Source of the DNA: Pseudomonadota bacterium | GTDB taxonomy: Bacteria > Pseudomonadota > Gammaproteobacteria > UBA5335 | Assembly (NCBI GenBank): GCA_021767745.1 | Contig: JAASSS010000002.1 | Span: 1 to 48,947, forward strand | Reading direction: 5' to 3' | DNA: 48,947 nt | Part shown: piece by piece, positions 1-48,947 of the stretch | Layout of the letters: each line of letters starts with the position of its first letter | Position numbering within the stretch: position 1 is the stretch's first letter | The notes under the pieces: generated by a model | Told to the model about the DNA's origin: nothing | Seen by the model: the letters and a program-made list of their open reading frames with translations, nothing else | Database searches by the model: none | Translations under genes and position numbers: made by a program

Positions 1-1
1 C

Positions 2-241
2 ATGCCGGATCACGACTCGCCGGAAGGGCTTGTGCTGACCGAGGAAATCCGCCTCACCGTGGTCAAGGCGATCGAGGGGTTGCCGCCCGATCTGCGAACG
101 GCGATCATACTGCGCGAGCTGGAGGGGCTAAGCTACGAGCAGATCGCCCAATCCATGGACTGTCCCGTCGGCACAGTTCGCTCCCGCTTGTTCCGGGCTC
201 GGGAGGCCATAGATAATCACTTGCAGGCGCTGGCCAGTTGA
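2..241 (+). CDS. rpoE: RNA polymerase sigma-E factor (RpoE/AlgU), C-terminal part only
   Basis: This is the last 79 residues of an extracytoplasmic-function sigma factor; the 5' end lies outside the window. The visible part is the end of the region 2-4 linker plus region 4, whose helix-turn-helix reads the -35 element. The segment CPVGTVRSRLFRAREAI is essentially identical to E. coli RpoE/Pseudomonas AlgU, and LPPDLRTAIILRELEGLSYE matches region 4.1. The first visible Met is internal to the real protein, not its start. An rseA gene follows 42 bp downstream, as in all RpoE operons. The sigma factor is expected to govern the envelope-stress response while being held at the inner membrane by RseA. 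Identity is firm; only completeness is lacking. Confidence 0.96.
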   Translation: MPDHDSPEGLVLTEEIRLTVVKAIEGLPPDLRTAIILRELEGLSYEQIAQSMDCPVGTVRSRLFRAREAIDNHLQALAS

Positions 242-283
242 GGTAACCGGCGTCGCACTGGTCGCAGCAACAGTGTTTGGAAG

Positions 284-733
284 ATGAACGACAAGCATAA
301 CGATAAGATGCTCGAGCAGGTCTCGGCATGGCTCGATGGAGAGCTCGGCAGCGCCGAGGCACGCTTCGTCGATCGGCAGCTCGAAGTCAGCGAGTTGGCC
401 CGTGCCAAGGCCGAGCGCTACCTGCTGATCGGCGATGTCCTGCGCGACGCCGCCCCGGCGGCAATCGATCCCGGCTTCGCCGATCGGGTTCGCCAACAGA
501 TCGCCGACGAACCGGCGCTGCGGTCGCGTGGCATGCGGGCGCATACGGTGGGCATGGCGTTGGCAGCCTCGGTGACGGCCGTCGCCGTCGGCGGCGCGCT
601 GCAGCTGAACGTTGCGATGCAGGAGCGGGCCGGACCGGCGGACGCCTCGCTGGGCGCCGGTGCGATAGCCATGCCGGCCAGCGTGGGCGCGCCGATCGAA
701 CTCGTCGCCGAGCCGGTTGCCATCGATCGCTGA
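284..733 (+). CDS. rseA: Anti-sigma-E factor RseA (MucA-like), short form
   Basis: This single-pass inner-membrane protein would sequester RpoE through its cytoplasmic N-terminus. Residues 1-80 carry the RseA N-terminal pattern (VSAWLDGELG, then YLLIGDVLR), residues about 88-108 form one hydrophobic membrane span, and only about 40 residues remain for the periplasm. E. coli RseA is about 216 residues with a periplasmic part of about 100, so the periplasmic domain here is much reduced. No rseB follows, which fits loss of the RseB-docking region (inference). The start has no strong ribosome-binding site. A hairpin after the gene (782-804) could end the rpoE-rseA transcript. Family assignment rests on position plus the N-terminal motif. 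Confidence 0.88.
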   Translation: MNDKHNDKMLEQVSAWLDGELGSAEARFVDRQLEVSELARAKAERYLLIGDVLRDAAPAAIDPGFADRVRQQIADEPALRSRGMRAHTVGMALAASVTAVAVGGALQLNVAMQERAGPADASLGAGAIAMPASVGAPIELVAEPVAIDR

Positions 734-781
734 GCCTGGCGGTTCCGGCCGCTGCGATCGTCTTGCCATAGTTCGTCAGCG

Positions 782-804
782 GAAGCCGGCTCCCAGCCGG
801 CTTC
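782..804 (+). terminator. Hairpin after rseA, probable transcription terminator
   Basis: A perfect 9-bp inverted repeat GAAGCCGGC / GCCGGCTTC is separated by a 5-nt loop (TCCCA). It lies 49 bp after the rseA stop. Only two T residues follow, so an intrinsic terminator would be weak; it may instead attenuate read-through into the next gene. Confidence 0.6.
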
Positions 805-841
805 TTGACGTGGTGCCGACCTCACCAGAGCGAGATGGCGG

Positions 842-1222
842 ATGACCGATCGGGAACAGGCGGCAGCCGTCCGGGCAGACGCTGTCGCGGCACCACCGGG
901 GCGCACCGCCGCTGCCCAGGCCGTGGGTGGGTCCGCGATGCGGGTCGACGCCGGCATCGCGGGGCCAGCGGTGTGCGGAGCCTGCCGTCTGGCCCATGCG
1001 CCAGCGACGGACACGCCGTCGGTGTCGGCGTGGATGGCGTTGGGGCGATTGCTGGCGATCGCGGCGTTGCTGCTGCTTCTGACGCTCGGGATCCTGCAGC
1101 GTTTGGGCGTCTCCGACCTGCTGTCGGCAGCTGCTGCCCTGTCGCTGCTGGGGCTCGTCGGCACCGTCGCCCGCCGGCGCGAGCGCAGCCGCCGGCCGGA
1201 CGATGCGCCGACCCACCACTGA
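842..1222 (+). CDS. Small two-span membrane protein with a CxxC pair, in the rseC position
   Basis: I cannot assign a function. The 126-residue frame has an Ala-rich N-terminus, a Cys pair (Cys45, Cys48 in VCGAC), two hydrophobic segments (about 67-87 and 91-110) and an Arg-rich tail, the positive-inside pattern of a hairpin membrane protein. The place in the operon and the layout of cysteines before two spans recall RseC/MucC, which helps reduce SoxR, but RseC has a longer Cys cluster and I see no convincing sequence match. An in-frame ATG at 938, preceded by GGTGGG, would give a 94-residue protein and looks a better start than 842. The next gene, a glutaredoxin-like protein, overlaps its end by 20 bp, suggesting co-expression. 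Confidence 0.6.
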   Translation: MTDREQAAAVRADAVAAPPGRTAAAQAVGGSAMRVDAGIAGPAVCGACRLAHAPATDTPSVSAWMALGRLLAIAALLLLLTLGILQRLGVSDLLSAAAALSLLGLVGTVARRRERSRRPDDAPTHH

Positions 1223-1502
1223 GTCCCGCGCGCCGTTGAACCTGAACTCTGCCCCGGTGCTCACCGTGTATGGCCGGCCGGACTGCCATTTGTGCACCGA
1301 GCTGTGGGCGCAGCTCCAGCCGCTGCTGGCCGACCATCGTGTGGCCGTGCGGTATGTCGACATCGACGGTGATGCAGAGCTGACCCGTCGCTACGCGCTG
1401 CGCATCCCGGTGCTCGCGGCGCAGGATGCCGAACTGTGCGAGTATCGGCTCGATCGCGAGCGCCTCCAGGCCTATCTGGATGCCCATGCCACGGACCGTT
1501 AA
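1203..1502 (+). CDS. Glutaredoxin-like (DUF836) thiol-disulfide protein
   Basis: This is a small thioredoxin-fold protein of the DUF836/glutaredoxin-like group. It shows a beta strand followed by the redox motif C28-H-L-C31 (VYGRPDCHLC), then VRYVDIDGD and the cis-Pro strand RIPVLA, the standard order for glutaredoxin-type folds. It is expected to be cytoplasmic and to handle thiol-disulfide exchange; its partner is unknown. The annotated ATG overlaps the preceding gene; TTG at 1236 or GTG at 1257 are possible later starts, because the fold begins near residue 19. A gene of this type just before lepA is known from other gammaproteobacteria. lepA begins 3 bp after its stop. Confidence 0.85.
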   Translation: MRRPTTESRAPLNLNSAPVLTVYGRPDCHLCTELWAQLQPLLADHRVAVRYVDIDGDAELTRRYALRIPVLAAQDAELCEYRLDRERLQAYLDAHATDR

Positions 1503-1505
1503 CGC

Positions 1506-3305
1506 GTGCAGTCACTGACCCGAAACTTTTCCATCATCGCGCACATCGACCACGGCAAGAGCACGCTGGCGGATCGCTTCATCCAGATCTGCGGCGGCCT
1601 CAGCGACCGGGAGATGCAGGCCCAGGTGCTCGATTCGATGGATCTGGAGCGCGAGCGGGGCATCACCATCAAGGCGCAGGCGGTCTCGCTGGACTACCGC
1701 AGCGAGGATGGCCAGACCTATCGCCTGAACTTCATCGACACGCCCGGGCATGTCGACTTCTCCTACGAGGTCTCGCGCTCGCTGGCGGCCTGCGAGGGCG
1801 CGCTGCTGGTGGTGGACGCCGCGCAGGGCGTCGAGGCGCAGAGCGTGGCCAACTGCTATACGGCGGTGGAGCAGGGGCTCGAGGTGCTGCCGGTGCTGAA
1901 CAAGATCGACCTGCCGCAGGCCGACCCGGAGCGGGTCGCGCAGGAGATCGAGGACATCATCGGCATCGAGGCGACCGATGCCACCCAGGTCAGCGCCAAG
2001 ACCGGCCTCGGCGTGCCGGCGCTGCTGGAGCGGCTGGTGCAGCAGATCCCGGCGCCGACGGGCGATCCCGAGGCGCCGCTGCAGGCGCTGATCATCGATT
2101 CCTGGTTCGACAACTTCGTCGGCGTGATCTCGCTGGTGCGGGTCGTCAACGGCCGCCTGCAGCGGCACGACCGGCTGCGCGTGATGTCCACCGGCCGTAC
2201 GCACGGCGCCAACGAAATCGGCGTGTTCACGCCCAAGCGTGATCCGGTAGGGGCGCTTTCCGCGGGCGATGTCGGCTACATCATTGCCGGCATCAAGGAC
2301 GTCGACGGCGCGCCGGTGGGCGATACCATCACGCTGGCCGATGCGCCGGCGGCTGCGCCGCTGCCGGGCTTCAAGCAGGTGCAGCCGCGGGTGTTCGCCG
2401 GCCTGTTCACCGTGAGCTCGGAGGACTACGAGGACCTGCGCGAGGCGCTGCAGAAGCTGCGGCTGAACGATTCGGCACTCCACTACGAGCCGGAAACCTC
2501 CTCGGCGCTGGGCTTCGGCTTCCGCTGCGGCTTCCTCGGCATGCTGCACATGGAGATCGTGCAGGAGCGCCTGGAGCGCGAATACAACCTCGATCTGATC
2601 ACCACCGCGCCTACCGTGATCTACGAGGTGCTGACCACCGATGGCGGCGTGGAGCAGGTGGACAACCCCAGCAAGCTGCCGCCCATCAACCAGATCGCGG
2701 AGATCCGCGAGCCCATCATCACGGCCTCCATCCTGGTGCCGCAGGACTATCTCGGCAGCGTGATCGCGCTGTGCGAGGAGCGCCGCGGCGTGCAATGCAA
2801 GATGCTCTACGTCGGGCAGCAGGTGCAGCTGGTCTATGAGCTGCCACTGAGCGAGGTGGTGCTGGACTTCTTCGACCGGCTGAAGTCGGTCAGTCGTGGC
2901 TTCGCCTCCTTCGACTACCAGCTCGCACGCATGCAGGCGGCCGATCTGGTGCGCCTGGACCTGTTGATCAACGGCGAGCGCGTGGACGCGCTGTCGCTGA
3001 TTACCCACCGGGCGGTGGCCCAGCGCCGGGGCCGCGAGCTGGCCGAGCGCATGCAGTCGCTGATTCCGCGGCAGATGTTCGACGTGGCGATCCAGGCCGC
3101 CATCGGCAGCCAGATCATCGCGCGCACCACGGTGAAGGCGCTGCGCAAGAACGTGACGGCCAAGTGCTACGGCGGCGACATCACCCGCAAGCGCAAACTG
3201 CTGGAGAAGCAGAAGGCCGGCAAGCGCCGCATGAAGCAGGTCGGCCGGGTGGAGATTCCGCAGGAGGCCTTCCTGGCGGTGCTCGATGTCGGCGGGCGCG
3301 ACTGA
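1506..3305 (+). CDS. lepA: Elongation factor 4 (LepA), ribosome-associated GTPase
   Basis: This is full-length LepA (599 residues, the usual length). The GTPase motifs are all present: AHIDHGKST at 12-20, DTPGH at 78-82 and NKID at 132-135. EF-G-like domains follow, and then the LepA-specific C-terminus ([20 protein letters not shown]). LepA binds the ribosome, is linked to back-translocation and initiation or assembly, and acts in cytosol and at the membrane. The start is GTG, supported because the family begins [17 protein letters not shown]. It heads the conserved lepA-lepB-rnc-era-recO-pdxJ-acpS run, with lepB 29 bp downstream. Confidence 0.98.
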
Positions 3306-3334
3306 ACACCTTGCATGGCTGAAGGAACCTCCAC

Positions 3335-4096
3335 GTGAACTTTGCCCTGATTCTGGTGGTGGTCACCGCCGTGACTGGCGTGATCTGGGCGCTGGATCGC
3401 TGGCTCTTGGCGCCCCGGCGGGCGCCGGGCCAAGGCCCGAACGGCGTGATCGATTTCGCCCGTGGGCTGTTCCCGGTGGTGCTGGTCGTGCTGCTGGTGC
3501 GCTCGTTCGTCGCCGAGCCCTTCCGCATCCCCTCCGGCTCGATGATGCCGACGCTGCTGACCGGCGACTTCATCCTCGTCAACAAATTCGCCTATGGCCT
3601 GCGCCTGCCGGTCTCGAACCTGCAGATCGTCCCGATCGGCGAGCCGGCGCGCGGCGATGTCGTGGTCTTCCGCTTTCCGGAGGACCCGAGCAAGGACTTC
3701 ATCAAGCGCGTGATTGGTCTGCCGGGCGATGAAATCGTCTATTTTCAGAAGCAGCTGTTCATCAACGGTGAGCCGGTGCCGACGGAATATCTCGACCGCT
3801 ACACCGGCCCGGGCGCCCGGGCGAGCGACAATCTGCGTGAGCTACTGGAAGACCTGCCCGGTGCGCGGCACCACATCCTGGAGCAGGCGGGCCGCCGCAG
3901 CCTGAACATCCGCTATCGCGTGCCGGCCGATGCCTACTTCGTCATGGGCGACAATCGCGACAACAGCGATGACAGTCGCCGGTGGGGACCGGTGCCGAGC
4001 TCGCATCTGGTGGGGCGTGCCTTCCTGATCTGGATGAACTGGGACAGCGAGCGCCTGCATCCGATCTTCGCGCGCATCGGGCAGCGGATCGAGTAG
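3335..4096 (+). CDS. lepB: Signal peptidase I
   Basis: This leader peptidase removes signal peptides from proteins exported by Sec and Tat. It has two N-terminal membrane spans (about 3-25 and 45-60) with the catalytic domain in the periplasm. The Ser/Lys dyad is visible: Ser69 in FRIPSGSMMPTL and Lys124 in DFIKRVIGLPGDEI. Box E (VMGDNRDNSDDSR) is also intact. At 253 residues it is shorter than E. coli LepB (324) but normal for this type. Translation starts at GTG. A DUF4845 gene follows 6 bp later, as in Pseudomonas and Xanthomonas. Confidence 0.97.
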   Translation: MNFALILVVVTAVTGVIWALDRWLLAPRRAPGQGPNGVIDFARGLFPVVLVVLLVRSFVAEPFRIPSGSMMPTLLTGDFILVNKFAYGLRLPVSNLQIVPIGEPARGDVVVFRFPEDPSKDFIKRVIGLPGDEIVYFQKQLFINGEPVPTEYLDRYTGPGARASDNLRELLEDLPGARHHILEQAGRRSLNIRYRVPADAYFVMGDNRDNSDDSRRWGPVPSSHLVGRAFLIWMNWDSERLHPIFARIGQRIE

Positions 4097-4102
4097 CCGC
4101 CG

Positions 4103-4519
4103 ATGCGCCCGCTGCCGTCCGTCAGCCGTACTGGTCACGGCCCTGCGCCGGGCCATGCCCGTGGCGCCGGCCTGCTGAGCCTGCTGGGCTTCGCGGCTGC
4201 GGCCGTGCTCGGCATCTACACGCTGTTTCTCGTCGTGCCGGTCTACGCGGGCCACTATGCCATCCACAGCGCCGTGCAGTCGCTGGCCACGCTCGAGCCG
4301 GTGCCGCGCAACAGCAGGGAAGTGCGCGAGGCGCTGCGCCGCCGCCTGCAGGTCAACGGCATCCGCTCGCTGGAGCGCGATGCCGTGCAGGTGGAGCGCA
4401 CCGCCGGCGGGCTGGAAGTCTCCGTCGTCTACGATCGCCAGCGACACTGGCTCGGCAACGTGGATCTGCTTTTCCACTTCCGCACCGGCGTGCGGATCCC
4501 GACGGACGGCGCCGCTTGA
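4103..4519 (+). CDS. DUF4845 membrane-anchored protein
   Basis: This short protein has one hydrophobic segment (about residues 22-47) and a soluble domain of about 85 residues, expected in the periplasm. Its place between lepB and rnc, its length of 138 residues and the motif VYAGHYAIHSAVQSLA near the membrane match the DUF4845 family, found at this same spot in many gammaproteobacteria. No biochemical role is established for the family. Its stop codon (TGA, 4517-4519) overlaps the TTG start of rnc, so rnc translation probably depends on ribosomes finishing this gene. Confidence 0.85.
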   Translation: MRPLPSVSRTGHGPAPGHARGAGLLSLLGFAAAAVLGIYTLFLVVPVYAGHYAIHSAVQSLATLEPVPRNSREVREALRRRLQVNGIRSLERDAVQVERTAGGLEVSVVYDRQRHWLGNVDLLFHFRTGVRIPTDGAA

Positions 4520-5190
4520 CGGCGCTGGCCCAGTTCGAGCAGCGGCTCGGCTACCGCTTCACCGACGGCGAACTGCTCGAGCGGGCGCTCAGCCACCGCA
4601 GCCTCGGCCGGTACAACAACGAGCGCCTGGAGTTTCTCGGCGACGCGGTCCTGAACCTGGTGATCGCCGAGGCGCTGTATACGCGGTGTCCGCAGGCGGC
4701 GGAGGGCGATCTGTCGCGGCTGCGCGCGACGCTGGTGCGCGGCGAGACGCTGGCCCAGATCGCGCTGGAGCTGGAGCTGCCGGCGCTGTTGCGACTCGGT
4801 GACAGCGCCCGCAAGAGCGGCGGGCGGCAGCGCCGCTCCATCCTGGCCGATGCCTTCGAGGCGCTGCTCGGCGCCATCTACCTCGAACGGGGTCATGCGG
4901 CCGCTGCCGAGGTGATCCTGCGGCTGTTCGGCCCGCGGCTTGCGGACCTGCCGCCGGCACACGCGCTCAAGGATCCGAAGACCCGGCTGCAGGAGTGGCT
5001 GCAGCAGCGTGGCCGGGCGTTGCCGGCCTATCGGGTGGTGGCCGCCACCGGCGCCGATCATGCGCGCCACTTCGTGGTGGAGTGCGAGGTGGCGCTGTCG
5101 GCGCCGGTACAGGGCGAGGGTGCCTCGCGCCGCAAGGCCGAGCAGGCAGCCGCGGCCCGGGCTTTGGCGGCGCTGGAGGCGGCCTCGTGA
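4516..5190 (+). CDS. rnc: Ribonuclease III
   Basis: This is double-strand-specific endoribonuclease III (224 residues; E. coli has 226), which matures rRNA and trims mRNAs. The signature NERLEFLGD lies at 35-43; Asp43 and Glu115 (in DAFEALLGA) match the metal-binding Asp45 and Glu117 of the E. coli enzyme. The double-stranded-RNA-binding domain occupies about 150-222. The frame is open far upstream, but the family N-terminus begins at the TTG at 4516 (then TALAQFEQRLGYRF), which forms a TTGA overlap with the previous stop. The weak start plus overlap implies low, coupled expression. era starts in a GTGA overlap at its end. Confidence 0.96.
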   Translation: MTALAQFEQRLGYRFTDGELLERALSHRSLGRYNNERLEFLGDAVLNLVIAEALYTRCPQAAEGDLSRLRATLVRGETLAQIALELELPALLRLGDSARKSGGRQRRSILADAFEALLGAIYLERGHAAAAEVILRLFGPRLADLPPAHALKDPKTRLQEWLQQRGRALPAYRVVAATGADHARHFVVECEVALSAPVQGEGASRRKAEQAAAARALAALEAAS

Positions 5191-6092
5191 GCGAGCAGGC
5201 ACAAGCGGCGTTCCGCAGTGGTTTCGTGGCGCTGGTAGGCCGGCCCAACGTCGGCAAATCCTCGCTGCTGAACCGGCTGCTGGGCCAGAAGATCAGCATC
5301 GTCACGCACAAGCCGCAGACGACCCAGCAGCGCCTGCTCGGCATCCACAGCCTGCCCACGGCGCAGATCGCCTTCATCGACACCCCGGGGATCCACCGGC
5401 TGCGCCGACGCGCCATCAACCGGCAGATGAATCAGCAGGCGCTGGGTGCTTTCGAGCAGGCCGATCACATCGTGCTGGTGACCGACGCCGGGCGCTGGTC
5501 GGATGAGGACGATCTGGTCGTCGAGCATCTGCGGCGTTGCCGGGTGCCGGTGGGGCTGGCGGTGAACAAGGTCGACACGGTGCATCCGCGCGAGGCCCTG
5601 CTGCCGGTGCTGGCCCGGCAGTCGGCGATGCTCGATTTTGCCTACGCGGTGCCGGTCAGCGCACGCCGTGGCAGCAACCTGCCGGCCCTGCTGGACGAGA
5701 TCACCCGGTTGCTGCCGCCGGGCCAGCCGATGTTCCCGGAAGACCAGATCACCGAGCGCTCCAGCCGCTATCTGGCGGCCGAGCTGGTGCGTGAGCAGCT
5801 GCTGCGTTTCCTCCACCAGGAAGTCCCCTACGGCGTCGCCGTGCAGATCGAACGATTCACCGAGGGTCCGGCGCGGGTCGAGATACATGCGCTGATCTGG
5901 GTCGAGCGCGAGAGCCACAAGCCGCTGGTGATCGGCCAGGGTGGCGAACAGCTCAAGCGCATCGGCACGGCGGCGCGCCGGGCGATCGCCGCGTTGCTGG
6001 ACCAGCCGGTGCATCTCGAGCTGTGGGTGAAGGTGCGTCCCGGCTGGGCCGATGATTCGCGCTCGCTGCGCGAGTTGGGCTTCGACGGATGA
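5187..6092 (+). CDS. era: GTPase Era, 30S ribosome maturation
   Basis: Era is an essential GTPase that binds the 3' end of 16S rRNA during 30S assembly. It has GRPNVGKS at 18-25, DTPGIHR from 65, NKVD, and a C-terminal KH domain whose loop reads VIGQGGEQLKRIG. The 301 residues match the family length. I place the start at GTG 5187, because the homologous N-terminus (FRSGFVALVGRPNVGKSS) begins just after it, although the frame is open further upstream. It overlaps rnc (GTGA) and recO (ATGA), the usual rnc-era-recO arrangement. Confidence 0.97.
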   Translation: MSEQAQAAFRSGFVALVGRPNVGKSSLLNRLLGQKISIVTHKPQTTQQRLLGIHSLPTAQIAFIDTPGIHRLRRRAINRQMNQQALGAFEQADHIVLVTDAGRWSDEDDLVVEHLRRCRVPVGLAVNKVDTVHPREALLPVLARQSAMLDFAYAVPVSARRGSNLPALLDEITRLLPPGQPMFPEDQITERSSRYLAAELVREQLLRFLHQEVPYGVAVQIERFTEGPARVEIHALIWVERESHKPLVIGQGGEQLKRIGTAARRAIAALLDQPVHLELWVKVRPGWADDSRSLRELGFDG

Positions 6093-6841
6093 GCCGGGCG
6101 CCGCAGGAGATCACCGGCTATGTATTGCACCGGCGGCGCTATCAGGAGCATGCGCTGTTGCTCGAGGTCTTCTCGCTCGAGCAGGGCCGCCTGGGCCTGG
6201 TAGCCCGCGGGGCGGCGCGGCCCCACGCCCGGTTGCGACCGCTGCTGGAGCCGTTCCGTGCGCTGACGCTGCGCTGTGCCGGTCGCGGTGAGTTGCGCAC
6301 GCTGACCGGTGCCGAGCCTCGCGCCGTGCCGATCGCGCTCGGTGGCGAGGCGCTGTTGGCCGGGTTCTATCTGAACGAGCTGCTGCTGCGGACCCTGCCG
6401 CGGGAGGACCCGCACGAGGTGGCCTTCGTCGGTTACACGGCCGCGCTGGACAGCCTCGCTGCCCCGGCCGGCGGGGTGGCCGGGCCGCTGCGCCGGTTCG
6501 AGCATCAGCTGCTGCGCGAGCTGGGCCTGGCGCCGAGCTTCGAGGTGGATGCCGTAAGCGGCGCGCCACTCACGGCCGATGCCTGGTATCGCCTCGACCT
6601 GCAGTCCGGGCCGATCGCGGTGCAGGGTGCGCCGGACCCGGTGCGGGACGTGCAGGGTGCGCTCCTGCTGGCGCTGGCGCAGGATGACTACCGGCACCCT
6701 CGGGTGCGCCGCTTCGCCCGCCGGCTGTTCCGGCGTGCCCTGACCGAGCACCTCGGCAGCCCGCCCCTGCGCACGCCGGCGATGCTGGCGGCCTGGCGTG
6801 CCCGGCGCCAGCTTGTCGATGCTCCGCAGGACCAGACATGA
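6089..6841 (+). CDS. recO: DNA repair protein RecO
   Basis: RecO works with RecR to load RecA onto SSB-coated single-stranded DNA. The N-terminal OB fold is recognisable ([19 protein letters not shown], then [13 protein letters not shown]), followed by a helical domain with [18 protein letters not shown], a RecO family hallmark. Length is 250 residues (E. coli 242). It starts in an ATGA overlap with era and ends in an ATGA overlap with pdxJ. I see no zinc-binding Cys cluster, as in the E. coli-type protein. Confidence 0.94.
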
Positions 6842-7569
6842 AGACTTTGAGGCTCGGCATCAACATCGATCACGTGGCCACCTTGCGCCAGGCCCGCGGC
6901 GGCACCGCGCCCGAGCCGGTGCACGCAGCCTTGCTGTGCGAGCAGGCGGGTGCCGACAGCATCACCGTGCACCTGCGTGAGGATCGTCGTCACATTCAGG
7001 ACCGTGATGTCGCGCTGCTGCAGCAGAGTGTGCAGACCCGGGTCAACCTGGAACTGGCGGCGACGCCGGCGATGCTCGACATCGCCTGTCGCCTGCGGCC
7101 CGCCGACGGTTGTCTGGTGCCGGAGCGGCGCGAGGAGCTGACCACCGAGGGCGGACTGGACGTGGTCGGGCAGCCCGAGCGGCTGCGCCGGGCGTGCCGC
7201 GTGCTGGCCGAGGCCGGCATTCGCGTCGCCCTGTTCGTCGATCCCGATCCGGACCAGCTGGCGGCGGCGGTGGAGGTCGGCGCGCCGGTGGTGGAGCTGC
7301 ACACCGGGCGTTATGCCGAGGCGACGGACGCGCGGGCGCGGGCGCAGTGTCTGGCGGATCTGGCGCTGGCGGCGCAGCGTGCGGCCGCGCTGGGCCTGAT
7401 CGTGCATGCCGGGCACGGTCTCGATTATCACAACGTGCAGCCGGTGGCGGCGCTGCCGGAGCTGGCGGAACTGAACATCGGCCACGCCGTGATGGCCCGG
7501 GCGATGTTCACCGGCCTCGGCCAGGCCGTGCGGGACATGCGGCGGCTGGTGGATCAGGCCCGGCTGTGA
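6838..7569 (+). CDS. pdxJ: Pyridoxine 5'-phosphate synthase
   Basis: PdxJ condenses 3-amino-2-oxopropyl phosphate with 1-deoxyxylulose 5-phosphate to form pyridoxine 5'-phosphate, the last step of the DXP-dependent vitamin B6 pathway. The TIM-barrel enzyme has the signature [16 protein letters not shown] near the N-terminus, His45 ([12 protein letters not shown]), Glu72 (VNLELAAT) and the phosphate-site segment [10 protein letters not shown]. Length is 243 residues, the same as the E. coli enzyme. It is coupled on both sides: ATGA with recO and GTGA with acpS. The pdxJ-acpS order is conserved. Confidence 0.97.
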
Positions 7570-7939
7570 TCGTCGGGCTGGGCAGCGACCTGGTGGAGAT
7601 CGCCCGGCTGGAAGGCGCCTGGCGCCGGCGCGGCTGGCGGCTGGTCGAGCGGCTGCTGACCCCCCACGAACGGGCGGTACTGCCGCGGGCGGCGCCGGCG
7701 GCCCTGCTTGCCCGCCGCTTCGCGGCCAAGGAGGCGATCGCCAAGGCGCTGGGCACCGGCATGCGCGAGGGCATCGGCTGGCAGCAGATCGAGATCCGCT
7801 CGGACCGGCGGCGCCGGCCGTCCGTCGTGCTGTCCGGCGCGGCGGCGGACTGGCTGGCGGCGGCCGGTGGGGGCCGGGTCTGGCTGTCGATCAGCGACGA
7901 GCGGGCCTACGCGCTGGCCATGGCGGTTTGGGAACAGCC

Positions 7940-7943
<4 letters not shown>
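7566..7943 (+). CDS. acpS: Holo-[acyl-carrier-protein] synthase
   Basis: AcpS moves 4'-phosphopantetheine from CoA to the serine of acyl carrier protein, activating fatty-acid synthesis. The 125-residue protein shows [13 protein letters not shown] (Asp8, metal ligand) and [13 protein letters not shown] with Glu56, the two family signatures. The open frame runs further upstream, but the family N-terminus fixes the start at GTG 7566, overlapping the pdxJ stop (GTGA). Its stop codon TAG (7941-7943) lies in the palindrome CTAG that also holds the stop of the convergent barA gene. Confidence 0.95.
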
Positions 7944-10633
<2,690 letters not shown>

Positions 10634-10704
10634 GGCGGCGCCATTCGTGGTCGGACTGCCGAGGATGGTAGCTTGCCAACACCCGCCTGCGCCGCACGAT
10701 GCTT

Positions 10705-10710
10705 TAGAAT
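10705..10710 (+). promoter_or_regulatory. Putative -10 box of cysM, 6 bp before the start codon
   Basis: TAGAAT is followed by CCCGCC and then directly by the cysM ATG at 10717. No good -35 box lies at the normal distance, and no Shine-Dalgarno sequence lies before the ATG. If the box is real, transcription would begin at or very near the A of the start codon, giving a leaderless mRNA. Confidence 0.45.
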
Positions 10711-10716
10711 CCCGCC

Positions 10717-11604
10717 ATGGACTATCCGACGCTCGACGCCACCGTCGGCAACACTCCGCTCGTGCGCCTGCAGCGGCTCGGCGCCGGGCGGAACACGTTG
10801 CTGGTCAAGCTGGAAGGCAACAATCCCGCCGGATCGGTGAAGGATCGGCCCGCGCTCGGCATGATCGCCGGCGCCGAGGCCCGGGGCGAAATCTCCCCCG
10901 GTGACCGGCTGGTCGAGGCCACCAGCGGTAACACCGGCATCGCCTTGGCGATGGCTGCGGCCACACGGGGCTACCCGCTGCTGCTGATCATGCCAGAGAA
11001 CGCCAGTAGCGAGCGGGTCGCGGTCATGAAGGCCTACGGCGCCGAGATCCGGCTGGTGAGCGCAGAGGCCGGCATGGAAGGGGCGCGGGACCTGGCCGCC
11101 GAACTGGTGGCCGCCGGGCAGGGCAAGACGCTCGATCAGTTCGCCAATCCGGACAACCCGCGCGCCCACGAGACCGGCACCGGGCCGGAGATCTGGCAGG
11201 CCACGGCCGGCACCGTGACGCACTTCGTCTCCAGCATGGGCACCACGGGCACGATCATGGGCACCTCGCGCTATCTCAAGGGGCAGGACGCTCGGGTGCA
11301 GATCGTCGGCGTGCAGCCGGCCGAGGGCGCCAGCATTCCGGGCATCCGGCGCTGGCCGCAGGCCTACCTGCCGAAGATCTTCGAGCCCTCGCGGGTGGAT
11401 CGGATCATCGATGTCGATCAGCCAGCGGCCGAGCGCATGACGCGCCGGCTGGCGCGCGAGGAGGGCATCTTCGCCGGCGTGAGCTCGGGCGGCTGCGTCG
11501 AGGCGATGCTCGTGCTGGATGCCGAACTCCAGGGGGCGACCCTCGTCGGCATCATCTGTGATCGCGGCGACCGCTACGTCTCCACCGGCATCTTCCCGAC
11601 CTGA
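10717..11604 (+). CDS. cysM: Cysteine synthase B (O-acetylserine sulfhydrylase)
   Basis: CysM is a PLP enzyme that makes cysteine from O-acetylserine and sulfide or thiosulfate. Lys42 in NNPAGSVKDRPA is the Schiff-base lysine; TSGNTG binds the substrate carboxylate, and the phosphate-binding loop SSMGTTGTIMG is intact. Length (295) and details such as the RWPQAYLPKIFEPSRVDR segment fit CysM rather than CysK. Its position divergent from barA and upstream of rlmD is typical for gammaproteobacteria. An exonuclease gene starts 8 bp after its stop. Confidence 0.96.
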   Translation: MDYPTLDATVGNTPLVRLQRLGAGRNTLLVKLEGNNPAGSVKDRPALGMIAGAEARGEISPGDRLVEATSGNTGIALAMAAATRGYPLLLIMPENASSERVAVMKAYGAEIRLVSAEAGMEGARDLAAELVAAGQGKTLDQFANPDNPRAHETGTGPEIWQATAGTVTHFVSSMGTTGTIMGTSRYLKGQDARVQIVGVQPAEGASIPGIRRWPQAYLPKIFEPSRVDRIIDVDQPAAERMTRRLAREEGIFAGVSSGGCVEAMLVLDAELQGATLVGIICDRGDRYVSTGIFPT

Positions 11605-11612
11605 CGTCCGGC

Positions 11613-12410
11613 GTGAACGTCTTCGCCTTCGACATCGAGACGGTGCCGGATGTCGCCACCGGCCGGCGCCTGCTGGAGGTGGACGACCTGCCGGATGCCG
11701 AGGTCGCGGAGCTGATGTTCCAGCAGCAGCGCCGCCGCACTGGCGGCACCAGCGATTTTCTGCCGCTGGCGCAGCATCGGATCGTGGCCATTGCCGCCTG
11801 TCTGCACAGCGGCGAGCAGTTCCGGGTGTGGTCGCTCGGCGAGCCGGAGGCGGACGAGGCCGAACTGATCGGCCGCTTCTTCGACGGCATCGAGCGGCTG
11901 CGTCCGACCATCGTCTCCTGGAACGGCGCCGGCTTCGACCTGCCGGTGCTGCATTACCGGGCCCTGCTGCACGGCATCAGCGCGCCCTGCTACTGGGACA
12001 CCGGCGAGCTGCACGCCTCGCACCGCTACAACAACTATCTCGGCCGTTTCCACTGGCGCCACCTCGACCTGATGGACGTGCTCGCCGGCTATCAGCCACG
12101 GGGCGGGGCGAAGCTGGAGGACGTCGCGCTGATGCTCGGCCTGCCGGGCAAACTCGGCATGAGCGGCGGTGCGGTCTGGCCGGCCTGGCAGGCGGGCGAG
12201 CGCGAGCGGATCCGCAACTACTGCGAAATCGATGTGCTCAACACCTTCCTGATCTACCTGCGCTTCGAGCTGATGCGGGGCCGGCTCACGGCCGAGGGCT
12301 ACGGCCAGTCCTCGCGCCAGATCCTCGATATGCTGACGACGGCCGAGCCCGCGCATCTGCGTGCCTTCGCCGAGCGCTGGCGCGCTGCCGGCGGCTGCGG
12401 CCTCGACTGA
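11613..12410 (+). CDS. DEDD-family 3'-5' exonuclease (PolB-exonuclease-like)
   Basis: This is a stand-alone exonuclease domain of the predicted PolB-like 3'-5' exonuclease type (265 residues). The metal-binding motifs are in order: Asp7/Glu9 in AFDIETVPD, Asp in WNGAGFDLPVLHYR, and the terminal motif NYCEIDVLNTF with Tyr and Asp, the DEDDy arrangement. Substrate and physiological role are not established; the fold suggests trimming of DNA or RNA 3' ends. It starts at GTG and is sandwiched between cysM and rlmD, sharing one base with the rlmD start codon (TGATG). Confidence 0.88.
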   Translation: MNVFAFDIETVPDVATGRRLLEVDDLPDAEVAELMFQQQRRRTGGTSDFLPLAQHRIVAIAACLHSGEQFRVWSLGEPEADEAELIGRFFDGIERLRPTIVSWNGAGFDLPVLHYRALLHGISAPCYWDTGELHASHRYNNYLGRFHWRHLDLMDVLAGYQPRGGAKLEDVALMLGLPGKLGMSGGAVWPAWQAGERERIRNYCEIDVLNTFLIYLRFELMRGRLTAEGYGQSSRQILDMLTTAEPAHLRAFAERWRAAGGCGLD

Positions 12411-13759
12411 TGGGCCGGCGCAGGACACGCTCGGCGCCGGCGGCGCCGATCGAGCTGGCCGTGGATGCGCTGGCACACGATGGCCGCGGCATCGGCCGGG
12501 TCGAGGGCAAGACGGCTTTCATCCACAACGCCCTGCCGGGTGAGCGGGTGCGCTACCAGCGCTGGCGCAAGCGGCGTGATTACGATGAGGGCGACGCCCT
12601 CGAGGTGCTGCAACCCTCGCCGGACCGGGTGACGCCGCCCTGCGCGCACTTTGGCGTCTGCGGTGGCTGTGCGCTGCAGCACCTGGCACCGGCCGCGCAG
12701 CGCGAGGCCAAGGCCGCCGGCCTGCTGGAGAACCTGCAGCGCATCGGCGGGGTGCAGCCGGCACGGGTGCTGCCCCCGCTCGCCGGCCCGGCTCTGGGCT
12801 ATCGGCGCAAGGCGCGCCTGGCGGTGAAGGACGTGCCTGCCAAGGGACGGGTGCTGGTGGGATTTCGCGAGCGGCGCGCGCCCTACGTCGCCGACTGCCA
12901 GCGCTGCGAGGTGCTGCACCCCCAGGTCGGGGCACTGCTCCTGCCGCTCTCGGCGCTGATCGGCGGTCTTGGCATCCGCACGCAACTGCCGCAGATCGAG
13001 GTGGCCGTGGCGGACAATGCCACCGCGCTGGTGCTGCGTGTGCTCGCCCCGCCCAGTGCGTCCGATCGCGCGCAGCTGGCGGCGTTCGCCGAGACGCACG
13101 GCCTGCAGATCTTCCTGCAGCATGGCGGTCCGGAGTCGCTCGAACCGCTCACGGGGCCGCCGCCGCCGCTGGCCTACGAGCTGCCGGACTTCGATCTCGA
13201 GATGCATTTCACGCCAACCCAATTCACGCAGATCAACCACGAGATCAACCGCCAGATGGTGCAGCAGGCGATCGATCTGCTGGCGCCGGCGCCGGACTGG
13301 CGGGTGCTGGACCTGTTCTGCGGCATTGGCAACTTCACGCTGCCGCTGGCGCGGCATGCCGGGCGCGTGCATGGGATCGAGGGCGCAGCCGAGCTGGTGT
13401 CGCAGGCCGAGTACAACGGCCGGCGCCATGGGATCGACAACGTCAGTTTCTCGGTGGCCGATCTGTACACGCCGCCGGCCGGCGGCGCAGCGCCGGCGGA
13501 CCTGCCGGCGTGGGCCCGGACGGGCGTTGACGGCGTCCTGCTCGATCCGCCGCGATCGGGCGCCGAGGCCATTCTGCCGTGGCTTGCGCGCACCGGGCCG
13601 CGTCGCATTGTCTATGTGTCCTGCCATCCGGCGACGCTGGCGCGCGATGCCGGGCGGCTGGTGGGCGAGCACGGGTATCGGCTGGCTGCGGCCGGCATCA
13701 TGGACATGTTCCCGCATACGGCGCACGTCGAATCGATGGCACTGTTCGAGCGGGACTGA
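12410..13759 (+). CDS. rlmD: 23S rRNA (uracil-1939-C5) methyltransferase RlmD (RumA)
   Basis: RlmD uses SAM to make m5U1939 in 23S rRNA. It has an N-terminal TRAM domain (about 12-70), an iron-sulfur cluster motif (Cys78, Cys84, Cys87 in CAHFGVCGGC, with a later Cys in VADCQRC), and a Rossmann methyltransferase domain with LDLFCGIGNFTLPLA, LLDPPRSGA and the catalytic Cys in VYVSCHPATLARD. The 449 residues fit the family (E. coli 433). The frame is open further upstream, but the TRAM domain places the start at ATG 12410, in a TGATG overlap with the exonuclease. relA, often next, is not found here. Confidence 0.95.
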   Translation: MGRRRTRSAPAAPIELAVDALAHDGRGIGRVEGKTAFIHNALPGERVRYQRWRKRRDYDEGDALEVLQPSPDRVTPPCAHFGVCGGCALQHLAPAAQREAKAAGLLENLQRIGGVQPARVLPPLAGPALGYRRKARLAVKDVPAKGRVLVGFRERRAPYVADCQRCEVLHPQVGALLLPLSALIGGLGIRTQLPQIEVAVADNATALVLRVLAPPSASDRAQLAAFAETHGLQIFLQHGGPESLEPLTGPPPPLAYELPDFDLEMHFTPTQFTQINHEINRQMVQQAIDLLAPAPDWRVLDLFCGIGNFTLPLARHAGRVHGIEGAAELVSQAEYNGRRHGIDNVSFSVADLYTPPAGGAAPADLPAWARTGVDGVLLDPPRSGAEAILPWLARTGPRRIVYVSCHPATLARDAGRLVGEHGYRLAAAGIMDMFPHTAHVESMALFERD

Positions 13760-13772
13760 CGACGGAAGCGAG

Positions 13773-14258
13773 ATGGGCCTGGAGATCGAACGCAAGTTTC
13801 GGGTGCGCGATGCGCGCTGGCGGGAAGCCGCGGTGCGCGAGGCGGCCTTCGTACAGGCGTACCTGACGCAGCAGGGCAAGAGCTCGATCCGCGTGCGAAC
13901 AGACGGCGAGCAGGCGTACCTGAACATCAAGAGCGTCACGCCGGGCCGGGTACGCCACGAGTTCCAGTACGCCATCCCGCTGGCCGACGCGGAGGAGATC
14001 CTCGCCAACCTCTGCGAGGGGCCGCAGATCGCCAAACGACGCTACTGGGTGCCCTACGGTGAGCACACCTGGGAGATCGACGTCTTCGAGGGCGACAACG
14101 CCGGGCTGGTGGTCGCCGAGATCGAGCTCGGCGAGCCGGACGAAACCTTCGAGCGCCCGCCCTGGATCGGGGCGGAAGTGACCGACGAGCTGCGCTACTA
14201 CAATGCCGCGCTGGCCCGCCGACCCTACTGCGAATGGACGGCGGCGGAGCGCGGCTGA
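13773..14258 (+). CDS. CYTH-domain protein (triphosphate tunnel metalloenzyme family)
   Basis: The N-terminal GLEIERKFRV is the ExExK motif that defines CYTH proteins. SSIRVRTDGEQAYLNIKS and VAEIELGEPDETFERPPW supply the Arg, Lys and Glu tunnel residues expected in family members. At 161 residues it is a stand-alone CYTH domain, whose relatives hydrolyse inorganic triphosphate or organic polyphosphates; the true substrate cannot be read from sequence. The frame is open upstream, but the motif fixes the ATG at 13773, which has GGAAG a few bases before it. The next gene starts inside its last 25 bp. Confidence 0.9.
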   Translation: MGLEIERKFRVRDARWREAAVREAAFVQAYLTQQGKSSIRVRTDGEQAYLNIKSVTPGRVRHEFQYAIPLADAEEILANLCEGPQIAKRRYWVPYGEHTWEIDVFEGDNAGLVVAEIELGEPDETFERPPWIGAEVTDELRYYNAALARRPYCEWTAAERG

Positions 14259-14773
14259 ACGCGCCGCTGCCCGGCAGCCGGCTGCGCATCGACCTGGCGC
14301 GCCAGCAGCTGGCGCTGCTGGCCGCGGACGGAGCCCGGCTGGCGGCATGGGCGATCTCCAGCGCCGCCAATGGCCCCGGCGAGCGCAATGGCAGCGGCTG
14401 CACCCCGCGCGGGCGTCATCGCATCCGCGCGCTGATCGGCGCCGGCACGCCGGCCGATACCGTCTTCGTCGGCCGGCGGCCCACCGGCGAGATCTACGAC
14501 GCCGCCCTGGCGGCGCGCTATCCGGCGCGGGACTGGATCCTCACCCGCATCCTCTGGCTGTGCGGCGAGCAGCCGGGCTTCAACCGGGGCGGTGCGGTCG
14601 ACAGCATGCGCCGCTATATCTATATCCACGGCACGCCGGCGACCGAACCGATGGGCGTGCCGGCCTCGCATGGTTGCATCCGGCTGCACACGCCGGCTCT
14701 GCTGGAACTTTTCCCGCGATGCTATGCCGGCATGCCGGTCCTCATCGACAGCGAACAGGAGACGGACGCATGA
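14234..14773 (+). CDS. YkuD-fold L,D-transpeptidase/L,D-carboxypeptidase, no signal peptide
   Basis: The YkuD catalytic motif is complete: His132 (IHGTP) and S145-H-G-C148-I-R150, with Cys148 the nucleophile. The 179-residue protein has no signal peptide or membrane span at the N-terminus, so it is predicted to be cytoplasmic. That is unlike cell-wall cross-linking L,D-transpeptidases, but like the cytosolic YkuD-type L,D-carboxypeptidase ElsL/LdtK of Acinetobacter, which trims recycled peptidoglycan tetrapeptides. Its stop overlaps the ATG of nagZ (ATGA), and NagZ acts in the same cytosolic recycling route. Carboxypeptidase activity is inferred; the fold is certain. It begins within the end of the CYTH gene. 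Confidence 0.88.
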   Translation: MDGGGARLNAPLPGSRLRIDLARQQLALLAADGARLAAWAISSAANGPGERNGSGCTPRGRHRIRALIGAGTPADTVFVGRRPTGEIYDAALAARYPARDWILTRILWLCGEQPGFNRGGAVDSMRRYIYIHGTPATEPMGVPASHGCIRLHTPALLELFPRCYAGMPVLIDSEQETDA

Positions 14774-15798
14774 GCACGCGACACCCCGGACCGGTGATCA
14801 TGGACCTGGCGGGCACGCAGCTGACGGCCGAGGAGCGCGAGCTGGTGATGCACCCGCTGGTCGGTGGCGTCATCCTGTTCTCGCGCAACTACGACAACCC
14901 CGCGCAGCTGGCAGAGCTGATCTTCAGCCTGCGCCAGCTGCGCAGCCCGCTGCTGATCACGGTGGATCAGGAAGGCGGTCGCGTGCAGCGGCTGCGCCAT
15001 GGCTTCACCGAGCTGCCGCCGATGGCCGCGCTGGGCCGGCGCTTTGAAGCCGATCCGGCCCAAGCCCGGGCACAGGCGCAGGAACTGGGCTGGCTGCTGG
15101 CCGCCGAGCTGCGCGACCTCGATATCGATCTCAGCTTCGCGCCGGTGCTCGATGTCGCCGGCAACGCCGAGGTCATCGGCGATCGTGCCTTCCACCGCGA
15201 GCCGGCCGCCGTGATCGAGCTGGCGGTCGCCTTCATCGGCGGCATGCGCGAGGCCGGCATGGCGGCGGTGGGCAAGCACTTCCCCGGCCACGGCTCGGTC
15301 AGCGGCGATTCGCATGTCATGCTGCCGCTGGACGCGCGCGGCATCGAGCAGATCGAACATCGCGACCTGCTGGCGTTCGCGCAGCTCGCCCATGAAGGCA
15401 TCCCGGGCCTGATGAGCGCCCATGTGGTCTACCCGGCCGTGGATGACGTGCCGGCGACCTTCTCGCGCATCTGGTTGCGGCAGATCCTGCGCGAGCGGAT
15501 CGGCTACGACGGTATGATCATCAGCGACGATCTGAACATGGCGGCAGCCGCCCAGCTCGGCGATGCCCGGGTGCGCGCCGCCGCGGCGCTCGATGCCGGC
15601 TGTGAGCTGCTGCCGATCTGCAACGATCGCCACGCGCTGGTCACGGTGCTCGACCAGCTCCACTGGCAGGCCGGGCGGCATTTCCGCCGGCGTTACGACC
15701 GCCTGCTCGGCGCCCACCGTCCCGGCGCCGACCCGGGGCGCCGGGCACAGGCGCGCGAACTGGCCGGCCTGCTCGCCGAGCCGGCCGCGCACGCGTGA
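14770..15798 (+). CDS. nagZ: beta-N-acetylhexosaminidase NagZ
   Basis: NagZ is the cytoplasmic family 3 glycosidase that removes GlcNAc from GlcNAc-anhydroMurNAc peptides during peptidoglycan recycling, so it also shapes AmpC-inducer pools. The signature KHFPGHGSVSGDSH lies at 169-182 and contains the Asp/His catalytic dyad on the mobile loop. VDQEGGRVQRLR and the nucleophile segment IISDDLNM are also present. At 342 residues it matches E. coli NagZ (341). The start is the ATG in the ATGA overlap with the YkuD gene, and its stop overlaps the GTG of hpt. Confidence 0.96.
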   Translation: MSTRHPGPVIMDLAGTQLTAEERELVMHPLVGGVILFSRNYDNPAQLAELIFSLRQLRSPLLITVDQEGGRVQRLRHGFTELPPMAALGRRFEADPAQARAQAQELGWLLAAELRDLDIDLSFAPVLDVAGNAEVIGDRAFHREPAAVIELAVAFIGGMREAGMAAVGKHFPGHGSVSGDSHVMLPLDARGIEQIEHRDLLAFAQLAHEGIPGLMSAHVVYPAVDDVPATFSRIWLRQILRERIGYDGMIISDDLNMAAAAQLGDARVRAAAALDAGCELLPICNDRHALVTVLDQLHWQAGRHFRRRYDRLLGAHRPGADPGRRAQARELAGLLAEPAAHA

Positions 15799-16346
15799 GC
15801 CAGCCAGTCTCCCAGGCACCGACCGAGGTGCTCGCAGGGGCCGAATGCATTCATCCGGCACCGGCCGTGGCGGCCGCCTACGATCGGCTGGCGCTGGCGC
15901 TGGCCGAGCGGCTGCAAGGCCAATATCCGCTGCTGCTGCCGGTGATGATCGGCGGGATGATTCCCGCCGCCGCGCTGGCAGAGCGCCTGGCCGAACCGCT
16001 GCAGCTCGACTACGTGCATGCCACCCGCTATCGCGGCGCCACCACCGGCGGCGAGCTGCACTGGCAGGCGCGGCCGAGCTGCCCGCTGGCCGGGCGCACC
16101 GTGGTGCTGGTCGACGACATCCTAGATGAGGGCGTGACGCTGGCGGCGCTGCAGCGCTGGTGCCAGCAGGAAGGGGCGGCGCGGGTGCTGACCGTGGTGC
16201 TGTGCCGCAAGGCCCACGGCCGTGCCACCCGCGCCGGCGCCGATCTGGTGGGGCTGGAAGTGCCGGATCGCTATGTCTTCGGCGCCGGCATGGACTACGA
16301 GGGCTGCTACCGGAATCTGCCGGGCATTTGGGCACTGCCGGCGTGA
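15795..16346 (+). CDS. hpt: Hypoxanthine-guanine phosphoribosyltransferase
   Basis: This type I phosphoribosyltransferase (183 residues) has the PRPP-binding motif VVLVDDILDEGVTL and a C-terminal purine-site segment LEVPDRYVFGAGMDYEGCYR of the hypoxanthine/guanine branch. It would convert hypoxanthine (and guanine) plus PRPP to IMP (GMP). It starts at GTG, overlapping the nagZ stop, and its own stop overlaps the GTG of the methylthioinosine phosphorylase gene. That neighbour releases hypoxanthine, so the two encode consecutive salvage steps. Confidence 0.88.
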   Translation: MSQPVSQAPTEVLAGAECIHPAPAVAAAYDRLALALAERLQGQYPLLLPVMIGGMIPAAALAERLAEPLQLDYVHATRYRGATTGGELHWQARPSCPLAGRTVVLVDDILDEGVTLAALQRWCQQEGAARVLTVVLCRKAHGRATRAGADLVGLEVPDRYVFGAGMDYEGCYRNLPGIWALPA

Positions 16347-17083
16347 CTGCCCGCATCGCGATCATCGGCGGCACGGGGCTGACCTCGCTGGCGAGTTTCG
16401 CCCTGGAGCGCCACGAGCCACGAGCGACGCCCTGGGGGCTGCCCTCGGCGCCGGTGCAGCGGGGCCGCTTCGGAGACCACCCGGTGCTGTTCCTGCCGCG
16501 TCACGGCCAGCGGCACACGCTGGCACCGCAGCAGGTGAACTATCGCGCCAACCTCTGGGCGCTGCGGGCGGCCGGCGCGCAGGTCGTGCTGGCGGTGGCC
16601 GCGGTGGGCGGCATCCATCCGGCGCTGGGGCCGGGACGGGTGGCGGTGCCGGATCAGCTGATCGACTACACCAGTGGCCGGGCCCACAGCTATGCCCGTG
16701 CCGGCGACTTCACGCATGTGGACTTCACCGAGCCGTACGATCCGCACTGGCGAGGCCGGCTGCTCGCCGCCGCCACCGCGGCGGACGTCGCCGTGCTGGC
16801 GCAGGGCACCTACGGCGTCACGAACGGTCCGCGGCTGGAGACGGCGGCCGAGGTGCGTCGGCTGCAGCGCGACGGCTGCGACATGATCGGCATGACGGCC
16901 ATGCCCGAGGCGGCGCTGGCGCGCGAGCTCGGGCTGCCGTACGCGGCGGTGGCGGCCTCCGTCAACTGGGCCGCCGGCATGGGGCCGGCGGGGCAGGACA
17001 TCCACGCGGAGATCGCGGCCAGCCTGGAGACCTCGCTGGCTGCGGTGCGGCGGATTTTGCTGGCGGCGCTCGCGGCGGCCTGA
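16343..17083 (+). CDS. S-methyl-5'-thioinosine phosphorylase (MTAP/PNP family)
   Basis: This purine nucleoside phosphorylase-fold enzyme (246 residues) shows the MTAP-type phosphate loop IIGGTGL near residue 8, RHG(x)RH, NYRANLWAL and NGPRLETAAE. Methylthioadenosine phosphorylases read the 6-amino group with two Asp in a TDYD-like motif; here the matching stretch is ASVNWA (about 205-210) without either Asp, which fits a 6-oxopurine substrate as in the Pseudomonas aeruginosa methylthioinosine phosphorylase. Products would be hypoxanthine and methylthioribose 1-phosphate. It also sits next to nagZ in Pseudomonas. The start is a GTGA overlap with hpt. Substrate choice is inferred. Confidence 0.83.
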   Translation: MTARIAIIGGTGLTSLASFALERHEPRATPWGLPSAPVQRGRFGDHPVLFLPRHGQRHTLAPQQVNYRANLWALRAAGAQVVLAVAAVGGIHPALGPGRVAVPDQLIDYTSGRAHSYARAGDFTHVDFTEPYDPHWRGRLLAAATAADVAVLAQGTYGVTNGPRLETAAEVRRLQRDGCDMIGMTAMPEAALARELGLPYAAVAASVNWAAGMGPAGQDIHAEIAASLETSLAAVRRILLAALAAA

Positions 17084-17129
17084 GTCTGTGCTGGGCCTGC
17101 GGCCAGGTTGGCTGGTGGCGCCGCCGCGG

Positions 17130-17813
17130 CTAGGTTGCCATCGCCCCCAGTAGCCGGTGCAGTGCAGCCAGCGCCTGGCGCCGTTGCGCCGGCGTGCCTG
17201 CCAGGCGCTCCCGCTGCTGCACGAACGGCCCGGGAACGAGGTCGTCGCTGCACGCCGTTGCCAGTCGCTCGATGCCCTGCGGCAGCATCTCCAGATGAAA
17301 CTGCAGACCCACCACGCGCGGACCCAGATGGAATCCCTGGTGCGGGCAGGCTTCGCTGCGCGCCAGGCTGGTGGCGCCAGGCGGTAGGTCGAACTGCTCG
17401 CCGTGCCAGTGGAACACGGTGAGTTCGGGTGGCCAGCCGGTGACGGGGCAATCGGCGCCGGCAACGGTCACCGCTATCGGCCACCAGCCGATCTCCGGCG
17501 TGCGGGCTGCGCTGACGACGCCGCCCAGCGCCGTGGCCAGCAGCTGCGCCCCGAGGCAGATGCCCAGCACGCGTCGGCCCCGATCGAGCGCCTCGCGCAG
17601 CAACGCCTGCTCGGCCTCGAGCCAGGGGTAGCGCGCCACGTCGTGGACGCTCATCGGCCCGCCCATGACGATCAGCCAGTCGAACCGGTCCGGTGTCGGC
17701 AGCGCCGCCTCCCAGACCGGAACTGTGGCCCAGTCGTGGCCCTCGGCGCGGGCCCAGTCCGCTATTGCCCCGGCATTCTCGAAGGGCACATGCTGCAGGC
17801 AGCGGATGCGCAT
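17130..17813 (-). CDS. Class I glutamine amidotransferase-like protein
   Basis: This stand-alone class I glutamine amidotransferase domain (227 residues) is of the kind often called GMP-synthase-like. The nucleophile elbow LGICLGAQLLA holds the catalytic Cys, and VVGLQFHLEM holds the His and Glu of the triad. IVMGGPMSVHD forms the oxyanion region. No synthase domain is attached, and the ammonia acceptor is unknown; relatives include peptidases and glutamyl-amide hydrolases. It converges on the methylthioinosine phosphorylase gene (46 bp gap) and lies 25 bp after the DUF2059 gene on the same strand, so the two may be cotranscribed. Confidence 0.88.
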   Translation of the reverse strand: MRIRCLQHVPFENAGAIADWARAEGHDWATVPVWEAALPTPDRFDWLIVMGGPMSVHDVARYPWLEAEQALLREALDRGRRVLGICLGAQLLATALGGVVSAARTPEIGWWPIAVTVAGADCPVTGWPPELTVFHWHGEQFDLPPGATSLARSEACPHQGFHLGPRVVGLQFHLEMLPQGIERLATACSDDLVPGPFVQQRERLAGTPAQRRQALAALHRLLGAMAT

Positions 17814-17838
17814 CGGTACCGGGCGTCGTCGTGGTGGG

Positions 17839-18384
17839 TCAGAGGTCGACGCCAGCGGCCGTCAACCGCTCCCGCACGCGCGACTGCACCTGCGGGCCGA
17901 TCTCATGCCCCCAGGCCTCGCCCACCGCGGCGCTTTCCGCGCTGATCTGCGGCAGCACGGCGATGCTCTTGCGGCCGAGCGGACTGTCGTAGAACGCCAG
18001 CAGCGCGTCGATCTCCTCGTGCGTGAAATGCCGATCGTAGATCTCGACCATGTCCTCGACCGGATCGTGCTGTTCGCTCGCCTCGGTCACGCTCTCGTGC
18101 GCCTCGCGCTCGGCCAGCGCCAGCAGCGGGCGCGGCAGGTCGGGGCGGACGTGGCGCAGCACCGCAACGGTGCGCTCGGCGATCGCCTGCGCGTAGTGCT
18201 GGACGAGGTTATCGTCGCCGGTCAGCGCCAGCAGGCGCCGGATGCAGCTGTGCTTGCTCTCGCCGCTGGCCGCCGGGGCGGTGTCGGCTGCCGCGGCGGG
18301 CGGGGCTGCCAACGCGAGGGTCGGCAGCATCATCAGAATCAGCAGGCTCGCCATGGCGGCGGCCCGGGCTACAACGCTCCGCAT
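17839..18384 (-). CDS. Secreted DUF2059-domain protein
   Basis: The 181-residue product begins with a classic signal peptide (MRSVVARAAA, then a hydrophobic core ending TLALAAPP), so it should be periplasmic. The mature part is helical, with DRHFTHEEIDALLAFYDSPLG, the core motif of DUF2059, and a lone Cys early in the mature protein. The family has no defined biochemical role. The frame is open far upstream; I chose ATG 18384 because it has the strong site AGGAGA seven bases before it and starts a proper signal sequence. A TATAAT box upstream (18478-18483) supports an own promoter. Confidence 0.85.
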   Translation of the reverse strand: MRSVVARAAAMASLLILMMLPTLALAAPPAAAADTAPAASGESKHSCIRRLLALTGDDNLVQHYAQAIAERTVAVLRHVRPDLPRPLLALAEREAHESVTEASEQHDPVEDMVEIYDRHFTHEEIDALLAFYDSPLGRKSIAVLPQISAESAAVGEAWGHEIGPQVQSRVRERLTAAGVDL

Positions 18385-18390
18385 GTGGTC

Positions 18391-18396
18391 TCTCCT
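18391..18396 (-). promoter_or_regulatory. Ribosome-binding site deciding the DUF2059 start
   Basis: AGGAGA on the minus strand ends six bases before the ATG at 18384. An ATG at 18399 in the same frame has no such site, so 18384 is preferred. Confidence 0.7.
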
Positions 18397-18477
18397 CATG
18401 CCGGCAGTACGCATCCTGCGTTGCCTCCTTGGGCGTGCCGGTCTCTTATGTGCTGCCCATCCCGGGCAGATAGCCGG

Positions 18478-18483
18478 ATTATA
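18478..18483 (-). promoter_or_regulatory. Putative -10 box (TATAAT) of the DUF2059 gene
   Basis: A perfect TATAAT on the minus strand is followed by CCGGCT. No good -35 box sits 16-18 bp upstream. Transcription from here would give a leader of about 85 nt. The box is conspicuous because the surrounding sequence is very GC-rich. Confidence 0.5.
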
Positions 18484-18567
18484 CGAAAACGCCAGGCCAG
18501 CGGTAGCGGCGAGTACAGGCGGGAGCAGGCGGCATCCGCGCGTCATCGGTATCTCGCCCGGCTGCGG

Positions 18568-18573
18568 TAGCAT
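18568..18573 (+). promoter_or_regulatory. Weak putative -10 box of the glycosyltransferase operon
   Basis: TAGCAT followed by CGGGCG lies 24 bp before the ATG at 18598. The -35 region is poor (ATCGGT at 17-bp spacing). It is offered only because it resembles the other -10 boxes in the window. Confidence 0.3.
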
Positions 18574-18585
18574 CGGGCGCGCGTG

Positions 18586-18592
18586 AGGGAGG
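18586..18592 (+). promoter_or_regulatory. Ribosome-binding site deciding the glycosyltransferase start
   Basis: AGGGAGG ends five bases before the ATG at 18598. It lies inside the alternative frame that would begin at GTG 18583, so that longer start is unlikely. Confidence 0.75.
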
Positions 18593-18597
18593 TGGCT

Positions 18598-19704
18598 ATG
18601 CATCTGGCCGACATCACCATGTTCTACGGCCCGCACAGCGGCGGCGTGCGTCGTTATCTGCAGGCCAAGCACGACTGGTTCGCGGGCCGGCCGGGCTGGC
18701 GGCACACGCTGGTGCTGCCGGCGCCGGCAGCGGCTGGCGAGGGCGACGGGGCGGTGGTGCGGGTGCCGGCGCCGCCGCTGCCGTTCAGCGACGGCTACCG
18801 GTTCCCGTTGCGGGGCGGCCCGTGGATCGACGCGCTGCGCGCGCTGCAGCCGGATCTGATCGAGGTCGGCGATCCCTATCGCCTGGCCTGGGCGGCGCAA
18901 CAGGCTGGCCGGGCCCTGCATGTGCCGGTGGCCGCCTTCTATCACTCCGATCTGCTGGCGTTGGCCCAGGTCCGGGGTTGGCTGCCCGCGCGGCTGGTCG
19001 CCCGCTATGTCCGACGCCTGTATCGCGGCTTTGACATCGTCTTCGCGCCCAGTGCCGTCGCGGCCGCCAGGCTGCGGGCCGTGGGCGTCACGCAGGTGGT
19101 GCATCAGCCGCTCGGGGTGGACTGCCGGCGCTTTCGCCCGTTGCCGCACGCCGACCGGGCACTGCGCCGGCGGCTGGGGCTGGGTGATGGCGTCCGGTTG
19201 CTGGCCTTCGTCGGCCGCGCCGGCGCGGAGAAGCACATCGACGCGCTGCTCGCCATGATGAGCCGGCTCGGCGGCAACTACCATCTGCTGCTGGCCGGGC
19301 CGGGCATGCCCGGCGGCGGGCGTCGGCATGTCAGCGTCTGGCCGACGTTCCAGACGCCGGCGGAAGTCGCCGCCATCATGGCCGGCGCCGATGCCTTCGT
19401 GCATGCCGGGGACTGCGAGTCCTTCGGGCTGGTGCTGCTGGAAGCGCTGGCCTGCGGTTGCCCGGTGGTCGGTGTGGCGGCCGGCGCCGTGCCGGAGCTG
19501 GTGACTGCCGAGGTGGGCGAGTTGGCGCCGCGGGCCGAACCGACCGTGCTCGCTGCGGCGGTGCAGCGATTGTTCGCCGACCCGGCAGCCACGGCGCAGC
19601 GGCGGCACGCGGCGCGGCAGTACGCGCTGGCCTGCTGGAGTTGGGAGCGGGGTTTCACGCAGTTGGAGGGCCATTATCGGCAGCTGGTGCGTCGTGCCGC
19701 CTGA
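18598..19704 (+). CDS. Family 4 glycosyltransferase (GT-B fold)
   Basis: This retaining GT4 glycosyltransferase has 368 residues. The N-terminal Rossmann domain starts with YGPHSGGVRRYLQAK, the acceptor-side glycine loop; the C-terminal domain has the nucleotide-sugar motif E274-x7-E282 (ESFGLVLLEAL) followed by CGCPVVG. LGVDCRRF also matches the GT4 consensus. There is no signal peptide, so it works on the cytoplasmic face. Sugar and acceptor are unknown; GGVRRY-type enzymes often act on lipid acceptors. It starts a cassette with a DUF2334 deacetylase (overlap 11 bp) and a flippase-like membrane protein, suggesting assembly of a modified glycolipid (inference). Confidence 0.9.
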   Translation: MHLADITMFYGPHSGGVRRYLQAKHDWFAGRPGWRHTLVLPAPAAAGEGDGAVVRVPAPPLPFSDGYRFPLRGGPWIDALRALQPDLIEVGDPYRLAWAAQQAGRALHVPVAAFYHSDLLALAQVRGWLPARLVARYVRRLYRGFDIVFAPSAVAAARLRAVGVTQVVHQPLGVDCRRFRPLPHADRALRRRLGLGDGVRLLAFVGRAGAEKHIDALLAMMSRLGGNYHLLLAGPGMPGGGRRHVSVWPTFQTPAEVAAIMAGADAFVHAGDCESFGLVLLEALACGCPVVGVAAGAVPELVTAEVGELAPRAEPTVLAAAVQRLFADPAATAQRRHAARQYALACWSWERGFTQLEGHYRQLVRRAA

Positions 19705-20443
19705 GCGGCGTTTTGCGATCGTGCTGCACGATGTGGCGCCGGTGACGCTGCCGCCGCTGCGGCGCTTCGTGGCGGATCTGGAGGCACGCCTGGGCGGACT
19801 GCCGTGCAGCTGGTTGGTCGTCCCCTACTACCATCGCCAGCAGCACATCGCCGCGTCGCCCGCCCTGCGCCACTGCCTGGATACCCGCCTGGGTGCCGGC
19901 GATGAGCTGTGGCTGCACGGCTATACGCACCTGGATGAAGGGCCGCCGGCAGCCGGTCTCGCCGAGTGGTGGTGGCGGCGGCACTACACGGCCGGGGAGG
20001 GGGAGTTCCTTGCCCTGGACCAGCGCGAGGCGAGCCGCCGGCTGGCGCGGGGGCTGGCGACGTTCGCGGCGCTCGGGTGGTCGCCGGCCGGCTTCGTGGC
20101 GCCAGCCTGGCTGCTGGGGGCGCCGGCACGGGCGGCGTTGGCTGCCGGGCCGCTGCCGCACACCGCGCTGCGCACACGCCTGTTGGATCTCGCACACGCT
20201 CGGGAGCTGCCGACCTTCGGGCTGACCTTCAGCGTGCGCAGCGCGCTGCGTCGGGGGGTATCGCACCTGTGGTTGCGTCGGCTGCGCGCCCGGCTGCTGC
20301 AGGCGCCCCGGGTGCGGCTGGAGGTGCATCCCGCCGATCTGGACTATCCCTCGGTGCGGGCCTTCTGGCTGCAGACGATCGCGGCGCTGTGCCAGACCCA
20401 CCGGCCGGTGCGCAAGCGGGCACTGTGGCAGGCGCCGGCATGA
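19694..20443 (+). CDS. DUF2334 polysaccharide-deacetylase-like protein
   Basis: This is a carbohydrate esterase 4-type (beta/alpha) domain of the DUF2334 group, 249 residues. The metal site is visible as IVLHDVAPVT (Asp13 near the start), the His pair in LHGYTH, and LEVHPADLDYPSV near the end. PAGFVAPAWLLG matches the barrel strand typical of deacetylases. With no signal peptide, the enzyme should act in the cytoplasm, for example removing an acetyl group from an N-acetyl sugar before export. It begins at GTG inside the end of the glycosyltransferase gene and ends in an ATGA overlap with the next gene. Substrate is not known. Confidence 0.85.
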   Translation: MPPERRFAIVLHDVAPVTLPPLRRFVADLEARLGGLPCSWLVVPYYHRQQHIAASPALRHCLDTRLGAGDELWLHGYTHLDEGPPAAGLAEWWWRRHYTAGEGEFLALDQREASRRLARGLATFAALGWSPAGFVAPAWLLGAPARAALAAGPLPHTALRTRLLDLAHARELPTFGLTFSVRSALRRGVSHLWLRRLRARLLQAPRVRLEVHPADLDYPSVRAFWLQTIAALCQTHRPVRKRALWQAPA

Positions 20444-21450
20444 GCCGCTACACGATCCTGCTGCTGGTGAGCCTGCTCGCGAGCTTCGCCGTGCCGCTGC
20501 TGCTTGGCGGTGGCGAGGCGCTGCGTGGACTGCTGCAGACGCCGTGGACCGTGATCGCGGCGGGCGTGGGGCTGAGCGTGGTCAGCTGGCTGCTGAACGC
20601 CCTGCGCAGCTACGTGCTGCTGCACGGGCTGGGCCTGCCGCTCGGCTTCGGACGGGCGGTCGCGGTCACCGTCGGTACCGAATGTCTCGGTCGCGCGACG
20701 CCGGCCGGGGCCGGGGCGCCGGTGGCATTCGCCTTGCTGCTGCGCCCGTGCGGCGTGAGCTCGGCGCGGGCCGGCGCACTGTTCGCCCTGGACCAGTTCA
20801 TCGATCTGATCCTGTTCACGTTGCTGCTGCCGATGATCGTGCTGCTGGCACTGCGGGATGCCGACCATCTGCTGCCTGCCTGGATCGTGCTGGGCAGCGG
20901 TCTGTCGCTGGGCCTGGGGGTGGCGCTGGCGCTGTTGATGGGCTGGCACCATCGCCGCGTGCTGCGCTGGACCGGCGGACTGCTCGGCCGGCTGCGGGTG
21001 GCCGATGCAAGCCGCTGGCGGCTCGGCCGCTGGAGCCTACGGTTCCGCGACACCTTGCGGGCGATCGGCCGCCTGCCGCGCTGGCGTCTGGCACTGGTGC
21101 TGGCGGCCTGCTGCGCCCACTGGCTGGTGCGCTATACCATCCTGTTCGTGGTGATCGTCGGCCTGGGCGGCTATGTGCCGTGGCCGCAGCTGTTCCTGGT
21201 GCAGATGGCGGCGCTCGGCATCGGCCAGGCGACGATGCTGCCGGGTGGCAGCGGCGGCACCGAGGCGAGCATCTCGCTGCTGCTGGCGCCCTGGCTGCCC
21301 GCGGGGACGCTGGCGGCCTCGATCCTGGCCTGGCGGCTGCTCACCTTCCACGGCTACCTGCTGATCGGCGCGCCGGTGTTCCTCTGGCTGTGGCGCCGCG
21401 GCCTCGTCGGCCCGGCCGCGCCATCGGCAGTGGTGGCGTCCGGCGGCTAG
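20440..21450 (+). CDS. Flippase-like integral membrane protein (LPG synthase TM-domain/UPF0104 family)
   Basis: This 336-residue protein has about eight membrane spans. It belongs to the family of the membrane half of lysylphosphatidylglycerol synthase (PF03706-type, also YbhN and AglD). Family features include the first-third motif WLLNALRSYVLLHGLG, the GTECLGRATPAGAGAP loop and the late motif TMLPGGSGGTEASISLL. The catalytic aminoacyl-transferase half is absent. Relatives move lipids or take part in glycolipid assembly. It is coupled to the deacetylase (ATGA). Its TAG stop lies in the CTAG that also ends the convergent mfd gene. Confidence 0.86.
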   Translation: MSRYTILLLVSLLASFAVPLLLGGGEALRGLLQTPWTVIAAGVGLSVVSWLLNALRSYVLLHGLGLPLGFGRAVAVTVGTECLGRATPAGAGAPVAFALLLRPCGVSSARAGALFALDQFIDLILFTLLLPMIVLLALRDADHLLPAWIVLGSGLSLGLGVALALLMGWHHRRVLRWTGGLLGRLRVADASRWRLGRWSLRFRDTLRAIGRLPRWRLALVLAACCAHWLVRYTILFVVIVGLGGYVPWPQLFLVQMAALGIGQATMLPGGSGGTEASISLLLAPWLPAGTLAASILAWRLLTFHGYLLIGAPVFLWLWRRGLVGPAAPSAVVASGG

Positions 21451-24400
21451 CCGGTAGCGGCGACAGGCTCGCCGGCCGGGGTGGGCAGCAGGCGTTCGAG
21501 CAGGGCGCGCACTTCGTGCAGTCGGCCGGCTTCATCGGCGGCAGCGAGAGTGAACTGCAGCGCGGTCTGACGTTCCAGGCGATAGCGCTTGGGGGCCCCC
21601 TGGATCAGCGCGATCAGCTGTTCGGACGCCACCGCCGGGCGGGGGCCGAACACCAGCTTGCCGGCGCGCTCGCCGACGTTGAGCTTGATCGCGCCGAGCC
21701 GCGAGGCCAGCAACTTCAGCTCGGTCGCCGCGATCAGCCGCTTGGCGGGCTCCGGCAGCAGGCCGAAGCGATCGATCATCTCGACCTGCAGATCGTGCAA
21801 CTCCGCTTCGCTGGCGGCGCTGGCGAGCCGCTTGTAGAGGATCAGCCGCAGGTGCACGTCCGGCACGTAGTCCTCGGGCAGCAGGGCGGGCAGGCCGAGG
21901 TCGACCTCGGCACCGTGCTGCGGCGCGGGATCCTCGGCGGGCATCTCGCCCTTCTTCAGCGAGGCCACCGCGCGTTCGAGCAGATCGTTGTACAGCGCGA
22001 AGCCGACTTCCTGGATCTGCCCGCTCTGATCGTCGCCGAGCAGTTCGCCGGCGCCGCGGATTTCCATGTCGTGGGTGGCGAGCGTGAAGCCGCTGCCGAG
22101 CTCGCCCAGCGCCTCGATCGCATCCAGCCGCTTCTCCGCATCCGCCGTGAGGGCCTCGCGCGGCGGCGCCAGCAGGTAGCAGTAGGCACGATGATGCGAG
22201 CGGCCGACCCGCCCGCGCAGCTGGTGCAGCTGGGCGAGGCCGAGATGGTCGGCGCGGTCGATCAGGATCGTGTTCGCGCTGGGCACGTCGATGCCGCTTT
22301 CGATGATCGTGGTGCAGACCAGCACGTTGGCGCGCCGGTGATAGAAATCCAGCATCACCCGCTCGAGCTCGCGCTCGGCCATCTGCCCGTGCGCGACCAG
22401 CACCCGGGCCTGCGGCAGTAGCCGGCGCAGCTCCTCGGCGGTGCGCTCGATGGTCTCGACCTTGTTGTGCAGGAAGTAGACCTGACCGCCGCGCTTGATC
22501 TCGCGCAGGCAGGCTTCCTGGATCAGCCCGTCCTCGCGCACGCTGACGAAGGTGCGCACGGCCAGCCGTTCCACCGGCGGCGTGGCGATGATCGACAGGT
22601 CCCGCAGCCCCGCCAGACTCATGTTCAGGGTTCTCGGGATGGGCGTGGCCGTCAGGGTCAGCACGTCGAGCGAGGCCCGCAGCTGCTTGAGCCGCTCCTT
22701 GTGGCGCACGCCGAAGCGATGTTCCTCGTCGATGATCACCAGGCCGAGCTCGGCGAAGCGGACATCGCTCTGCAGCAGCCGGTGGGTGCCGATGAGGATG
22801 TCGACCTTGCCCTCGGCCGCGGCCTCCAGCACCACCTGCTGCTGCTTGCGCCCCCGCAGGCGCGAGAGCGACTCGATGCGCACCGGCCAGTCGGCGAAGC
22901 GATCGCTGAAGTTCTGCAGGTGCTGCTGGGCGAGCAGGGTGGTGGGCACCAGCAGCGCCACCTGCCGCCCGCTCTGCACCGCGAGGAAGGCCGCGCGCAT
23001 GGCGACCTCGGTCTTGCCGAAGCCGACGTCGCCGCAGACCACCCGGTCCATGGGATAGGGCGCGGCCAGATCCTGGCGCACGGCGTCGATCGCCTGCAGC
23101 TGGTCCGGCGTCTCCTCGAACGGAAAGGCGGCGGCAAAGGCGCGCTCGTCGGCCGGATCGACCGCCATCGGCGCGCGCTCGGCGGCCTGGCGGCGGGCGA
23201 TCACGTCCAGTAACTCGGCAGCGGCGTCGCGCGCCTTGCGAGCGGCCCGGCGCCGGGCCTTGTCCCACTGCTCGCCGCCGAGCCGATGCAGCGGCGCGTG
23301 CTCCGGTTCGGTGCCGGTGTAGCGGCTGATCAGGTGCAGGGAGCTGACCGGCACGTAGAGCTTGTCGCGGTCGGCGTACTCCAGCAGCAGGAATTCGCCG
23401 TCCTGGCCGCCGGCCGTCAGGCGCACCAGGCCGCGATAGCGGCCGACGCCGTATTCCTCGTGCACCACCGGCGCGCCTTCGGCCAGGTCGGTCAGGTCGC
23501 GGATGATGCTGGCCGGATCGCGGGTCGGCCGGCGACGCTGCCGGGTGCGGGTGCGCTCGCCGTACAGCTGCGGCTCGCTGACGATGGCGACATCGTCGAG
23601 TTCCAGGCCGGCTTCCAGCGGCGCCACCGTCAGCCCCACCGCGGCGTCGTCGTCGAGGAAGGCCTGCCAGCCGGCGTAGGTGCGGGCCGCCAGACCCAGG
23701 CGGCGCAGGATGTCGCCCAGCGCCTCCCGCCGACCGGCCGATTCGGCGGCGAACAACGTGCGCGCGCCCGCGCGCTGACGCGCCTGCACGTAGTCGTGCA
23801 CCGCGGCGGCGGGCTCGCTGGCGCGGGCGTTGAGCAGCAGCGGCGGCGGCGCGGCCACGCCGGCATCGCTGACCGATGCGTCCGCACCGTCGAGGTCGAG
23901 CTGGGCATGGCCCGCCAGCCGCGACTCGATCTCGCCCGGCTCGAGGAACACTTCGGCCGGTGTGAGCAGCGGGCGTTCGCGATCGCCCCGCCGCTGCTCG
24001 TAGCGCGTCTGGATCTCCTCCCAGGTCGCGCTCAGCGCCGCGCCCAGGCCCGGCGCCCGAACGATCAGGCTGGCCTTTGGCAGGTAGTCGAACAGGGTGG
24101 CGGTCTGCTCGAAGAACAGCGGCAGGTAGGACTCCACCCCGCCGGAGGCGACACCGTCGCTGACGTCGCGATAGATCAGGCTATCCTGCGGATTGCCCTC
24201 GAAGCGGGCCCGCCAGCGCTGGCGGAACGCCCGGATGCCGGCGTCGTCCAGCGGGAATTCCCGTGCCGGCAGCAGGCGGACCGAGGCCAACGTTGCGGCG
24301 GAGAGCTGCGTCTGCGGATCGAAGCGGCGTATCGACTCGATCTCATCATCGAACAGGTCGATCCGGTAGGGTTCGGCGCTGCCCATCGGGAACAGGTCGA

Positions 24401-24917
24401 GCAGCCCGCCGCGCACGGAGAACTCGCCGTGCTCCATCACCTGCGCCACGTGCTGATAGCCGCTGGCTTCCAGGTCGCGGCGCATGTGCTGCAGATCGAG
24501 TCGCTGCCCACGTTCCAGCAGCAGGCTGCGGCCGCGCACGTAGTCCGGTGGCGGCAGGCGCTGCAATGCGGTGTTGATCGGCACCACGACCAGGCCGCGC
24601 GTCATCTCCGGCAGGCGGTAGAGCGTCTCCAGCCGCCGGGAGACGATGTCCTGATGCGGGGAGAAGCGGTCGAAGGGCAGCGTTTCCCAGTCCGGAAAGT
24701 GCTGGACGGTCAGCTGTGCGCCGCCGAAGAAGGCCAGTTCCTCTTCCAGCCGCTCGGCAGCGCGCGCGTCGGCCGCCAGCACCACCAGCGGCGCGGGCTG
24801 CCGCGCCGCTGCCAGGGCCAGGGCCAGGGCCGGGGCGACGCCGGCCAGGCCGCCCCAGCCCAGCCGCTCGCGCGCCGCCGGCAGCGGCAGGGAGGCCAGG
24901 TCGTGCCGGGAGACCAA
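21447..24917 (-). CDS. mfd: Transcription-repair coupling factor Mfd
   Basis: Mfd removes RNA polymerase stalled at DNA lesions and recruits UvrA. All domains are seen: UvrB-like module (DWETLPFDRFSPHQDI, QVMEHGEFSVRGGLLDLFPM), RNA-polymerase-interaction domain (HEEYGVGRYRGL), translocase with Walker A GDVGFGKTE (Lys635), DEEH box (IIDEEHRFG), TRG motif region (ADHLGLAQLHQLRGRVGRS), and the C-terminal UvrA-masking domain. I set the start at TTG 24917, which yields 1156 residues (E. coli 1148); there is no ATG or GTG nearby, and the start is the least certain part. It begins 5 bp after the DAHP synthase stop, implying cotranscription. Confidence 0.96.
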   Translation of the reverse strand: MVSRHDLASLPLPAARERLGWGGLAGVAPALALALAAARQPAPLVVLAADARAAERLEEELAFFGGAQLTVQHFPDWETLPFDRFSPHQDIVSRRLETLYRLPEMTRGLVVVPINTALQRLPPPDYVRGRSLLLERGQRLDLQHMRRDLEASGYQHVAQVMEHGEFSVRGGLLDLFPMGSAEPYRIDLFDDEIESIRRFDPQTQLSAATLASVRLLPAREFPLDDAGIRAFRQRWRARFEGNPQDSLIYRDVSDGVASGGVESYLPLFFEQTATLFDYLPKASLIVRAPGLGAALSATWEEIQTRYEQRRGDRERPLLTPAEVFLEPGEIESRLAGHAQLDLDGADASVSDAGVAAPPPLLLNARASEPAAAVHDYVQARQRAGARTLFAAESAGRREALGDILRRLGLAARTYAGWQAFLDDDAAVGLTVAPLEAGLELDDVAIVSEPQLYGERTRTRQRRRPTRDPASIIRDLTDLAEGAPVVHEEYGVGRYRGLVRLTAGGQDGEFLLLEYADRDKLYVPVSSLHLISRYTGTEPEHAPLHRLGGEQWDKARRRAARKARDAAAELLDVIARRQAAERAPMAVDPADERAFAAAFPFEETPDQLQAIDAVRQDLAAPYPMDRVVCGDVGFGKTEVAMRAAFLAVQSGRQVALLVPTTLLAQQHLQNFSDRFADWPVRIESLSRLRGRKQQQVVLEAAAEGKVDILIGTHRLLQSDVRFAELGLVIIDEEHRFGVRHKERLKQLRASLDVLTLTATPIPRTLNMSLAGLRDLSIIATPPVERLAVRTFVSVREDGLIQEACLREIKRGGQVYFLHNKVETIERTAEELRRLLPQARVLVAHGQMAERELERVMLDFYHRRANVLVCTTIIESGIDVPSANTILIDRADHLGLAQLHQLRGRVGRSHHRAYCYLLAPPREALTADAEKRLDAIEALGELGSGFTLATHDMEIRGAGELLGDDQSGQIQEVGFALYNDLLERAVASLKKGEMPAEDPAPQHGAEVDLGLPALLPEDYVPDVHLRLILYKRLASAASEAELHDLQVEMIDRFGLLPEPAKRLIAATELKLLASRLGAIKLNVGERAGKLVFGPRPAVASEQLIALIQGAPKRYRLERQTALQFTLAAADEAGRLHEVRALLERLLPTPAGEPVAATG

Positions 24918-24922
24918 CAGGC

Positions 24923-26041
24923 TCAGGCCAGCTCGGTGCGGGCGGCGAGTTCGCGGCGGCGCTCGTAGGCCTCGCGCGCGATCGCCACGTCTTCCAGGAA
25001 GTAGGGCAGCTCTTCCAGCCGCAGCGCCTGGGCGCCATCCACCAGCGCCTTGGAGGGCACCGGATGGAAGTCCACCAGCACCATGTTGGCGCCGCTGACG
25101 ACCCCCTGAGCGGTGGCGTGCAGGGCGTCCATGATGCCGTCCGGCGACTTCTGCCGGCTGCCGACCGAATGCGAGGGATCGATGCACACCGGCATGCGGG
25201 TCAGCCGCTTCACTGCCGGGATGTGCGTGAAGTCCACCAGGTTGCGGTGCGGGTCGCCCATGTTGGTCTTCACGCCGCGCAGGCAGAACACCACCCGGGC
25301 ATTGCCTTCGCTGGCGAGATATTCCGCCGCATTGAGCGATTCATCCAGGGTGATGCCGAAGCCGCGCTTGATGAGCACGGGAAACTCGTGGGCTCGGCCG
25401 ACGGCCTTGAGCAGCTCGAAGTTCTGCGTGTTGCGCGTGCCGATCTGCAGCATCACGCCGGTCGGCTGCCCGGTCGCCTCGAGCGCCTCGCGGATTTCCT
25501 CCACGTGCACCTCGCGCGTGACCTCCATCGCGATCACCTTGATGCCGTACTTGCCGGCCAACTCGAACACCCAGGGCAGGCAGGCCTTGCCGTGCCCCTG
25601 GAAGGAGTAGGGATTGGTGCGCGGCTTGTAGGCGCCCATGCGGGTGCATTGCTGGCCCGCGGCCGCCAGCGCCTTGAGCGTCAGCTCCACGTGCTCGGGC
25701 GTATCGACCGCACACAGTCCGGCGAAGACGTTGAGGTTGTCCTGGCTGAAGTGGATGCCGTTGTAGTCGAAGGCGCTCGCGCGTTGCTCGTCGCGATGCC
25801 GGCCCAGCACGCGGTAGGGCTGCGAGACCCGCACTACCCGCGCCACGCCGGGCAGCGCCGCCATGTCGGTCTCGCTGAGCCCGGCGGTCTCGCCGATCAG
25901 GTAGATCTCGGTCAGCACTTGCTGCGCGCCGGGTTCGCGGTGGATGCGGTAGGTGATGCCGGCGAGCGAATCGAGGTGTTCGATCAGGCGAACATAGCGC
26001 GCATCTTCGGTGCGCACATCCGGCTGCAGGATCAGGATCAT
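24923..26041 (-). CDS. DAHP synthase-family protein (type I-beta) with altered active site
   Basis: An N-terminal ferredoxin-like domain (1-90) precedes a TIM barrel, the layout of Thermotoga-type 3-deoxy-7-phosphoheptulonate synthase (372 residues). MGAYKPRTNPYSFQGHG, IQIGTRNTQNF, LIKRGF and DPSHS are well conserved. Three usual landmarks differ: GPCS is GLCA (metal Cys110 kept), the ERG motif is LRG (253-256, CLRG), and the metal Glu in VEVHP is Asp324 (VDFHP); His291 and Asp335 are kept. It may still open the shikimate pathway, or use a related phosphoketose reaction; sequence alone cannot decide. No other aromatic-pathway gene is near. mfd follows 5 bp downstream. Confidence 0.82.
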   Translation of the reverse strand: MILILQPDVRTEDARYVRLIEHLDSLAGITYRIHREPGAQQVLTEIYLIGETAGLSETDMAALPGVARVVRVSQPYRVLGRHRDEQRASAFDYNGIHFSQDNLNVFAGLCAVDTPEHVELTLKALAAAGQQCTRMGAYKPRTNPYSFQGHGKACLPWVFELAGKYGIKVIAMEVTREVHVEEIREALEATGQPTGVMLQIGTRNTQNFELLKAVGRAHEFPVLIKRGFGITLDESLNAAEYLASEGNARVVFCLRGVKTNMGDPHRNLVDFTHIPAVKRLTRMPVCIDPSHSVGSRQKSPDGIMDALHATAQGVVSGANMVLVDFHPVPSKALVDGAQALRLEELPYFLEDVAIAREAYERRRELAARTELA

Positions 26042-26080
26042 GGCTCGTGCCGCTGGTTGCTGGAGGCGGGGCAGCCGCGG

Positions 26081-26109
26081 ATTATCGCATGCCCGCGGCG
26101 GCGTGCCAG
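26081..26109 (-). promoter_or_regulatory. Putative sigma-70 promoter of the DAHP synthase-mfd pair
   Basis: On the minus strand, CTGGCA (26104-26109; four of six matches to TTGACA) lies 17 bp before GATAAT (26081-26086), which is followed by CCGCGG. It lies between the agmatinase gene and the DAHP synthase start at 26041, so the two downstream genes can be transcribed on their own. Confidence 0.6.
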
Positions 26110-26131
26110 ACCCGCCGCGGCAGGCCGGCCC

Positions 26132-27052
26132 TCACTCGTCCGGCGCGCCCACCTGCGAGCCCTGGCGCGGGCGGTCCATCCAGCCGCGGGCGGCAGCCCA
26201 GTAGGAGATGACCTTCTGCACCAGCTTGGCGCCGGCCATGTCGGCAATGCGCATCGGGTCCGGGATGAGCTCCATCACGTCCACCCCGGCCAGCTGCACG
26301 CGACGGTTGCCCAGCACCATCTCCAGGATGTCCAGCCCCTGATGCCAGGACAGGCCGCCCGGCTGCGGTGTGCCGGTGCTGGGGAAGACGGCCGGGTCGA
26401 AGCCGTCGACATCGATCGACAGGTACACCGGCCCGGAGAGGTCGGTGAGCTCGGCGATCAGCCGGTGCCAGCCGTCGGCGCGGCAGAGCTGGCGATCGCG
26501 GAAGACGGAGATGCGATCGGAGCTGCGCCAAAGCGCCGCCTCCTGCGCATGCGCCGAGCGCACGCCGATCTGGATCAGCCGGTGCCCTGCCTGCAGCCAG
26601 TGCCAGGCCGGGCAGGCATGGCTGTAGGCGCTGCCCTGGTAGCTCGCCCGCAGATCGGCGTGGGCGTCGATGTGCACGATCGTGCCCGGCGTCGGCATGC
26701 GGCCGGCGACCAGGCCGATGGAGGCCGAGTGCTCGCCGCCAAGCCCGATCACCAGCCGCTCCGGCCCGCATTCGGCGGCAGTGGTGGCGACGCGACGGTG
26801 GTAGTCCTCGGCGGTCTCCGCCGCCGCCTGACGCAGGGGCGGGGCGACGCACAGGCGCAGATGCTCGAACGGCGTCCAGCCGCGGTCTTCCTCGTAGAAC
26901 TCCAGTTGCTCGCTCGCCGTCAGCAGCGCCTGCGGACCGTTCGCCGTGCCGCCGCCGTAGGACACGGTCTGCTCATGTGGCAGCGGCAGCAGGACGACGT
27001 CGGCCGTCTCGATCGGGCTGTTGGGCAGGCTCAGGAAGCGGGGCTGGTCCAT
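26132..27052 (-). CDS. Agmatinase/arginase-family ureohydrolase
   Basis: This manganese ureohydrolase (306 residues) has all three metal motifs: GLGGEHSASI, IDAHADLRASY and SIDVDGFDPAVFPSTGTPQPGG. The last is characteristic of agmatinase (SpeB)-type enzymes, which hydrolyse agmatine to putrescine and urea; guanidinobutyrase or related activities cannot be excluded. No arginine decarboxylase gene is next to it. It lies 90 bp upstream of the DAHP synthase gene on the same strand, with a probable promoter in between, and 71 bp downstream of bioA. Confidence 0.88.
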   Translation of the reverse strand: MDQPRFLSLPNSPIETADVVLLPLPHEQTVSYGGGTANGPQALLTASEQLEFYEEDRGWTPFEHLRLCVAPPLRQAAAETAEDYHRRVATTAAECGPERLVIGLGGEHSASIGLVAGRMPTPGTIVHIDAHADLRASYQGSAYSHACPAWHWLQAGHRLIQIGVRSAHAQEAALWRSSDRISVFRDRQLCRADGWHRLIAELTDLSGPVYLSIDVDGFDPAVFPSTGTPQPGGLSWHQGLDILEMVLGNRRVQLAGVDVMELIPDPMRIADMAGAKLVQKVISYWAAARGWMDRPRQGSQVGAPDE

Positions 27053-27123
27053 CGATCACCGGACATATGCATGACAGTCCATCATCGCACGAGCCTGCCC
27101 GGCGTCGACACCGGCCCGGGGCG

Positions 27124-28428
27124 TCAGCCGCCCGTGCCGCTGGCGATAGCGCACATCGCCTCGCAGACCCGCTCGGTCTGGACCGGCGTCAGCGGGTAGG
27201 GCGGCATGGTGTAGATCAGGCGCCCGAACGGCCGCAGCCAGACGCCGGCGGCGGTGGCGATCGCCGTGGCCCGCGCCATGTCGACCGGCGCCTGCATCTC
27301 GATCACGCCGATCGCCCCGAACACGCGGACCTCGCGCACGCTGGGCAGTGCCGCCGCCGGCGCCAGACCGGCCCGCAGCCCCGTCTCGAGCCGGCGCACT
27401 CGCGCCTGCCAGTCGCCGGCGAGCAGCAGGTCGATCGACGCACTGGCGATGGTGCAGGCGAGCGGGTTCGCCATGAAGGTGGGGCCGTGCATCAGGACGC
27501 CGGCCTCGCCGCCGTTCAGCCGCGCGCTGACCGCGCGCGTGGTGAGCGTGGCCGCCAGCGTGAGATACCCTCCGGTGAGCGCCTTGCCGAGGCAGAGGAT
27601 GTCCGGCGTGATGCCCGCCTGCTCGCAGGCGAACAGGGTGCCGGTACGGCCGAAGCCGGTGGCGATCTCATCGCAGATCAACAGCAGCCCGTGCGCATCG
27701 CACAGCCGCCGCAGGCCGGCGAGAAACGCCGGGTGATAGAAGCGCATGCCGCCGGCGCCCTGCACCAGCGGTTCGATGATCACGCCGGCTAGCTCGTCCG
27801 CCTCCTGCTCGATCAGGGCCGCGACCGGCTCGAGCGCCGCCGGCTCGAACGGTGCGTCCGGCGGGCACTGCGGCGCTGGCGCGAAGCGCTGCTGCGGCAG
27901 CATGTCGGCGTACAGCCGGTGCATGCCATTGGCCGGATCGGAGACCGACATCGCCCAGCAGGTGTCGCCGTGATACCCGTGCCGGAAGGCCAGCAGCCGC
28001 CGGCGCTGTGGCTGGCCCGCGGCCTGCCAGTATTGCATCGCCGCCTTGATCGCCACTTCCACCGCCACCGAGCCGGAGTCGGCGAGGAAGATGCTCTCCA
28101 GCCCGGCCGGCACGATGCGCAGCAGGCGCTCGGCCAGCCCGGCGGCCGCCGGATGGGTCAGGCCGCCGAACATCACGTGGCTCATGCGTGCCAGCTGCGC
28201 CTGCGCGGCGTCGTTGAGCGCCGGCTGGTTGTAGCCGTGAATGGCGCTCCACCACGACGCCATGGCATCGATCAGCCGCCGCCCGTCGGCCAGGATCAGC
28301 TCGCAACCCTCGGCGCCGACCACCGGCAGCGGCGCGACGGCCGCCGGCAGCGAGGTGTACGGGTGCCACAGGTGGGCGTGATCGATCGCCTGCCAGGGGC
28401 TGGCGAGGTGGGCGGGCTCGGCGGTCAT
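27124..28428 (-). CDS. bioA: Adenosylmethionine-8-amino-7-oxononanoate aminotransferase
   Basis: BioA is the PLP aminotransferase that makes 7,8-diaminopelargonate from KAPA, using SAM as amino donor, in biotin synthesis. The diagnostic N-terminus HLWHPYTS, the segment ASWWSAIHGYNQP, and the lysine region LCLGKALTGGYLTLA are present, and the 434-residue length is standard. AAGVWLRPFGRLIYTMPPY near the end is typical of BioA. An AAGGAG ribosome site lies 9 bases before the ATG. No other bio genes are in view. It is divergent from the Lol operon. Confidence 0.95.
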   Translation of the reverse strand: MTAEPAHLASPWQAIDHAHLWHPYTSLPAAVAPLPVVGAEGCELILADGRRLIDAMASWWSAIHGYNQPALNDAAQAQLARMSHVMFGGLTHPAAAGLAERLLRIVPAGLESIFLADSGSVAVEVAIKAAMQYWQAAGQPQRRRLLAFRHGYHGDTCWAMSVSDPANGMHRLYADMLPQQRFAPAPQCPPDAPFEPAALEPVAALIEQEADELAGVIIEPLVQGAGGMRFYHPAFLAGLRRLCDAHGLLLICDEIATGFGRTGTLFACEQAGITPDILCLGKALTGGYLTLAATLTTRAVSARLNGGEAGVLMHGPTFMANPLACTIASASIDLLLAGDWQARVRRLETGLRAGLAPAAALPSVREVRVFGAIGVIEMQAPVDMARATAIATAAGVWLRPFGRLIYTMPPYPLTPVQTERVCEAMCAIASGTGG

Positions 28429-28496
28429 CGCGGGGCACTCCTTGCCGTCGGATGGAAGGTGACGCGGCGGCGCGGCCAGACCGGCGCGGTCCGTGC

Positions 28497-28502
28497 TTTA
28501 AT
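28497..28502 (+). promoter_or_regulatory. Putative -10 box of the lol-comEC-msbA operon
   Basis: TTTAAT followed by GCCGCCGC lies 8 bp before the ATG of the Lol permease gene. There is no Shine-Dalgarno sequence, so the mRNA may be leaderless or nearly so. The -35 region is poor. Confidence 0.4.
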
Positions 28503-28510
28503 GCCGCCGC

Positions 28511-29770
28511 ATGTTCGCTCCCTATGAACTCTACATCGGCTGGCGCTACACGCGGGCGCGGCGCGGCAATGCCTTCATCTCCTTCATCTCGCTGATCTCG
28601 ATGCTCGGCGTGGCCGTGGGCGTGATGGCGCTGATCGTCGTGCTGTCGGTCATGAACGGCTTCGAGAACGAGCTGCGCGAACGCATTCTCGGCGTCACCT
28701 CGCACGCCACCGTGGAACGCTATGGCGAGCCGCTGGCCGACTGGCAGGGCGTGCGTGAGGTGGCGCTGGCGCAGCCGCAGGTACTGGGCGCCGCGCCATA
28801 CATCGAAGGCGAGGCGATGCTGCGCCGCGGCGGTGCCCTGACGGGCGCGCTGCTGCGGGGCGTGGATCCGGCGCTGGAATCGACGGTGTCGCAGGTGGCC
28901 GAGCAGATGGTCGCCGGGCGGCTGCAGGCGCTGGCGTCCGGCGAGTACGGCATCGTGCTTGGCCGGGCGCTGGCAGACGTGCTCGGCGTGGGCATGGGCG
29001 ATCCGGTCGATGTGCTGATCCCGCAGGCGAACGTCACGCCCGCGGGCATCATCCCGCGCCTGCGCCGCTTCACCGTGGTGGGTCTGTTCGAGGTCGGCAT
29101 GTACGAGTACGACCGCGGCCAGGCCTTCATTCATCTGGGGGATGCCGCGCGACTGTACCGGCTGGACGGCGCGGTGGGTGGCCTGCGCCTGCGGTTCGAC
29201 GACATCTTCGCCGCTCCGGCCCGGGCCCGCGAGGTGGCCGCGGCGCTGGCCAGCCGCTTCGGCGCCGGGCTCTACGTCAGCGATTGGACGCTGCGGCACG
29301 CCAACTTCTTCCGCGCCATCCGCACGGAGAAGACGGTGATGTTCGTAATTCTGGCACTCATCATTGCCGTGGCGGCCTTCAACATCGTCTCCACGCTAGT
29401 GATGGTGGTGACCGACAAGCGCGCGGACATCGCCATCCTGCGTACGCTGGGCGCGCCGCCGGCCAGCATCATGACCATCTTCGTGATCCAGGGCAGCCTG
29501 ATCGGCCTGATCGGTACCGCGCTGGGCACCGCCGCCGGCGTGGCCCTGGCGCTGAACGTGGAGACGCTGGTGCCGGCGATCGAACGCCTGGCCGGCTACC
29601 AGTTCCTGCCCTCGGACGTCTACTACATCAGCGAGCTGCCCTCGGATCTGCAGGGTCGCGACGTGGTGCGCATCGCCGGTCTGGCACTGGTGCTGGCCTT
29701 CGTCTCCACCCTCTATCCGGCCTGGCGGGCGGCGCGGACCGAACCGGCGGAGGCGCTGCGGCATGAGTGA
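28511..29770 (+). CDS. Lipoprotein-releasing ABC transporter permease (LolC/E, possibly LolF)
   Basis: This 419-residue inner-membrane permease takes lipoproteins from the membrane and hands them to LolA. It has one N-terminal span (about 25-48), a large periplasmic MacB-like domain, and three C-terminal spans starting near residue 275 with the FtsX-type [15 protein letters not shown] segment. The LolA-binding hook region is recognisable as [17 protein letters not shown]. Only this one permease gene accompanies lolD, whereas E. coli has lolC and lolE. A single permease that does both jobs (LolF) is known in other gammaproteobacteria. It overlaps lolD by 8 bp. Confidence 0.92.
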
Positions 29771-30443
29771 GCCGATCCTCGCCGCGCACGGCCTGGTCCA
29801 TCGCTTCGCCGAGGGCGGCCGGGTACTGGAGATCCTGCGTGGCGTGGATCTGGCCGTGGCGCCGGGCGAGCAGGTGGCGATCGTCGGCGCCTCCGGTTGC
29901 GGCAAGAGCACGCTGCTGCATCTGCTGGGCGGCCTGGAGCGGCCGACCGACGGGCGCCTCTACGTCGCCGGGCAGCCGATGCACGAGCTGGGCGGTGCCG
30001 CCCGCGGCCGGTTGCGCAACCGGCGCCTCGGCTTCGTCTATCAGTTCCACCACCTGCTGCCGGAGTTCACTGCGCTGGAAAACGTCGCCATGCCGTTGCT
30101 CCTGCGCCGCCTCCCGCCCGCGGCGGCGGCGCAGGCTGCCGCCGCGCTGTTGACCCAGGTCGGCCTGGGCGAGCGGCTGACGCACCGGCCCGCGCAGCTG
30201 TCGGGCGGCGAACGCCAGCGCGCGGCGGTGGCCCGGGCGCTGGTCACCCAGCCGGCCTGCGTGCTGGCCGACGAGCCGACCGGCAACCTCGATCCGCCGA
30301 CCGCGGCGCGCGTCTACGGGCTCATGGCCGAGCTCAACCGGTCCCTCGGCACCAGCCTGGTGGTGGTGACGCACGATGCCGGCCTGGCCGCTCGCATGGA
30401 CCGTGTGCTCCGGCTGCAGGACGGACGCCTGACGGCGGACTAG
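29763..30443 (+). CDS. lolD: Lipoprotein-releasing ABC transporter ATPase LolD
   Basis: LolD powers lipoprotein extraction. The 226-residue ATPase has Walker [10 protein letters not shown], signature [15 protein letters not shown], Walker B with [11 protein letters not shown], and the LolD-type Q-loop [20 protein letters not shown]. Together with the preceding permease it should form a LolD2-permease2 complex. It starts within the last codons of the permease gene; comEC begins 8 bp after its stop. Confidence 0.95.
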
Positions 30444-30451
30444 GCGGCGCC

Positions 30452-32884
30452 GTGGATCCCGGCGGACTTGCCCTGGCGTTCATCGCCGGCGTGCTGGTGC
30501 TGGCGGTGTGGCCGCAGGCATCGTCGATGCTGGCCGCTGCCGCCTGGCCGTGGTGGCTGCTCGCGGCCCTGGCCGCGGCGCTGCTGCTCGCCGGCACGCT
30601 GCTGCGCAGTCCGGCCCGCGTGCGCCTGGCGGGGGTATGCCTCGGGGTGGGCGCCTGCCTCGCCGGCTTCGCCTGGCACGGCAGTCAACTGCAGGCACAG
30701 CAGCAGGCGCGGCTGCAGGTCGCGGCGGATCGGCCGGTGGACGTGACGCTGATCGCACGTGTGGTGGAGTTCCCACAGCGGATCGGGCAGGTCACGCGCC
30801 TGCAGCTGGTCGTGGAGCAGGTGAGGCCGGCGGTGCTGGCGCCCGGCACCCGGCTGCGGCTGAACCTCTACGCCCCACGAGCGGATGAGGCGCAGGCGGC
30901 TGGGGCGCCTATGCCGCAGCCGGCGTTGGGTGAACGCTGGCAGCTGCAGGCGCGGCTGCGCCCACCGGCAGGCATGGTCAACTTCGCCGGCTTCGACTAC
31001 GCCGGCTGGCTGTTCCGCCAGCGGATCGCCGCCACCGGCGCCGCATCCCAGCCCGCCGCGGCCCGACGCCTGGCGCCGGCGCGCGGGCTCGCGGCGCTGC
31101 GGGGTGACCTGGCGGAGGGCATCGATCGGGCGGTGGCCGATCCGGCCGTGGCGGCGATGCTGCGCGCCGTCGTGGTGGGCGATCGGAGTGGACTCGCACC
31201 GTTGCGGCCGACGCTGCAGGCCACCGGCACGAGCCATCTGATGGCGATCAGCGGGCTGCACGTCGGCCTGGTCGCCGTGGCAGCCGGTGCGCTGGCCACG
31301 CTGCTCCTGAGGCTGGCAGGCCGACCGGCGACCCGTGCCGCCGCCGCGATCGCCTGGCTCGCCGCCCTGGGTTACGCATTGCTCGCCGGGATGGGGCTGC
31401 CGGTGCAGCGGGCATTGATCATGCTCGGCGTGGTGACCCTCGCCTTGCTGTGGCAGCGCCCGTTGCGGCGCTGGCAGCCCTGGCTCCTGGCCTTGGCACT
31501 GATCCTGGCCTGCGATCCGTTGGCGAGTGCGGATGCCGGGCTCTGGCTGTCGTTCGGCGCGGTTGCTTGCCTCATCTACGGCTTCGCCGGTCGGCCGCTG
31601 CGGACCGAAGGCGCGGCGCGTGCGGCGCTGCGCTCGCAGGGGCAGATCGTGCTGGGCCTGGCGCCGCTGCTGCTGTGGTGGTTCGGGCGCCTCTCGCTGT
31701 TGGCTCCGCTGGTGAATCTGCTGCTGGTGCCGCTGTTCGCGCTCTGGGTGGTGCCGGTGGCGCTGGCCGGCGCCACGCTGGCCGCCCTTGGGCTGCCCGG
31801 GGCCAGCCTGGTGTGGCAGGCGGCAGCAGTGCCGCTCGCCGCGCTGTGGCCGGTGCTGGCATGGCTCGGGCGTGGCGCACTGGCCGAGCTGGCCGTGCAG
31901 CCGCCGGCCTGGGCGCTGCCGCTCGCCGCCCTCGGCCTGTGCTGGTTGCTGGCGCCGCGTGGCTGGCCACTGCGTCCGCTCGGGCTGCTGTTGGCGGCAC
32001 TGGCGCTGAACCTGTCGCCCGCGCGTCCACCCGTCGGCGTCGCCGAGGTGGTGGTGCTGGATGTCGGTCAGGGGTTGGCGGTGGCGATGCGCACGCATCG
32101 GCACGTGCTGGTCTTCGATACCGGCGCCGGCTTCGCCAGCGGCAGCAGCGCCGCGGAGCTTGCGATCCTGCCCCAGCTGCAGGCCTGGGGCGTGCGGCAG
32201 ATCGATCTGCTGATCGTCAGCCACGAGGATGCCGATCACCGCGGCGGCGTGCCGGCACTACGGGCAGCGTTGCCGGTGCGCGAGGCCCTGATGGGCGGCA
32301 CCGAGGCGGCGCGGCTGGCCGACTTCGTGCGTTGCCGCCGGGGCATGCACTGGCGGTGGGACGGCGTGGACATCCGCCTGCTGCATCCGCAGGATGAGGC
32401 GGCCAGCGGCAACGATGGCTCCTGTGTGCTGCGCGTGGACACCCGCGCCGGCAGTCTGCTGCTGACTGGCGACATCGAGGCCGCCGGGGAGCGTGCGCTG
32501 CTGCGCCAGGCGGCGCTGCGGCCCGCCGATGTGCTGGTGGTGGCGCATCATGGCAGCGACAGCTCGAGCACCTGGCCGCTGCTGCGTGCCGTGGCGCCGT
32601 GCCTGGCGATCGTGCCGGCCGGCGCCGGCAATCGCTGGGGCTTTCCGGCACCGGCGGTGCGGACGCGGCTGGCGGCCGTGGGTGCCGGGCTCGCCGTGAC
32701 CGGGCAGGACGGCGCCATCGCCGTGCGCCTTGGCGCCACGCCCACGCGGGTGGTGGCCGCCGGCGGGCGGCGCCTGCCGTGGTCCCGGCCGCCCTCCGAG
32801 TGGCTGCGGCTGCGCGGGGCCGACGATGGCGTATCATGCCGCCGGATTGCTCCGGCGGCGCCGGAACGCGGACGGACGATGTGA
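30452..32884 (+). CDS. comEC: DNA uptake channel protein ComEC/Rec2
   Basis: ComEC is the inner-membrane channel for single-stranded DNA during natural transformation. The 810 residues hold an N-terminal DUF4131 part with an OB-like soluble region, the Competence domain (HLMAISGLHVGL, then a series of spans) and a C-terminal metallo-beta-lactamase-like domain with LDVGQGLAVAM and SHEDADHRGG. All three domains are complete, so the gene looks functional. The GTG at 30452 is chosen because it follows lolD closely; the frame is open further upstream. Position between lolD and exbB is conserved in Pseudomonas-type genomes. Confidence 0.94.
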   Translation: MDPGGLALAFIAGVLVLAVWPQASSMLAAAAWPWWLLAALAAALLLAGTLLRSPARVRLAGVCLGVGACLAGFAWHGSQLQAQQQARLQVAADRPVDVTLIARVVEFPQRIGQVTRLQLVVEQVRPAVLAPGTRLRLNLYAPRADEAQAAGAPMPQPALGERWQLQARLRPPAGMVNFAGFDYAGWLFRQRIAATGAASQPAAARRLAPARGLAALRGDLAEGIDRAVADPAVAAMLRAVVVGDRSGLAPLRPTLQATGTSHLMAISGLHVGLVAVAAGALATLLLRLAGRPATRAAAAIAWLAALGYALLAGMGLPVQRALIMLGVVTLALLWQRPLRRWQPWLLALALILACDPLASADAGLWLSFGAVACLIYGFAGRPLRTEGAARAALRSQGQIVLGLAPLLLWWFGRLSLLAPLVNLLLVPLFALWVVPVALAGATLAALGLPGASLVWQAAAVPLAALWPVLAWLGRGALAELAVQPPAWALPLAALGLCWLLAPRGWPLRPLGLLLAALALNLSPARPPVGVAEVVVLDVGQGLAVAMRTHRHVLVFDTGAGFASGSSAAELAILPQLQAWGVRQIDLLIVSHEDADHRGGVPALRAALPVREALMGGTEAARLADFVRCRRGMHWRWDGVDIRLLHPQDEAASGNDGSCVLRVDTRAGSLLLTGDIEAAGERALLRQAALRPADVLVVAHHGSDSSSTWPLLRAVAPCLAIVPAGAGNRWGFPAPAVRTRLAAVGAGLAVTGQDGAIAVRLGATPTRVVAAGGRRLPWSRPPSEWLRLRGADDGVSCRRIAPAAPERGRTM
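32832..32837 (+). promoter_or_regulatory. Possible internal -10 box before exbB
   Basis: TATCAT followed by GCCGCC lies inside the end of comEC, 53 bp before the exbB ATG. It could give the essential msbA-lpxK-kdsB genes a promoter of their own. The -35 region is poor. Confidence 0.35.
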
Positions 32885-32890
32885 CGACTG

Positions 32891-33556
32891 ATGCTTGAGA
32901 TCATCCAGGCCGGCGGCTGGCTGATGGCGCCGATTCTGCTGTGCTCGCTGGCGGCGGCGGCCATTTTTCTCGAACGGCTGTGGGCACTGCGCGGCGAGCG
33001 CATCCTGCCGCCGGCGCTGATTGCCCGGGTGCGTCAGTGGCACGAGCAGGGCAAGGTCGATCGCCAGCGCCTGCAGCAGCTGCGGGCCGACTCGCCGCTC
33101 GGTCGGGTGCTTGCGGCGGGGCTGGCGAACCGTCACCTCGACCGGCAGGCGGTCAAGGAGGGGATCGAGGATGCCGGGCGGCACGAGGTGCACGAGCTCG
33201 AACGCTACCTGAACGCGCTGGCCACCATCGCCGCGATCACGCCGCTGCTCGGCCTGCTGGGCACGGTCGTCGGCATGATCGAAGTATTCACCGCCATCCG
33301 CGCCGCCGGGGTGGGCGACGCCCCGGCGCTGGCCGGCGGCATCTCCGAGGCGCTGATCACCACCGCCTCGGGGTTGGTGGTCGCCATTCCCTCGTTGATC
33401 GCGTACCGCTACTTGCGCGGGCGGGTGAACGAGTTGGTGGTGGGCATGGAGCAGCAGGCCATGGCGTTGCTGGAGACGCTCTACGGCCGCGGCGAAGGAG
33501 CCGACGTAGGCAGCACTGCGCCGCGGCGGCGCCGGCGGGCGAAGGCGGCCTCGTGA
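32891..33556 (+). CDS. exbB: MotA/TolQ/ExbB proton channel family protein
   Basis: This 221-residue inner-membrane protein has an N-terminal span (about 8-25), a cytoplasmic helical region and two later spans, with ITPLLGLLGTVVGMIEVF as the family signature and LITTASGLVVAIPSLIAYRY near the end. ExbB pentamers with ExbD turn the proton gradient into motion for TonB-like or other envelope tasks. No tonB is adjacent; ExbBD pairs at this comEC-msbA locus are common, and their partner is not well defined. It overlaps exbD (GTGA). Confidence 0.92.
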   Translation: MLEIIQAGGWLMAPILLCSLAAAAIFLERLWALRGERILPPALIARVRQWHEQGKVDRQRLQQLRADSPLGRVLAAGLANRHLDRQAVKEGIEDAGRHEVHELERYLNALATIAAITPLLGLLGTVVGMIEVFTAIRAAGVGDAPALAGGISEALITTASGLVVAIPSLIAYRYLRGRVNELVVGMEQQAMALLETLYGRGEGADVGSTAPRRRRRAKAAS

Positions 33557-33975
33557 AGCTGCGCAGCCGTGAGCTTGAGGATCCCGAGCTCAACCTCACG
33601 CCGCTGATCGACGTCGTCTTCCTGCTGCTGATCTTCTTCATGGTGACGACGACCTTCCAGCGGGAGACCGAGCTGCGGGTGGAACTGCCCGAGGCGGCCA
33701 CGCAGGCCACGCCGCTGGCGCGTGAGGGCCTGGAGCTGACGATCGACGAGGCGGGCCGCTATTTCCTCAACCAGCAGGCGCTGGTGAACACCCGGCCGGA
33801 CACGCTCGGGCGGGCGCTGGCCCAGGCCGTGCGCGCCGGGGAGGCGCCGGCGCGGCTGCTGATCCGGGCGGATGCGCGGGTGGCGCATCAGGCGGTGGTG
33901 ACGGCGCTGGATGTCGCCGGCCAGCAGGGCTTCACCGACATCGTCATCGAAACCACGCCGGCCGAGACGCCCTGA
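33553..33975 (+). CDS. exbD: ExbD/TolR family biopolymer transport protein
   Basis: This 140-residue partner of ExbB has a short cytoplasmic N-terminus, one membrane span with the essential Asp in LTPLIDVVFLLLIFFMVTTT, and a periplasmic domain. The GTG at 33553 overlaps the exbB stop; the open frame extends upstream, but the family start is here. Its stop shares one base with the ATG of msbA (TGATG). Confidence 0.93.
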   Translation: MKLRSRELEDPELNLTPLIDVVFLLLIFFMVTTTFQRETELRVELPEAATQATPLAREGLELTIDEAGRYFLNQQALVNTRPDTLGRALAQAVRAGEAPARLLIRADARVAHQAVVTALDVAGQQGFTDIVIETTPAETP

Positions 33976-35759
33976 TGGCCGGCGCTGCCAAGGACACCTC
34001 GAGCTGGGTGCTCTGGGGGCGGCTGCTCTCGTACAGCCGTCCGTATTGGCCGGTGCTGGCGATCGGCTTCGCCGCCATGGGCGGCTTCGCCATGGCCGAG
34101 ATCGGCTTCGCCTGGATCATGAAGCCGCTGCTGGACGGCAGCTTCGTGCGCCGCGATCCCGCGGTGATCCGCATCATTCCGTTTGCCGTGCTGGGGCTGT
34201 TCCTGCTGCGCAGCCTGTCGCAGTTCGTCTCGACCTACTGCATGGCCTATGTCGGCCAGAATGTGATCAAGACCCTGCGCGAGGAACTGTTCGGGCATCT
34301 GCTGCGCCTGCCGGCGCCCTATTACGATCGCAGCGCGTCCGGCAAGCTGCTCTCCAAGCTCACCTACAACGTCGATCAGGTGGCGCAGGCGGCGACCCAG
34401 TCGGTGACGGTGATCATCCGCGACGGCCTGAAGGTGATCGGCTTCGTCGGGCTGCTGTTCTACCTGAACGCGGCGCTGGCGGTGTTCACGCTGCTGATCG
34501 GGCCGCTGATCGCGGTGTGCATCCGCTACATCAGCCGGCGCTTCCGGCGCATCAGCGCCCGCATCCAGAATTCCATGGGCGAGGTCACCAGCGTCTGCGA
34601 GGAGGCCATCCGCGGGCAGCGCATGGTGAAGGCGTTCGGCGCTGAGCGCTACGAGCAGGCGCAATTCGAGCGGGTCAACGAGCGCAATCGTAAGCTGTTC
34701 ATGAAGCGGGCCACCACCCGCGCGGCCAGCAGTCCGGTGGTGGAGATGGTCGCCGCGGTCCCCGTGGCCGGCATCATCTACATGGCGACGCGGCAGAACG
34801 TGCTGGAGACCATGACGCCCGGCACCTTCGCTGCCTTCCTGACGGCGATGGTCAGCATGCTCGGGCCGCTGCGTCAGCTGACCACGGTGAACGCGCAGCT
34901 GCAGCGCGGGCTGGCGGCGGCGGAGAGCATCTTCGCGCTGCTGGAAGTGCAGCCGGAGCGGGATGTCGGCACCGTCGGCATCGCCCGTGCCCGCGGCGAA
35001 ATCCGCTTCGAGCAGGTGCGCATGCGCTATCCGCAGAGCGAGGCCTGGGCGCTCGACGGCGTGAGCCTGGCGATCGAACCGCAGCAGCGGGTGGCGCTGG
35101 TGGGGCGCTCGGGCAGCGGCAAGTCGACGCTGGTGAACCTGCTGCCGCGCTTCTACGAGCCGACCGAGGGCCGGGTGCTGCTGGACGGGCACGATCTGCG
35201 CGATTACCGCCTCGAAGCGCTGCGGCGGCAGATTTCACTGGTGAGTCAGGAAATCACCCTGTTCAACAACACCGTGGCGGCCAACATCGCCTACGGTGCG
35301 AGCGGCGCGGTGAGCGAGGCGGAGCTGATCGAGGCGGCCAGGGCGGCGCATGCCTGGGAGTTCATCTCCCAGCTGCCGCAGGGCCTGCAGACACAGGTCG
35401 GCCAGCATGGGGTGCTGCTCTCCGGCGGTCAGCGCCAGCGGCTGGCGATCGCCCGCGCGCTGCTCAAGGATGCGCCGATCCTGATCCTGGACGAGGCCAC
35501 CTCGGCGCTGGACACCGAGGCCGAACGTCACATCCAGGCGGCGCTGGAGCGGCTGATGGCGGATCGCACGACGCTGGTGATCGCGCACCGGCTCTCCACG
35601 ATCGAACACGCCGACACCATCGTCGTCATGCACGCCGGACGCATCGTCGAGCAGGGCAGCCACGCCGAACTGCTGAGCCGCGGCGGCCACTACGCGGAGC
35701 TGCACCGCCTGCAGTTCACCGAGCCGCAGGCGGTGGTGGACGCAGCCAACCGCGACTGA
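33975..35759 (+). CDS. msbA: Lipid A export ABC transporter MsbA
   Basis: MsbA is a half-transporter that flips core-lipid A across the inner membrane. The 594 residues comprise six spans (about 20-310) and a nucleotide-binding domain with Walker A GRSGSGKSTL near 377, signature LSGGQRQRLAIARAL and Walker B ILILDEATSALDTEAE. Intracellular coupling segments (TSVCEEAIRGQRMVKAFGAE) match MsbA. Adjacency to lpxK supports the lipid A role over a general exporter. Confidence 0.94.
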   Translation: MAGAAKDTSSWVLWGRLLSYSRPYWPVLAIGFAAMGGFAMAEIGFAWIMKPLLDGSFVRRDPAVIRIIPFAVLGLFLLRSLSQFVSTYCMAYVGQNVIKTLREELFGHLLRLPAPYYDRSASGKLLSKLTYNVDQVAQAATQSVTVIIRDGLKVIGFVGLLFYLNAALAVFTLLIGPLIAVCIRYISRRFRRISARIQNSMGEVTSVCEEAIRGQRMVKAFGAERYEQAQFERVNERNRKLFMKRATTRAASSPVVEMVAAVPVAGIIYMATRQNVLETMTPGTFAAFLTAMVSMLGPLRQLTTVNAQLQRGLAAAESIFALLEVQPERDVGTVGIARARGEIRFEQVRMRYPQSEAWALDGVSLAIEPQQRVALVGRSGSGKSTLVNLLPRFYEPTEGRVLLDGHDLRDYRLEALRRQISLVSQEITLFNNTVAANIAYGASGAVSEAELIEAARAAHAWEFISQLPQGLQTQVGQHGVLLSGGQRQRLAIARALLKDAPILILDEATSALDTEAERHIQAALERLMADRTTLVIAHRLSTIEHADTIVVMHAGRIVEQGSHAELLSRGGHYAELHRLQFTEPQAVVDAANRD

Positions 35760-35766
35760 CCGCGTC

Positions 35767-36786
35767 GTGCGGGCGCAACTGGAAACCGCGCTGCTGCGCC
35801 TGTGGTACGGCCCGCAGCGACCGCCGTTGTCGCTGCGACTGCTCGCGCGGCTGTTCGCCCTGACCGTGCGCCTGCGCCGGCTGGCATACCGGCACCTGTG
35901 GCCACCCGCGCCGCTGGCGGTGCCGGTGGTGGTGGTCGGCAACCTGACGGTCGGTGGCAGTGGCAAGACCCCGGTGGTGCTGGCGCTGGCCGAGCACCTG
36001 ACCCGGGCGGGGGCACGCCCCGGCATCGTGCTGCGCGGCTATGGCGGGCGGCGCCGCGTGCCGGTGCATCGTGTGCGGCCGGACGATGATCCCGGTGTGG
36101 TCGGGGACGAGGCCCTGCTGCTGGTCCGGCGCAGCGGCGTGCCGGTCGTGGTGGCTCCCGCGCGGCGGGTCGGCGCCGAGGCGCTGATCGAGGCCGGCTG
36201 CAGCGTGGTGCTGAGCGATGATGGCCTGCAGCACTACGCTCTGCCACGCACGCTCGAACTGGCGGTGATCGACGGTACGCGTGGGCTCGGCAATGGCTAT
36301 TGTCTGCCAGCCGGGCCGCTGCGCGAGCCGGCGGCCCGGCTGGCGGAGGTGGATGCCGTGATCGTCAACGGCGAGGGCGAACCGCCACCTGTGGGCGCCG
36401 TGCCGGTCCATTCGCTGCGCCTGATCGCCGGCGATGCCATCAACCTGCGCACCGGCGAGCGGCGTGCCCTGGCCGCTTTCGCCGACCGGCAGGTCCACGC
36501 GCTCGCCGGCATCGGCCATCCGGAGCGATTCTTTGCGATGCTGCGTGCGCACGGGCTGCGGCCGCTGGTGCATGCGCTGCCCGATCACTATGCTTACGAG
36601 CCCGCATCGCTCGACCTCGTGCCGCCGCTGCCGGTGCTGATGACCGAGAAAGATGCCGTCAAGTGCGCCGCGTTCGCGCCGGCCGACTGCTGGTATGTGC
36701 CGGTGACGGCGCAGCTGCCGGCGGCCTTGTTGGCGCAGCTCGATGCCCGCCTGGCGGGCGCCCGCATGCCTGGGAGCCGAACATGA
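35767..36786 (+). CDS. lpxK: Tetraacyldisaccharide 4'-kinase LpxK
   Basis: LpxK adds the 4'-phosphate to lipid A disaccharide, forming lipid IVA at the inner membrane. The 339-residue protein has an N-terminal hydrophobic helix and a P-loop VVGNLTVGGSGKTP at about 57-69, followed by GIVLRGYGGR and LSDDGLQHYAL, the LpxK hallmarks. It starts at GTG 7 bp after msbA and ends in an ATGA overlap with the small Trm112-like gene. Confidence 0.95.
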   Translation: MRAQLETALLRLWYGPQRPPLSLRLLARLFALTVRLRRLAYRHLWPPAPLAVPVVVVGNLTVGGSGKTPVVLALAEHLTRAGARPGIVLRGYGGRRRVPVHRVRPDDDPGVVGDEALLLVRRSGVPVVVAPARRVGAEALIEAGCSVVLSDDGLQHYALPRTLELAVIDGTRGLGNGYCLPAGPLREPAARLAEVDAVIVNGEGEPPPVGAVPVHSLRLIAGDAINLRTGERRALAAFADRQVHALAGIGHPERFFAMLRAHGLRPLVHALPDHYAYEPASLDLVPPLPVLMTEKDAVKCAAFAPADCWYVPVTAQLPAALLAQLDARLAGARMPGSRT

Positions 36787-36974
36787 TCGACAAGAAACTG
36801 CTGGAAATCCTGGTGTGTCCGCTCTGCAAGGGGCCGCTGGTGTATCGGGCCGAGCCCGAATCGCTGGTCTGCAAGGCCGAGCGGCTCGCCTTTCCGGTGG
36901 ACGATGGCATCCCGGTGTTGCTCGAGGAGGCGGCCGAGCCGCTCGGCGTCGAGGCCATCGACGCCCTGCGATGA
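36783..36974 (+). CDS. ycaR: Trm112-family small protein (YcaR)
   Basis: This 63-residue protein begins LLEILVCPLCKGPL and has PVDDGIPVLLEEAAEPL near the end, the two conserved ends of the bacterial UPF0434/Trm112 family. Cys12, Cys15 and Cys30 may bind zinc. Its exact role in bacteria is not established; it is nearly always between lpxK and kdsB. The frame is open upstream, but the ATG at 36783 gives the family start and overlaps the lpxK stop. It is also coupled to kdsB (ATGA). Confidence 0.92.
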   Translation: MIDKKLLEILVCPLCKGPLVYRAEPESLVCKAERLAFPVDDGIPVLLEEAAEPLGVEAIDALR

Positions 36975-37726
36975 CCTTCAAGGTCGTCATTCCGGCCCGG
37001 CACGGCGCCACGCGCCTGCCGGGCAAGCCGCTGCGGCAGATCGCCGGCAAGCCGATGATCTGGCACGTCTGGCGGCGCGCGGTGGAGAGCGGTGCGGCAG
37101 CGGTGGTGATCGCCACCGACCATGCCTCGATCGTGGCGGCGGCGCGTGAGTTCGGCGCGGATGTCTGTCTGACTGCGGCGCATCATGCCTCCGGAACCGA
37201 TCGGCTGGCGGAGGTTTGCGCCAGCCGCGGCTGGGCCGACGGGCAGATCGTGGTCAACCTGCAGGGCGACGAGCCGGCCATGCCGGCCGAGAACGTGCGC
37301 CGGGTGGCGGAGAATCTGGCGGCGGAGCCGCTGGCCGATCTCGCCACCCTGTGCGTGCCGGTGGGCCGCGTGGAGGAGCTGCTCGACCACAACGTCGTCA
37401 AGGTGGTGCGCGATGCGCGCGACTTCGCGCTGTATTTCAGCCGCTCGCCGATCCCCTGGCATCGCGACGGCGGCTTTTCCCTCGATGCCGGCATGCCGCC
37501 CGGCAAGTGGTACCGGCACGTGGGACTGTACGCTTATCGGGTCGGCGCTCTGCGCCGCTTCGCCGCGCTGCCGGTGGCTGATCTGGAGCAGGTCGAGCGG
37601 CTGGAACAGCTGCGGGCGCTGACGGCCGGCATGCACATCCATGTCGGACAGGCGCTGGCGTTGCCAGGCATCGGCGTGGATACCGAGGCCGACCTCGCCC
37701 GGGTCGAACAGCTGCTGGCGTCCTGA
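36971..37726 (+). CDS. kdsB: 3-deoxy-manno-octulosonate cytidylyltransferase
   Basis: KdsB activates Kdo as CMP-Kdo for addition to lipid A. The N-terminal nucleotide-binding motif VVIPARHGATRLPGKPL is nearly canonical, followed by GTDRLAEV, VVNLQGDEPAMP and SRSPIPW, and KWYRHVGLYAYR. Length is 251 residues (E. coli 248). The ATG at 36971 overlaps the ycaR stop; its own stop shares one base with the next ATG (TGATG). Confidence 0.96.
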   Translation: MTFKVVIPARHGATRLPGKPLRQIAGKPMIWHVWRRAVESGAAAVVIATDHASIVAAAREFGADVCLTAAHHASGTDRLAEVCASRGWADGQIVVNLQGDEPAMPAENVRRVAENLAAEPLADLATLCVPVGRVEELLDHNVVKVVRDARDFALYFSRSPIPWHRDGGFSLDAGMPPGKWYRHVGLYAYRVGALRRFAALPVADLEQVERLEQLRALTAGMHIHVGQALALPGIGVDTEADLARVEQLLAS

Positions 37727-38235
37727 TGCCCGCCGCCTCGGTGCTGTTCGTGTGCATGGGCAACATCTGCCGTTCACCGCTGGCGGAGGCGGTGCTGCGC
37801 GCACGGCTGGCGACGATGCCGGCGCTGGCGGGGGGCGAGGTGGACTCTGCCGGTACCCATGGCTATCACGTGGGCGCGCCGCCGGATGAAAGGATGTGCC
37901 GGGCCGCGGCCAGGCGTGGGTACGATCTGACAAGCCTGCGTGCCCGTCAGGTGCAGCTGGCCGACTTCGACCGCTTCGGTTGGATTCTGGCGATGGACCG
38001 GCAGAACCTCGCGGTGCTGCAGGCGCTGCGTGCCCAGCGCGGCATCGGCAGTGTTCCGGACCTGTTGCTGCGCCATGCGCCGGCTGCGGGCACGCAGGAA
38101 GTGCCCGACCCGTACTATGGCGGCGAGCGCGGCTTCGAGCAGGTGATCGATCTGGTCGAGCAGGCGGTGGCGGGTCTGCTCGTGGCACTGAGCCAGGGTC
38201 AGGGCCCGGCGACGGAGTCGGGCGCCGGGCCCTGA
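37726..38235 (+). CDS. Low-molecular-weight protein tyrosine phosphatase
   Basis: The active-site loop CMGNICRS (Cys10 to Arg16) and the general-acid Asp128 in VPDPYYGG identify a low-molecular-weight phosphotyrosine phosphatase, 169 residues with a slightly long C-terminal tail. The equivalent gene lies at the same place in Pseudomonas. The substrate is unknown; some relatives control capsule or exopolysaccharide kinases, none of which are seen here. It is the last gene of the lol-kdsB operon and faces rne across a strong hairpin. murB, often the next gene, is missing. Confidence 0.9.
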   Translation: MPAASVLFVCMGNICRSPLAEAVLRARLATMPALAGGEVDSAGTHGYHVGAPPDERMCRAAARRGYDLTSLRARQVQLADFDRFGWILAMDRQNLAVLQALRAQRGIGSVPDLLLRHAPAAGTQEVPDPYYGGERGFEQVIDLVEQAVAGLLVALSQGQGPATESGAGP

Positions 38236-38245
38236 CGTCGAGCCG

Positions 38246-38280
38246 GCTGCTGCGGCTGCCCTGCCGGCAGCCGCAGCAGC
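38246..38280. terminator. Long perfect hairpin between the phosphatase gene and rne
   Basis: A 15-bp perfect inverted repeat (GCTGCTGCGGCTGCC with GGCAGCCGCAGCAGC) encloses a 5-nt loop CTGCC. It lies between two convergent genes, so it probably stops transcription from both sides. No T-run follows on either strand. Confidence 0.7.
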
Positions 38281-38296
38281 GTGTCTGCGCCCGAGC

Positions 38297-40789
38297 TCAG
38301 TCGTCCTCGGGCGGCGGGCCGGCGTTGTCCGCTGCCCCGGTCGCCGTCGCCTCCTCGCTCTTCGGCCCGCTGCTGCGGCGCCGCCCGCCGCTGCGCCGTC
38401 GCCGCCGCGGCGGGGCGTCTGCGGCCTCGGTCGTGTCTTCGGCGCGGGGCGGCGCCGGCGCTGCGGTACTGTCGGTGGTGGCCGCTGCCTCCGATGCCGC
38501 GGACTCGGCCGGCGCTCGGCGGCTGCGCCGCCGCGATGGGCGGCGCGTGGTGGCCTGCTCGGCGTCGGCGGTGTCTGCCGCGTCAGCGGTTTCGCCCGGC
38601 TCGGGGGCGGTGGCTGTGGCGTCCTGCGTTTCACCGAGGTCTGTGGCCTCCGCCGCCTCGGGCCGGGCGCGACTGCGGCTGCGCCGGCGCCGGGGTGGCT
38701 TGGCGGGTTCGCCCGCTGCCGCTGGCTCGGTTGCGGGCGCCGTGTCCGCCTGGGCCGGAGCGGTGGCCGGCACGACTGGCTCGTCGCTCTCGCCCCGATC
38801 GACGCCCGCCTCGTCCTGCGGCTTGCGGCGTCGCCCGCCACGCCGGCCGCGCCGGCGATTGCCGTTGCGGCTGGCACCCTCGGTGGTGACTGGCGCCTCG
38901 TCTGTCGGCTTCTGTTCCGGCTCGCGCTGCGTCGCGGCAGACGGCTCGTCCGCCCCCGATTCCTCCTGCTCCTCCGGAAACAGCTTGTTCCACAGGCGCT
39001 TGAGGAAGCCCTCTGGCGGTACCTCGGCCAGCTCGAGGTCGACCTGCGCCGCGCGCGGCGCGGCGGCGGTTGCCGCTGCAGCCGGCGCCGGCGCCGGCTC
39101 ACGTGCCGGTTGACGCTCGCGCGGCTGTCGTTCCTGTGCCGGCTCGGCGGGTGTTGCCGGGGCTGCAGGGCGCGGCGCCGGCTTGCTCGGCGCAAGCAGG
39201 CGCACGGCAGGCTGTGCGGCAGTCGTCGCCGGTGCCGGCTCGCGACCGGCGTTCGGCTTGGGCGGGGCGATGGCGTTCAGGCTGTAGCTCGGCTTCGCCT
39301 GGCCACCGGCCGGCAGATCGCTGCGCCGGATGCGTTCCACCCGGTAGTGCGGCGTTTCCATGTGCGGATTGGGCAGCACCAGCAGCTGCACGTCAGCCCG
39401 CTGTTCCAGCGATGCCAGCAGGCTGCGCTTCTCGTTGAGCAGGAAGCTCGCCACCGCGACCGGTACCTCGACATCCACCCGTCCGGTGCTTTCCTTGAGC
39501 GTTTCCTCCTCGATCAGCCGCAGGATCGACAGCGCCAGCGACTCCACGGTACGGATCGCCCCCTGGCCGCTGCAGCGCGGGCAGGTGATCTGGCTGTATT
39601 CGCCGAGGGAGGAGCGCAGCCGCTGACGCGACATCTCCAGCAGTCCGAAGCGGGAGATACGGCCGATCTGCACCCGGGCCCGATCCAGCTTCACCGCCTC
39701 CTTCAGCCGGTTCTCGACTTCGCGCTGGTGGCGGGTCGGACCCATGTCGATGAAGTCGATCACTACCAGCCCGCCGAGATCACGCAGCCGCAGCTGGCGG
39801 GCGATCTCCTCGGCCGCCTCGAGGTTGGTGTTGAAGGCGGTTTCCTCGATGTCGGCGCCCTTGGTGGCACGCGCCGAGTTGATGTCGATGCTGGTCAGCG
39901 CCTCGGTGTGATCGATCACGATCGAACCGCCGGAAGGCAGTTGCAGCTCGCGGGCGAAGGCCATCTCGATCTGGCTTTCGATCTGGAAGCGCGAGAACAG
40001 CGGGATCTCGTCTTCGTAGCGCTTGAGCCGCTTGAGGTTGTGCGGCTGCAGCTGCGACATCATCGCGTGCGCCTCCTCGTAGACGGCAGGCTCGTCGATG
40101 AGGATCTCGCCGATGTCGTTGCGCAGGTGATCGCGCAGGGCGCGCAGCACCATGCTGCTCTCCTGATAGATCAGGAACGGTGCCCGGCGCTCGCCGGCGG
40201 CCTTCTCGATCGCATCCCAGAGCTGGCGCAGATACTCCAGATCCCAAGCCAGTTCCTCCTCGCCGCGGCCGAGCCCGGCCGTGCGCACGATCAGGCCCAT
40301 GCCATTGGGTACATCCAGGGCGCGGATGACCTCGCGCATTTCTTCGCGATCGTCACCCTCGATACGGCGGGAGACGCCGCCGGCGCGGGGATTGTTCGGC
40401 ATCAGCACGAGGTAGCGACCGGCGAGGCTGACGAAGGTGGTCAGCGCCGCACCCTTGGTGCCGCGCTCCTCCTTCTCGACCTGGACGACCAGCTCGGTGC
40501 CTTCGGCGACGGCGTCGGCGATGTTGATCCGGCCGCCGGTGTCCACGCCCTCGCGAAAGTAGGCCCGCGAGATTTCCTTCATCGGCAGGAAGCCGTGCCG
40601 CTCGGCGCCGTAGTCGACGAAGGCGGCATCGAGGCTCGGTTCTACGCGGGTGATACGACCCTTGTAGATATTGGCTTTCTTCTGTTCCCGGCTGGGAACT
40701 TCGATGTCGAGGTTATAGAGACGTTGACCGTCGACCAGGGCCAGGCGCAACTCTTCGCGTTGCGTGGCGTTGATGAGCATTCTTTTCAT
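38297..40789 (-). CDS. rne: Ribonuclease E
   Basis: RNase E starts decay of most mRNAs and matures rRNA and tRNA. The catalytic half has an S1 domain (about 37-120), Asp302 ([13 protein letters not shown]) and Asp345 (VVIDFIDM), equal to E. coli Asp303 and Asp346, and the zinc-link Cys403/Cys406 (CPRCSGQG). The C-terminal half is low-complexity: an amphipathic segment [12 protein letters not shown] at about 592-605 is a likely membrane anchor, followed by four Arg-rich clusters near 643, 697, 746 and 791 separated by acidic Ala/Glu-rich stretches. The start [10 protein letters not shown] is the same as in E. coli. A leader of about 315 nt precedes it. It has 830 residues (E. coli 1061). Confidence 0.97.
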
Positions 40790-40976
40790 GATATCTCACG
40801 TGCGGCCGGCCAGGGGGGCGGCCCGCGAGATACACGCTGCGGGCGGGTGTACTCAGTGGTGTTGTCCCTGCTGACCGTGGCAATCGCTGTGGCGGAACGA
40901 CGATCACGGATGATCGACGCGCGATGGCAGCGAAAGCCTCGGGATACGCGCAGGCGCGATGAGGGCGGAGGGCGAC

Positions 40977-40993
40977 ACGAGCGCTACGCTCGT
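40977..40993 (-). promoter_or_regulatory. Hairpin in the rne leader
   Basis: A perfect 7-bp stem, ACGAGCG and CGCTCGT, closes a 3-nt loop. It lies about 185 nt before the rne start codon and is a candidate RNase E recognition hairpin. Confidence 0.5.
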
Positions 40994-41109
40994 CTGCTCG
41001 ACGGCCTCACCGGCAGGTTCGCCGTGGTGGCTTTCGCACTGCCGTTGAAAAAACCGGGATCCGGGCAGCGTGCGCCGTGTGGACGGCCCGCGCCGGGGAT
41101 CTTCCGGCG

Positions 41110-41138
41110 ACTATACGCCGCGGGCGCAGGGCAGGCAA
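41110..41138 (-). promoter_or_regulatory. Putative sigma-70 promoter of rne
   Basis: On the minus strand TTGCCT (41133-41138) is separated by 17 bp from TATAGT (41110-41115), which is followed by CGCCGG. Four of six -35 bases and five of six -10 bases match the consensus. It is the best full promoter in the window. Confidence 0.65.
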
Positions 41139-41165
41139 CGCGATCGGCCGCGGTGCGGGCGGGAT

Positions 41166-42452
41166 TCAGCCGCGCCGCCGCCGGCTGGCCCCGATTCGCA
41201 TTGGCGGCAGCACGCGGGCCGAACGCACGCCGTGCTTGCCACTCTTGATGATTTCGACCTGATAGTCGCCGAATTTCACGCTAGTGCCCGGATCCGGGAT
41301 GGTTTCCAGGTGCTCCAGGATCAGCCCGTTGAGGGTCTTCGGCCCGCCGGTCGGCAAGTCCCAGCCCATGCGCCGGTTGAGCGTGCGGATGTTGGTGGTG
41401 GCGTTGACGATGTAGCTGCCGTCCGGTTCTGCCGCCACGCTGGCGAGGCTGGCCGCCGGATCGGTGGTGAACTCGCCGACGATCTCCTCGAGGATGTCCT
41501 CCAGCGTCACCAGCCCCTGGATGTCGCCATACTCGTCCACGACCAGCCCGATCCGGCGCTTTTCGCGCTGGAAGTTCAGCAACTGGGTGTTCAGCGGCGT
41601 GCCCTCGGGAATGAAGTAGCCCTCGCGCGCCAGCGAGCGCAGGCCTTCCGCGTCCAGCTCATCCCGGATCAGGCGGTTGAGCACCCGGCGCATGTGCACG
41701 ATACCGCGGATCTGGTCGATGCTCTCCTCGTAGAGAGGCAGGCGGGTGTGGCGGCTGTGCATGAGCTGCTCGCGGATCGCTTCCCACGGATCGGCCAGGT
41801 CGATGCCGACGATCTCGTTGCGCGGCACCATGATGTCCTCGACGGTTGCCCGCTCCAGATCGATGATGCCGAGCAGCATGCGCTGGTGGCGCTGCGGGAT
41901 CATGGCCCCGGCCTCCAGCACGACCGTGCGCAGTTCCTCCGCGGTCAGCGCCTGTGAGGCGCCATCATCGCGCGCCAGCCCGAGCAGCTTCAGCACCCCG
42001 TTGGCCAGCAGGTTCACCAGCCAGACCACCGGATAGATCAGTTTGAGCAGCGGGTAGTAAATATAGGCAGCAGGCAGTGCCAGGCGCTCGGCGTTGAGCG
42101 CTGCGAAGGTCTTGGGCGCCACCTCCGAGAAGATCAGCACGATCAGGGTCAGCAGCCCCGCCGCCAGCGCCAGGCTGCCCTCGCCGAACAGGCGCAGGGC
42201 GATCACGGTGGTGATCATGCTGGCGAGAATGTTGACGAAGTTGTTGCCCAGCAGGATCAGGCCGATGATCCGGTCGGGCCGCTCCAGCAGCTTCTCCGCC
42301 AGCTGGGCGCCGCGATGCCCGCCGGCGGCGAGGTGGCGCAGGCGGTAGCGGTTGATGGTCATCAGCGCCGTTTCGGAGCTGGAGAACAGGCCGGAGAGCA
42401 GCAGCATCAGGCCGAGCAGGCCGAACAGGACCGGCAGAGGGAGTTCGTTCAC
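41166..42452 (-). CDS. CNNM/CBS-domain membrane protein (CorB/YfjD, HlyC/CorC family)
   Basis: The 428 residues contain an N-terminal CNNM domain with three to four spans (SGLFSSSETALMTINRYRLR is the family opening), a pair of CBS domains (IMVPRNEIVGIDL to DEYGDIQGLVTLEDILEEIVGE) and a C-terminal CorC_HlyC domain. CorB-type proteins are linked to magnesium (and cobalt) transport, probably efflux or its control. It lies 13 bp downstream of the ypjD-like gene, the arrangement seen next to ffh in E. coli. Confidence 0.92.
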   Translation of the reverse strand: MNELPLPVLFGLLGLMLLLSGLFSSSETALMTINRYRLRHLAAGGHRGAQLAEKLLERPDRIIGLILLGNNFVNILASMITTVIALRLFGEGSLALAAGLLTLIVLIFSEVAPKTFAALNAERLALPAAYIYYPLLKLIYPVVWLVNLLANGVLKLLGLARDDGASQALTAEELRTVVLEAGAMIPQRHQRMLLGIIDLERATVEDIMVPRNEIVGIDLADPWEAIREQLMHSRHTRLPLYEESIDQIRGIVHMRRVLNRLIRDELDAEGLRSLAREGYFIPEGTPLNTQLLNFQREKRRIGLVVDEYGDIQGLVTLEDILEEIVGEFTTDPAASLASVAAEPDGSYIVNATTNIRTLNRRMGWDLPTGGPKTLNGLILEHLETIPDPGTSVKFGDYQVEIIKSGKHGVRSARVLPPMRIGASRRRRG

Positions 42453-42465
42453 TTGCGGGTGTCGC

Positions 42466-43299
42466 TCAGGACCATTGCCGGCCGAGTACCAGTTCCAGGA
42501 CCAGCTTGCTGCCGAAGTAGGCCAGCGTCAGCGTCAGGCCGCCGCCCAGCGTCCAGTGTACCGCCCGCTGGCCGCGCCAGCCGTGCCGCCAGCGACCCCA
42601 CAGCAAGGTGGCGAATACCAGCCAGGCCAGGATCGACAGCAGCGTCTTGTGCGCCAGATGCTGGGCGAACAGATCGTCCACGAAGACCAGGCCGCTCAGC
42701 AGGGCGAGGCTGAGCAGAAAGAAGCCCAGCAGCACCATCTGGAACAGCAGCGCGTCCATCGTTTCCAGCGGTGGCACGCGTGCCAGCAAGGCCGGCCGAT
42801 GGCGACGCAGCAGCCGATCCTGCAGCCAGATCAGGGCTGCCTGGGCGGCGGCGAGGGCGAGCAGGCTGTAGGCCAGCGTGGCCAGCACGATGTGCATCTC
42901 GACCTGCCAGTCGAGCGCCACGGGGTTGGGTGGTGCGCTGGGTGTCAGCAGGCCCAGTGCCACCAGGATCGCTGCCAGCGGCAGGACGAGCAGGCCGAGG
43001 CTTTCCACCGGGACGCGCACGGCGGCCAGCAGCAGCACCAGTACGAGCTGGAACGCGAACAGCGAGCCGGCGCCGAACAGCGACAGGTTCGGCGGCGACT
43101 GGGCGAACACGGTGTGGCGCAGCAGCTGCGCGTGCAGCAGCAGACCCCCGAGCGCCAGCATCGCCGGCGCCGAGCCGCGGCGCCAGCGGCGGGCCGGTTC
43201 GGCAGACTCCAGCTGCGGATGTCGGGCCTGCCGCCAGATCAGCAGCGCCGCCGCCAGGTACAGCGCAGGAACTGCGAGGGCGAGCGTTGAGTTCAGCAT
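42466..43299 (-). CDS. YpjD-like inner membrane protein (CcsA/cytochrome c assembly fold)
   Basis: This 277-residue protein has about eight hydrophobic segments. It matches the YpjD family, a short relative of the cytochrome c assembly protein CcsA, through its position between corB and ffh and the LVFVDDLFAQHLAHKTLLSI stretch with a conserved His. The role of YpjD is not established. The frame starts earlier (43338), but the ATG at 43299 begins the first membrane span directly and is preferred. It is divergent from ffh. Confidence 0.87.
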   Translation of the reverse strand: MLNSTLALAVPALYLAAALLIWRQARHPQLESAEPARRWRRGSAPAMLALGGLLLHAQLLRHTVFAQSPPNLSLFGAGSLFAFQLVLVLLLAAVRVPVESLGLLVLPLAAILVALGLLTPSAPPNPVALDWQVEMHIVLATLAYSLLALAAAQAALIWLQDRLLRRHRPALLARVPPLETMDALLFQMVLLGFFLLSLALLSGLVFVDDLFAQHLAHKTLLSILAWLVFATLLWGRWRHGWRGQRAVHWTLGGGLTLTLAYFGSKLVLELVLGRQWS

Positions 43300-43351
43300 G
43301 GACTGCAGGCACCGAGACGGCCGTCGATAGTCGCACATCGCCTGCGCGGGC

Positions 43352-43380
43352 GTGAAGAGGCGGGCCGCGGGCGTTATCCT
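43352..43380 (+). promoter_or_regulatory. Possible ffh promoter
   Basis: GTGAAG (43352-43357), 17 bp, then TATCCT (43375-43380) followed by TGCCGG. The -35 match is only three of six. The ffh ATG is 32 bp further on. Confidence 0.4.
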
Positions 43381-43412
43381 TGCCGGCCTGACCCAGCCTC
43401 GACCCGAGTGCC

Positions 43413-44771
43413 ATGTTCGAGAATCTCAGCGAGCGGCTTAGCCAGTCGCTGCACAACCTTGGCGGCAAGGGCCGCCTGAGCGAGGACAACATCCAGCAGG
43501 CATTGCGCGATGTGCGCATGGCCCTGCTGGAGGCCGACGTGGCGCTGCCCGTGGTGACCGAGTTCGTCGCCCACGTGCGTGAGCGTGCAGTCGGTGCCGA
43601 GGTGACCCGCAGCCTGACGCCGGGCCAGGTCTTCGTGCGCATCGTCAATGACGAACTCGTGCGGCTGCTCGGCGGCGAGCAGCAGGCGCTGAACCTGCGC
43701 ACGCAGCCGCCGGCGGTCATCATGCTGGCCGGTCTGCAGGGCGCGGGCAAGACCACCAGCGCTGCCAAGCTCGCCCGCTATCTGAAGGAGCGGGAGCGCA
43801 AGCGGGTGTTGCTGGCGAGCGTCGATGTCTATCGGCCGGCGGCGATCGAGCAGCTCGAGCGGCTGGCCGAGCAGGTCGGCGCGAGCTTCTTCCCCAGCGA
43901 TCCGGCCGAGGCACCGGCGGCGCTGGCTGCAGCGGCGCTGGCCCACGGCCGGCGGCATTACGTCGACGTGGTGATCATCGATACCGCGGGCCGGCTGCAC
44001 GTCGATGCGTCGATGATGGCCGAGGCCCAGGCCGTGCACGCGGCGGTGCAGCCGATCGAGACGCTGTTCGTCGTCGACAGCATGACCGGCCAGGATGCGG
44101 CGCAGACCGCGCGCGCCTTCGATGCCGCCCTGCCGCTGACCGGCGTCATCCTCACCAAGGCCGACGGCGATGCCCGGGGCGGTGCGGCACTGTCCATCCG
44201 CCAGGTCACCGGCAAGCCGATCAAGTTCATGGGCATGGGGGAGAAGGTCGAGGCGCTCGAGCCGTTCTATCCCGACCGGATCGCCTCGCGCATCCTCGGC
44301 ATGGGCGATGTGCTCAGCCTGGTCGAGGAGGTCGAGCGCAAGGCGGACAAGCACAAGGCCGACAAGCTCGCGCGCAAGCTGCAGAAGGGCAAGGGCATCT
44401 CGCTGGAGGACTACCGCGACCAGCTCAACCAGATGCTCGAGATGGGCGGCGTCGCCGGCATCATGGAGAAGTTGCCGGGCGCCATGCAGCTGCCGGAGGC
44501 GGCGCGCAGCCAGGTGAACGATCGCGAGATCCGGCGCATGATCGCCGTGATCAACAGCATGACGCCGGGCGAGCGGCGGCGCCCGGAGATTCTGAAGGCC
44601 TCGCGCAAGCAGCGCGTGGCGCGCGGCTGCGGTCTGGAGGTGCAGGATGTGAACCGCCTGCTCAAACAGTTCCAGCAGACGCAGAAGATGATGAAGCGTG
44701 TCGGCAAGCTCAACCTAAAGGGCATGCTCGGCGGTGGCCGCGGCCCGCTGCCACCCGGCATCGGCTTCTGA
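43413..44771 (+). CDS. ffh: Signal recognition particle protein Ffh
   Basis: Ffh binds 4.5S RNA and delivers nascent inner-membrane proteins to FtsY. The 452-residue protein has the N domain (1-90), the GTPase domain with GLQGAGKTTS at 107-116, DTAGR and TKADGDARGG, and a Met-rich M domain (from about 325) with LPGAMQLPE and the RNA-binding RRMIAVINSMTPGERRRPEI. The C-terminal GGGRGPLPPG is normal. rpsP follows 79 bp later with a possible promoter of its own. Confidence 0.98.
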   Translation: MFENLSERLSQSLHNLGGKGRLSEDNIQQALRDVRMALLEADVALPVVTEFVAHVRERAVGAEVTRSLTPGQVFVRIVNDELVRLLGGEQQALNLRTQPPAVIMLAGLQGAGKTTSAAKLARYLKERERKRVLLASVDVYRPAAIEQLERLAEQVGASFFPSDPAEAPAALAAAALAHGRRHYVDVVIIDTAGRLHVDASMMAEAQAVHAAVQPIETLFVVDSMTGQDAAQTARAFDAALPLTGVILTKADGDARGGAALSIRQVTGKPIKFMGMGEKVEALEPFYPDRIASRILGMGDVLSLVEEVERKADKHKADKLARKLQKGKGISLEDYRDQLNQMLEMGGVAGIMEKLPGAMQLPEAARSQVNDREIRRMIAVINSMTPGERRRPEILKASRKQRVARGCGLEVQDVNRLLKQFQQTQKMMKRVGKLNLKGMLGGGRGPLPPGIGF

Positions 44772-44796
44772 TGCTTTCCTTTCGCCGCCCGATCGG

Positions 44797-44802
44797 TAAA
44801 AT
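44797..44802 (+). promoter_or_regulatory. Possible -10 box of the rpsP-rimM-trmD-rplS operon
   Basis: TAAAAT followed by GGCCGG lies in the ffh-rpsP gap, 48 bp before the rpsP ATG. The -35 region is weak (CTTTCC at 17-bp spacing). Confidence 0.4.
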
Positions 44803-44850
44803 GGCCGGTTTTCCGCCGCGCGAGCGGCTAGCAGGGATCAAGACAGGCTT

Positions 44851-45117
44851 ATGGTCAAGATTCGACTGACCCGCGGTGGCGCCAAGAAGCGGCCGTTCTA
44901 TCACATCGTCGTCGCTGACGAGCGGGCGCCACGCGATGGCCGCTACATCGAACGCATCGGCTTCTACAACCCCATCGCTCGGGGCCAGGACGAGGCTCTG
45001 CGGCTGGATCAGGCCCGGGCCGACCACTGGCTCGGTCAGGGCGCGCAGGCGACTGCGCGTGTGCGCCAGCTGATCAGGCAGGCGCGCAAGGCGGCCGGGG
45101 AGAGCGCCGCGGCGTGA
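44851..45117 (+). CDS. rpsP: 30S ribosomal protein S16
   Basis: This is ribosomal protein bS16 (88 residues; E. coli 82), starting [19 protein letters not shown] and containing [13 protein letters not shown] and [15 protein letters not shown], all conserved. It binds 16S rRNA early in 30S assembly. It leads the four-gene operon with rimM, trmD and rplS and is coupled to rimM by a GTGA overlap. Confidence 0.98.
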
Positions 45118-45620
45118 CCGGCGAGCAGCCGGTGGTCATGGGGCGCTTCGGGGCGCCCCATGGCGTGCGGGGCTGGGTCAGGGTGTTTCCGGAGGCCGAT
45201 CCCGGCACGGGTCTGATCGACCTGCTGCCCTGGCTGATCGAGGCGCCGGCCGGCTGGCAGCCGCTGGAACTGGCCGAGGCGCGGGTGCAGCCCTCACAGC
45301 TGCTGGTGCGCGTGGCCGGCTGCGAGGATCGCGAGGCGGCCGGGGCGTTGCGCAACCGGCTGATCGCGGTGCCGCGAGCCGCGCTGCCGCCGCCCGCCGA
45401 GGGCGAGTTCTACTGGATCGATCTGCTGGGGGTCGAGGTCGTGGACGTGGATGGGCGCCACTACGGCCGGATTTCGCAGATGCTGGAGACCGGAGCGAAC
45501 GATGTGATGGTGGTGCAGGGCGAGCGCGAGCATCTCATCCCGTTCGTGCGCGAGCAGGTGGTCCGCCAGGTGGATCTGGAGGCGCGGCGCATCACCGTCG
45601 CCTGGTTCGAGGAATTCTGA
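45114..45620 (+). CDS. rimM: Ribosome maturation factor RimM
   Basis: RimM helps assemble the 30S head near S19. The 168-residue protein has the N-terminal RimM barrel opening [18 protein letters not shown] and a C-terminal PRC barrel ([16 protein letters not shown], then [10 protein letters not shown] and [10 protein letters not shown]). The start is GTG, overlapping the rpsP stop. trmD follows 22 bp downstream. Confidence 0.96.
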
Positions 45621-45642
45621 CGCGGCCTCTGCCGTACCGGCC

Positions 45643-46416
45643 ATGCAATTCGACGTGGTCAGCGTCCTGCCGGCACTGCTGGCAGCGATGGCGGAGGACG
45701 GGGTGATCGGCCAGGCGCTGCGGCGCCGGCAGATCTCGCTGCGGTGCTGGAATCCGCGAGAATATGCGCAGGACGTGCACCGCACGGTCGATGACCGGCC
45801 CTACGGCGGTGGACCCGGCATGGTGCTGCAGGTGGGGCCGGTGAGCGCGGCACTGGCGGCGGCGCGCGCAGCGGCGCCTTCGGGCGCACCGGTGATCCAT
45901 CTGTCCCCGCAGGGCGTGCGGCTGACGCAGTCGCGGGTGAGGGCGCTGGCGGAGCTGCCCGGCCTCGTGCTGCTGGCAGGGCGCTATGAGGGCATCGATG
46001 AGCGCTTGTCGCGCGAGATCGACGAGGAGATCTCGATCGGCGACTATGTGCTCACCGGCGGTGAGCTGCCGGCGATGGTGCTGATGGACGCCGTGGCGCG
46101 GCTGCGCTCAGGCGTGGTGGGTGATCCCGAGTCGCTGCTGGTGGAATCGTTCAGCGGCATGCTGCTGGATCATCCGCACTACACGCGCCCGGCGGCCGAT
46201 ACGGTCTACGGGTCCGTGCCGGCGGTGCTGCTGAGCGGCGATCACGCTGCCATCGCGCGTTGGCGTCGCAAGCAGGCGCTGGGGCGGACGTGGCAGCGAC
46301 GCCCGGAATTGTTGCGCGCGCAGTGTCTGGACGCGGAGTCCCAGGCGCTGCTGCGGGAATACATGGCTGAACAACGAGTCGATCGCCCCCGGGGCGCTGA
46401 GGAAGAAGAAACATGA
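45643..46416 (+). CDS. trmD: tRNA (guanine-37-N1) methyltransferase TrmD with Glu at the catalytic Asp position
   Basis: TrmD makes m1G37 in tRNAs, guarding against frameshifts. The trefoil-knot SPOUT enzyme (257 residues) has [46 protein letters not shown] and the tRNA-binding domain ([20 protein letters not shown]). Aligned without gaps to E. coli from the Gly at the start of the linker, the catalytic base Asp169 (in EDSF) is Glu168 here (VESF, codon GAA at 46144). The change is conservative, and the gene sits in its normal operon, so it is presumably functional. It overlaps rplS (ATGA). Confidence 0.96.
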
Positions 46417-46772
46417 GCGATATCATCCGTGCTCTGGAAGCCGAGCAGATGACCCGCGAGGTGCCGGTGTTCGGCCCGGGCGATACCGTGGTCGTGCAGG
46501 TCAAGGTCACCGAGGGCAATCGTGAGCGCCTGCAGGCGTTCGAGGGCGTCGTCATCGCCAAGCGCAACCGGGGGCTGAACAGTGCCTTTACGGTGCGCAA
46601 GGTCGCCCATGGCGAAGGCGTCGAGCGCGTCTTCCAGACCTACAGCCCGCAGATCGCCGAGATCCAGGTGAAGCGTCGGGGCGATGTGCGCCGCGCCAAG
46701 CTCTACTACCTGCGCGAGCGGCGCGGCAAGGCGGCGCGCATCAAGGAGAAGCTGGGCGACGCCCGCAGCTGA
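46413..46772 (+). CDS. rplS: 50S ribosomal protein L19
   Basis: Ribosomal protein bL19 (119 residues; E. coli 115) sits at the 30S-50S interface. [40 protein letters not shown] and [20 protein letters not shown] are all typical. It closes the rpsP operon; a GC-rich hairpin with a downstream T-run follows (46780-46825). Confidence 0.98.
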
Positions 46773-46779
46773 TTCCGGA

Positions 46780-46825
46780 CCGCCCGCCGCGGTAGTCACC
46801 GTGCGGGCGGCGCCTGACCGATTTT
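46780..46825 (+). terminator. Terminator after the rpsP-rplS operon
   Basis: An outer 8-bp stem CCGCCCGC/GCGGGCGG (46780-46787 with 46803-46810) continues into an inner 4-bp stem CGGT/ACCG with loop AGTC. A short T-run (ATTTT) lies about 11 nt after the stem. Confidence 0.65.
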
Positions 46826-46854
46826 CCCTGCTGTCCGCGCGACATTGAGGATGC

Positions 46855-48687
46855 ATGGCCCGTAGCGCCCTGGTTCGTGGCGTCCGACGTCTGCTCAAGG
46901 TGCTCGACTTCCTGCGCCTGCTGCTGGTGAACGTCCTGTTCGTGGTCGGGCTGGTCGTGCTCTTTCTCGTGCTGCGCCGCGACATGCCGGCGCCCATGCC
47001 GAACGGCGGTGCCCTGGTGCTGGCGCCGGAGGGTGTGCTGGTCGAGGAAGTGCAGCTCGACCCGTTGCAGCGGATGCTCGACGGGCTGTCCGGCGCACCG
47101 ATGACCGAGACGGCCATCCGCGATCTGGTCAACGCGATCGAGAAGGCCGCCGGCGACGAGCGGGTTGCCGTGCTGGTGCTCGATCTGGCCGACTTCACCG
47201 GCGGCGGGCTCGCCAAGTTGCAGGCCGTCGCCGGGGCACTGGAAGCCTTCCGGGAGAGCGGCAAGCCGGTGCTGGTGCACGCATCCCGCTACGACCAGGC
47301 TGCCTATTATCTGGCCAGCCATGCGGACGAGGTCTACCTGCACCCCATGGGCGAGGTCCTCCTCGAGGGTTACGCCCATTACCCCCTCTACTTCCGGTCG
47401 TTGATCGAAAAGCTGAAGCTCGACGTGCATGTGTTTCGCGTCGGCCGCTTCAAGAGTGCCGTCGAGCCGTTTCTGCGGGACGACATGTCGCCGGAGGCCC
47501 GGCAGGCGGCAGCCGCCTGGCTGGAGGATCTCTGGGCCACCTATCGCGAAGGCGTGGGCGCTGCCCGGGCGCTGACGCCGGCCGCCATTCAGGCCTACGC
47601 CGATGAACTGCCGGCCCTGCTTCGCGCCAGCGCCGGCGATGCCGCTTCGCTGGCGGTCGAACAGGGGCTGGTGGACGGGCTGATGTCCCGCGAGCAGTTT
47701 CTCCAGCACGTCGGCGAGCGCACGGGGCTGGACGAGCGGGATCTGCCGCGGGGTATGACGCACCGCGAGTATCTGCGCGGAGTGGGAGCCACCACGCCGC
47801 GGCCGCTCGCCCCCGCCGAGATCGGTGTGCTGGTGGTGTCCGGCACCCTGATCGACGGCGAGCCTCGAGCCGGCATGGTGAGTGGCGAGGCCATGGCCGA
47901 GCGCATCCGGCGCATCCGGCTGGACGATTCGGTGCGTGCACTGGTGCTGCGGATCGACAGCCCCGGCGGCAGCGCCTATGCGGCCGAGCAGATACGACAG
48001 GAACTGGCGCTGCTGCGCGAGGCCGGCAAGCCGGTGGTGGTATCGATGAGCGGCCTGGCGGCTTCCGGCGGCTACTGGATCGCGCTGGCGGCCGACCGCA
48101 TCCTCGCCTCGCCCGCCACGCTCACCGGCTCGATCGGCGTTTTCGGCGTGATCCCCACGCTGCAGCAGTCGCTGGCAGAGCTCGGTATCTACAGCGATGG
48201 GGTCGGGACGACGGCGCTGGCGGGTGGCCTGCAACTGGATCGCGATCTCTCCCCGGCCGTCGCCGACGTCCTGCAGCAGCGCGTCGAGCGCATCTACCAG
48301 GACTTCGTCGGCAAGGTGGCCGAGGCCCGTGGTATGGACCCGGCGAGCGTCGATGCGCTGGCGCAGGGCCGGGTCTGGAGTGGCGAGGACGCCCTCGCTC
48401 GTGGGCTGGTCGATCAGTTGGGCAATCTGCCCGAGGCGATCGCGATGGCGGCGGAGCTGGCCGATCTGCCGGCCGGCTGGGACTATCGATATCTGCTGCC
48501 GGAGATCAGCTTCGCCGAGTTCCTGCTGCTGCGTGCGGGCGGTGGCGCGCTCGCGCCGGCGGCGCTGCGCTACCTGCCCGCGTCGGTCCGGGCCCGGCTG
48601 GAGGCGGAGCCTGCGCTGCAGGTCCTGCTGCACGGCGGGGACCGGGGCGGCGCCTACGCCCTCTGCGCCTGCCCCGCGGGCGCATGA
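46855..48687 (+). CDS. sppA: Signal peptide peptidase SppA, 67K type
   Basis: SppA degrades cleaved signal peptides in the inner membrane. The long form (610 residues; E. coli 618) carries two tandem S49 domains. An N-terminal span lies at about 18-40. The catalytic Lys200 (VGRFKSAVEPF) in the first domain and Ser404 (LAASGGYWI) in the second form the split dyad. LRIDSPGGSAYAAE and TLTGSIGVFGVIPT are conserved. It begins after the rplS terminator; its end overlaps the ATG of the next gene (ATGA). Confidence 0.96.
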   Translation: MARSALVRGVRRLLKVLDFLRLLLVNVLFVVGLVVLFLVLRRDMPAPMPNGGALVLAPEGVLVEEVQLDPLQRMLDGLSGAPMTETAIRDLVNAIEKAAGDERVAVLVLDLADFTGGGLAKLQAVAGALEAFRESGKPVLVHASRYDQAAYYLASHADEVYLHPMGEVLLEGYAHYPLYFRSLIEKLKLDVHVFRVGRFKSAVEPFLRDDMSPEARQAAAAWLEDLWATYREGVGAARALTPAAIQAYADELPALLRASAGDAASLAVEQGLVDGLMSREQFLQHVGERTGLDERDLPRGMTHREYLRGVGATTPRPLAPAEIGVLVVSGTLIDGEPRAGMVSGEAMAERIRRIRLDDSVRALVLRIDSPGGSAYAAEQIRQELALLREAGKPVVVSMSGLAASGGYWIALAADRILASPATLTGSIGVFGVIPTLQQSLAELGIYSDGVGTTALAGGLQLDRDLSPAVADVLQQRVERIYQDFVGKVAEARGMDPASVDALAQGRVWSGEDALARGLVDQLGNLPEAIAMAAELADLPAGWDYRYLLPEISFAEFLLLRAGGGALAPAALRYLPASVRARLEAEPALQVLLHGGDRGGAYALCACPAGA

Positions 48688-48947
48688 GCGGCTATCTGCA
48701 AGACGGGCAATGGCATAGCGGCTGGTACGATACCGATCGCCACCAAGGCCGCTTCGAACGCAAGGCCAGCGGTTTTCGCCACTGGATCGGCGCTGCCAAT
48801 GGTGTCTTTCCCGCCGCGCCAGATCGCTACCATCTCTATGTCTCCTATGCCTGCCCCTGGGCGCACCGCACGCTGATCCTGCGCGCGCTCAAGGGGCTGG
48901 AGTCGATCGTCCCGGTGAGCGTGGTGCAGCCGGTCATGGGCGAGCAC
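48684..48947 (+). CDS. Glutathionyl-hydroquinone reductase (YqjG/Xi-class GST), N-terminal part
   Basis: The frame is open from ATG 48684 to the window end (88 codons) and runs off the edge. The translation contains GRFERKASGFRHWIG and YHLYVSYACPWAHR, the hallmark of Xi-class glutathione transferases whose Cys (Cys57 here) reduces glutathionyl-hydroquinones. The N-terminal Trp/Tyr-rich segment (HSGWYDTDRHQG) also fits YqjG. The ATG overlaps the sppA stop (ATGA), so the genes are probably cotranscribed. Identity is good from the N-terminus alone; the rest is not seen. Confidence 0.88.
   Translation, partial: MSGYLQDGQWHSGWYDTDRHQGRFERKASGFRHWIGAANGVFPAAPDRYHLYVSYACPWAHRTLILRALKGLESIVPVSVVQPVMGEH

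Follow-up and report, generated by a model that had tools for sequence, protein, structure and literature searches.

Introduction

As described in the excerpt of PMC6362186, type I-beta DAHP synthases bind their metal through Cys, His, Glu, and Asp, contact PEP through Arg, Lys, Arg, Lys, and Arg, and contact erythrose 4-phosphate (E4P) through Arg, Thr, and Asp. Type I-alpha enzymes (AroFGH) carry a KPRT loop and a Leu where the type I-beta CERG motif has Glu, and their metal-ligand Glu is kept (LESHL/IESHL). KDO8P synthase (KdsA) has the same barrel, and its PEP chemistry is that of the DAHP synthase family. For secondary metabolism, an extra DAHP synthase lineage beside the primary ones is represented by the type IIB enzymes PhzC and PA1901 of P. 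aeruginosa, according to the excerpt of PMC6435475.

We compared with these systems a DAHP-synthase-like gene, labeled v together with its subfamily, from the window, that is, the whole stretch of 48,947 nucleotides analyzed. The v protein shares with the T. maritima type I-beta enzyme (1RZM) the domain order, the fold, the PEP and E4P contacts, and the Cys, His, and Asp metal ligands. However, it differs at Glu298 (Asp in v), Glu236 (Leu), Pro101 (Leu), Gly127 (Met), and Arg240 (Lys) and has small insertions near residues 172 and 191-195. The canonical type I-beta enzymes of proteobacteria (e.g., in genomes G027, G042, and G069) belong to the same family, have the same catalytic set, and are 34-41% identical to v over most of the length, although they form a separate clade and replace other DAHP synthases across genomes, which v does not. 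Type I-alpha, including the window genome's own copy (G000:C170), resembles v in the KPRT loop and the Leu but differs in the metal-ligand Glu, whereas KdsA has KANRS in place of KPRT and lies in a distant clade. Type IIB offers a precedent for an extra lineage, as far as the PMC6435475 excerpt goes; it differs from v in sequence class, and we noticed no secondary-metabolite cluster around v. Among the matches listed from the open-licence PMC literature, none described the v subfamily or an aguA-aguB-v operon.

Gene Layout and Active-Site Residues

The features of v are listed below by window coordinates.

24923..26041, minus strand: DAHP-synthase-like gene v, 372 aa; Pfam PF00793, 152.6 bits against a cut-off of 25.5
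24923-24925, minus strand: stop codon of v; the start codon is ATG (ORF reading)
25820..26041, minus strand: N-terminal ferredoxin-like (regulatory-type) domain, codons 1-74; Pfam PF18152 on residues 1-74, 26.1 bits, slightly below the 27-bit cut-off
25709..25720, minus strand: GLCA replacing GPCS, codons 108-111; Cys110 is a predicted metal ligand
25616..25627, minus strand: KPRT loop kept, codons 139-142, a PEP/E4P contact (alignment; excerpt of PMC6362186)
25274..25285, minus strand: CLRG replacing CERG, codons 253-256 (alignment)
25169..25171, minus strand: metal-ligand His kept, codon 291 (alignment)
25070..25072, minus strand: Asp replacing metal-ligand Glu298, codon 324 (alignment)
25037..25039, minus strand: metal-ligand Asp kept, codon 335 (alignment)

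The N-terminal domain suggests allosteric control. In the alignment with the T. maritima enzyme, Pro101 corresponds to Leu109, Cys102 to Cys110, Ser103 to Ala111, Glu236 to Leu254, His272 to His291, Glu298 to Asp324, and Asp309 to Asp335, with KPRT kept at 139-142. The initial annotation had named the changes to GLCA, CLRG, and Asp324 and the retention of the KPRT loop and of the Cys, His, and last Asp ligands, and all of them were found in place. The alignment also showed that the PEP contacts (Arg134, Lys139, Arg203, Lys225, and Arg255) and the E4P contacts (Arg141, Thr142, and Asp335) are kept. Three of the four metal ligands (Cys110, His291, and Asp335) are retained, and the fourth changed from Glu to Asp324.

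For the residue counts, v sequences were taken from the loci by BLAST-based extraction. Leu109, Ala111, Leu254, and Asp324 were invariant in all 114 distinct sequences of the subfamily, as were Cys110, Arg134, Lys139, Arg141, Arg203, Lys225, Arg255, His291, and Asp335; Thr142 was present in 111 of the 114. Beta- and Gammaproteobacteria share the altered residues without exception. As a landmark of the subclass, CLRG stood only for its Leu, whereas its Cys was variable (C 35, G 60, and A 19 of 114).

The canonical comparison comprised 32 type I-beta rows (31 proteobacterial sequences plus T. maritima), leaving out L152 and L153 as odd or short type I-beta sequences. As a result, Glu236 and Glu298 were found in 32/32 rows, Pro101 in 31/32, and Ser103 in 27/32 (Ala in four). 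Type I-alpha sequences read (V/I)LRGG, the window genome's own enzyme reading VLRGG with Leu at the position of the CERG Glu, and type II sequences read GDCAE, with Ala after the Cys. Leu254 and Ala111 alone are therefore weak signs, and this part of the earlier case for changed landmarks was weakened. Asp at the ligand-Glu position was found in none of the 4 type I-alpha, 2 type II, and 32 type I-beta sequences. Since the Leu254 and Ala111 changes recur in type I-alpha, type II, and some type I-beta sequences, the Glu-to-Asp ligand change, together with Pro to Leu, is the sole standout. One canonical-side type I-beta homologue, L152 (genome G071), has GDCA at the GPCS motif and a long branch in the tree.

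Family Scores, Phylogeny, and Predicted Structure

In the NCBIfam search, v stayed below the curated type I-beta cut-off, with 209.9 bits on TIGR01361 against 267.75, and scored 249.3 on PRK08673 against 335. On the model for the BagF/FevY DAHP synthases of antibiotic pathways (NF041229), v scored 205.9 bits against 700. By these models, v lies within the DAHP synthase family, yet below each curated cut-off.

The tree comprised 38 v, 34 canonical, and 4 KDO8P synthase sequences, with L152 and L153 included among them. The v sequences formed one clade with 100/100 support, from a bootstrap that had not fully settled; its stem was 5.08 changes per column long, and the end branches reached at most 1.13. 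This stem is far longer than any branch separating the canonical type I-beta groups; the KDO8P synthase stem in the same tree measured 8.13. In genomes holding both v and a canonical type I-beta gene, the two genes fell into different tree groups. The clade, its stem, and the scores below the NCBIfam type I-beta cut-offs bear out the earlier suggestion of a distinct subclass; v is a real, old, and strongly conserved subfamily.

In sequence and profile searches, the nearest solved proteins were the DAHP synthases of T. maritima and P. furiosus (best sequence match 186 bits), and no member of the v subfamily was seen among the solved structures. An AlphaFold model of v, predicted from a 35-row alignment of the window and fetched sequences, reached a pLDDT of 91.2 and a pTM of 0.80. 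Its top structural match was T. maritima 1RZM over the full length, with a TM-score of 0.86 by target length and 32% identity in the structural alignment. The predicted model has the (beta/alpha)8 fold of a type I-beta DAHP synthase.

Distribution

Of 114 genomes, 40 carried v, counting the genome of the window, at 60-100% identity (E <=1.1e-148). In a draw of 398 genomes from the phylum, seven carried v, all from the window's class. The GTDB contig collection held v at 80 or more loci; the best 80 include Nitrosomonas, Nitrosospira, Sulfuricella, Gallionella, Competibacteraceae, and Thiohalomonas. Carriers sequenced from isolates are Nitrosomonas nitrosa Nm90, Nitrosospira sp. Nsp2, and Sulfuricella sp. 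T08. Mobile spread was considered and rejected: v was found neither on plasmids (25 records) nor on phages (12 records), all of these matches being below 60% identity, and IMG/VR gave none.

Gene Neighborhood

The genes flanking v in the window are as follows.

26132..27052, minus strand: agmatinase (speB), 90 nt upstream of v; TIGR01230, 175.3 bits against a cut-off of 174.3
27124..28428, minus strand: bioA-type transaminase, upstream of speB; TIGR00508, 549 bits
21447..24917, minus strand: presumably mfd (transcription-repair coupling factor), 5 nt downstream of v (gene call)

The mfd and v genes are probably on the same transcript. For the wider comparison, genes were called in 101 loci (the window, 80 from GTDB, and 20 more) by a codon-composition script checked by eye on the window only, and the neighbors were clustered; because some loci end near v, the counts out of 101 include loci without a visible upstream gene. 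The names serS, lolC, and mfd in these loci are our presumptive reading of the sequences.

In 41/101 loci, the gene immediately upstream of v is an aguB-like member of the nitrilase family on the same strand, and in five of them (L051, L065, L120, L121, and L130) the two genes overlap by 4 nt. This aguB-like gene is usually preceded by an agmatine-deiminase-like gene, and in Gammaproteobacteria v usually follows aguA-aguB. The aguB-like gene scored 293 bits on TIGR03381 (N-carbamoylputrescine amidase) against a cut-off of 410 and the aguA-like gene 227 bits on TIGR03380 against 382; because both are under the curated cut-offs, their activities are putative. In the set of 114 genomes, aguB (E <1e-80) occurred in 30 v carriers, within 0.45 kb of v in 23 of them, which span 17 families; two others had it within 3.0 kb and five elsewhere. 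In other lineages, v follows lpxH (9/101 loci) or lies directly after seryl-tRNA synthetase, serS (6/101).

The sister genome G001 has the order lolC, a small gene, aguA, aguB, v, and mfd, while the window has lolC, bioA, speB, v, and mfd, and aguB was not found in the window genome. The speB and bioA genes (26132-28428) thus sit in the aguA-aguB slot of G001, an apparent in-place exchange of agmatine-to-putrescine routes. The place of the aguA-aguB pair is taken in the window by agmatinase, an enzyme that yields the same product. In L128 (genome G042, which has no aguB), the nearest upstream neighbor of v is a bioA-type gene on the opposite strand.

Either aguB or an above-cut-off speB was present in 35/40 carriers of v versus 30/74 non-carriers (p 1e-6), and in 28/33 versus 30/74 with one genome per family (p 2e-5); at most one genome per family was the correction for phylogeny in all presence/absence tests. 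However, 21 genomes have aguB but no v, and mfd directly follows aguB in 3 of the 16 non-carrier aguB loci looked at. Part of the aguB-v linkage is therefore inherited gene order. The mfd gene lies directly downstream of v in 9/101 loci, and since this gene, which has no evident functional tie, also stays, the order of the block is partly inherited.

Other DAHP Synthases and the Substitution Test

The window genome (82% complete) has another DAHP synthase, of type I-alpha, at G000:C170:1194-2207, together with aroB and aroC; no type II enzyme was found in it. The objection that v might be the only DAHP synthase of its genome, raised in the initial annotation, thus does not apply here. Across the 114 genomes, another DAHP synthase was present in 37/40 carriers and 68/74 non-carriers.

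Each canonical type, taken as a positive control, showed the substitution signal that exchangeable enzymes would give. Types I-alpha and II were both missing from 12/18 carriers of canonical type I-beta versus 9/96 of the rest (p 6e-7). Likewise, 75/86 type I-alpha carriers lacked canonical type I-beta and type II versus 9/28, and 5/14 type II carriers lacked the other two versus 9/100. For v, no signal was found among the genomes without canonical type I-beta (3/31 versus 6/65, p 1.0).

Three genomes, G019, G104, and G113 (97-100% complete), carry v, aroB, and aroC without type I-alpha, type II, or canonical type I-beta, which counts against a re-specialized v. Because they have no other known enzyme, v may be able to serve as DAHP synthase. 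As proof of that activity, the argument was dropped, because the same lack occurs in 6/74 non-carriers, of which four have aroB. These six (G062, G067, G077, G096, G100, and G106) may have either incomplete assemblies or a novel first step. A one-chromosome MAG, G119 (CP070641.1, locus L063), has v, a KdsA-like match, and aroC, with no aroB match and no other PF00793 DAHP synthase.

A neighbor search covered 111 sequences (the window and 110 loci, two of them without v), with a poor aroC query containing two stops, a KdsA query that was a fragment, and canonical type I-beta matches below 45% identity not shown. Another DAHP synthase lay near v in G431 only and aroB in none. In that locus (L186, G431:C1:128000-147000), v is preceded by an lpxH-like gene, and 98 nt beyond it, on its own strand, lies what we take to be a type I-alpha DAHP synthase (GPCSIHN). 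In L185 (G294:C1:1110000-1129000), v lies two genes after a presumed transaldolase, an E4P-forming enzyme, and a small gene, presumably TerB-like, also precedes v. The neighbors in G431 and G294 count against a re-specialized v.

A link to the Calvin cycle as E4P supply was set aside; it is not needed for the enzyme and may be an ecological correlation, and the window genome has no RuBisCO. RuBisCO occurred in 24/40 carriers versus 26/74 non-carriers (p 0.017), in 22/32 versus 20/41 among genomes of at least 2.3 Mb (p 0.10), and in 24/33 versus 26/74 with one genome per family (p 0.0004).

Discussion

We consider it probable that v is an active, re-specialized type I-beta paralogue, a PEP-dependent ulosonate-phosphate synthase and not a housekeeping DAHP synthase. 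Chemically, v very probably works like a type I-beta DAHP synthase. A divalent metal would be held by Cys110, His291, Asp324, and Asp335 and would polarize the aldehyde of a short phosphorylated aldose. C3 of PEP would then attack this aldehyde, water would add at C2, and phosphate would leave, giving a 3-deoxy-2-ulosonate phosphate. We infer that the substrate is E4P or a close relative, and v may be tied to putrescine. From gene content, the product would have a dedicated use and not feed the general shikimate supply, and in Gammaproteobacteria v would probably be co-controlled with the conversion of agmatine to putrescine. Because one metal ligand and the curated score depart from the type I-beta pattern and the gene-content behavior differs, v should be kept apart from the ordinary type I-beta DAHP synthases.

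It is possible, although we doubt it, that v is one more isozyme using PEP and E4P for the shikimate pathway and, as with AroF, AroG, and AroH of E. coli, separately feedback-regulated, the changes being neutral to the chemistry. The full set of PEP and E4P contacts listed in the PMC6362186 excerpt, the parallels to Leu254 and Ala111 in type I-alpha and type II, the three genomes in which v is the sole known DAHP synthase beside aroB and aroC, and the neighbors in G431 and G294 all fit such an isozyme. Yet v lacks the substitution signal that every canonical type tested shows, its ligand Asp replaces a Glu kept in 32/32 type I-beta and in the type I-alpha and type II sequences compared, and its stem far exceeds any branch between canonical type I-beta groups. 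Furthermore, among the 111 sequences, for which the aroC query was poor, shikimate neighbors amounted to the one DAHP synthase in G431. Less likely still is a place for v in a new pathway that uses putrescine or runs alongside it, in which PEP is condensed with a different aldehyde. The presence of aguB beside v in 17 families, the window's speB, which occupies the aguA-aguB slot and has the same net function, and the co-occurrence of 35/40 versus 30/74 point this way, whereas the kept E4P contacts in KPRT and at Asp335, the positions of v after lpxH or serS in other lineages, and the occurrence of aguB without v speak against it.

That v is a catalytically dead regulatory paralogue appears very unlikely. 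One metal ligand is changed and v coexists with a normal enzyme; however, Cys110, His291, and Asp335 as well as Arg134, Lys139, Arg141, Arg203, Lys225, and Arg255 are invariant in the 114 sequences, and their loss would be expected in a dead protein. Since v retains every known PEP and E4P contact, it is likely not dead, in agreement with what had been proposed from the sequence at the outset, when another metal preference or another substrate was also put forward as a possibility. A KDO8P synthase acting on arabinose 5-phosphate is highly improbable: v belongs to the same superfamily and matches the NCBIfam KDO8P models weakly (55.4 against a cut-off of 242 bits), but it has KPRT and not the KANRS motif of the fetched KdsA sequences, it falls in a separate clade, and G019, G104, and G113 each have a KdsA of their own.

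Beyond the probable reading of v as a re-specialized paralogue, a bolder and more tentative one is that a widespread, unrecognized family passes for DAHP synthase; it might condense PEP in another reaction, using a metal site with Asp in place of Glu, and head a novel pathway co-expressed with putrescine formation in Gammaproteobacteria. The v subfamily is a natural test of the roles of the fourth metal ligand and of the CERG Glu in the superfamily, and it gives a defined gene for assays, with carriers among sequenced isolates. If the reading of v as a re-specialized paralogue is right, family profiles would give the name DAHP synthase, in hundreds of genomes, to an enzyme that does not act as one, counting v as a DAHP synthase inflates models of the shikimate pathway, and a conserved PEP-consuming reaction has escaped notice.
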